Shown here piece by piece: positions 1 through 38,400 of a stretch of 38,400 nt of DNA. Source of the stretch: Hydrogenophaga sp. (lineage in GTDB: Bacteria > Pseudomonadota > Gammaproteobacteria > Burkholderiales > Burkholderiaceae_C). The stretch lies in contig DYIC01000006.1 of assembly GCA_020723845.1 (NCBI GenBank), positions 1 to 38,400 on the forward strand, read 5' to 3'. A program made the translations under genes and the position numbers. The notes beneath the pieces are model-generated. The model saw nothing but the letters and a program-made list of their open reading frames with translations. It was not told where the DNA came from and ran no database searches. How positions within the stretch are numbered: the stretch's first letter is position 1; the number at the start of each line of letters is the position of its first letter.

Positions 1-119
1 CGTACCGCGAAGCCCGGTCGGTCTGGTGGTTGCCCAGACTGGCTGGACAGCCTGCCGAGGCGGTTCTCCTCCTCCCTCCTCCTCCTGTTGGCTCGGCGGG
101 TGCTTCGCGGTACCTTTTT
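1..119 (+). ncRNA. Candidate small RNA, three-way junction with CCUCC-repeat loop
   Basis: Positions 2-13 (GTACCGCGAAGC) pair perfectly with 102-113. Inside, 14-26 pairs with 34-46 (13 pairs, three of them G-U), and 50-59 pairs with 92-101 (10 pairs, two G-U). Only three bases (47-49) remain unpaired at the junction, so this is a compact three-way junction. The G-U pairs work only if the plus strand is transcribed; on the other strand they are A-C mismatches. The 3' stem is followed by TTTTT at 115-119, like an intrinsic terminator. The third hairpin has a 32-nt loop (60-91) with a 21-nt pure pyrimidine run at 66-86 holding five overlapping CCTCC words, complementary to Shine-Dalgarno sequences. 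It converges on the transferase gene next door. No ORF fits. The promoter would lie outside the window. I do not recognise the family; regulation of translation through the loop is an inference. Confidence 0.6.
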
Positions 120-126
120 ATTGACC

Positions 127-750
127 TCAAGTCGGCGGTAGCGTGTCCGCAAAACTGGGCCGCTGTTGCAGCTTTTCGTGCAAGCGTGCCAAGTTGGGGT
201 ACGTGCTGCGCCAGTCGATGGCGGGGAAGCGAAAGTCCAGATACCCCAGTGCGACGCCGACGGCGATGTCGGCCAGACTCAAGTGGATGCCGTGGCAGTG
301 GGGGCGGTCACCCAGCCCCAGGCTCATGGCTTTGAGTGCGCGCTGGATTTTCTCCAGCTGGCGGTCGATCCAGGCCTGACAGCGCTGGTGGTCGGCGCGT
401 TGCGGCCAGACCTGCTCCATGCGCGCGGTGATGGCAGCGTCCAGCAACCCGTCAGCCAGGGCCTCCCAAGTCTTGACCTCGGCGCGCTCGCGCCCCGTGG
501 CGGGGATCAGCTTGCCCACCGGCGACAGGGTATCCAGATACTCGACGATCACGCGCGAGTCGAACACCGCCTCGCCGCCTTCCATGACCAGGCACGGCAC
601 CTTGCCCAGGGGATTGGCGTCCGTGACCGTGGTGTCCGGGGCCCACGGGTCGGCCAGCTCGAACTGGCAGTCGAGCTTTTTCTCGGCCATGACGATGCGG
701 ACCTTGCGCACGTAGGGGCTGGTGAGGCTGCCGATGAGTTTGAGCTTCAT
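127..750 (-). CDS. Glutathione S-transferase family protein
   Basis: A 207-residue cytosolic glutathione transferase-like protein. The N-terminal thioredoxin-like domain (about 1-78) has SLTSPYVRK (8-16; Ser11 at the usual position of the catalytic Ser/Cys), NPLGKVPCL (46-54, with the cis-proline) and DSRVIVEYL (64-72, glutathione gamma-glutamyl contact at Ser65). The all-helical C-terminal domain carries SLADIAVGVALGYLDFR (158-174), containing the S-x-x-D capping box typical of the fold. The start at 750 is chosen because MKLKLIGS begins the first beta strand; the reading frame extends to 873 but that part has no family resemblance. No strong Shine-Dalgarno is visible. It is divergent from purB with a shared symmetrical promoter region. 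The substrate cannot be told from sequence; detoxification or a stress role is the family expectation. Confidence 0.9.
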   Translation of the reverse strand: MKLKLIGSLTSPYVRKVRIVMAEKKLDCQFELADPWAPDTTVTDANPLGKVPCLVMEGGEAVFDSRVIVEYLDTLSPVGKLIPATGRERAEVKTWEALADGLLDAAITARMEQVWPQRADHQRCQAWIDRQLEKIQRALKAMSLGLGDRPHCHGIHLSLADIAVGVALGYLDFRFPAIDWRSTYPNLARLHEKLQQRPSFADTLPPT

Positions 751-780
751 GACGTCGTTGGGTTGACACTGGGTGGGGAG

Positions 781-2726
<1,946 letters not shown>

Positions 2727-2776
2727 GCGACTCGTGCGGAGGGGAAGAGGGGCGTGATCTTAGCGGCTCGGTCGGG

Positions 2777-4432
2777 TCAGCGGCGTTGGGTGGCTTCGGC
2801 CAACTGCTCACGCAGCAAGGTTTCGGCATGCCGGGCGCGGCTGTCCAGCACCGACAGCTCCAGCAGGTCGGTTGCGCCCTGTTCGCGCGCCAGCCGCTGC
2901 GCAGCGCGGAAACGGTCCAGCGCGCCGGCAGGGTCGAGCAATGCCAGGCGCGCCTCGCCCTCGGCGCGGGTGGCGCGCACCGGCTGCGCCTGCGCGTGCA
3001 GGACGGCCGCCCAGGCGCTCCATGCGCCGGCGTCGTGCGGGTGCTGCACACACCACGCCTGCAACCGTCGGTCGATCGCTTGGCGCAAGTCAGCCGGGAC
3101 GCGTGGCGCGGCCTGCGCGGCCAGCAGCAGGCCAGCCCGTTGCCCCATTTCCAACGCCCAGGCGACCCGCTCGGGCAGCGCCCGGCGCTGGGCGTCGGGC
3201 AGTTGGGGATCGTCGTGCAGCATCAGCAGCACCTCCAACTCCAAGAGGGAGGCGCTGCGCTTGGCGTCGGCTTCTCGGGCGGCTGCTGCGCGCAGGGCAG
3301 GCAGCGCTTGCACGGTGCCGACGCTGTCGCGTCGCCAGGCGCGGGCCAGCACCGCGGCGTACAGCCGGTCTGGCTCGCGGATATCGGCGGGCAGCGTGGC
3401 ATGCGCCTGCAGCCGGTCCGGTGTTGGGTCGGCCAGCACGCGGGCACGCGCGGCCATGAAGGCGTGCGCGGTGGCGGAGATGCCACTCGCGCCGTCGGGC
3501 CGCGCGCCCGGCGGGGCCTGCAGGGGCAGGCGCGCGCGCAGATCGGCGATGCGCTCGGTGGTCAGGGGGTGGCTGCGCAGGTACGGAAAACTGCCGTCGT
3601 CGTTGAGGCGCGCGGCCTGCTGCAGCCGGTCGAACATGCCGAGGAAGCCCTGACCATCGAAGCCCGCGGCTTGCAGCACGGCGAGTCCGATGCGGTCGGC
3701 TTCGCGCTCCATGTCGCGCGAGAAGTTGAGCTGGCTCTGCGCGGCCACTGCTTGTCCGCCGGCGATGGCGGCCCCCGCGATGTCCGCATTGCGCGCGGCA
3801 CTGGCGGCCAGCGCCCCCAAAATCATGGCGGCCAGCACCAGGGGGGCCTGCTGGCTTTGCCGCGTCAGCAGCCGCGCGATGTGGCGCTGCGAGACGTGGC
3901 TGAGCTCGTGCGCGAGCACCGAGGCCAGCTCGTCCGCGCTGCCCGTTACGCCGATGAGGCCGAGGTGGATGCCCAGGTAGCCTCCGGGCAGCGCAAACGC
4001 GTTGACCGTGCGGTCGCGCGCCAGCAGCAGCCGCCAGGCGTAGCGCTCGGCCAGCTCGTCCGGCAGCTCGCCGCGCTGGCGGGCCGCGGTAAAAAGGGGT
4101 TGCCAAAGCCGCTGCAAATGGTCGTGCAGCGGCGCGTCGTCCAGGTAGGCCGGGTCGCGGTAGATCGCGCGCGCAATCTGGTCGCCCAGGCGACGCTCTT
4201 CGGACAGGGTCATGTCGCCGCCGTCGCCCAGCGCGGGCAGGGGCGACTGCGCGTGTGCGACGCCAGGGGCCGCCGAGCCACCTGCGGCCGTCAGCCACGG
4301 CAGCAGCGCCGTCGCGCTGGCCCCGGCAAAGGCGCCGCGCAGCACGGCGGCGAGCCAGTCACGTCGGCGGCAGCACGCTGGGCGCAGCCGCGGGCCGGGC
4401 AGCGGTTCGGCGTCAGAGCCAGTGGGCAACAT
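2777..4432 (-). CDS. M48 family periplasmic metalloprotease (BepA/YfgC-like)
   Basis: A 551-residue exported zinc protease with a helical repeat C-terminus, the layout of BepA, which degrades or assists misassembled outer-membrane proteins such as LptD. An N-terminal export signal covers about 15-62: several arginines, RRRDWLAA, then a long hydrophobic stretch ending in a VAHAQ-like cleavage site; the twin-arginine-like start leaves the export route open. The zinc motif is HELSH (175-179), and MEREADRIG (about 241-249) supplies the third ligand. Residues beyond about 320 are alanine-rich helices of TPR type. The start at 4432 is chosen because GAGG sits about nine bases upstream; the next ATG at 4441 lies directly on that GAGG, and the 4486 start would overlap moaC. 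Divergent from moaC. Confidence 0.88.
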   Translation of the reverse strand: MLPTGSDAEPLPGPRLRPACCRRRDWLAAVLRGAFAGASATALLPWLTAAGGSAAPGVAHAQSPLPALGDGGDMTLSEERRLGDQIARAIYRDPAYLDDAPLHDHLQRLWQPLFTAARQRGELPDELAERYAWRLLLARDRTVNAFALPGGYLGIHLGLIGVTGSADELASVLAHELSHVSQRHIARLLTRQSQQAPLVLAAMILGALAASAARNADIAGAAIAGGQAVAAQSQLNFSRDMEREADRIGLAVLQAAGFDGQGFLGMFDRLQQAARLNDDGSFPYLRSHPLTTERIADLRARLPLQAPPGARPDGASGISATAHAFMAARARVLADPTPDRLQAHATLPADIREPDRLYAAVLARAWRRDSVGTVQALPALRAAAAREADAKRSASLLELEVLLMLHDDPQLPDAQRRALPERVAWALEMGQRAGLLLAAQAAPRVPADLRQAIDRRLQAWCVQHPHDAGAWSAWAAVLHAQAQPVRATRAEGEARLALLDPAGALDRFRAAQRLAREQGATDLLELSVLDSRARHAETLLREQLAEATQRR

Positions 4433-4484
4433 GGGGCGCATCCTCGTATGATGCCGCGTCTCGGTTTCGAATTCCCTGCTCGCC

Positions 4485-5021
4485 ATGTCCCAAGCCCCGA
4501 TTGCCGACTCGACGGTTGCACCGTCGCCGCTGACACACTTCGACCCCCAGGGTCAAGCGCACATGGTGGATGTGGGCGCCAAGGCCGCCACCCACCGCGT
4601 GGCGGTGGCCGAGGGGCGCATCCGCATGCTACCCAGCACGCTGGCGCTGATCGCGCAGGGTCACGCGAAGAAGGGCGACGTACTGGGTGTGGCGCGCATC
4701 GCGGGCATCATGGCCGCCAAGCGTACCAGCGACTTGATTCCCTTGTGCCACCCGATCGCACTGACGCGGGTGGCGCTCGAGTTTGGCCTCGAGCCCGAGG
4801 GGCCCGCCGTGCGCGTGCAGGCCACGGCCGAGACCGTGGGCCAGACGGGGGTGGAGATGGAGGCGCTGACCGCGGTGCAAGTGGCCCTGCTGACGATCTA
4901 CGACATGTGCAAGGCCGCCGACCGCGGCATGTCGATCACTGACGTGCGCCTGCTCGAAAAGCGCGGGGGCAAGTCGGGACACTTCGTCTCCGATGCCCCT
5001 GCGCCGACCGCTCAGGCGTAG
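4485..5021 (+). CDS. moaC: Cyclic pyranopterin monophosphate synthase
   Basis: Second step of molybdenum cofactor synthesis, converting the MoaA product (3',8-cyclo-GTP) to cyclic pyranopterin monophosphate in the cytoplasm. The 178-residue protein carries the full family pattern: LTHFD and [12 protein letters not shown] (16-38), [12 protein letters not shown] (79-90), [10 protein letters not shown] (122-131), IYDMCKAAD (138-146; Asp140 and Lys143 match the E. coli active-site pair Asp128/Lys131) and KRGGKSG (159-165). It has short polar extensions at both ends relative to E. coli (161). No other moa gene is in the window, so it stands alone. Its end overlaps the convergent dehydrogenase gene by 10 bases. 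Highly secure. Confidence 0.97.
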
Positions 5022-5863
5022 GTGTAGACCCCGCGGCCGGTCTTGCGACCCAGGTAGCCGGCGGCTACCATTTCCTTGAGCAGCGGGCAGGGCCGGTATT
5101 TGCTGTCGTTGAACTCGGCGAAGTACACGTTCATCACCGCCAGACAGACATCTAGCCCGATCATGTCGGCCAGCGCCAGCGGGCCAATGGGGTGGTTGCA
5201 GCCCAGCTTCATGCCGGCGTCGATGTCCTCGGGGCTGGCCAGGCCCTCGGCCAGCACGAAGAAGGCCTCGTTGATCATCGGCACCAGGATGCGGTTGACC
5301 ACGAAGCCGGGCGAGTTCTTGACCGTGATGGGCGTCTTGCCCAGGCGCAGCGCCAGTTCGCGTACCGCATCGTGCGTGGCGTCGCTGGTTTGCAGGCCAC
5401 GGATGATCTCCACCAGCGCCATCACCGGCACCGGGTTGAAAAAGTGCATGCCGATGAAGCGCTCGGCACGGCCGGTGACAGCGGCCAGCTGCGTGATGCT
5501 GATCGAGCTCGTGTTGGTGGCCACGATCACCTCTGGCGCGAGCAGCTGGTCGAGCTGGCGCAGGATCTTGATCTTGAGTTCGAGGTTTTCGGTAGCGGCT
5601 TCCACGACGAGCTGCGCGCCCTGCAGGTCTTCGTAGCGCGTCGAGGGGCGGATGCGCGCGAGGGCGGCGTCTTTGTCGGCAGCGGAAATCTTTTCTTTCT
5701 TGAGCAGGCGATCCAGGCTGCCCTGGATGGTGGCCAAGCCCTTTTGCACGGCGGCGTCGCTGATGTCGACCATCACGACGGACAGGCCGCTGGTGGCGCA
5801 CACCTGGGCGATGCCGTTGCCCATGGTGCCGGCGCCAATGATGCCGATGGTGTCGATACCCAT
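5012..5863 (-). CDS. hbd: 3-hydroxybutyryl-CoA dehydrogenase
   Basis: A 283-residue short 3-hydroxyacyl-CoA dehydrogenase that oxidises (S)-3-hydroxybutyryl-CoA to acetoacetyl-CoA, or runs in reverse. The N-terminal Rossmann domain has [16 protein letters not shown] (6-21, dinucleotide binding). Catalytic elements follow: TNTSS (116-120) and [11 protein letters not shown] (138-148, with His140 and Asn143). The C-terminal domain (about 185-283) has the usual [11 protein letters not shown] start and ends in [11 protein letters not shown]. The start at 5863 is supported by GAGGAG a few bases upstream; the frame runs open to 5944 but that part has no homology. A CATAATCG -10-like element lies at 5909-5914. 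Being just downstream of the phasin gene, a role in short-chain acyl-CoA and polyhydroxybutyrate turnover is plausible. Confidence 0.94.
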
Positions 5864-5931
5864 GTCAAAAACTCCTCGAGGCGAATGGGGGTGAAGGGAA
5901 CAGCCCCGATTATGCGGGGCCCCCAAAAGGC

Positions 5932-5962
5932 GACACCCCGCCACCTAGGGGGGCGGGGTGTC
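5932..5962 (-). terminator. Intrinsic terminator-like hairpin after the phasin gene
   Basis: GACACCCCGCC (5932-5942) and GGCGGGGTGTC (5952-5962) form a perfect 11-bp inverted repeat with a 9-base loop. Read on the minus strand, downstream of the phasin stop, the stem is followed by GCCTTTT, a short U-tract. A second small hairpin (CCCCG/CGGGG at 5904-5919) overlaps the likely promoter of the next gene. It probably ends or attenuates phasin transcription before the dehydrogenase. Confidence 0.6.
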
Positions 5963-6010
5963 TCGGTCGCGTCAAGCCCCCCGCTGTGCGGGAGGCCGGC
6001 ACGGGGTCGT

Positions 6011-6562
6011 TCAGGCCTTGGCAGCGGTGCTGCGCGGGGCCTTGGTGGCATTGACCGCGGTGGTGGCGACGGCCTTCAGGTTGGCCTCGGCCAGCTCGGT
6101 GGCTTGCTTGACGGCTTTTTGCACCGACTCCATGGCAGCGGCGGCGGTCGAGACGGCGTTTTTCATCGCGGCCACGGCCGGCTCGGTGCCCTGCGGGGCG
6201 TTCTTGACAGCTGTGTCGAGGGCGCTGACGAACTGCTTTTGCGCCTCGGCGGCCTGACCTTCGGCCACTTTGGCGAATTCGGCGCTCAGGCTGGAGGCGA
6301 TGTCATACAGGTGGCGGCTGTAGGCCGCGGCCTTCTCGCCCATGGGCTGCAGCATCGCGTTTTGCAGCGCGACCAGGTCTTGCATGTCCTTGATGGACAG
6401 CATGGCTTGGGTGTGCTCGGCGCTTTCAGCCAGCAGGGTCTTGGCGGTTTGCAGGTTCAGCTCGGCGAGCTTTTCGACACCGGCCAGGGCTTTTTCACCC
6501 AAATCGAACGCGGTGGCGACGTTCTTTTTGTGCAGAGAGAGGATTTGTTCGACGGTCATCAT
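6011..6562 (-). CDS. phaP: Phasin, polyhydroxyalkanoate granule-associated protein
   Basis: A 183-residue amphipathic helical protein of the PhaP family that coats polyhydroxybutyrate granules and controls their size and number. It starts MMTVEQILSLHKKNVATAFDLGEKALAGVEKLAELNLQ-like (not quoted in full), typical of phasins, contains a heptad-rich helical core (about 20-130), and ends in an Ala/Thr/Lys-rich tail (KAPRSTAAKA) resembling the low-complexity tails of beta-proteobacterial phasins. AAGGAG seven bases before the first ATG at 6562 supports this start; a second ATG follows directly. A strong promoter and two TGC-N3-GCA operators lie upstream, fitting repression by PhaR. phaC, phaA, phaB and phaR are not in the window. 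Confidence 0.92.
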   Translation of the reverse strand: MMTVEQILSLHKKNVATAFDLGEKALAGVEKLAELNLQTAKTLLAESAEHTQAMLSIKDMQDLVALQNAMLQPMGEKAAAYSRHLYDIASSLSAEFAKVAEGQAAEAQKQFVSALDTAVKNAPQGTEPAVAAMKNAVSTAAAAMESVQKAVKQATELAEANLKAVATTAVNATKAPRSTAAKA

Positions 6563-6667
6563 GGTGAGACTCCTTTGAGAGCGGATGGGTGGATGGACGA
6601 CAGGACCATTGCGCGCAACCTCCCTGGTGGTTTCCCCTGTTCCGGTTCGATCACCGACCGTTCATGC

Positions 6668-6676
6668 TGCGCTGCA
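6668..6676. promoter_or_regulatory. Candidate PhaR operator 1
   Basis: TGCGCTGCA is a TGC-N3-GCA dyad. It lies 11 bases downstream of the phasin -10 box, over the expected transcription start, where a bound repressor would block initiation. PhaR proteins are known to bind TGC-rich inverted repeats and to repress phaP. Assignment to PhaR is inferred. Confidence 0.45.
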
Positions 6677-6687
6677 ACATGAGCCCA

Positions 6688-6715
6688 AGTATAGGGATTT
6701 GTGTGACATTCGCAA
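6688..6715 (-). promoter_or_regulatory. Sigma-70 type promoter of the phasin gene
   Basis: On the minus strand TTGCGA (6710-6715) and TATACT (6688-6693) are separated by 16 bases, a good match to the housekeeping consensus TTGACA/TATAAT. Transcription would start near 6681, giving a leader of about 120 bases before the phasin ATG at 6562. This is one of the few places in the window with both hexamers recognisable, in keeping with the high expression of phasins. Confidence 0.65.
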
Positions 6716-6719
6716 GTCA

Positions 6720-6740
6720 TTTTGTTGCGCCGCAACAAAA
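6720..6740. promoter_or_regulatory. Candidate PhaR operator 2 (perfect palindrome)
   Basis: TTTTGTTGCG (6720-6729) and CGCAACAAAA (6731-6740) are perfect 10-base arms around one central base. The core at 6726-6734 is again TGC-N3-GCA, the same pattern as operator 1. It sits just upstream of the phasin -35 box; the two dyad centres are 58 bases apart, so two bound dimers would bracket the promoter. The 6563-6788 gap holds nothing else recognisable. Confidence 0.5.
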
Positions 6741-6788
6741 ATCCGACGAACGGTCGAGGCACGGTAGCAAGAACGCGCCGCGGCGGGT

Positions 6789-9449
6789 TCAGTGCGTGGG
6801 CTGCAGCGGCAGCTCGACGTGCCGCAGGTCCGGGTCTTCCGGGTGGGGCGTGATGGCGAAGCCCAGCTTTTCCAGCAAGGCCAGCATGCCTTTGTTTTCG
6901 CGCAGCACGGTGCCCACGATGCGGCGCGTACCGTGCGCACGCAGGTAGCGGATGAGTTTGTCCATCAGCAGCCGCCCCAGCCCGCGGCCCTTGAGGTCGG
7001 AGCGCACCAGGATGCCGTATTCGGCCGTCTCGTTGTCCGGGTCGCAGATGCCGCGCACCACGCCGATCGTCTCCGGTTGGCCGTCGGGGCCGGTGCGGGT
7101 GGCGATGAACGCCATCTCGCGGTCGTAGTCGATTTGTGTCAGGCGCGCCAGTTCGCTGTGCTCGATGCTGCGGCGGCTGTAGAAGATGCGCAGGCGGATG
7201 TCCTCGGGATCCATCTTTTGCAGGAAGGCCAGGTGCTGTGCCTCGTCCTCCGGGCGGATCGGGCGCAGCGTCAGCGTCTCGCCATGCCAGTCGAGGGTCT
7301 CGATCAGCTCCTGCGGGTAGGGGCGGATGGCAAAGTGCGCCGCGCCCCCAGGGCGGTCGCGGCTGACGCGCACGCGCGCATCAAGGGCGATCGCCTCCTG
7401 GGCATCGACGAGCAGCGGGTTGATGTCGATTTCCGCGATCTCGGGAACGTCGGCCAGCAACTGTGAGACCGCCAGCAGCGCGGTGTGGATCGATGGGCGG
7501 TGCGCCGGCGGCACGTCGCGCCAGCCGCGCAGCAGGCGAGCGACGCGCGTGCGCTCGATGAGCGACTCGGCCAGCGCCACGTTCAGCGGTGGCAGCGCCA
7601 GCGCCCGGTCCGCCACCACCTCGACCGCCGTGCCACCCTGCCCGAACAGGATGACGGGGCCAAACAGCGGGTCGATGCTGGCGCCGACGATGAGCTCGTG
7701 CGCGCCGCGGCGCCGCACCATGGGCTGCACGGTAAAGCCGTCGATGCGCGCATCGGGGCGTCGTTGCGCGACGCGCGCCAGCATGGCGGCGGCGGCTTCG
7801 CGCACTTCTTGTGCGTTGTGCAGATCCAGCCGCACGCCGCCCACGTCGGATTTGTGCGTGATGTCGGCTGAGAGAATCTTGAGCACGACCGGGTAGCCCA
7901 GCGCCTCGGCCGCATCGACGGCCGCTTGCGGGTCGGCGCCGACCGTGCGGATGGGGGGCACGGGAATGCCCGCCAGGCGCAGCAGCTCCTTGGCCTGGGG
8001 TTCCGTGAGCCAGGTCTGCCCGTCGTCCAGCGCTTGGCGCACCAGGCGGCGAATGCCCTCCAGATCGAGCGCGAGCCCTGCAGGCAGCGCGGGCGGCGTT
8101 TCCATCAGCTCTGCCTGGTGCCGGTGGTACTGGCGCAGGAACGAAAAGGCGCGCACCGCCTCTTCTGGCGTGGGGTAGTCGGGGATACCCGCGGCACGAA
8201 AGCGTGCCCGCGCCTCGGCCACCGCGCCGTGGCCCAACCAGCAGCCCAGCACGCGCGGCGGCCGCTCGGCCACCAGCGGCAGCACCGCTTGGGCGATCTC
8301 GTCGCTGGGCACGATGGCGGTGGGGGCCTGGATGAACAAAATGGCGCTGTCGCGGTCGTCGCGCAGGATGCGCAGGGCATCCACGTAGCGCTGCGCAGGG
8401 GCGTCGCCGATGATGTCGACCGGATTGGCGCGCGACCAGTTGCCGGGCAGCACGGCGTCGAGCCGCGCCACCATTTCTGGGGTCAGGGTGGCGAGCTCCA
8501 CGCCCATGTGTGCGGCGGCGTCGGCGGCCATCACCCCCGCGCCACCGCCGTTGGTCAAGATGAGCAGCCGCTCGCTGCGGTTGTCGCGGAAGCGCGCCAG
8601 CAGCTCCACGGCCAGAAACAACTGATGCAACGTGTTGACGCGCAGCATGCCCGCGCGCGAGATGGCGGCGTCGAACACGTCATCCGACCCGGCCAGCGCG
8701 CCCGTGTGCGAGGCCGCGGCGCGGCTGCCCTGCGCCGAGCGCCCGGCCTTGACCAGGATGACGGGCTTGTTGCGCGCCGCGGCGCGCGCGGCCGACATGA
8801 ATTTGCGCGGCGCCGTGATCGACTCGACGTACATCAGGATGGCGCGCGTGCGCGCGTCGCTGCCCAGGTAGTCGAGCATGTCGCCGAAGTCCACGTCCGC
8901 GTGCTCACCGAGCGAGACGAAGTGCGAAAACCCGATGCCACGGTCGTTGGCCCAGTCGAGTACGGCCGTCACCAACGCCCCCGACTGCGAGACGAACGCA
9001 ATCTGGCCCGGCTGAGCGTCCGCATGCGCAAAGCTGGCGTTGAGCCCAAGGTGGGGCACCAGCATACCGATGCAGTTGGGCCCCAGGATGCGCAGCGTGT
9101 GGCGGCGCGCGGCGTCGAGCATGGCCTGTTTCTGACGCGCGTCCAGGCCAGCGGTCACGACCACCGCGGCGCGCGTGCCGCGCGCGCCCAGGCGCGCGAT
9201 CAGCCCGGGTACGGTGGCGGGCGGGGTGCAGATGACGGCCAGGTCGGGCGCACAGGGCAGGTCGTCTAGGTCGCGCGCCACGGGCACACCCAGCGCGGGC
9301 TGGCGCGGGTTGACGGCGAAGAGCACCCCCTGGAAGCCACGCGCCAGGTTGCGCCAGACGGTGCCACCGACGCTCCCCGGGCGGTCGGAGGCGCCAAAGA
9401 CCGCGACCCGGCGCGGTGAAAACAGAAAATCGAGGTTGCGAATGCTCAT
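6789..9449 (-). CDS. NDP-forming acyl-CoA synthetase fused to GNAT acetyltransferase
   Basis: An 886-residue four-part protein. Residues 8-135 are a CoA-binding Rossmann domain (RRVAVFGASDRPGSVGGTV); 145-450 are the succinyl-CoA-ligase-like flavodoxin domains, with SHTGALAG at 247-254 in the region of the ligase histidine loop; 483-700 are an ATP-grasp domain (GYPVVLKILSADITHKSDVGG, within 518-538); 726-868 are a GNAT domain with the acetyl-CoA loop RSDLKGRGLG (816-825). This is the architecture of Pat/YfiQ (PatZ), which acetylates lysines of acetyl-CoA synthetase and other proteins; bacterial ADP-forming acetate-CoA ligases share the first three parts. The start at 9449 overlaps the DUF502 stop by four bases (ATGA), so the two are translationally coupled. 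Whether the synthetase part still makes acyl-CoA cannot be told here. Confidence 0.92.
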   Translation of the reverse strand: MSIRNLDFLFSPRRVAVFGASDRPGSVGGTVWRNLARGFQGVLFAVNPRQPALGVPVARDLDDLPCAPDLAVICTPPATVPGLIARLGARGTRAAVVVTAGLDARQKQAMLDAARRHTLRILGPNCIGMLVPHLGLNASFAHADAQPGQIAFVSQSGALVTAVLDWANDRGIGFSHFVSLGEHADVDFGDMLDYLGSDARTRAILMYVESITAPRKFMSAARAAARNKPVILVKAGRSAQGSRAAASHTGALAGSDDVFDAAISRAGMLRVNTLHQLFLAVELLARFRDNRSERLLILTNGGGAGVMAADAAAHMGVELATLTPEMVARLDAVLPGNWSRANPVDIIGDAPAQRYVDALRILRDDRDSAILFIQAPTAIVPSDEIAQAVLPLVAERPPRVLGCWLGHGAVAEARARFRAAGIPDYPTPEEAVRAFSFLRQYHRHQAELMETPPALPAGLALDLEGIRRLVRQALDDGQTWLTEPQAKELLRLAGIPVPPIRTVGADPQAAVDAAEALGYPVVLKILSADITHKSDVGGVRLDLHNAQEVREAAAAMLARVAQRRPDARIDGFTVQPMVRRRGAHELIVGASIDPLFGPVILFGQGGTAVEVVADRALALPPLNVALAESLIERTRVARLLRGWRDVPPAHRPSIHTALLAVSQLLADVPEIAEIDINPLLVDAQEAIALDARVRVSRDRPGGAAHFAIRPYPQELIETLDWHGETLTLRPIRPEDEAQHLAFLQKMDPEDIRLRIFYSRRSIEHSELARLTQIDYDREMAFIATRTGPDGQPETIGVVRGICDPDNETAEYGILVRSDLKGRGLGRLLMDKLIRYLRAHGTRRIVGTVLRENKGMLALLEKLGFAITPHPEDPDLRHVELPLQPTH

Positions 9450-10090
9450 GGCGCAGGCGGGGTATGGGTAGGCGCGGGGCGCCCGGGTGGGTTGGCATCG
9501 GTACGGGCGGGGCTGGTCATCCAGGCGATCAGCGCCGAGCGCATGGCCTCCTCGACGGACATCTCGATGGGAGTGATCCAGCTGCGCGGCACGAACAGGG
9601 TGTAGCCCCCGATCATGTAGCCCATGGGCAGGTACACCGCCACCCGGTCGCCGGGCAGAAAGCCGCTCGGCAGCCCCTGCAGATGGTGGCGCGTGACCAG
9701 GCCTACCACCTCCCATTCGGCGCCTGGGGGGCGCAGGATCACGACCTGCTGCGCCGCGGATTCGCGGCGTTGCGGGGAAAAATAGTCGGCAAACGTCTTG
9801 AGCGAGGCATAAATGCTCTTGACCACCGGCAGGTTGGTAAAGGGCAGCTCTACCCAGTCCAGCAGCCGGGCCGTGGCTTGTGTCGAGACCAGAAAGCCGA
9901 CCACGAGCACCAGCGCAGCGGTCAGCAGCAGGCCCAGCCCGGGCACATAGAAGTCGCCGATCACCGGGCGCAGCAGCGACAGCGCGAGCTGCTCCGACCA
10001 CACCACCAGCGCGGTCAGCAGGTACAGCGTGATGCCAATCGGCAGCAGGGCGAGCAGACCCCGCAGAAAGTATTGGGACAGACGTTTCAT
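9446..10090 (-). CDS. DUF502 family membrane protein
   Basis: A 214-residue inner-membrane protein of unknown function. Two hydrophobic helices are visible (about 9-31, containing LLALLPIGITLYLL, and 51-69, GLGLLLTAALVLVVGFLVS), followed by a conserved soluble part (LPVVKSIYASLKTFADYF, about 86-104; LPMGYMIGGYTLFVP) and a proline-rich C-terminus (PPGRPAPTHTPPAP). The start at 10090 gives MKRLSQYFLRG, the usual beginning of the family; ATG at 10108 is less likely. It lies 27 bases after rsmI and its stop overlaps the start of the acyl-CoA synthetase/GNAT gene, so the three form a probable minus-strand operon. A link to membrane trafficking or growth has not been shown as far as I know. Confidence 0.88.
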   Translation of the reverse strand: MKRLSQYFLRGLLALLPIGITLYLLTALVVWSEQLALSLLRPVIGDFYVPGLGLLLTAALVLVVGFLVSTQATARLLDWVELPFTNLPVVKSIYASLKTFADYFSPQRRESAAQQVVILRPPGAEWEVVGLVTRHHLQGLPSGFLPGDRVAVYLPMGYMIGGYTLFVPRSWITPIEMSVEEAMRSALIAWMTSPARTDANPPGRPAPTHTPPAP

Positions 10091-10117
10091 CGCAGCCGGG
10101 TGTAGCACGGATATGTG

Positions 10118-11062
10118 TCAGTCGGGCGACGCATCGGCGCGCCGCGACAGAGCCCATTGGTACAGCGCGTGCCGGGACGCGCCGGTGAGGGTGCTGGCCA
10201 GCCGCGCCGCGGTTTTGAGGGGCAGCTCTTGCAGCAGCACCTCGAGCGCGCGCGTGGCCTGCGCATCGAGCGCGTCCTCGCCGCGGGGGGGCGTCTCGTC
10301 CAGCGGGTGCACGACGAGCGTGAACTCGCCGCGTCGCCGCTGGGGGTCGGCCGCGAGCCACTGGCGCACCGCCGCGCACGGCAGGGTCACGATGTCTTCG
10401 AACTGTTTGGTCAGCTCGCGCCCGACGGTGACGGGGCGCTCGCCCAGTTCGGCCAGTTCGGCCGCCAGCGTATCGATGCGGTGCGGTGCCTCCAGCAACA
10501 CCAGGCCCGTATCGCTGTGGCGCCAGCGCTGCCAGGCACGCGCGCGCGCCGCGCCTTTGGGGGGCAAAAAACCCACCACGGTGACGGTGCCCGCCGCGAT
10601 GCCCGCCACACTGAGCAATGCGGTGACGCTGCTGGCACCGGGCACGGGCACGGTGCGCAGCCCGGCCCGGCGCACCGCGGCGCACAGGCGCGCCCCGGGG
10701 TCGCTCAAGCCCGGGGTGCCCGCGTCGCTGACGTAGGCGATGCGCTCGCCCCGCTGCAGCCGCGCGACGATGGTCTCGGCCGCGCGCGCCTCGTTGTGTT
10801 CGTGCACCGCCAGCAATGGCGCTTGCAGACCGTATGCCTGCAGCAGCCGTGCCGAGTGGCGCGTGTCCTCGCAGGCCACGGCATCGACCAGGCGCAGCAC
10901 GTGCAGGGCGCGCAGGGTGATGTCGGCCAAGTTGCCGATCGGCGTGGCCACGACGTACAAGGTGCCGACGGGATAATGCTGGGATGCGGCCAGCCGTCCG
11001 AGGGTATCCCCCGGCGAGGGGTCGATGGCAGGCGTGGCGGCAGGCACGGCGAGGGTATTCAC
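10118..11062 (-). CDS. rsmI: 16S rRNA (cytidine(1402)-2'-O)-methyltransferase
   Basis: Methylates the ribose 2'-OH of C1402 in the decoding centre of 16S rRNA, using S-adenosylmethionine. The 314-residue protein belongs to the tetrapyrrole-methylase fold: GTLYVVATPIGNLAD (33-47), CEDTRHS (64-70), VSDAGTPGLSDPG (111-123) and VPGASSVTALL (140-150). The best start is a GTG at 11062, giving about 25 more residues than the E. coli protein; no ATG occurs before the first conserved motif. Its start codon is separated from the divergent yraN start (11064) by one base, so each promoter must lie inside the other gene. The neighbourhood is that of E. coli yraL-yraP. Confidence 0.94.
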   Translation of the reverse strand: MNTLAVPAATPAIDPSPGDTLGRLAASQHYPVGTLYVVATPIGNLADITLRALHVLRLVDAVACEDTRHSARLLQAYGLQAPLLAVHEHNEARAAETIVARLQRGERIAYVSDAGTPGLSDPGARLCAAVRRAGLRTVPVPGASSVTALLSVAGIAAGTVTVVGFLPPKGAARARAWQRWRHSDTGLVLLEAPHRIDTLAAELAELGERPVTVGRELTKQFEDIVTLPCAAVRQWLAADPQRRRGEFTLVVHPLDETPPRGEDALDAQATRALEVLLQELPLKTAARLASTLTGASRHALYQWALSRRADASPD

Positions 11063-11063
11063 G

Positions 11064-11489
11064 ATGGCGACTCACGACAATCGACGATCGGCGCCGGTCC
11101 GCCCGGGCGGCAAGGCGCGCGGCGACGCCGCCGAAGCGCGGGCCCTGCAGTACCTGCAGGCGCATGGGCTGCGGTTGGTACAACGCAACGTGCGCAGCCC
11201 GGGCCGCGGCGGCGGCGAGGTCGATCTCATTATGGCCGAGGCTGACGGCACGCTGGTGTTCGTCGAGGTGCGTCAGCGCACGCGCGCCGATCACGGCGGG
11301 GCGGCGGCCAGTGTCGGCTGGGTCAAGCAGCGTCGCATCGTTTTTGCCGCGCGCCATTTTTTGGCCCGCTTGTCACACGTGCCGCGGTGCCGGTTCGACG
11401 TCGTGGTGATCGACGGGGAACTGGAGGGGCCCGAGCCGCCTCGCATCGAATGGTTGCGCGGCGCTTTCGATGCCACTGGCTGGGACTGA
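11064..11489 (+). CDS. yraN: YraN family (UPF0102) putative endonuclease-fold protein
   Basis: A 141-residue protein with the restriction-endonuclease-like YraN core: GDAAEARALQYLQAHG (about 20-35), RNVRSPGRGGGEVDLIMAE (about 41-59, with the Glu and Asp of the PD-(D/E)xK-type site) and LVFVEVRQR (about 64-72). Cellular role is unproven; it is nearly always beside rsmI and diaA. The start at 11064 gives MATHDNRR and is preferred over the in-frame start at 11025 that would overlap rsmI. It is followed after 27 bases by the DiaA-like gene, so they may be co-transcribed. Confidence 0.9.
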   Translation: MATHDNRRSAPVRPGGKARGDAAEARALQYLQAHGLRLVQRNVRSPGRGGGEVDLIMAEADGTLVFVEVRQRTRADHGGAAASVGWVKQRRIVFAARHFLARLSHVPRCRFDVVVIDGELEGPEPPRIEWLRGAFDATGWD

Positions 11490-11516
11490 CGCCGCAACCC
11501 GATAAGATTGCCCCCC

Positions 11517-12131
11517 ATGCTTTTGCACCGCATCCAGCAACACCTCGTCGACGGCGCCGATTTGCAGTACCAGTGCGCGCAGGCCGTGGGCCCGGCGCTG
11601 GAGGCGGCGGTGGGCGCCCTGCTGGCCAGCCTGACCGCGGGCGGTAAGGTGCTGGTGTGGGGTACGGGCGTGTCGGCCGCACTGGCACAGTCGTTCGTCG
11701 CCCAGATGGTGGGGCGTTTCGAGCGCGAGCGCCCCGAGCTGGCGGCACTGGCGCTGGGGGTCGATCCGGCCCTCACGACCTCGGTGCCCATGGGTGCACC
11801 GCCCGGCGCCTCGCCCATCGTGCGTCAGTTGCGCGCGTTGGGCCTGCCCGGTGATACCCTTTTGGTCATTTCGGCCGTCCCCGACGCGCCCGATGCGCTG
11901 GCGGCGATCGAAGCCGCGCACGAGCGCGAGATGACCGTGGTGCTGCTGGCCAGTGCGCGGCCCGGTGTGCTGGCCGATGTGCTGCGGCCGACCGACGTCC
12001 TGGTCGCAGTGCCGACCGAGCGACCGGCGCGCGTGCACGAGGCACACCTGGTAGCGCTGCATGCCATCGGCGACGCCATCGACGTGCAATTGTTGGGTGA
12101 AGAAACCGAAGCGGAGATCCTCGAACCATGA
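11517..12131 (+). CDS. diaA: DiaA-like SIS-domain protein
   Basis: A 204-residue SIS-domain protein in the position of E. coli diaA, whose product binds DnaA and promotes timely replication initiation; related GmhA enzymes isomerise sedoheptulose 7-phosphate. GGKVLVWGTGVSAALAQSFV (42-61), VGRFERERPELAALALG (65-81) and LGLPGDTLLVIS align with the DiaA pattern. In most family members the next segment reads IST-x-GNS; here it is ISAVPDA, so the phosphate-binding serine/glycine loop is degenerate. That argues against isomerase activity and for a binding role. ATG at 11517 is the first in the frame; a TAAGAT hexamer about ten bases upstream may be a -10. The stop overlaps the next start by four bases. 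Confidence 0.85.
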   Translation: MLLHRIQQHLVDGADLQYQCAQAVGPALEAAVGALLASLTAGGKVLVWGTGVSAALAQSFVAQMVGRFERERPELAALALGVDPALTTSVPMGAPPGASPIVRQLRALGLPGDTLLVISAVPDAPDALAAIEAAHEREMTVVLLASARPGVLADVLRPTDVLVAVPTERPARVHEAHLVALHAIGDAIDVQLLGEETEAEILEP

Positions 12132-12802
12132 AACACGCCTTCACGCTTGGCAGACCCTTGGCTTGGCGGTTTGCGCTGACCGCGTTGTCCGCGGCAGCGC
12201 TGCTGGCACCGTTGTCGGGCTGTGCCCCGTTGGTGGTGAGTGCCGCCGTGGGCGGCACGGTGCTGGTGGCCACCGATCGCCGCACCAGTGGTGCCCAGCT
12301 CGAAGATCAGGCCATTGAGCTCAAGGCCGCCAACCGGCTGCGCGAGCAGCTCGGCGAGCGTGGCCGCATCAACGTCACCAGCTTCAACCGGCGCGTGCTG
12401 CTGACTGGCGAGATTGCCAGCGAGGCCGATCGCCAGACGGTGCTGCGCGTCGTGCAGGGCGTTGAAAATGTCGTGGCCGTGGTCGATGAGTTGGCGGTCA
12501 TGGGGTCGCCGTCGCTGAGCGCGCGTTCCGCCGATGCGCTGGTGACGGCACGGGTCAAGGCCGCGCTGCTCGACGCCAAGGACCTGCAGGCCAACGCGTT
12601 CAAGGTCGTGACCGAGCGCGGCACCGTCTATCTGATGGGGCTGGTCACGCAGCGCGAGGCCAACCGCGCCGCCGAGGTGGTGCGCACCGTGCCCGGTGTG
12701 CAGCGCGTCGTGCGGGTGTTCGAAATCATCAGCGAGGCCGAGCTGGCGCGGTTGCAGCCGCCCCCGCCCCCGCAAAACACCCCGGCCACGCCGCCCCAGT
12801 GA
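12128..12802 (+). CDS. dolP: BON-domain outer-membrane lipoprotein (DolP/YraP-like)
   Basis: A 224-residue lipoprotein with two BON domains. The signal peptide ends in the lipobox LSGC (29-32), so Cys32 would be lipidated; the residue after it is Ala, compatible with outer-membrane sorting. BON domain 1 is about 60-125 (RGRINVTSFNRRVLLTGEI) and BON domain 2 about 138-205 (FKVVTERGTVYLMGLV); both have the central glycine. E. coli DolP localises to division sites, binds anionic lipids and protects outer-membrane integrity. The C-terminus is proline-rich. The ATGA overlap with the DiaA-like gene shows translational coupling, and the yraN-diaA-dolP order matches E. coli. Confidence 0.9.
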   Translation: MKHAFTLGRPLAWRFALTALSAAALLAPLSGCAPLVVSAAVGGTVLVATDRRTSGAQLEDQAIELKAANRLREQLGERGRINVTSFNRRVLLTGEIASEADRQTVLRVVQGVENVVAVVDELAVMGSPSLSARSADALVTARVKAALLDAKDLQANAFKVVTERGTVYLMGLVTQREANRAAEVVRTVPGVQRVVRVFEIISEAELARLQPPPPPQNTPATPPQ

Positions 12803-12827
12803 CGCCCGGCGGGCGGATCGGTGGGTT

Positions 12828-13745
12828 TCAGCGCAGGCGCCGGATCAGGCTGGACGTGTCCCAGCGGCCGCCACCCATTTGCTGGATATCGCCGTAAAAC
12901 TGGTCCACCAGCGCCGTCACGGGCAGACGCGCGCCGTTGCGGCGCGCCTCCTGCAGCACGAGCGCGAGGTCTTTGCGCATCCAGTCCACGGCAAAACCAA
13001 AGTCGAAGCGGTCCTCGACCATGGTCTTGCCCCGGTTGTCCATCTGCCAGCTCTGGGCGGCGCCCTTGCCGATCACGTCCAGCACCAGTGGCATGTCCAA
13101 GCCAGCGCGCTGCCCGAAGGCGATGGCTTCGGCCAGTCCCTGCACCAGACCCGCGATGCAAATCTGATTCACCATCTTGGCCAACTGGCCGGCACCGCTG
13201 TCGCCGATGCGCGTGACCGCGCGTGCGTAGGCAGCGATGACCGGGCGGGCGCGCTCGAACGCCTGCACATCGCCGCCGCACATGACGGTGAGCACGCCAT
13301 TTTCGGCCCCTGCCTGACCGCCGGAGACGGGCGCGTCGATGAAGTGCAAGCCCCGCGCGCGCGCTTGCGCGTCGAGTTCGCGCGCCACTTCGGCCGACGC
13401 CGTCGTGTGATCGACGAAGATCGCCTCGGGCGCCATGCCGGCGAAGGCGCCGTGCTCACCCAGCGTGACCTGGCGCAGATCGTCGTCGTTGCCGACGCAG
13501 GCAAAGACCAGCGCGGCCCCGGCGGCGGCCTCGCGCGGCGTCGCTGCTGCGGCGACACCCAGGTGTCGGAAGGCCTGCACGAATGCCTGCGCCTTGGATG
13601 GGGTGCGGTTGTAGACCGTCACGCGGTGGCCGGCCAGCGCCAGGTGCGCCGCCATCGGGTAGCCCATGACGCCCAGTCCCAAAAAGGCGACACGATGCGA
13701 GGCGATGGGTTCGTAGCTGGGTTTGGGTTGAACGGTCGGGGACAT
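12828..13745 (-). CDS. NAD(P)-dependent beta-hydroxyacid dehydrogenase
   Basis: A 305-residue member of the 3-hydroxyisobutyrate dehydrogenase/tartronate semialdehyde reductase family. VAFLGLGVMGYPMAAHL (19-35) is the dinucleotide fold, FIDAPVSGGQAGAENG (135-150) the substrate-binding signature, and GAGQLAKMVNQ (184-194) contains the catalytic Lys190 with Asn193. The C-terminal helical domain has KDLALVLQEAR, typical of the family. The start at 13745 gives MSPTVQPK; the longer open frame upstream runs into pilU and has no homology. It lies 10 bases downstream of pilU but is probably functionally unrelated. Substrate could be 3-hydroxyisobutyrate, tartronate semialdehyde or succinic semialdehyde; sequence does not decide. 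Confidence 0.88.
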   Translation of the reverse strand: MSPTVQPKPSYEPIASHRVAFLGLGVMGYPMAAHLALAGHRVTVYNRTPSKAQAFVQAFRHLGVAAAATPREAAAGAALVFACVGNDDDLRQVTLGEHGAFAGMAPEAIFVDHTTASAEVARELDAQARARGLHFIDAPVSGGQAGAENGVLTVMCGGDVQAFERARPVIAAYARAVTRIGDSGAGQLAKMVNQICIAGLVQGLAEAIAFGQRAGLDMPLVLDVIGKGAAQSWQMDNRGKTMVEDRFDFGFAVDWMRKDLALVLQEARRNGARLPVTALVDQFYGDIQQMGGGRWDTSSLIRRLR

Positions 13746-13755
13746 GGGGTGGGGG

Positions 13756-14892
13756 TCAGACGATTTGCAAGTGTTCGGTGCCGGCCGCCAGGTCGCTGTT
13801 GCGGGCGCGCTGGCTCTCCAGCTTGATGCGCAGCTTGATGTCGTTTTGCGAGTCGGCGTTGCGCACCGCGTCTTCGTAGGAAATCTGGCGCGCCTCGAAA
13901 GCATCGAACAGCGCTTGGTCGAAGGTTTGCATCCCGACCTCGGTGCTGCGCTTCATCACTTCCTTGATCTCGTGGATCTCGCCCTTCATGATGAGGTCGG
14001 CGATCAGGGCGCTGTTGAGCAGCACTTCGACGATGGCCACGCGCCCCTTGCCATCCTCGCGTGGCAGCAGCCGCTGCGCCACCATGCCGCGGAGGTTGAG
14101 CGAGACGTCCTTGAGCAATTGCGCGTGCCGGTCTTGCGGGAAGAAGTTGATGATGCGCTCCATCGCCTGGTTGGCACTGTTGGCGTGCAGCGTGGCCAGA
14201 CACAGGTGACCGGTTTCGGAAAATGCGATCGCGTGTTCCATGGTTTCGCGGTCGCGGATCTCGCCCATGAGGATGACGTTGGGTGCCTGCCGCAGCGAGT
14301 TCTTGAGCGCGATTTCCCAGTCGTCGGTGTCGATGCCGATCTCGCGCTGGGTGACGATACAGTTTTTGTGGGTGTGGACGAACTCCACCGGATCCTCGAT
14401 GGTGACGATGTGCTCGTGCGTGTGCTCGTTGCGCCAATCGACCATCGCCGCCAGTGTGGTGGATTTGCCGGTGCCCGTGCCGCCGACAACGATGCAGATG
14501 CCGCGCTTGGCCAGCGCCAGCTGCTTGAGGACCTGCGGCAGGCCGAGTTCGTCGATGGTCGGGATGCGCGACGGGATGGTGCGCAACACCAGCCCCACCT
14601 TGCCCATTTGCACGAAGGCGTTGACGCGAAAACGCCCGATGCCGGCCGGCGCGATGGCGAAGTTGCACTCCTTGGTGCGCTCGAACTCGGCCGCCTGCTT
14701 GTCGTTCATGATGGCGCGCGCCAGCGCCTGTGTGTGTTGGCCGGTCAGTGGCTGCGGCGACACGCGCGTGATGGCCCCGTCGACCTTGATCGCCGGTGGG
14801 AAGTCGGCCGTCAGAAACAGGTCGCTGCCGTTGCGGCTGACCAGCAGCCGCAGCAGTTCGTGGATGAAGTTGCTTGCTTGATCGCGTTCCAT
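13756..14892 (-). CDS. pilU: Type IV pilus retraction ATPase PilU
   Basis: A 378-residue hexameric ATPase that assists PilT in pulling back type IV pili at the cytoplasmic side of the inner membrane. Walker A is GGTGTGKST (137-145), the Asp box EDPVEF (166-171), Walker B ILMGEIRD (207-214) and the His box TGHLCLATLH (227-236). It differs from PilT in lacking the AIRNLIRE element (replaced by LIADLIMKGEIHEI) and in its longer C-terminal tail, both typical of PilU. It follows pilT by 24 bases on the same strand, so they form an operon. The rest of the pilus machinery is elsewhere. Confidence 0.95.
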   Translation of the reverse strand: MERDQASNFIHELLRLLVSRNGSDLFLTADFPPAIKVDGAITRVSPQPLTGQHTQALARAIMNDKQAAEFERTKECNFAIAPAGIGRFRVNAFVQMGKVGLVLRTIPSRIPTIDELGLPQVLKQLALAKRGICIVVGGTGTGKSTTLAAMVDWRNEHTHEHIVTIEDPVEFVHTHKNCIVTQREIGIDTDDWEIALKNSLRQAPNVILMGEIRDRETMEHAIAFSETGHLCLATLHANSANQAMERIINFFPQDRHAQLLKDVSLNLRGMVAQRLLPREDGKGRVAIVEVLLNSALIADLIMKGEIHEIKEVMKRSTEVGMQTFDQALFDAFEARQISYEDAVRNADSQNDIKLRIKLESQRARNSDLAAGTEHLQIV

Positions 14893-14916
14893 GGCGCGCT
14901 CCTGGCCGGCAGGCCG

Positions 14917-15960
14917 TCAGACGGGGAAATTGTCCGGGATCTTGGCTTTGCTGCGCGCTTCCTGGGCCGTCACCACGTTGCGCCGCACCAGTTCGATGAG
15001 TGCCTGGTCCAGCGTCTGCATGCCGTGCTGCTGCCCGGTCTGGATGGCCGAGTACATCTGCGCCACCTTGTTTTCCCGGATCAGGTTGCGGATGGCGGGC
15101 GTGCCCACCATGATCTCGTGCGCGGCCACCCGGCCTTTGCCATCGGCCGTCTTGAGCAGGGTCTGCGAGATCACCGCCACCAGCGACTCGGACAGCATGG
15201 TGCGGATCATGTCCTTTTCTTCGGCCGGGAACACGTCCACGATACGGTCGATGGTTTTGGCCGCGCTCGACGTGTGCAGGGTGCCGAAGACGAGGTGACC
15301 GGTTTCGGCGGCGGTCATCGCCAGCCGGATGGTCTCCAGGTCACGCATTTCGCCCACCAGGATCACGTCCGGGTCTTCGCGCAGCGCCGAGCGCAGCGCA
15401 GCCGAGAACGAGTGGGTCATCGGCCCGACCTCGCGCTGGTTGATCAGGCACTTCTTGGGTTCGTGCACGAATTCGATCGGATCCTCGATCGTCAGGATGT
15501 GCCCGGCGTCGTTTTCGTTGCGGTGGTTGACCATGGCCGCCAGCGTGGTCGATTTGCCCGAGCCGGTGGGCCCGGTGACCAGCACCAGCCCGCGCGGCTT
15601 CATGGCCAGGTCGGCGAAGATGCGCGGGCAGTTCAAGTCCTCCAGCGTCAACACCTTGGAGGGAATGGTGCGAAACACGGCAGCGGCGCCGCGGTGCTGG
15701 TTGAACGCATTGACCCGAAAGCGCGACAGCCCCGCGATCTCGAACGAGAAGTCGCATTCCAGGAACTCCTCGTACGCCTTGCGCTGGGCATCGGTCATGA
15801 TGTCGTACACCATGCCGTGCACCTGTTTGTGGTCCAGCGGCTCGACATTGATGCGCCGCACGTCGCCGTGCACCCGTATCATCGGCGGCAGGCCCGCCGA
15901 CAGATGCAAGTCCGATGCCTTGTTTTTGACCGCGAAGGCCAGCAGTTGTGTCACATCCAT
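14917..15960 (-). CDS. pilT: Type IV pilus retraction ATPase PilT
   Basis: Main motor for type IV pilus retraction, driving twitching motility and DNA uptake. The 347-residue protein has an N-terminal PAS-like domain (MDVTQLLAFAVKNKASDLHLS), Walker A GPTGSGKST (130-138), Asp box EDPIEF (159-164), Walker B ILVGEMRD (200-207), His box TGHLVFGTLH (220-229) and the PilT-specific AIRNLIRE (289-296), needed for retraction but not assembly. The start at 15960 is 11 bases from the divergent yggS start. A CATAATCGG element just upstream could be the -10, in which case the transcript has almost no leader. The pairing pilT-yggS divergent is common in proteobacteria. Confidence 0.97.
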   Translation of the reverse strand: MDVTQLLAFAVKNKASDLHLSAGLPPMIRVHGDVRRINVEPLDHKQVHGMVYDIMTDAQRKAYEEFLECDFSFEIAGLSRFRVNAFNQHRGAAAVFRTIPSKVLTLEDLNCPRIFADLAMKPRGLVLVTGPTGSGKSTTLAAMVNHRNENDAGHILTIEDPIEFVHEPKKCLINQREVGPMTHSFSAALRSALREDPDVILVGEMRDLETIRLAMTAAETGHLVFGTLHTSSAAKTIDRIVDVFPAEEKDMIRTMLSESLVAVISQTLLKTADGKGRVAAHEIMVGTPAIRNLIRENKVAQMYSAIQTGQQHGMQTLDQALIELVRRNVVTAQEARSKAKIPDNFPV

Positions 15961-15968
15961 TTGTTCCG

Positions 15969-15974
15969 ATTATG
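15969..15974 (-). promoter_or_regulatory. Putative -10 box of pilT overlapping the yggS start codon
   Basis: On the minus strand this reads CATAAT followed by CGG, the same form as the hexamers upstream of the hbd gene (5909-5914) and similar to those before gst and purB. It ends nine bases before the pilT ATG and covers the yggS ATG (15972-15974). No clear -35 is visible. Confidence 0.4.
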
Positions 15975-16691
15975 GCAACGATCGCCGCCAACCTCCAAGC
16001 CGTGCGTGCGCGCATCCAACAGGCCTGCCTGCGCCATGGGCGCGATCCGGCGTCGGTGCGGCTGCTGGCCGTCTCCAAGACGTTTGGTCCCGACGCCGTT
16101 GCCGAGGCCCACGCGGCCGGACAGCGCGCCTTCGGCGAAAACTATGTGCAAGAGGGGGTGGCCAAGATCGATGCCGTGCGTGCGCGCGGCATCGAGGGGC
16201 TGGAGTGGCACTGCATCGGGCCGCTGCAGAGCAACAAGACGCGGCTCGTGGCCGAGTCGTTCGATTGGGTGCAGTCAATCGATCGGCTCAAGATTGCCCA
16301 GCGCCTGAGCGAGCAGCGCCCGGCGCACCGGCCGCCGCTGCAGGTGTGCCTGCAGGTCAACGTCGATGGGGCGGCCACGAAAGCCGGCGTGGCGTCGCAC
16401 GAGGCGCTGGCGCTGGCGCGCGCGGTGGTGGCGCTGCCGCGCTTGCGGCTGCGTGGCCTGATGGCCATCCCCGACCCGCAACCCACGCCCACCGCGATGC
16501 GGGCGGTCTTTGCGCGCGTGGCAGCGCTGTTTGCCGAGGTTCGTGCGGGCCTGGGCAACCCAGACGGGTTCGACACCCTCTCGATGGGGATGAGCGACGA
16601 TCTGGAGGCCGCCATCTCCGAAGGCAGCACGATGGTGCGGGTCGGCAGTGCCATCTTCGGTCGCCGACCGCCGCCCACCGAGCCGCGGTAA
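15972..16691 (+). CDS. yggS: YggS family pyridoxal phosphate homeostasis protein
   Basis: A 239-residue fold-III PLP-binding protein with no known catalysis that buffers free pyridoxal phosphate and affects amino-acid balance. LLAVSKTFGPDAV (31-43) carries the PLP lysine at 36, GENYVQE (55-61) and the downstream LSMGMSDDLEAAI and GSAIFGRR (phosphate-binding end) are the family hallmarks. The start at 15972 is chosen over an upstream frame start at 15948 that would overlap pilT. It is divergent from pilT and convergent with putA. Secure by family; exact role inferred from homologues. Confidence 0.95.
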   Translation: MATIAANLQAVRARIQQACLRHGRDPASVRLLAVSKTFGPDAVAEAHAAGQRAFGENYVQEGVAKIDAVRARGIEGLEWHCIGPLQSNKTRLVAESFDWVQSIDRLKIAQRLSEQRPAHRPPLQVCLQVNVDGAATKAGVASHEALALARAVVALPRLRLRGLMAIPDPQPTPTAMRAVFARVAALFAEVRAGLGNPDGFDTLSMGMSDDLEAAISEGSTMVRVGSAIFGRRPPPTEPR

Positions 16692-16732
16692 TGCGGGAGC
16701 TCGGGATCGCGTACCGCCCCCGCGTGGCGTGA

Positions 16733-19700
16733 TCAGGTCAGCGTCATCAGACTCGCATTGCCGCCCGCCGCGGCGGTGTTGGTGCTGACGCTGCGCTCGG
16801 CAAGCAACCCGGGCGGCAGGGTGTCCGCTCCTTGCCACGCCTGAACCGGGATGACCGGGCCGACACGGACTGCGATCCGCTGCTGCACGTCGATCAGCGC
16901 GCTCGCATCCCCGTCGAACAGCACGGCGTCGAAGTCGCTGGCCCCGTCCTCGGTCGGCTCCCCACCCGTGGCGCGCACCCGCGCTTGCATGGCTTGGCGC
17001 ACGCTGGCGTCGCTGGCCACGCACAGCACGCGCTGGCGGGGCAGCAGCCGGTATTCGTCGCGCTGCCCAGTGGGGCCACGCAGCAGCAGCGGCGTGCGCC
17101 AGTCCTCGGGTTGTGGCGCGCCCGCAAACGCCAGGGCGCGTGTCACGGCATCCGCGGGGGCGCGTGCCAGCAGCCGGTACAGATACAGGGGGCCGCCTGC
17201 CTTCGGTCCGGTGCCCGACAGCCCCTCGCCGCCGAATGGTTGCACGCCCACCACGGCGCCCACCATGTTGCGGTTGACGTAGTGATTGCCCGCGCGCACG
17301 GTGTGGGTCAGGTGCTCGATGGTCTCGTCGATGCGGCTGTGCACGCCAAACGTCAGTCCGTAGCCGGTGGCGTGGATGGCCTCGACGAGCTCGCCCAGTT
17401 GCTCGCGTCGCCAGCGCACCACGTGCAGCACGGGGCCGAAGACCTCGCGCGTGGGCAACGTGAGTCCAGGCAGCTCGATCACGGTGGGCGGCACGAAGGT
17501 CCCGGCCCCTGCCTGCGGTGGCAGCGGGACTTGCCACACCGGGTAGCCGCGCGCGCGCATCGCCTCGATATGGCGCAGGATGCCGTCGCGCGCTGCCGCG
17601 TCGATGACCGGCCCGACATCGGTGGCCAGCCGCCCCGGGTCGTCCACGCGCAGCTCGGCCATCGCGCCGCGCAGCATGGTCAGGATGCGGTCGGCCGCCT
17701 CCTCTTGCACGCACAGCACGCGTAGGGCCGAGCAGCGCTGCCCCGCGCTGTCGAAGGCGGAGGTGAGGACGTCTTGCACCACCTGCTCCGGCAGGGCCGA
17801 GGTGTCGACCACCATGGCGTTTTGGCCGCCCGTCTCGGCCACCAGCGGCACGGGTCGCACGCGGCCGTCCGGGTCGCGCGCCACCCGCTGGGCCAGCGAG
17901 CGCTGCAGCAGCCGCGCGACCTCGGTGGAGCCGGTGAACAGCACGCCCGCCGTCGCCGGGTCGGCCACCAGCGCCGCGCCCACCGTCTCGCCCGCGCCCG
18001 GCAGCAGTTGCAACACGTCGCGCGGCACCCCTGCGTCGTGCAGCCACGCGGTCATGCGCGCGGCGATCAGGGGCGTTTGCTCCGCCGGTTTGGCCACCAC
18101 GGGGTTGCCCGCGGCCAGTGCGGCCGCAATCTGGCCGGTGAAGATCGCCAGCGGAAAGTTCCACGGGCTGATGCAGACCACGGGGCCGAGGACGGGCGCG
18201 TCGGCTGGCCAATGGGCGTCGGTGATTTGGGCGGCGTAGTAGCGCAAGAAGTCGATCGCCTCGCGGACCTCGGCCACGGCGTTGGCGGCGGTCTTGCCCG
18301 CTTCGCGCATCAGCAGGGCCACGCAGCCCGGCAGATCGGCTTGCAGCCGGTCGGCGGCGGCGCGCAACACCGCCGCACGCTGCGCGGGCGGCGTGTGGGC
18401 CCAGGTGGCCGCGGCCCGCGCGGCGGCGTGCAGGGCCGTGCGCGCATCGTCCGCGCTGGCTTCGTGGACCACCCCGACGACGTCGGCGTGGCGCGCGGGG
18501 TTGCGCACCGTGCGCGCGGGGCCGCTGGGGGTGGCCCCATCGGCCAGCAGCGCCTGCGCCTGCAGCGGCGCACGGCGGCTGTCGGTGAGCGCTTGTTGCA
18601 GCATGGCCAGTGCGGCCTCGTCGGCCAGATCCAGCCCGGCGCTGTTGGCCCGCGCGCCGCCGTAGAGTGCCGCCGGGGCGGGAATGTGGGGGTGCGGTCG
18701 GCCGACTTGCCCCTCGGCCGCGGCCCACGCCTGCACGGTGGCCACCGGATCTTCGGTCAGTGCCTCCAACGGAATGGCCGGGTCGGCGACGCGGTGCACG
18801 AACGAGGTGTTGGCGCCGTTTTCCAGCAGCCGCCGCACCAAATAGGCCAGCAGCGTCTCGTGGGTACCCACCGGCGCGTAGATGCGGCACGGCCGTCCCA
18901 GACCGCCCGCGCTGGGCGGCGCGACGACCTGCTCGTACAGCGGCTCGCCCATGCCATGCAGGCACTGAAACTCGTACTGCTGCGGGTGCCACGTCGAGGG
19001 ATCGGCCATCTCGTGGATGGCGGCGAGCGTGTGCGCGTTGTGGGTGGCAAACTGCGGAAACACCGCGTCGGGTGCCGCCAGCAGCCGGCGTGCGCACGCC
19101 AGGTAGGACACGTCCGTGTACGCTTTGCGGGTATAGACCGGGTAGTCCAGGCCGTCGAGTTGCGCGCGCTTGATTTCGCTGTCCCAATACGCGCCCTTGA
19201 CCAAGCGCACCAGCAGCCGGTGGCCGCTGCGTCGCGCCAGCGCGATGACATGGTCCACCACCGCCGGGGCACGCTTCTGATAGGCCTGGATGACGAAGCC
19301 GATACCGTTCCAGCCCGCCAGGGTCGGCTCGTGGCACAGGCGCTCGAGCAGGTCGAGCGAGAGTTCGAGCCGCTCGCTTTCCTCGGCGTCGATGTGCAGG
19401 CCGATATCCACGGCACGCGCGGCCTGCGCCAGCGCCAGCAGGCGCGGGTAGAGCTCCTCCATGACGCGAGCATATTGCGCGCGGCTGTAGCGCGGGTGCA
19501 AGGCCGACAGCTTGATCGACACGCCGGGGCCGTCGATGACGCCTCGGCCCGCGTTGGCCGCGCCGATCGCGTCGGTCGCGTGGCGGTAGGCCTCGAAATA
19601 GCGCTGTGCGTCGTCGGCGGTCAACGCCGCTTCACCCAGCATGTCGTAGGAGTAGCGAAAGCCCTGCGCCTCGCGCCGCTGCGCACGGCGCAGGGCGCCT

Positions 19701-20311
19701 TCGATCGTCTCGCCCATGACGAATTGTTCGCCCATCAGGCGCATGGCCAGATCCACCCCTTGGCGCACCAGCGGCTCACCACCACGGCGCAGCAGCCGCG
19801 CCAGCGCGCTGCCCAGCCCATCTTCGCTGTGGGTGGCGGTGAGTTTGCCCGTCAGCAGCAGGCCCCAGGTGGCGGCGTTGACGAACAGCGATGGGCTGCG
19901 GCCCAGGTGCGCACGCCAATCGCCGCGGCCGATCTTGTCGCGGATGAGCGCGTCGCGCGTGGCGGCGTCCGGGATGCGCAGCAGGGCCTCGGCCAGACAC
20001 ATCAGGGCCACGCCTTCCTGGGAGGACAGCGCGTACTCCTGCAGCAGCGCTTGCACCAGCCCCTCCCGTCCCGCCTGGGGTGCCCGGGCGCGCAGCGCAC
20101 CGGCGAGCCGTTGGGCCAGGGCGGCGACCCGCTCGCGCTGCGCATCGGGCAGGTGGGCCAGCTCCAGCAGGGCGGGCAGCAACGCGGTCTCGGCTGCCCG
20201 GTGGCGTGGCGGCAGCGCGCGCATGGTGTCGGCGCGCGGCCACGTGGGGGGCGCAAAGGGCGGCTGCACCCAGTCGGGTACGGGTGACAAAGATTCGCGG
20301 TGCGCGTTCAT
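16733..20311 (-). CDS. putA: Bifunctional proline dehydrogenase / L-glutamate gamma-semialdehyde dehydrogenase
   Basis: A 1192-residue PutA that oxidises proline to glutamate in two steps with substrate channelling: FAD-dependent proline dehydrogenase passing electrons to quinone at the membrane, then NAD-dependent aldehyde dehydrogenase. The proline dehydrogenase barrel spans about 190-490 (RLVKGAYWDSEIKRAQ, 369-384; FQCLHGMGE, 448-456). The dehydrogenase part spans about 590-1090, with PWNFP (716-720), ETGGQN (826-831) and catalytic Cys860 in SAGQRCSAL. It ends in TAAAGGNASLMTLT, normal for PutA. E. coli PutA (1320 residues) starts with a ribbon-helix-helix repressor domain; this one lacks it and begins directly with the helical arm, so regulation must come from outside, most likely the divergent Lrp protein. 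Confidence 0.97.
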   Translation of the reverse strand: MNAHRESLSPVPDWVQPPFAPPTWPRADTMRALPPRHRAAETALLPALLELAHLPDAQRERVAALAQRLAGALRARAPQAGREGLVQALLQEYALSSQEGVALMCLAEALLRIPDAATRDALIRDKIGRGDWRAHLGRSPSLFVNAATWGLLLTGKLTATHSEDGLGSALARLLRRGGEPLVRQGVDLAMRLMGEQFVMGETIEGALRRAQRREAQGFRYSYDMLGEAALTADDAQRYFEAYRHATDAIGAANAGRGVIDGPGVSIKLSALHPRYSRAQYARVMEELYPRLLALAQAARAVDIGLHIDAEESERLELSLDLLERLCHEPTLAGWNGIGFVIQAYQKRAPAVVDHVIALARRSGHRLLVRLVKGAYWDSEIKRAQLDGLDYPVYTRKAYTDVSYLACARRLLAAPDAVFPQFATHNAHTLAAIHEMADPSTWHPQQYEFQCLHGMGEPLYEQVVAPPSAGGLGRPCRIYAPVGTHETLLAYLVRRLLENGANTSFVHRVADPAIPLEALTEDPVATVQAWAAAEGQVGRPHPHIPAPAALYGGARANSAGLDLADEAALAMLQQALTDSRRAPLQAQALLADGATPSGPARTVRNPARHADVVGVVHEASADDARTALHAAARAAATWAHTPPAQRAAVLRAAADRLQADLPGCVALLMREAGKTAANAVAEVREAIDFLRYYAAQITDAHWPADAPVLGPVVCISPWNFPLAIFTGQIAAALAAGNPVVAKPAEQTPLIAARMTAWLHDAGVPRDVLQLLPGAGETVGAALVADPATAGVLFTGSTEVARLLQRSLAQRVARDPDGRVRPVPLVAETGGQNAMVVDTSALPEQVVQDVLTSAFDSAGQRCSALRVLCVQEEAADRILTMLRGAMAELRVDDPGRLATDVGPVIDAAARDGILRHIEAMRARGYPVWQVPLPPQAGAGTFVPPTVIELPGLTLPTREVFGPVLHVVRWRREQLGELVEAIHATGYGLTFGVHSRIDETIEHLTHTVRAGNHYVNRNMVGAVVGVQPFGGEGLSGTGPKAGGPLYLYRLLARAPADAVTRALAFAGAPQPEDWRTPLLLRGPTGQRDEYRLLPRQRVLCVASDASVRQAMQARVRATGGEPTEDGASDFDAVLFDGDASALIDVQQRIAVRVGPVIPVQAWQGADTLPPGLLAERSVSTNTAAAGGNASLMTLT

Positions 20312-20397
20312 GGTTCGGCTTCCGAGGCTAATATTGCGAAAGTTTGCAGCCGATAATTCCGAATAGGATTTCTTTTTTTGGCGATGGAGTAGTGAAA
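20312..20397. promoter_or_regulatory. Divergent promoter/operator region of putA and its Lrp regulator
   Basis: This 86-base gap is strikingly AT-richer than its flanks (TAATATTGCGAAAGTTTGC near 20330-20348, GATAATTCCGAATAGG, and a run of seven T). The GCGAAA/TTTGC arms form an imperfect dyad of the AT-rich kind that Lrp proteins bind. GGAG at 20386-20389 is the ribosome-binding site of the regulator gene. No clean -35/-10 pair can be assigned. Confidence 0.4.
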
Positions 20398-20895
20398 ATG
20401 TCGGAAGTGACGGGCGCCGCTCGACCCCTGCACGAGCTCGACCGCATCGACCTGCGCATCCTGGATGTACTGCAGCGCGACGGGCGCATCACGAATCTGA
20501 AGTTGGCCGAGGCGGTGGCGTTATCGCCGACGGCGGTCCTGGCACGGGTGCAGCGCCTGACGCGCGAGGGCTACATCCTGGGGTACGAGGCGCGGCTCGA
20601 CCCGGCAAAGCTCGGTGCCGGGCTGTTGGTGTTCGTGGAGGTGCTGCTCGATCGCACCACCCCCAACGTGTTCGAACAGTTCAAGGCTGCGGTGCAAGCG
20701 GCCCCCCAGGTGCTGGAGTGCCACATGGTGGCGGGTGGCTTCGACTACCTGGTCAAGACGCGCGTGGCCGATATGGCCGACTACCGCCGCTTTGCGGGCG
20801 ACGTGCTGTGGCAGCTGCCCGGCGTGCGCGAGACGCGCACCTATGCCGTCATGGAGGAGGTGAAACATACCCACCGCCTCCCGCTGTTGCGGTAG
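20398..20895 (+). CDS. Lrp/AsnC family regulator, probable activator of putA
   Basis: A 165-residue feast/famine regulator: an N-terminal helix-turn-helix (about 16-60, ELDRIDLRILDVLQRDGRIT and LSPTAVLARVQRL) and a C-terminal ligand-binding RAM domain (about 70-150). In alphaproteobacteria and Pseudomonas, PutR-like Lrp proteins sit divergent from putA and activate it in response to proline; this layout and the missing DNA-binding domain of PutA support the same role here. It is also close to Lrp itself or BkdR, so the ligand is not certain. The start at 20398 is favoured by GGAG about eight bases upstream; an in-frame codon at 20344 lacks one. Confidence 0.88.
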   Translation: MSEVTGAARPLHELDRIDLRILDVLQRDGRITNLKLAEAVALSPTAVLARVQRLTREGYILGYEARLDPAKLGAGLLVFVEVLLDRTTPNVFEQFKAAVQAAPQVLECHMVAGGFDYLVKTRVADMADYRRFAGDVLWQLPGVRETRTYAVMEEVKHTHRLPLLR

Positions 20896-20906
20896 GCGCG
20901 GTGGGT
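20869..20906. terminator. Bidirectional hairpin between the Lrp gene and ocd
   Basis: ACCCACCGC (20869-20877) pairs perfectly with GCGGTGGGT (20898-20906), and CCGC/GCGG (20881-20884/20889-20892) extends the stem around a TGTT loop. The hairpin spans the Lrp stop codon. On the minus strand it is followed by ATGTTTCA, a weak U-rich stretch, so it could stop ocd transcripts; in the plus direction no U-tract follows. Confidence 0.45.
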
Positions 20907-20916
20907 ACGGGTGCCC

Positions 20917-21990
20917 TCAAGCCGCGCGGCGCAGCGCGGCCCGGCGCGCGCGCAGCGTGCCGAACAGGTCTTTCGGGTCGTCGAGGGTGGGGATCAAATC
21001 CAACGTCTCGCCCAGTCCCAGGCGCTGCGCGGTCTCGTACACGAAGCACAAGGCCGAATAATCCTCCAGCGCGAAGCCGACCGAATCGAACACGGTCACG
21101 TCCTGCGCGCTTTGGCGTCCCGGGGCGCGCTGGGTCAGCACTTCCCACAGCTCGGTGACCGGAAAATCGGGCGGCAGTTGCTGGATGTCCCCCTCGATGC
21201 GGGTCTGGGGGGCGTACTCGACGAACACGCGGCCCATGCGCAACACATCGGCGTGAAGCTCGGTCTTGCCCGGGCAGTCCCCGCCGACCGCGTTGATGTG
21301 CATGCCGGGCTCGATCATTTCTGGTGTCAGGATGGTGGCGTTGGTCTTGTCGGCGGTGACGGTGGTGACGATGTCTGCGCCCCGCACCGCTTCGGCCGTG
21401 CTGGTACAGCGCGTCAGCACCAGGCCGCTGTCGTGCAGGTTGGCCACGAGTTTGTCGGTGGCGGCGGGGTCGGTGTCGAACAGGCGCAGCTCGGTGATGC
21501 CGAGCAGGTGCTGGAACGCCAGCGCCTGAAACTCGGCCTGCGCACCGTTGCCGATCAGCGCCATCACCCGGCTGTCGGGGCGCGCCAGGGCTTGCGCGGC
21601 GAGCGCCGACATGGCCGCGGTGCGCAGCGCGGTGGTCAGCGTTAGTTCGCTCAGCAGCAGTGGCGCGCCGGTGCGCACGTCGGCCAGTACGCCGAATGCC
21701 ATCACCGTGGGCAGCCCGTCGCGCGTGTTTTTGGGGTGGCCATTGACGTATTTGAAGCTGTAGCGCACGGTGTCGGCGATCGGCATCAGTTCGATGACGC
21801 CGACGTCCGAATGGTTGGCCACGCGCGCCGTTTTGTCGAAGTCGCTCCACCGGCAAAAATCGGCGCGGACGCGCTGGGCGATGTCACGAATGCTCTGCGC
21901 CACGCCAACCGTCTGCACCAGCCGCACCATGGTCGGTGCGCTGATGTAGCGGGTGGCGATGCGGGGCGTCAGCGGGAAAGGGGTGGTCAT
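20917..21990 (-). CDS. ocd: Ornithine cyclodeaminase
   Basis: Converts L-ornithine directly to L-proline and ammonia with tightly bound NAD. The 357-residue protein aligns well with the longer true ornithine cyclodeaminases: ALRTAAMSALAAQALA (121-136), the dinucleotide loop IGNGAQAEFQ (146-155) and the catalytic segment GGDCPGKTELH (236-246), where Asp238 corresponds to the essential Asp228 of the Pseudomonas putida enzyme. This segment separates it from mu-crystallin-like relatives such as the protein at 22971-23933. The start is MTTPFPLTPR at 21990. Divergent from an AsnC-type gene with an operator array between, and near putA, which consumes the proline formed. Confidence 0.93.
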   Translation of the reverse strand: MTTPFPLTPRIATRYISAPTMVRLVQTVGVAQSIRDIAQRVRADFCRWSDFDKTARVANHSDVGVIELMPIADTVRYSFKYVNGHPKNTRDGLPTVMAFGVLADVRTGAPLLLSELTLTTALRTAAMSALAAQALARPDSRVMALIGNGAQAEFQALAFQHLLGITELRLFDTDPAATDKLVANLHDSGLVLTRCTSTAEAVRGADIVTTVTADKTNATILTPEMIEPGMHINAVGGDCPGKTELHADVLRMGRVFVEYAPQTRIEGDIQQLPPDFPVTELWEVLTQRAPGRQSAQDVTVFDSVGFALEDYSALCFVYETAQRLGLGETLDLIPTLDDPKDLFGTLRARRAALRRAA

Positions 21991-22070
21991 GCGGGTCTCC
22001 AGTCGTGTCGGTGTGCGGCTCCTCGGGAGCGGGAGCGCTGCGTGTACCCCGCAGTGTGCGCCAGACGCCT

Positions 22071-22140
22071 GTCAAAGTAAAACGTCAAAACGTTGACGTT
22101 TCGTTGGTAGGTTGACGAAATGCCAAAGATCGATTGTCAA
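22071..22140. promoter_or_regulatory. Array of GTCAA/TTGAC half-sites between ocd and its Lrp regulator
   Basis: Five copies of GTCAA or its complement TTGAC lie within 70 bases: 22071-22075, 22084-22088, 22093-22097, 22112-22116 and 22136-22140. Copies two and three form a perfect dyad AAACGTCAA-AACG-TTGACGTTT (22080-22101). A second, looser dyad TTTCGT(N10)ACGAAA covers 22099-22120. Such a cluster suits cooperative binding of an Lrp octamer. The region is AT-rich relative to the genes on either side. Confidence 0.6.
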
Positions 22141-22160
22141 TATGTCAGAATGCGAGCACG

Positions 22161-22580
22161 ATGGACGAGATCGACCAAGCCCTCATCGCGCTGCTGCGCC
22201 GCAACGCTCGTCTGAGCGTCGCCGATTTGGCCTACAAACTGAACGTCTCGCGCGGCACCGTGACCAACCGCATGCGCAAGCTGGAAGACGCGGGCGTCAT
22301 CCTCGGCTACACGGTGCGCCTGCGCCCCGAGGCCGAGCCCGAGCGCATCCGCGCCTGGATGAGCGTGCTGGTCGAGGGCAACCAGACGCGTGCGGTGATC
22401 GCCAGCCTGCTGGGCGAGCCGGGGGTGGTGAAATTGCACGACACCAACGGTCGCTGGGACTTGCTGGCCGAGCTGGAGGCGCTGTCCATGCACGAGCTGT
22501 CAGACATCCTCGAGCGCATCCGGCTGATCAAGGGCATCCACAGCACCGAGACCAGCATCCACCTGCGCACGTACCGTTGA
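22161..22580 (+). CDS. Lrp/AsnC family regulator, divergent from ornithine cyclodeaminase
   Basis: A 139-residue Lrp/AsnC protein. MDEIDQALIALLRRNARLSV (1-20) and VADLAYKLNVSRGTVTNRMRKLEDAGVI (helix-turn-helix, about 20-47) precede a short RAM domain (about 55-135, ending IHSTETSIHLRTYR). The ATG at 22161 gives the canonical MDEIDQ start; the upstream in-frame start at 22134 would lie inside the operator array. As the divergent partner of ocd it most likely controls ornithine or arginine use, with arginine or ornithine as effector. That is an inference from position. Confidence 0.88.
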   Translation: MDEIDQALIALLRRNARLSVADLAYKLNVSRGTVTNRMRKLEDAGVILGYTVRLRPEAEPERIRAWMSVLVEGNQTRAVIASLLGEPGVVKLHDTNGRWDLLAELEALSMHELSDILERIRLIKGIHSTETSIHLRTYR

Positions 22581-22611
22581 GGGCGTCGGTGCAGCCCAGC
22601 GGCGCCGGTCG

Positions 22612-22956
22612 CTACAGGGCCGCGGTGGCGACGATCTCGATCTTCCACTCGGGCCGCGCTAGGCGCGCTTGCACCGTGGCGCGCGGCGGCGTGTGCCCCG
22701 TGGGCACCCACGCGTCCCAGGCGCGGTTCATGCCGTCGTAGTCCGCCAGGTCGGCCAGAAAAATCTGCACCATCAGCAGCCGCGTTTTGTCGGTGCCCGC
22801 GCGCGCCAGCAAGGCGTCGATCATGCCTAATACCTGGCGCGTCTGGCCTTCGATGTCTTGGGTCGGATCGTCGGGCACCTGCCCCGCCAAATAAACCGTG
22901 CCGTGGTGGATGGCCATCTCGGACAAGCGCGGTCCGACGTCGAAGCGTTGCACCAT
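22612..22956 (-). CDS. ridA: RidA family enamine/imine deaminase
   Basis: A 114-residue YjgF/YER057c/UK114 protein. These trimers hydrolyse reactive enamines and imines released by PLP enzymes and amino-acid oxidases. YLAGQVPDD (22-30), GQTRQVLGMIDALLARAG (37-54) and PPRATVQARLARPEWKIEI (90-108) are the family blocks; Arg92 lies at the position of the RidA carboxylate-binding arginine. AAGGA seven bases before the ATG at 22956 favours this start; a second ATG at 22971 lies in the stop region of the reductase gene. It is 14 bases downstream of the reductase, so both are probably in one operon, fitting joint handling of cyclic imines. Exact subgroup not determined. Confidence 0.92.
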   Translation of the reverse strand: MVQRFDVGPRLSEMAIHHGTVYLAGQVPDDPTQDIEGQTRQVLGMIDALLARAGTDKTRLLMVQIFLADLADYDGMNRAWDAWVPTGHTPPRATVQARLARPEWKIEIVATAAL

Positions 22957-22970
22957 GGTTGAATCCTTCA

Positions 22971-23933
22971 TCAGGGAGGGGTTGAACCGGGGCTGGCACG
23001 CCGGGTCTGCGCCGCCAGCGCGCATCGAGCCGCGGCCAAGTCCCAGCCGGCCCAGCCGCAGCTCTTGAAAAAAATGGGGCCATCGTGACATGCCACCCGC
23101 TGCCAGGCGGGGGTTTCGCACACCACATCGGCCAGTGTGGGCAATGCAGTGACGTCGATTCCTGCCTGCAGCAGATCGCCGGCCTCGTGGTCCGCGTCGC
23201 GGGTGTCCACCAACAGGGTGCCTGTCGCGGCCACGTGCCGACAAACCGTTGGTGCCCATTCCACCATGCGGGGGGTGAAAGCCCCCACTGCCACCACAAA
23301 GGCGTCGGGCCGGGGCGCGGTGTGCAGCACGACCGTGTGGGCGGGCGTACAGCTAACAACCAGTGGGCAGTCCGCCAATGCGGCGTTGGCATCGTCCACG
23401 TGCCGCGCTTGCAGTCCCAAGGACCGGGCATGACGCACCAAGGCGTCCGCACTGGCGGCGCTGCGGGAGGCAATGTGCGCTTCACGCACGCCCAAGCCAA
23501 CGGCAAACGCCTCGAGGTGGGCGCGGCCTTGTACCCCGGCTCCCACGATCAGTAGCGGGCCCTGCGGCTTGGGCGCGAGCCGACGCGCCGCCAACAGCGA
23601 TACCGCCGCCGTGCGCCGTGCGGTGACGGTGGGGCCGTCCAGCACCAGGCGTCGGCGGCCATCGCGCGCATCGAACACCAGGACGTCGCCTTGGATCGTG
23701 GCCAGCCCGCGCGAGGGGTTGTCGGCGACGAACGTGATGAGTTTGGTGATGGCGACCGTCTCATCGAACGCCGGCATCACGAACAGACTACCGCCTGCCG
23801 CGAGTGTCAGCACCTGGCGCGGCGGAACGGTGACGCGAGCGTCGCGCAGCACGGCCTCGATGGTGTCCGCCAAGCTGGGATAGGGCAAGGCGTCGGCCGT
23901 GGCGCGCGGGTCGAGCCAAACGGGTGATGTCAT
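22971..23933 (-). CDS. lhpI: Delta1-pyrroline-2-carboxylate / piperideine-2-carboxylate reductase-like protein
   Basis: A 320-residue member of the ornithine cyclodeaminase/mu-crystallin family. It resembles LhpI-type reductases, which turn Delta1-pyrroline-2-carboxylate into L-proline (or the six-ring analogue into pipecolate) in hydroxyproline, D-proline and D-lysine catabolism. MPAFDETVAITKLITF (53-68, substrate Lys64), TVTARRTAAVSLLAARRLAP (102-121) and LLIVGAGVQGRAHLEAF (127-143) are visible. It lacks the GGDCPGKTELH segment of true ornithine cyclodeaminases, so cyclodeaminase activity is unlikely. The start at 23933 overlaps the histidine kinase stop by four bases; ridA follows. An alternative is another imino-acid or alanine dehydrogenase-like member. 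Confidence 0.78.
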   Translation of the reverse strand: MTSPVWLDPRATADALPYPSLADTIEAVLRDARVTVPPRQVLTLAAGGSLFVMPAFDETVAITKLITFVADNPSRGLATIQGDVLVFDARDGRRRLVLDGPTVTARRTAAVSLLAARRLAPKPQGPLLIVGAGVQGRAHLEAFAVGLGVREAHIASRSAASADALVRHARSLGLQARHVDDANAALADCPLVVSCTPAHTVVLHTAPRPDAFVVAVGAFTPRMVEWAPTVCRHVAATGTLLVDTRDADHEAGDLLQAGIDVTALPTLADVVCETPAWQRVACHDGPIFFKSCGWAGWDLAAARCALAAQTRRASPGSTPP

Positions 23934-25660
23934 GGGCTGGGGTGGGTGGCATCCGGCGCGGTGGTGGCGTGACCCGACGGCGCCGCCAACGGCAGGGTGA
24001 ACGCGAACGTGGCACCCTGCTCGGGCTGGCTCTCCGCCCAGATGCGGCCGCCGTGGCGCTCGATGATGCGGCGGCACAGCGCCAGGCCGATACCCGTGCC
24101 TTCGAAGTCCTGCGGGCGGTGCAGGCGCTGAAAGACACCGAACAAGCGCTCGGCCCGCGCGGGGTCGAAGCCGACGCCGTTGTCGCGCACCCAGAATACG
24201 GCTTCGCGAGTGCCATCGGACGCATCGCGTACCTCGCCCCCTGCCGTGATGATGGCGGGCTGGCGCGGGCGGCTGTATTTGAACGCATTGCCCAGCAGGT
24301 TGTCCCAGACCTGGGACAGCAGCAGGGGGTCGCCCTCCACCGCAGGTAAACCGGCGGGCAAGTGCAGTTCAACCTCACCATCGGCCCGGCGCAGGCTGGG
24401 GTCGTGCTGGACGCGGTTGAGGCTGCTGCGTAGCAGGTCGAGCATGTCCACCGGCTGGCGTCGCAGGTCGGTGCGACCCAGCCGCCCGAACGCGAGCAAG
24501 CCGTCGATCAACTGGCCCATGCGGGTAGCGGCTTCGTCGATGATGCGCAGGTCCTCGGCGACGTCGGCCGACGGTGCGGCGCCCAAATCCTCGCGCAGCA
24601 GCTGCACGTAGCTGGTGATGTGGCGCAGCGGCGCACGCAGGTCGTGCGAGACGGAGTAAGAGAACGCTTCCAAATCCGCGATCGCTGCCTGCAGCTGGCG
24701 GGTGCGTTCGTCCACCTCGCGCTCGAGCGCCTGGTTCCACTCGCGCAGCAGCGCTTCCAGGCGGCGCGCCTCGGTCATGTCGCGCACCAGGCAGGCGGTG
24801 CCCAGAGGCTCGCCCTGGGGGCCGGTGAGCGTGGCAAACACCCAATGCGCCCACAGCCGATCGCCATTGGCGCGGCGCAGCCAGCCGGTCGATTCGGCTT
24901 GTCCCAGCAGCGCGGCGCGCTCCAGCGCCAGCGCGGTGTCGGCCGGTAGCGGGTGGGGGTGCTCGGGGGTGTCGGGACCGGTGGTGCCCAGCACAGCCGG
25001 TGCCGCGTAGCCCAGCAGGCGCTCGGCGCTGCTGGGCCAGTCCTGGATCGCGCCGTGGGTGTCCAAAAAAAAGATCGCGGCGTCGCGCAGGCTGCCGGAG
25101 AGGGCTTGCCAGCGCGCCTGCTGCTCGGCCAGGTGCGCGTCCTGGTGCTGCAAGCGCTGTTGCAGATCACGTTGCTGTGCGTGCCACGCGGCCTGTTGCT
25201 GCTGCATCGCCGTTTCGTCTCGCAACAGCACGAAGGCGCCCACCACGTCGTCGCCGCTGCGCTCGGGCAGCAGGCTCACCCTCCAGTGGTGGGCCTGGTC
25301 ATCGTGGCCGCGTTGCAGCGTGAATTGCCCGGCCTCGCCGCGCATCACGGTGGCCATCCAGGGCAACAGCGCCTCGATCCACTCGTCGTCCAGCACCTCG
25401 TGCCAGGATTGCCCAGCGACGTGCTCCCACGACAGGGAGGGGCGCAGCAGCGGCTGCACGGCGGGGTTGGCGTGGCGGCAGCGCCAGTGCGCATCCAGGC
25501 TCAGCACCCCATCGGGCAGCGCCAACAGCAGGCGCTGCAGGGTCGCCGTGGCATCCACCGCCGCCGTGTCGCTGGGCTGGTCATCGCCCTCGGCCGACAG
25601 GGCGGCAAAAAACGACGGCGGCAGGTGCGAGGGCCAGGGGTCGCGGGGCAGCGGCTGCAT
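23930..25660 (-). CDS. Soluble PAS-PAS sensor histidine kinase
   Basis: A 576-residue histidine kinase with no transmembrane helix, so a cytoplasmic sensor. Two PAS-like domains lie at about 39-150 (LPDGVLSLDAHWRCRHANPA; then EGQW-like HHWRVSLLP) and 190-300 (LRDAAIFFLDTHGAIQDW; the PAC-like LTGPQGEPLGTACLVRDMTEARR), joined by a glutamine-rich coiled coil (151-190). The kinase core has SVSHDLRAPLRHI (336-348, phosphoacceptor His339), DNLLGNAFKYS (453-463), DNGVGFD (493-499) and GTGIGLAL (521-528); this resembles the kinase part of bacteriophytochromes. No response regulator is adjacent. The 3' end overlaps the imino-acid reductase gene by four bases, an unusual coupling. The signal is unknown. 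Confidence 0.9.
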   Translation of the reverse strand: MQPLPRDPWPSHLPPSFFAALSAEGDDQPSDTAAVDATATLQRLLLALPDGVLSLDAHWRCRHANPAVQPLLRPSLSWEHVAGQSWHEVLDDEWIEALLPWMATVMRGEAGQFTLQRGHDDQAHHWRVSLLPERSGDDVVGAFVLLRDETAMQQQQAAWHAQQRDLQQRLQHQDAHLAEQQARWQALSGSLRDAAIFFLDTHGAIQDWPSSAERLLGYAAPAVLGTTGPDTPEHPHPLPADTALALERAALLGQAESTGWLRRANGDRLWAHWVFATLTGPQGEPLGTACLVRDMTEARRLEALLREWNQALEREVDERTRQLQAAIADLEAFSYSVSHDLRAPLRHITSYVQLLREDLGAAPSADVAEDLRIIDEAATRMGQLIDGLLAFGRLGRTDLRRQPVDMLDLLRSSLNRVQHDPSLRRADGEVELHLPAGLPAVEGDPLLLSQVWDNLLGNAFKYSRPRQPAIITAGGEVRDASDGTREAVFWVRDNGVGFDPARAERLFGVFQRLHRPQDFEGTGIGLALCRRIIERHGGRIWAESQPEQGATFAFTLPLAAPSGHATTAPDATHPSP

Positions 25661-25720
25661 GCTGGCAACTGTAGCGCAAGCCGCGGCAGCCTCGATATGG
25701 CCCGCGTGGGCCGCGCGGAA

Positions 25721-27220
25721 TCAAAAGCGCGGAAGGTCGGGATGGGGCAGGCGCCCGCCGCGCACCAGCATCTTGCCGTACTCGGCGCAGCGCTGCAGCG
25801 TGGGGATGACCTTGCCCGGGTTGAGCAGCCCCCGGGGGTCGAAGGCGCGTTTGATGGCCATCATCTGCTCGCGCTCGGCCGGGCTGAATTGAACGCACAT
25901 GCTGTTGAGCTTTTCCACCCCCACGCCGTGCTCGCCGGTGATGGTGCCGCCCATGGCGACACTCGTCTCCAGGATGTCGGCGCCGAAGCGCTCGGCGCGC
26001 TGGAGCTGGTCGGGGTCGTTGGCGTCGAACAGGATGAGTGGGTGCAGGTTGCCGTCGCCCGCATGGAAAACGTTGACGCAGCGCAGCCCATAAGTCTGCT
26101 CCATGCGCTGGATGGCCTGCAGGATATCGGCCAGCCGCTTGCGCGGGATGGTCGAGTCCATGCACATGTAGTCTGGGCTGATGCGACCGCTGGCGGGGAA
26201 CGCGTTTTTGCGTCCGCTCCAAAAGCGCAGCCGTTCCGCTTCGTCGCGGCTGACGGCGATGCGCGTGGCGCCGGCGCTGCGCAGCACCGCACTCATGCGC
26301 TCGATCTCCTCCGCCACTTCCTCGGGCGTGCCGTCGCTTTCGCACAGCAGAATCGCCTCGGCTTCCAGGTCGTAGCCGGCTTGTACGAAAGCCTCCACTG
26401 CCGCCGTCATGGGCTTGTCCATCATTTCGAGTCCCGCAGGGATGATGCCGGCGGCAATCACCGCGGCCACCGCCTCGCCGGCGCGGCGCACGTCGTCGAA
26501 GCTGGCCATGATGCAGCGCGCCAGTTGCGGTTTGGGGACGAGGCGCACCGTCACTTCCAACACCACCGCGAGCATCCCTTCCGAGCCCACCACCAGCGGC
26601 AAAAGATCGAGTCCTGGGGCGTCGAGCGCGTCGGCCCCGAACGTGACCGGCTCGCCTTCGACCGTGTAGCCGCGCACTTTGAGCACGTTGTGCAGCGTCA
26701 GCCCATACTTGAGGCAGTGCACGCCACCAGAGTTCTCGGCCACGTTGCCGCCGATGGTGCAGGCGATCTGGCTGCTCGGGTCGGGCGCGTAGTACAGACC
26801 GAAGGGTGCGGCGGCTTCGCTGATGGCCAGGTTGCGCACGCCTGCTTGCACGACGGCGGTCTGTGCCAGTGGGTCGATGGAGACGATGCGGTTGAACTTG
26901 GCCAGCGACAACGTCACGCCCAGCGGGTGCGGCATGGCACCTCCCGACAGCCCGGTGCCCGCACCGCGTGCCACCACCGGCACCTGAAGCGCGTGGCAGG
27001 TGCGCAACACGGCCTGCACCTGGTCCTCGGTCTCGGGCAGCGCCACGGCCAGTGGGCGCTGGCGGTAGGCGGTCAGGCCGTCGCACTCGTAGGGCGTGGT
27101 GTCCTCCGCGGTGTAGAGCAGGGCGTGATCAGGCAGCACCGCGGCCAGCGCGCGCACCACTTCGGCCTGTCGCTCGGCGCGCAACACGGCGTTGGATTCT
27201 TGGCGGTCGTGGGTGGTCAT
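25721..27220 (-). CDS. glcD: GlcD-type FAD-linked 2-hydroxyacid oxidase/dehydrogenase
   Basis: A 499-residue flavoprotein of the vanillyl-alcohol-oxidase fold, the family of glycolate oxidase subunit GlcD and D-lactate dehydrogenase. The FAD domain (about 50-225) has RGAGTGLSGG (85-94) and IACTIGGNVAENSGGVHCLKYG-type sequence around 150; the C-terminal substrate domain (about 230-470) has FHAGDGNLHP and TGEHGVGVEK, metal/active-site motifs. GlcE and GlcF are not adjacent, so it may act alone on D-lactate, D-2-hydroxyglutarate or glycolate. AAAGGA about nine bases upstream of 27220 supports the start. It is the first gene of a minus-strand run with the kinase, reductase and ridA (60 bases to the kinase). 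Confidence 0.88.
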   Translation of the reverse strand: MTTHDRQESNAVLRAERQAEVVRALAAVLPDHALLYTAEDTTPYECDGLTAYRQRPLAVALPETEDQVQAVLRTCHALQVPVVARGAGTGLSGGAMPHPLGVTLSLAKFNRIVSIDPLAQTAVVQAGVRNLAISEAAAPFGLYYAPDPSSQIACTIGGNVAENSGGVHCLKYGLTLHNVLKVRGYTVEGEPVTFGADALDAPGLDLLPLVVGSEGMLAVVLEVTVRLVPKPQLARCIMASFDDVRRAGEAVAAVIAAGIIPAGLEMMDKPMTAAVEAFVQAGYDLEAEAILLCESDGTPEEVAEEIERMSAVLRSAGATRIAVSRDEAERLRFWSGRKNAFPASGRISPDYMCMDSTIPRKRLADILQAIQRMEQTYGLRCVNVFHAGDGNLHPLILFDANDPDQLQRAERFGADILETSVAMGGTITGEHGVGVEKLNSMCVQFSPAEREQMMAIKRAFDPRGLLNPGKVIPTLQRCAEYGKMLVRGGRLPHPDLPRF

Positions 27221-27395
27221 GGCAGCGAGTCCTTTCGGTGCGGGCGCATGCACGCGCGGCTGGCCTGCAGTGTAGGCCAGCCAGGCCAAACAGGGCTGAA
27301 AAATCCTTCAATGGGGTGTGAGCGCAGGCGCGCAGGGCGAGGCGGCGTCGCGTTGTCTCGGACGGCAGTGGGTTCGACCCCATCAGGCTTGGGGT

Positions 27396-27424
27396 CTTGA
27401 AACCGGTGCGCAGGTCCCCATCTA
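27396..27424 (+). promoter_or_regulatory. Sigma-32 (heat-shock) promoter of the hsp20 gene
   Basis: CTTGAAA (27396-27402), a 13-base spacer and CCCCATCTA (27416-27424) match the RpoH consensus CTTGAAA-N11-16-CCCCATNTA. Transcription would start about 27431-27433, giving a leader of about 85 bases. A clean match and the gene content make this the most certain promoter in the window. Confidence 0.85.
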
Positions 27425-27440
27425 GGAAACCAAGCAAGGC

Positions 27441-27510
27441 GGATGGCCGGTGTGGTGGAGGGCCAGCCATCCGGAGGGACATCCTCCACGAACCCTCTGA
27501 TTCGAAGGAG
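27441..27510 (+). other. Structured hsp20 leader, possible RNA thermometer
   Basis: Two hairpins are visible: GGATGGC (27441-27447) with GCCATCC (27466-27472), and GGAGG (27473-27477) with CCTCC (27483-27487). The Shine-Dalgarno GAAGGAG (27504-27510) could instead pair with the same CCTCC, so two mutually exclusive folds exist. Small heat-shock genes often use leader folds that melt with temperature; here this is only a possibility. The rest of the 27221-27516 gap shows nothing else. Confidence 0.35.
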
Positions 27511-27516
27511 ATTTTC

Positions 27517-27942
27517 ATGAGCAACCTGATTCCCCGCCGTATGAGCCTGTTCGACGAATTCTTCCGCGATCTGGCGCCGGGCTTCTACATCCGGCCGCTG
27601 CACGGCGAGCCGCTGCCGCAGCAAATCAAGCTCGACGTCAGCGAGTCCGACAACGCTTACACCATCACCGCCGAGATCCCTGGCGTGTCCAAGGACGCGA
27701 TCCAGGTGACGGTGGAAAACAACGTCGTGACGATCGGTGCCGAAGTCAAGCAAGAGGACGTCAAGCGCGACGGCGACAAGGTGCTGCACAGCGAGCGTTA
27801 CTTCGGTGCGGTCTCCCGCACGCTGGCGCTGCCGGGTGACGTCGACGAGACGCAAGCCAGCGCCAAGTACGAAAACGGCGTGCTGACGCTGGTGCTGCCC
27901 AAGAAGGCCGCGGTGGTCGGCAAGCGCATCCGTATCGAGTGA
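27517..27942 (+). CDS. Small heat-shock protein, Hsp20/alpha-crystallin family
   Basis: A 141-residue ATP-independent holdase chaperone that binds unfolding proteins in the cytoplasm. The alpha-crystallin domain covers about 36-130 (QIKLDVSESDNAYTITAEIPG at 36-56; GVLTLVLPK at 121-129) and the C-terminal I-x-I motif, here RIRIE (137-141), links dimers into oligomers. MSNLIPRRMSLFDEFF is a typical start; GAAGGAG six bases upstream of 27517 fixes it. A sigma-32 promoter lies upstream. It is divergent from glcD and convergent with the LysR gene, to which a hairpin separates it. Confidence 0.95.
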   Translation: MSNLIPRRMSLFDEFFRDLAPGFYIRPLHGEPLPQQIKLDVSESDNAYTITAEIPGVSKDAIQVTVENNVVTIGAEVKQEDVKRDGDKVLHSERYFGAVSRTLALPGDVDETQASAKYENGVLTLVLPKKAAVVGKRIRIE

Positions 27943-27943
27943 T

Positions 27944-27985
27944 GCTGCGCGGCGCGCAGGCCGTCAGCCGATGGCCTGCCGCAGC
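27944..27985. terminator. Convergent hairpin between hsp20 and the LysR gene
   Basis: GCTGCG (27944-27949) pairs with CGCAGC (27980-27985) and GCAGGCC (27956-27962) with GGCCTGC (27973-27979), with a 6-base bulge on one side and a 10-base loop. It starts two bases after the hsp20 stop and includes the LysR stop. No U-tract follows on either strand, so termination strength is uncertain. Confidence 0.4.
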
Positions 27986-28835
27986 CAGGCTGCGAAAGTC
28001 GCGCATTCCCAGCGTTCCATCGTGCCCCCCGCCAGCACAAATAATGCGCGTGCGGGCTGGGCACGCTGCGCGGGTACAGTCGCACCAAGGTGCCGTTTTC
28101 CAGCCACGGCGCGCCCAGTTTGAGGCGCACCAGCGCCACGCCCATGCCGGCGGCCGCGCCGTCACACATCAGGCCGATGTCGTTGAACTGCGAACCCTCG
28201 ACGGGTTCGGGCCAGTCCAGGTCGTGCGCGGCAAACCAGGTGCGCCACGGCTCCAGCGGACTGCGCAGCAGGGGCAAGCCTTCCAAGTCCTCGGGCCGCT
28301 CGAACGGCCCGTGTTCCCGTGCAAAGGCGGGCGAGGCCAGCGGCGTGACCTCGTCCTTGAGGATGCAGGCGAACTCCACGTCCTGGTAGCGCCCGGTGCC
28401 GAACCGGATCGTCAAGTCCGCGTCCTCGGCGACCACGTCCAGCAGCGGGATGCTGACCTGCAGCGTGAGGTCGATTTCCGGGTAGGCCTCGGAGAAGTGC
28501 TTGAGCCGCGGCATCAGGATCGAGCGCGCGAAGGTGGGCGTGACCGCCAGCCGCAGTTTGCGCCGCCCGGGCGTGGCGTGGCGGCTGGGAAAGCGCTGCA
28601 GCGCCGCCAGGCCCTCGCGCACCTGGGCCAGGTATTCACTGCCCTCGGTGGTGAGCGAGAAGTCGGCACGCCCGAACAGCTTGACGCCGAGCTGCTCCTC
28701 CAGCTGACGGATGCGGTGGCTGACCGCGCTGGGGGTGACGCACAACTCGTCGGCGGTCTGCGTCACGCTGCGCAGGCGCGCCAGCGCCTCGAAGGTCAGC
28801 AGGCACTGGATGGGCGGGATGCGCGGGGCGGCCAT
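27964..28835 (-). CDS. LysR-type transcriptional regulator (GcvA-like), frameshifted at the C-terminus
   Basis: LysR regulator with the winged helix-turn-helix at about 8-65 ([28 protein letters not shown] region) and a periplasmic-binding-type effector domain (about 92-290), closest in style to GcvA. Translation is normal up to PHAHYLCW; then a run of six G (minus strand, 28025-28030) puts the next codons out of frame. The following frame reads [18 protein letters not shown] and stops at 27964-27966, the typical LysR ending; one more G would restore it and give about 290 residues. As written, the frame instead runs on, antisense through hsp20, to a stop at 27798. This could be a real mutation, a slippery tract or a sequence error. 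It lies 14 bases downstream of purU. Confidence 0.8.
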
Positions 28836-28849
28836 GGGGGCTCCCGGTG

Positions 28850-29698
28850 TCAGCGAAACACCACCGTGCGCTGCCCGTTGAGCAGCACGCGGTGTTCGCT
28901 GTGCCATTTGACCGCGCGCGCCAGCACTTGGCTCTCGGTGTCGCGGCCGATCGCGGTCAAGTCCTCCACCGTCATGCTGTGGTCCACGCGCGCCACGTCT
29001 TGTTCGATGATGGGGCCCTCGTCCAGATCGGCGGTCACGTAGTGCGCGGTGGCGCCGATGAGCTTGACGCCGCGCTCGTGCGCCTGATGGTAGGGCTTGG
29101 CGCCCTTGAAGCTGGGCAAAAAGCTGTGGTGGATGTTGATCGCGCGCCCCGCCAGCCGCTCGCACAGGTCGTCAGACAGGATTTGCATGTAGCGCGCCAG
29201 CACCACGAGTTCGGCACCTTCTTGCTCGATGATCTCGAGTTGGCGTGCCTCGGCCTGGGCTTTGGTCGACGGAGTGACCGGGATGTGGTGGAAGGGGATG
29301 TTGTAGCTGGCCGCCAGTTGGTAAAAATCCCGGTGGTTGCTGATGATGGCGCGCACGTCCAGCCGCAGCAGGCCGCTTTTCCAGCGAAACAGCAAGTCGT
29401 TCAAGCAGTGCCCCTGCTGGCTGACGAAGATGACGGTGCGCATGGGCTCGTGCCACGGGTGCAGGCGGCACGCCATGCCGTGGCGAGCGCCAAACGCACT
29501 GGCTGCCTCGCGCAGGGCGCTGGTGTCATGGCCGGGGCAAGTGAACTGCACGCGCATGAAGAAGCGCCCGCTGTCGCGGTCGTTGAATTGGGCGGCTTCT
29601 TCGATATTGCCGCCGAGTTCCAGCAAAAAGCCCGAGACGGCGTGCACGATGCCGGGCTTGTCCTGACAGGACAGGGTGAGAACGAACGTGTCTTGCAT
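28850..29698 (-). CDS. purU: Formyltetrahydrofolate deformylase
   Basis: Hydrolyses 10-formyl-tetrahydrofolate to formate and tetrahydrofolate, balancing one-carbon pools and feeding formate to PurT. The 282-residue protein has an N-terminal ACT domain (5-80, [16 protein letters not shown]) and a formyltransferase domain (86-280) with [13 protein letters not shown] (188-200, catalytic His190) and TADLDEGPI (222-230, catalytic Asp). The start at 29698 gives [10 protein letters not shown]; the frame runs open far upstream through glmU but that is a shadow. Divergent from glmU; followed by the LysR gene after 14 bases. Confidence 0.96.
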
Positions 29699-29830
29699 GG
29701 AGCGAATTGTCGCTGTTTTGTGTCGTCGCTCTCGGTCGGACGGCGCGCGCGACTCCCCCCATGTGAGCGCGGGATAATCGCGACTCGCGGGTGCCGCGGC
29801 ACCCGCGCAGGCAATTTTGGAGGAAAGCCC

Positions 29831-31234
29831 ATGTCCCACACCGTGGACGTCGTGATACTGGCCGCCGGCAAAGGCACGCGCATGAAGAGCGCGCTGCCCA
29901 AGGTGTTGCAGCGGCTGGCGGGCCGCCCGCTGCTGGGCCACGTGCTGGACACGGCGCGCGGTCTGGCGGCGCGACGCGCGGTGGTGGTCACCGGCCACGG
30001 TGCCGAGCAGGTGGAGGCCGCGCTGCCCGCGCTGGCCGCCGATCTGCCCTGGCAGGCGGTGCGCCAGCAGCCGCAGTGGGGCACCGGTCACGCGGTACAG
30101 CAGGCCATGCCGTGCCTGGACGACGAGGGTGTGACCCTGGTACTGTCGGGCGACGTCCCACTGACGCGCCCCGAGACGCTGGCCGCGTTGCTGTCGGCCC
30201 AGGCGAGTGCGGGCCCGGATGCGTTGGCGCTGCTGACCGTCACGATGGCCGACCCCCACGGGTACGGGCGCCTCGTGCGCGGCGCCGACGGTGAGGTGCA
30301 GCGCATCGTGGAGGAAAAGGACGCCACGGACGCCGAGCGCGCGCTGACCGAGGTCTACAGCGGCATTCTGGCCGCGCCGACTCGCCGCCTGCGTGCGTGG
30401 TTGTCGCGACTCGACAATCATAACGCGCAGGGCGAGTTCTACCTGACCGACGTGGTGCGGCACGCGGTGGCCGATGGTGTGCCGGTGGTGGCGCACCGCA
30501 TCGATGACGCGCTGGAGGTGGCCGGTGTCAACAGTCCCGCGCAGCTGGCGGCGCTGGAGCGTGCGCTTCAGCGCCGCGTGGCCGATGCGTTGCTGGCGCA
30601 GGGGGTGCGGCTGGCCGACCCCGCCCGTCTGGACGTGCGGGGCGAGCTCGTGTGCGGCCAGGACGTGGAAATCGACGTCAACTGTGTGTTCGAGGGGCGG
30701 GTCGAACTGGGGGATGGCGTGCGCATCGGGGCGCACTGCGTGATCGCCAACGCACGCATCGAGGCCGGTGCCGTCATCGAGCCCTTCACCCACATCGACG
30801 GCGAGCGCTCGGGTGTCACCGTGGGGGCGCATGCCCGGGTAGGGCCTTTTGCGCGCCTGCGGCCCGGCACCCGGCTGGGGCCGGAGGTGCACATCGGTAA
30901 CTTCGTGGAAGTCAAAAACAGCACGCTGGCGGCCGGGGCCAAGGCCAACCATTTGGCCTATCTGGGGGACGCGACCGTGGGCGAGCGCGTCAACTACGGG
31001 GCGGGCAGCATCACCGCCAACTACGACGGCGCCTCCAAGCACCGCACCGTGATCGAGGCCGACGTGCACGTCGGCAGCAACTGCGTGCTGGTGGCCCCCG
31101 TGACACTGGGGGCGGGCGGCACGATCGGCGCCGGCAGCACCGTCACCAAGGACACGCCCCCTGGTGCGCTCACGGTGGCGCGCGCCAAACCGGTCACGGT
31201 GCCGAATTGGCAACGCCCGCGCAAAGCGCGTTGA
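29831..31234 (+). CDS. glmU: Bifunctional GlmU: glucosamine-1-phosphate acetyltransferase / GlcNAc-1-P uridyltransferase
   Basis: Makes UDP-GlcNAc, the precursor of peptidoglycan and lipopolysaccharide, in two steps. In the 467-residue protein the N-terminal pyrophosphorylase domain carries [11 protein letters not shown] (10-20) and GTGHAVQQA (nucleotide pocket); [18 protein letters not shown] is the linker helix; the C-terminal left-handed beta helix has hexapeptide repeats and the acetyl-CoA site around [27 protein letters not shown] before ATG 29831 holds a strong Shine-Dalgarno. A GATAATCG -10-like element lies at 29773. Near glmS (same pathway), though separated by two minus-strand genes. 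Confidence 0.97.
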
Positions 31235-31247
31235 GGGCGGTCCGCGC

Positions 31248-31703
31248 TCACCAGCCCCACAGGTGTTCGCTGGCCGCCCAAACCGTGCCGTTGCCGTCCG
31301 GGGCGCGTAGCTGCACCCAGTCTCCTTGGCGGCGCACGGTGGCCAGCACGTCCCCATAGCGGGCGCGACCCACCACCTGCCACTCTAGGCCAGGGCCACT
31401 GCGCAGGTTGAGCGTGCGCGTGCGCACCACGTGGTACCGCTCTGGGCCGGTGACGCGCGCTGCGATCCAGCCTTCGTCGCCCTCGAAATCGCGCACGCGC
31501 AGCCAGTCGCCCTGGCGCTGCAGGACCAACAAGGGGTAACCCCGTTTGAGTTGCCATTGCACGTCGGCGTCGGGCGCGGGTGCGGCGCGCAGGTTGACGA
31601 CGGAGCTGCGCACGCTGACGAGTTCTTGCGCCTGTGCGCCCAGCGCCAGGGCGGCCAGTGCCAGCGCCCAAGTGCGCGCGATGGCGCGGTGGATGGGGAC
31701 CAT
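31248..31703 (-). CDS. Exported protein with two SH3-like domains
   Basis: A 151-residue secreted or periplasmic protein. The signal peptide is about 1-25 (TWALALAALALGAQAQ with cleavage near AQA). Two bacterial SH3 modules follow, about 29-87 (VNLRAAPAPDADVQWQLKRG) and 92-148 (LNLRSGPGLEWQVVGRARYG), each with the LNLRxxPxxxxxV start and a later DGWV/GDWVQL-type strand. Such modules often bind cell wall or proteins; no enzyme domain is present. AAAGGAG eight bases before 31703 supports the start. Convergent with glmU. Function unknown to me. Confidence 0.87.
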   Translation of the reverse strand: MVPIHRAIARTWALALAALALGAQAQELVSVRSSVVNLRAAPAPDADVQWQLKRGYPLLVLQRQGDWLRVRDFEGDEGWIAARVTGPERYHVVRTRTLNLRSGPGLEWQVVGRARYGDVLATVRRQGDWVQLRAPDGNGTVWAASEHLWGW

Positions 31704-31764
31704 GCGGCGACTCCTTTCGTGCCAAGGATATCCGCCAAATGATACGCCAGGGGGCTCGCTCGGG

Positions 31765-32268
31765 TCAGGCCGGCGCTGGGCCGGGACGCCGCAGCGGCAG
31801 CCGTGGATCGAATTTGGCGCGGTGCACGCTGAAGTACGCTTTGACTTGGCGCACGTTGCCGTGTTCGGTCCACAGCCGCTGGGCCAGCGCGTGGTAGTCG
31901 TCCATATCGCGCACGGTGACGACCAGCACGAAGTCGGGGCCCGCGCTCACCCGGTAGCACTGCTGGACGGCGGGCTCGGCCACGGCGCGCGCTTCGAAGG
32001 CGCGTAGGTGTTCGTCGCCCTGGCGTTCCAGGCCGATTTCCACGATCGCGGTCAGGCAAGGCCCCAGCAGCGCCGCCACACGCTGCGGCTGCAGGATGGC
32101 CACGCGCCGCTCGATCAGGCCCGCGGCTTCCAGCCGCCGCACGCGCCGCAACACCGTGGGTGCCGACACCCCGCATTGGGCCGCCAGCGCGGCCAAGGAG
32201 GTGCCGGCGTCGGTTTGCAGCCGGTCGAGTAGGGTGAGGTCCAGCTCATCGATGTAAAAATCGTTCAT
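31765..32268 (-). CDS. Lrp/AsnC family regulator, divergent from glmS
   Basis: A 167-residue Lrp/AsnC protein: helix-turn-helix at about 8-55 (LDLTLLDRLQTDAGTSL; GVSAPTVLRRVRRLEAAGLI) and RAM domain (about 65-150; PDFVLVVTVRDMDDYHALAQRL). It ends in a proline-rich tail. It is divergent from glmS with a 141-base AT-rich gap, so it might control itself or glmS. The ligand is unknown. It is the third Lrp-type gene in this window and not closely alike to the other two in sequence. Confidence 0.88.
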   Translation of the reverse strand: MNDFYIDELDLTLLDRLQTDAGTSLAALAAQCGVSAPTVLRRVRRLEAAGLIERRVAILQPQRVAALLGPCLTAIVEIGLERQGDEHLRAFEARAVAEPAVQQCYRVSAGPDFVLVVTVRDMDDYHALAQRLWTEHGNVRQVKAYFSVHRAKFDPRLPLRRPGPAPA

Positions 32269-32409
32269 AAAACTATTGATAATGGAATCGTCGCGCGCTC
32301 ACGGTGGAAAGTGAACGATTATTTCAAAAATAGAGAAAAAAAGAAGTTTCCACATTCGTGGGTTGTCGTACCTTTGCGCTGTTGTCGAGCCAGAGCGGGG
32401 GATTGACCC
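32269..32409. promoter_or_regulatory. AT-rich divergent region between the Lrp gene and glmS
   Basis: Far richer in A and T than the neighbouring genes, notably 32269-32290 and 32316-32350 (GATTATTTCAAAAATAG, then AGAAAAAAAGAAG). AATAATCG on the minus strand (32316-32323) resembles the recurrent -10 element of this window. A-tracts suggest Lrp-type binding and DNA bending. No clear glmS promoter can be assigned. Confidence 0.35.
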
Positions 32410-34338
32410 ATGTGTGGAATCGTGGCAGCGGTCGCAACGACCGATGTGGTGGGGGTGCTGATCCAGGGACTGCAGCGGCTGGAGTACCGTGGATATGACT
32501 CGTGTGGGTTGGCGGTGCACCAGGGAGCGCCGCTGGCCGGTGCAGTGGCGGCCGATGCCGGACGGCGTGGCTTGGTGCGCGCGCGCAGCACCGCCCGCGT
32601 GGCCGAGCTGCAGGCGCAGGTGCAGGGCGAGCGGCTGCAAGCAGCCACGGGCATCGCGCACACGCGCTGGGCCACGCACGGCGCGCCTGCCGTGCACAAC
32701 GCGCACCCGCACGTCAGTCACGGCCCGGGTGTGCGGCCCGGCGAGCGCGCGCCGCGTGTGGCGCTGGTGCACAACGGCATCATCGAAAACCACGAATCCC
32801 TGCGTGCAGCGTTGCAGGCGCGCGGCTACGTGTTCGAGAGTCAGACCGACACCGAGGTCATCGCCCACCTCATCGACAGCCACTACGACGGTGATTTGCT
32901 GGCGGCGGTGCAGGCTGCGACCGCCCAGCTGCGGGGGGCGTATGCGATCGCCGTGCTGCACCACGACGAGCCGCAGCGCCTGGTGGGGGCGCGCGTCGGC
33001 TCGCCGCTCGTGCTGGGTATCGGCGCCGCGGCGCAGGGGCCAGCGCCGCACTACTTGGCCAGCGACGCACTGGCGCTGGCGGGCGTGACGGACCGCATCG
33101 TCTTTCTGGCCGAGGGCGACGTGGTGGACGTCGCGCTCGGGCGCTATCGCGTCGTCGGTGCCGACGGGCGCACGCTGGACGCGGCCGCACGCCCCGTCAA
33201 GACGGTGCACGTGGGCAGCCAAGACGTGGCGCTCGGGCCCTACCAGCACTACATGCAAAAAGAGATCTTCGAGCAGCCGCGCGCGCTGGCCGACACGCTC
33301 GAGGGCGTGGAAGGCATCGTGCCCGAGCTGTTCGAGGACCACGGTATCCGCAGTCGGGCGGCGTGGCGCGTGTTTCGTGAGATCGACCGCGTGCTGATCC
33401 TGGCCTGCGGCACCAGCTACTACGCCGGTTGCGTGGCGCGCCATTGGCTGGAGTCGATCGCGCGCATCCCCACCACGGTCGAGATCGCCAGCGAATACCG
33501 CTACCGCGACGCCGTGCCGGATGCGCGCACGCTGGTGGTGACCATCAGCCAAAGCGGCGAGACGGCCGACACGCTGGCAGCGCTGCGCCATGCGCAGCAG
33601 CAGGGCATGACGAATACGCTGACCATCTGCAACGTCGCCACCAGCGCCATGGTGCGCGAGTGCGAGCTGGCCTATGTGACGCGCGCCGGGGTGGAGATTG
33701 GGGTGGCCAGCACCAAGGCGTTCACCACGCAATTGGCGGCGCTGTTTCTGCTGACACTGGCGCTGGCGCAGGCCAAAGGGCGCCTGACCCCTGAGGACGA
33801 AGCCCGCCACCTGCGCGCCATGCGCCACTTGCCGCTGGCGCTGCAGGCTGTGCTGGCGCTAGAGCCACAGGTCATCCGCTGGGCCGAAGATTTCGCCGCC
33901 AAAGAGCACGCGCTGTTCCTGGGCCGCGGGCTGCATTATCCGATCGCGCTCGAAGGCGCGCTCAAGCTCAAGGAAATCAGCTACATCCACGCCGAGGCGT
34001 ACCCGGCGGGCGAACTCAAGCACGGCCCGCTGGCGCTGGTGACCAGCGCCATGCCCGTGGTGACGGTAGCCCCCAACGACGCCCTGCTGGAGAAGCTCAA
34101 GAGCAACATGCAAGAGGTGCGCGCGCGCGGCGGGGTGTTGTACGTACTGGCGGACGCCGACACCCACATCGCCGGCGGCGACGGGGTGCATGTGATCCGG
34201 TTGCCGGAGCACTACGGGGCGCTGAGCCCCATTCTGCACGTGGTGCCGCTGCAACTGCTGGCCTACCACACGGCGTGCCTGCGCGGCACCGACGTGGACA
34301 AGCCCCGCAACCTGGCCAAGAGCGTGACGGTGGAGTAG
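32410..34338 (+). CDS. glmS: Glutamine-fructose-6-phosphate aminotransferase (isomerizing)
   Basis: First committed step of hexosamine synthesis: fructose-6-phosphate plus glutamine to glucosamine-6-phosphate plus glutamate. The 642-residue protein starts MCGIVA, with Cys2 as the amidotransferase nucleophile after Met removal; the glutaminase domain has RWATHG and HNGIIENHE. Two SIS domains follow ([12 protein letters not shown]; then [31 protein letters not shown]) and the end is [13 protein letters not shown], with the conserved C-terminal loop. It is about 30 residues longer than E. coli GlmS (609), with short insertions in the glutaminase domain. No glmS ribozyme is seen. Secure. Confidence 0.98.
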
Positions 34339-34456
34339 GGCGACGCTTGACGTGTGTGCTACGTTGAAGAGAGCCGGTGGTCTGGCCCGAGTGCTCTCCT
34401 CGGCGCGGGGGGCGGGGTGGCGCCGGCGTGTCGAGAAGGAAACAACGGAGGCATTC

Positions 34457-35443
34457 ATGCAGCAACGCGTATGGCAACGCTCCGCGTCATGGCGCGGGTG
34501 GCGCAAGAAGGTGGTGGCGGCGTGTGCGCTCGCTTTCGGGGCGGCACCCGTCGTGCAGGCGCAAGCCCCGGCACCGGTGCCCGTCGTGGCCAGCTTCAGC
34601 ATCTTGGGCGACCTCGTGCAGCAGGTGGGTGGCGAGCGGGTGCAGGTGCGCACCCTCGTCGGCCCGGAGGCGGACGCGCACGTCTTCCAGCCCAAGCCCG
34701 CTGACGCGCGCTCGGTGGCCGCGGCGCGGTTGCTGGTGGTCAACGGCCTGGGTTATGAGGGTTGGCTGGAGCGCCTGCTGCGCAACGCCAACTACCGCGG
34801 TGAGCTGGTGCGCGTGGCCGATGGCATCGAGCCGTTACCGGCGCGGGACAGCCATGACCACGGCGCAAAAGCAGGGCACCGACATGAGCACGGTCATGAC
34901 CACGGCGAGCACGACCCGCACGCCTGGCAAGACGTGCGCCACGTCATCCACTACACGCAACGGATTGCCGAGGCGCTGTGCCGCGAGGATGCACCGGGCT
35001 GCGACCACTACCGCCAGCGGGCCCAGACCTACACCCAGACGCTGCGGGCGCTCGATGCCGAGATCCGCGCCGCGTGGGCACCGATTCCCCCGCAACAGCG
35101 CAAGGTGGTGACATCGCACGACGCGTTCCGCTATTACGGCCACGCCTACGGGGTGCAGTTCTTACCCGCGCAGGGCGTCAGCACCAGCAGTGAACCATCG
35201 GCGGCTGGGGTGGCGCGCCTCATCCGGCAGATCCGTGCCGAGGGCGTGCGCGCGGTTTTCGTGGAACGGCTAACCGACCCGCGACTCGTGCAACGCGTGG
35301 CGCAGGAAGCGGGGGTCACCCCCTCACCGGTTCCCCTGTACTCGGATGCCCTGTCCCCACCCGGTGGGCCCGCGCCGGACTACGTGAGTCTGATGCGCCA
35401 CAACACGCGCGCCATGGTCGAGGCGATTCAGGGGCGTCCTTGA
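34457..35443 (+). CDS. Zinc/manganese ABC transporter substrate-binding protein (ZnuA-like)
   Basis: A 328-residue periplasmic metal-binding protein of the cluster A-I family. A signal peptide (about 1-36) ends near VVQAQA. Metal ligands are expected at His75 in DAHVFQP, His155 in DPHAWQD, and the histidine in VVTSHDAFRYYG, plus a late acidic residue. Residues 133-155 form a histidine-rich loop (nine His interspersed with Asp and Glu), the mark of zinc-specific ZnuA proteins. GGAGG six bases before ATG 34457 supports this start over the in-frame 34352. The permease and ATPase genes are not beside it. Manganese is the main alternative to zinc. Confidence 0.9.
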   Translation: MQQRVWQRSASWRGWRKKVVAACALAFGAAPVVQAQAPAPVPVVASFSILGDLVQQVGGERVQVRTLVGPEADAHVFQPKPADARSVAAARLLVVNGLGYEGWLERLLRNANYRGELVRVADGIEPLPARDSHDHGAKAGHRHEHGHDHGEHDPHAWQDVRHVIHYTQRIAEALCREDAPGCDHYRQRAQTYTQTLRALDAEIRAAWAPIPPQQRKVVTSHDAFRYYGHAYGVQFLPAQGVSTSSEPSAAGVARLIRQIRAEGVRAVFVERLTDPRLVQRVAQEAGVTPSPVPLYSDALSPPGGPAPDYVSLMRHNTRAMVEAIQGRP

Positions 35444-35486
35444 TCGGGGGCAAGCCGACAGGCCGATGACGGTCGGCGGCCTAGCC

Positions 35487-36566
35487 TCACGGCTGCACGC
35501 GCACCTGTGGCGGCTCGCCAGGGGCCACGGCCTCCAGGCGGCCGATCACCCAGCCGGGTTGGCCCTGGGCGGCGGTGAACGCTTCCTGCACCGCTGCCAG
35601 TGTGTCGGGAGCACAGGCGACCAACAGGCCACCGCTGGTCTGTGGGTCGGTGATCAGCGACTGCCACAGGGCGCGCGCATCGGGCGCCAGCGCCGACAGG
35701 TCCACCGCGTCGCCGTAGCTGGCCCAGTTGCGGCCAGAGGCGCCAGTGGCGATGCCCTGCGCCAGCAGCGCGCGGCTGACCTCGAGCACCGGCAGCGCGG
35801 TGCTGTCCACGCAGGCGCGCAAGCCGGCCGGGCGGCACATTTCCAGCAGGTGGCCCGCTAGGCCAAAGCCGGTGACATCGGTCATCGCATGTACGCCGGG
35901 CAGCTCGCCCAGCGCAGCGCCGGCGCGGTTGAGCAGCGTCGTCCAGCGCCGCATCTGCTGGTAGCCGTCTGTGTCCAGCCGTCCCTTTTTGAGCGCTGCG
36001 GACAAAATACCCACGCCCAGCGGCTTGCCCAGCACGAGCACGTCGCCAGGGCGGGCGCCCGCATTCGTCTTGACGCGCTGCGGGTGCACGGTGCCAATGA
36101 CCGCCAGCCCGTAGATCGGCTCGACCGTGTCGATCGAGTGGCCGCCGGCCAGTGCCACCCCGGCGTCGCGGCAGGCAGCGGCCCCGCCTTCGAGCACGCG
36201 GCCGATGACCGACTCGGGCAGCTGGTTGATCGGCATGCCCACCAGTGCCAGTGCCAGCAGCGGCTGGCCGCCCATGGCGTACACGTCCGACAGCGCGTTG
36301 GTGGCGGCGATGGCACCGAAGTCGTAGGGGTCATCCACCACGGGCGTGAAGAAGTCGGTGGTGGCCACCAGCGCCAAGTCGTCGCGCAGGCGGTAGACTG
36401 CGGCGTCGTCGCTGGTCGCCGTGCCCACCAGCAGTTCGGGCGGCGCGAGGTGCGGGGGGACTTGCGCCAATAGCCGCTGCAGCACCGCGGGGGCGATTTT
36501 GCAGCCGCAGCCGCCGCCGTGGGCCCAAGCGGTCAGTCGGTTCGGGTCGCGCATTTCGGTGTCCAT
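35487..36566 (-). CDS. selD: Selenide, water dikinase (selenophosphate synthetase)
   Basis: Makes selenophosphate from selenide and ATP, the selenium donor for selenocysteine and 2-selenouridine. The 359-residue protein has HGGGCGCKIAP (16-26): Cys20 at the Sec/Cys active site and Lys23, so this is the cysteine form; then DDAAVY (ATP/metal), ALAGGHSIDT and DPQTSGGLL. The start at 36566 has AAGGGA upstream; a GTG at 36581 is possible. It is divergent from mnmH (33-base gap), which uses the product. selA and selB are not seen, so the visible use of selenium is tRNA modification. Confidence 0.97.
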   Translation of the reverse strand: MDTEMRDPNRLTAWAHGGGCGCKIAPAVLQRLLAQVPPHLAPPELLVGTATSDDAAVYRLRDDLALVATTDFFTPVVDDPYDFGAIAATNALSDVYAMGGQPLLALALVGMPINQLPESVIGRVLEGGAAACRDAGVALAGGHSIDTVEPIYGLAVIGTVHPQRVKTNAGARPGDVLVLGKPLGVGILSAALKKGRLDTDGYQQMRRWTTLLNRAGAALGELPGVHAMTDVTGFGLAGHLLEMCRPAGLRACVDSTALPVLEVSRALLAQGIATGASGRNWASYGDAVDLSALAPDARALWQSLITDPQTSGGLLVACAPDTLAAVQEAFTAAQGQPGWVIGRLEAVAPGEPPQVRVQP

Positions 36567-36599
36567 TCTCGTTCCCTTCACAGCTCACGCAGCCTTGCC

Positions 36600-37667
36600 A
36601 TGGCCGCTAAACCGGATATTGTCACGCTGGATCAGATCGACGCGTTCGACACGCTTATCGACGCTCGCAGCCCGGCGGAGTTTGCGCTCGACCACCTGCC
36701 CGGCGCGATCAACCTGCCGGTGCTCGACGACGAGGAGCGCCGCATCGTCGGCACGCTGTACAAACAGACCGGCGCTTTCGAGGCGCGGCGCATCGGCGGC
36801 GCCTGGGTGGCGCGCAACATCGCCCGCCACATCGAGGCCGTCATGCAGGACCGGCCGGCCGGCTGGCGCCCGCTGGTGTACTGCTGGCGTGGCGGGCAGC
36901 GCAGCGGCGCGTTTGCCCTATGGCTGCGCCAGATCGGCTGGGCCGCGGCGCAGTTGCAGGGGGGGTACAAGGGCTACCGGCGCTGGGTCGTGGAGCAGCT
37001 CGACGCCCTGCCGCCGACGCTGGACTGGCGGGTGATCGCCGGTCCGACCGGCAGTGGCAAGACGCGGCTGCTGCAGGCCCTGGCCGCCCGCGGGGCGCAG
37101 GTGCTGGATCTGGAGGCGCTGGCGCGCCACCGCGGCTCCATCCTGGGCGCGTGGCCCGACGGGCAGCTGCAGCCCAGCCAGAAGGCCTTCGACACCGCGC
37201 TGGTCGATGCGTTGCGGCGCTTCGACCCCGCGCGGCCGGTGTGGGTGGAGGCCGAGAGCCGCAAGATCGGCGCCGTGCAGTTGCCCGAGGCGATGACGGC
37301 GGCGCTGCAGCGCGCCCCGCGCGTGCAGGTGGAGGTGCCGTTTGCGGCGCGGCTGGCGCTGGTGCTGGAGGACTACGCCTGGCTGGGGCGCGACCCCCAG
37401 GCGCTCGCCCAGCGGCTGCAGGCCTTGCGCGGCCTGCAGTCCAACGAGACGCTGGCGCGGTGGCAGACCTGGGCGCTGGCGGGGCGGCTGACCGAGCTGT
37501 TCGCGGAGCTGATGACGCACCACTACGATCCGCTCTACCGCCGCTCGCAGGAACGGACCGGTGTGCCGCCGTGGCGGACTCTCCCGCTGCCGGCGCTGGA
37601 TGCGGCCGGGCTGGAGCGCGCGGCGGTCGAGTTGCTGGAGGGCGCGGCGGCGCATGGTCTTCCCTGA
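36600..37667 (+). CDS. mnmH: tRNA 2-selenouridine synthase
   Basis: Replaces sulfur by selenium in 5-substituted 2-thiouridine at tRNA position 34, via a geranylated intermediate. The 355-residue protein has an N-terminal rhodanese domain (about 8-130) with LVYCWRGGQRSG (92-103, catalytic Cys95, matching E. coli Cys97) and a C-terminal P-loop domain with GPTGSGKT (148-155). Also called selU or ybbB. The ATG at 36600 is consistent with MAAKPDIVTLDQI. Divergent from selD; downstream is the AT-rich control region of the sulfate-binding protein gene. Confidence 0.96.
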   Translation: MAAKPDIVTLDQIDAFDTLIDARSPAEFALDHLPGAINLPVLDDEERRIVGTLYKQTGAFEARRIGGAWVARNIARHIEAVMQDRPAGWRPLVYCWRGGQRSGAFALWLRQIGWAAAQLQGGYKGYRRWVVEQLDALPPTLDWRVIAGPTGSGKTRLLQALAARGAQVLDLEALARHRGSILGAWPDGQLQPSQKAFDTALVDALRRFDPARPVWVEAESRKIGAVQLPEAMTAALQRAPRVQVEVPFAARLALVLEDYAWLGRDPQALAQRLQALRGLQSNETLARWQTWALAGRLTELFAELMTHHYDPLYRRSQERTGVPPWRTLPLPALDAAGLERAAVELLEGAAAHGLP

Positions 37668-37686
37668 TGATTCGGGGCTAAGTTAT

Positions 37687-37715
37687 ATTTTCTTGTAATA
37701 AAGAAATTAGAAAAT
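37687..37715. promoter_or_regulatory. AT-rich dyad upstream of the sulfate-binding protein gene
   Basis: ATTTTCT (37687-37693) and AGAAAAT (37709-37715) are perfect inverted arms 15 bases apart within a long AT-rich stretch (37679-37724), in strong contrast with the GC-rich flanks. CysB-type LysR regulators bind loosely conserved AT-rich dyads upstream of sulfate-uptake genes, so this is a good candidate operator/promoter. A TTGTAA (37693-37698) could be a -35. Inferred only. Confidence 0.4.
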
Positions 37716-37786
37716 AATTGTTTGTGTTTTGAAGGGCGCCGCCCAGAATTCCCGGCATCCCACCCGATCCGCCGGAGGAATCCCCG

Positions 37787-38400
37787 ATGCGACGCCGTTC
37801 ATTCAACCGTGGCCTGTGGGCCACCCCCCTGGCTGCCCTGGCGCTGGGCGCCGGCCTGATCGCCAGCGCACCGGCCCACGCCCAGCCGGCCACCCTGCTC
37901 AACGCGTCCTACGACGTGGCGCGCGAGTTCTACAAGGACATCAACGCCGCCTTCGTCGCGCATCTCAAGAAGACCAGCGGCCGTGACGTCACGGTGCAGC
38001 AGTCGCACGGCGGCTCGAGCGCCCAGGCGCGTGCGGTGGCCGACGGGCTGGATGCCGACGTCGTGACCATGAACACGACCACGGACATCGACTTCCTGGC
38101 CGAGCGTGGCGTCGTCGCCAAGGACTGGGCACAGCGCTTCCCGCACGGGGCGGCGCCCACCACCTCCACCATGTTGTTCCTGGTGCGCCAGGGCAACCCC
38201 AAGAACATCCGCGATTGGGACGATCTGGTCAAACCGGGCGTGCAGGTGGTGGTGGTCAACCCCAAAACGGGCGGCAACGGCCGCATGGCCTACCTGGCGG
38301 CCTGGGGGCAGGTGCTGGCGCGCGGCGGCACGCCCGAGCAGGCGGCCGACTTCGTGCGGCGGCTCTACCGCAACGTGCCGGTGCTGGCGCGCGGCGGCCG
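37787..38400 (+). CDS. sbp: Periplasmic sulfate (thiosulfate)-binding protein, 5' part
   Basis: The first 204 residues of a sulfate ABC transporter binding protein; the gene runs past the window edge. A signal peptide (1-32; RRRSFNRGLWATPL then a long hydrophobic part, ending AHA) is followed by LLNASYDVAREFYKDIN (37-53), the family start, QSHGGSSAQARAV (sulfate-coordinating loop) and ADVVTMNTTTDIDFLA. Sbp binds sulfate and CysP thiosulfate; the two cannot be separated here. GGAGGAA about seven bases before ATG 37787 is a strong Shine-Dalgarno. The twin arginines at the N-terminus hint at, but do not prove, Tat export. Confidence 0.93.
   Translation, partial: MRRRSFNRGLWATPLAALALGAGLIASAPAHAQPATLLNASYDVAREFYKDINAAFVAHLKKTSGRDVTVQQSHGGSSAQARAVADGLDADVVTMNTTTDIDFLAERGVVAKDWAQRFPHGAAPTTSTMLFLVRQGNPKNIRDWDDLVKPGVQVVVVNPKTGGNGRMAYLAAWGQVLARGGTPEQAADFVRRLYRNVPVLARGG

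Follow-up and report, generated by a model that had tools for sequence, protein, structure and literature searches.

According to the available part of PMC10783764, CCUCC is the core of the anti-Shine-Dalgarno (anti-SD) sequence of 16S rRNA. CCUCC-like stretches are exposed in several described groups of bacterial small RNAs. In Rhodobacter, the CCUCCUCCC motif of CcsR1-4 (RF02791) is left unpaired within a hairpin loop. As described in the accessible portions of two studies, the four RNAs are co-transcribed with ccaF1 from an RpoHI/RpoHII promoter (PMC10253847) and act in the response to singlet oxygen, with RSP_1090/91 and cfaS among the genes of its RpoE regulon (PMC7074977). In Neisseria, NmsRA and NmsRB are tandem siblings under stringent-response control, and the anti-SD stretches of NmsRA are needed to repress most of the tested targets (PMC5362039, available part). 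NgncR_162/163 are grouped with these siblings. A third group, the Betaproteobacteria toxic small RNAs (RF02278; the double-hairpin RNAs ncS03/05/27/62 of Burkholderia), is marked by UCUCCUCC/CCUCCUCC stretches along with a hairpin resembling a terminator. The accessible text of PMC5688073 describes RNAs of 57-92 nt with two hairpins side by side, a CU-rich part predicted to lie over ribosome sites, and an effect on growth upon overexpression. Finally, the RpoE-dependent small RNAs MicA, RybB, and MicL form the repression arm of an envelope stress response (PMC8103513, in part).

The RNA studied here lies at the very start of the window, i.e., the whole stretch of DNA analyzed, which opens contig C16 of a 118-contig assembly and runs for 38,400 bases; anything upstream of base 1 is unreadable. 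It shares the unpaired loop motif of CcsR (window 64-86), the exposed anti-SD stretches of NmsRA/NmsRB, and the pyrimidine stretches and terminator-like hairpin of the RF02278 RNAs, and its relatives have an RpoE-type promoter box as do MicA, RybB, and MicL, which presumably differ from it in both sequence and structure. Compared to CcsR, it is found as one match per genome, folds into a three-way junction, and is preceded in relatives by a GGAAC box. The NmsR siblings differ as a tandem pair under stringent-response control, and the RF02278 RNAs differ in size and hairpin arrangement. RF02278 RNAs occur in the same genomes as this RNA but at other loci.

The first-pass annotation, made from the letters of the window, had not recognized the fold and had likened the RNA to CcsR and the Neisseria siblings. 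None of the 4227 Rfam models reached its cut-off in the window, and no Rfam match was found at the RNA in 13 relatives' loci at E values up to 1. The CcsR1 model scored 10.7 bits on the window, below its gathering cut-off of 65.3 (E 5.8), and RF02278 matched neither the window nor the 13 relatives' loci. Kinship with NmsR/NgncR was probed by searching 399 genomes of the order with a covariance model of this RNA (R1), which gave no convincing match outside the host family. Thus, the comparison survives as a likeness in action rather than as demonstrated membership in these families: by analogy, the RNA probably works like CcsR, NmsR, and the RF02278 double-hairpin RNAs. Among the open-licence papers listed in literature searches, none names this RNA in its title or at the start of its abstract, which does not prove the RNA unpublished. 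Beyond the first-pass annotation, the present analysis adds an ECF/RpoE-type box upstream of the RNA in relatives, two kinds of genomic context, and the wide spread of the family. The reading that we consider probable is that of a trans-acting, single-copy small RNA, driven by an RpoE-type ECF sigma factor, which masks Shine-Dalgarno (SD) sites under stress. If right, this lineage would have an RNA branch in an ECF stress response.

Some minor matches arose in these searches. A SorX match (E 0.55) was found in L005, away from the RNA. In the window's own genome, RF02278 matched below its cut-off of 50 at C78:104116-104175 and C58:4826-4896 (42.2 and 30 bits). As judged from sequence, Tepidimonas may harbor a divergent second family of CCUCC-loop small RNAs resembling RF02278.

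Fold of the RNA and distribution of the family

The features of the RNA and its adjoining genes are listed in Table 1. The minimum free energy (MFE) of the window RNA is -65.1 kcal/mol compared to -45.6 +/- 3.5 kcal/mol in 200 dinucleotide shuffles (z -5.6), none of which was as low. The first-pass annotation had described three stems of 12, 13, and 10 bp around a junction with three unpaired bases, followed by a U-tract. The MFE fold of the window returns all three stems, with the arms of P1 fully complementary, the U-tract behind the closing stem, and positions 47-49 as the only unpaired bases of the junction. As a general trait, the three-base junction did not hold, since 67 of 96 relatives carry a GNAAYC linker ahead of P3, which the window lacks. 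The pyrimidine run is unpaired and has five overlapping CCTCC words as first described, but it measures 23 nt rather than 21; no other pyrimidine or purine run in the window is as long, the next being two of 15 nt.

Table 1. Coordinates in the window of the RNA, its parts, and the genes beside it
Feature	Position	Strand	Evidence
Small RNA core, P1 to U-tract	1..120	+	R1 covariance model, 115.3 bits (the window sequence is itself one of the 14 used to build R1); fold z -5.6
P1 closing stem, 5' arm	2..13	+	Inverted repeat 2-13/102-113, 12 bp, 100% complementary
P1 closing stem, 3' arm	102..113	+	MFE fold, inverted repeat, covariation
SL1 hairpin	14..46	+	MFE fold; 14-26/34-46, 13 bp, plus one inner pair
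P3 hairpin, presenting the pyrimidine loop	50..101	+	MFE fold; 50-59/92-101, 10 bp, plus 61-63/88-90
Unpaired pyrimidine run with anti-SD repeats	64..86	+	23 nt, five overlapping CCTCC words
U-tract 3' of P1	115..119	+	Sequence; three T columns there invariant in the 14 A1 rows
Glutathione S-transferase (GST) gene, convergent with the RNA	127..756	-	Pfam GST_N/GST_C
Adenylosuccinate lyase gene (purB)	862..2316	+	Pfam Lyase_1 and ASL_C

In the modeled fold, the 3' arm of P1 would double as a terminator stem, and the terminator-like U-tract is a possible Hfq-binding 3' end. The window's own genome encodes Hfq above the TIGR02383 cut-off.

Blastn found the RNA in all 10 congeners searched and, more weakly, in five other genera of the host family; a further weak match, L017, came from another family, was judged to be due to chance, and was left out. 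The alignment A1 contains 14 of the 17 sequences L002-L018, omitting L017, L009 (its printed stretch is that of L008), and L011 (cut by a contig end). R1 was built from these 14 sequences with a structure of P1 and P3 only. In a family-wide search with stricter filters, in which the best nine candidates per genome were scored, R1 matched 282 of 399 host-family genomes (about 70%) with one match in each, corresponding to 257 of the 350 good genomes and 106 of 141 genera. The remaining 117 genomes gave no match. When 16 of these and five genomes of other families were searched with laxer filters, three of the 21 gave a match at E values of at most 1, the best being E 0.05 (21.8 bits), and by their scores these three are not convincing.

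A search of 399 genomes sampled across the order matched 13, namely 11 of the 12 host-family genomes listed and two genomes of another family. The latter two, L246 and L247 (25.6 bits), have neither the CCUCC run nor the U-tract and look coding-like by eye; they were excluded from the promoter, context, and loop counts and account for one of the 97 distinct rows in the covariation alignment. The sample of the order thus yielded no convincing R1 match outside the host family. The RNA is also present in Polaromonas (seven records) and at one Rhodoferax locus. The family, unmatched by any Rfam model, therefore looks confined to a single family of the Burkholderiales and to one copy per genome. 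A phage or plasmid origin was also considered and was rejected, as no match was found.

Counts over relatives refer to 96 loci, of which 95 have distinct cores (L096 and L167 are identical in core and enter the counts separately); the loci are not independent, as several genera contribute two or more. An earlier set of 87 loci lacks L158, L161, L172, L175, L203, L191, L194, L087, and L088, which the recount at 96 restores, and the picture is unchanged between the two. The 87 loci together with the window make up the set of 88 sequences used for free folding and for the loop.

Structural conservation on the plus strand

The first-pass annotation had proposed a covariance search among relatives, with a lack of compensatory changes as the outcome that would speak against the RNA. 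Compensatory changes were found in 21 of the 24 modeled pairs, compared to 12.4 in shuffles. The alignment behind this count (A2) has 99 rows, 97 of them distinct, including the false L246/L247 pair as one. Because A2 was aligned to the P1/P3 structure, its counts lean towards that structure, and the shuffles ignore relatedness. With this qualification, 87.8% of the A2 cells are paired compared to 79.3% in shuffles, 220 cells carry double changes compared to 45, and the covariation score is 0.346 compared to 0.190; none of 500 shuffles reached the observed value of any of these measures. When the pairing partners were slid by one to three columns, at most 10 pairs showed double changes, in 23-72 cells.

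Both modeled helices contribute. P1 is 97.5% paired over the 97 distinct rows. Double changes occur in 12 of the 13 modeled pairs of P3, in which 78.3% of cells are paired and the two outermost modeled pairs do not form in 81 and 76 rows, respectively. In free folding of the 88 sequences, P1 formed with at least seven pairs in every case, P3 formed in 80, and P1, SL1, and P3 came together as the complete junction in 78. SL1, which lies outside the R1 structure, is variable in sequence across relatives. The shortest member, L241, has a core of 87 nt and a predicted fold that lacks SL1, and this hairpin may be dispensable, as L241 may show.

The choice of strand, made at first from the G-U pairs, was borne out: among 96 distinct aligned rows with the false ones removed, there are 221 G-U cells and 13 A-C cells, which identifies the plus strand as the RNA. 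The structure of the RNA is under selection on this strand. These results bear on the notion that the locus is a strong bidirectional terminator or a DNA repeat with no regulatory role. Such an element would be in keeping with the stem and U-tract and with the convergent gene that follows in the window, but it would account neither for the asymmetry between G-U and A-C cells nor for covariation in P3, which is separate from the terminator stem. Considering also the single match per genome, the conserved loop, and the promoter-like box upstream, we regard this notion as extremely improbable.

Promoter-like box and genomic neighborhood

The contig starts one base ahead of P1, which indicates that the assembly broke at this structured RNA. 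The promoter region of the window copy is therefore out of sight, and the promoter and context counts exclude this copy. E. coli RpoE recognizes the -35 box GGAACTT and depends on a C within the -10 element, according to the available part of PMC8103513. Among the relatives, GGAAC[T/C] is found within 130 nt upstream of P1 at 86 of 96 loci (10 lack this -35 box), and the motif GGAAC[TC]-N15-18-TC, with the spacing of ECF/RpoE promoters, at 80 (16 lack it). Controls were run on 87 of the 96 loci. The box alone was found at 78 of these, compared to a mean of 6.1 and a maximum of 11 in 50 rounds of shuffling, one downstream, and three far upstream. The combined motif was found at 72, compared to a mean of 1.4 and a maximum of 4 in shuffles, none downstream, and one far upstream. 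The distance between the -35 box and TC is 17 in 46 loci, 16 in 24, and 15 in one, and the fullest form, GGAACTT-N15-18-TCnnA, occurs at 18 of 87 loci against 0.02 expected. Of ten control loci of RF02278, one of which is out of register, one has the box. Relatives (80 of 96 by the looser motif) thus carry what is expected of an RpoE-dependent small RNA, a -35 box resembling GGAACTT and, at 16-17 nt, a TC -10 element; both are unseen for the window copy.

The -35 box starts a median of 67 nt ahead of P1 (range 24-118). From this position, transcription would begin about 30 nt before P1 and stop at P1 and the U-tract, the closing stem of the junction also serving as the terminator, which predicts an RNA of about 140-150 nt rather than the 115 nt or so first suggested.

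An RpoE-type ECF sigma factor would drive this transcription, and an RpoE protein scoring above the TIGR02939 cut-off is encoded in the window's own genome. In 15 genomes, this one included, GGAAC[TC] was absent within 400 nt upstream of rpoE; there is thus no sign of RpoE autoregulation at such a box, and a different ECF sigma factor could be responsible. The strict pattern GGGAACTT-N16/17-TC gave eight matches in three genomes compared to 53 of a reversed-pattern control and thus revealed no wider regulon.

The RNA resides in two genomic contexts. In the first, a gene for an FAD/amine oxidoreductase follows directly downstream on the same strand (56 of 96 loci; 51 of 87), with DUF1365 and then a CfaS/CMAS methyltransferase behind it at most loci with enough sequence. 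In the second, as in the window, a convergent GST gene lies downstream (36 of 96; 33 of 87); purB is downstream at 35 of 96 (32 of 87). The FAD gene and GST never occur together (0 of 96), and four loci have neither (three of 87). Upstream, there are often a glutathione peroxidase, a MerR regulator with a B12-binding_2 domain, and a weakly matched desaturase-like gene, the neighbor families being named from one representative each. By its domain make-up, the MerR protein appears LitR/CarH-like, with a B12-binding match below the cut-off.

The first context raises the alternative that the RNA acts in cis, as a leader or attenuator for the FAD-oxidoreductase/DUF1365/CfaS operon, in which the ECF promoter would drive the operon and the junction terminator would set the read-through. 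The position of the oxidoreductase gene just past the terminator at 56 loci is what such a leader would require. At the 36 loci of the second context and in the window, however, the next gene is convergent, leaving nothing on the same strand for a leader to serve, and still the structure and the loop are kept; the RNA is therefore not simply a leader, and its convergent setting supports action in trans. Furthermore, seven of the 33 GST-type loci retain the peroxidase and MerR/B12 genes while the FAD operon is absent from the adjoining sequence examined, which means that the RNA persists where the operon is missing, and an attenuator would presumably need no loop of CCUCC repeats. We consider the leader very unlikely. 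The seven loci suggest that the operon has been gained or lost beside a fixed RNA gene.

The seven loci (L171, L205, L192, L218, L229, L197, and L198) have MerR/B12 and peroxidase genes upstream and GST-purB downstream. A histidine kinase encoded upstream in seven GST-type loci has no close ortholog in the window's own genome (best identity 32%), so the missing upstream side of the window was not located by this means.

For the trans-acting RNA, the neighbors suggest a physiological setting. The FAD-oxidoreductase/DUF1365/CfaS genes are similar to the cfaS and RSP_1090/91 set of the Rhodobacter singlet-oxygen response, in which we take RSP_1090/91 to be the DUF1365 protein and the FAD oxidoreductase. 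The LitR region of Pseudomonas mendocina likewise contains an FAD oxidoreductase together with the furan-fatty-acid synthase UfaM (PMC9758184, in the part available). These parallels suggest photooxidative stress as a setting, but no such cluster adjoins the RNA at the Tepidimonas loci examined, and the signal itself is conjectural. If right, this would be a second case of a CCUCC-loop RNA tied to a singlet-oxygen/fatty-acid gene set of the Rhodobacter type.

CCUCC loop and candidate targets

The CCUCC-repeat loop noted at first in the window is conserved in relatives. The longest pyrimidine run measures 13-31 nt across the 88 sequences and contains 2-6 CCTCC words in each, with a mean of 4.16 compared to 1.16 in letter-shuffled runs; by eye, loops differ in length by CUCC-like units. 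In sequence, the loop is the anti-SD word in repeated registers. The promoter-like element points to the likely regulator, and the loop suggests the likely action: it matches ribosome start sites on messages, and protein production would probably be turned down under stress. In the mechanism that we favor, the fold leaves one long single-stranded loop offering the 16S anti-SD word in several registers. This loop would pair with ribosome-binding sites of the GGAGG type, probably with Hfq on the U-tract, and block binding of the 30S subunit, which would lower the translation of a set of messages in envelope or photooxidative stress.

A different use of the same loop would be as a sponge that titrates a pyrimidine-binding protein or ribosomes instead of pairing with messages. 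An avidity ligand might have such a long pyrimidine loop, in which repeated words vary in number. However, the repeated word is specifically the anti-SD core, enriched over shuffles of the same composition, and one match per genome would be unusual for a sponge. In addition, no gene for a DUF1127 protein, the partner of the CcsR type, was found among the 16 neighbor proteins scanned. We consider a sponge unlikely.

The favored mechanism of SD masking has a bolder form, which we put forward tentatively and with some doubt. The RNA may act as a "decoy 16S tail", i.e., a lineage-wide, ECF-sigma-driven RNA, one per genome, that carries several anti-SD registers on a self-terminating three-way junction and broadly damps translation in envelope or photooxidative stress. 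If so, it would be a betaproteobacterial counterpart, by convergence, of two separate arms, the RpoE-dependent small RNAs and CcsR.

Candidate targets were sought in two ways. First, the start regions of porin genes were paired with the loop. Start regions were obtained from 27 of 30 loci, the own-genome porin not being among them, and with one loop sequence used for all and no background set, 22 of the 27 duplexes fell between -6.9 and -13.3 kcal/mol and five between -14.2 and -33.4 kcal/mol. Two start regions stood out, those of L285 (-33.4 kcal/mol) and of L281, from a Tepidimonas genome (-20.2 kcal/mol). Second, the pattern GGAGGAGG-ATG gave 33 matches in three genomes compared to five in the control. 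The 21 open frames recovered from 30 such loci form no coherent set, and one gene is common to two Tepidimonas genomes. In these (L325 and L330), the GGAGGAGG site stands near position 1514, before the ATG of the recurring gene, which we take to be mraY-like and which is a possible target of the RNA.
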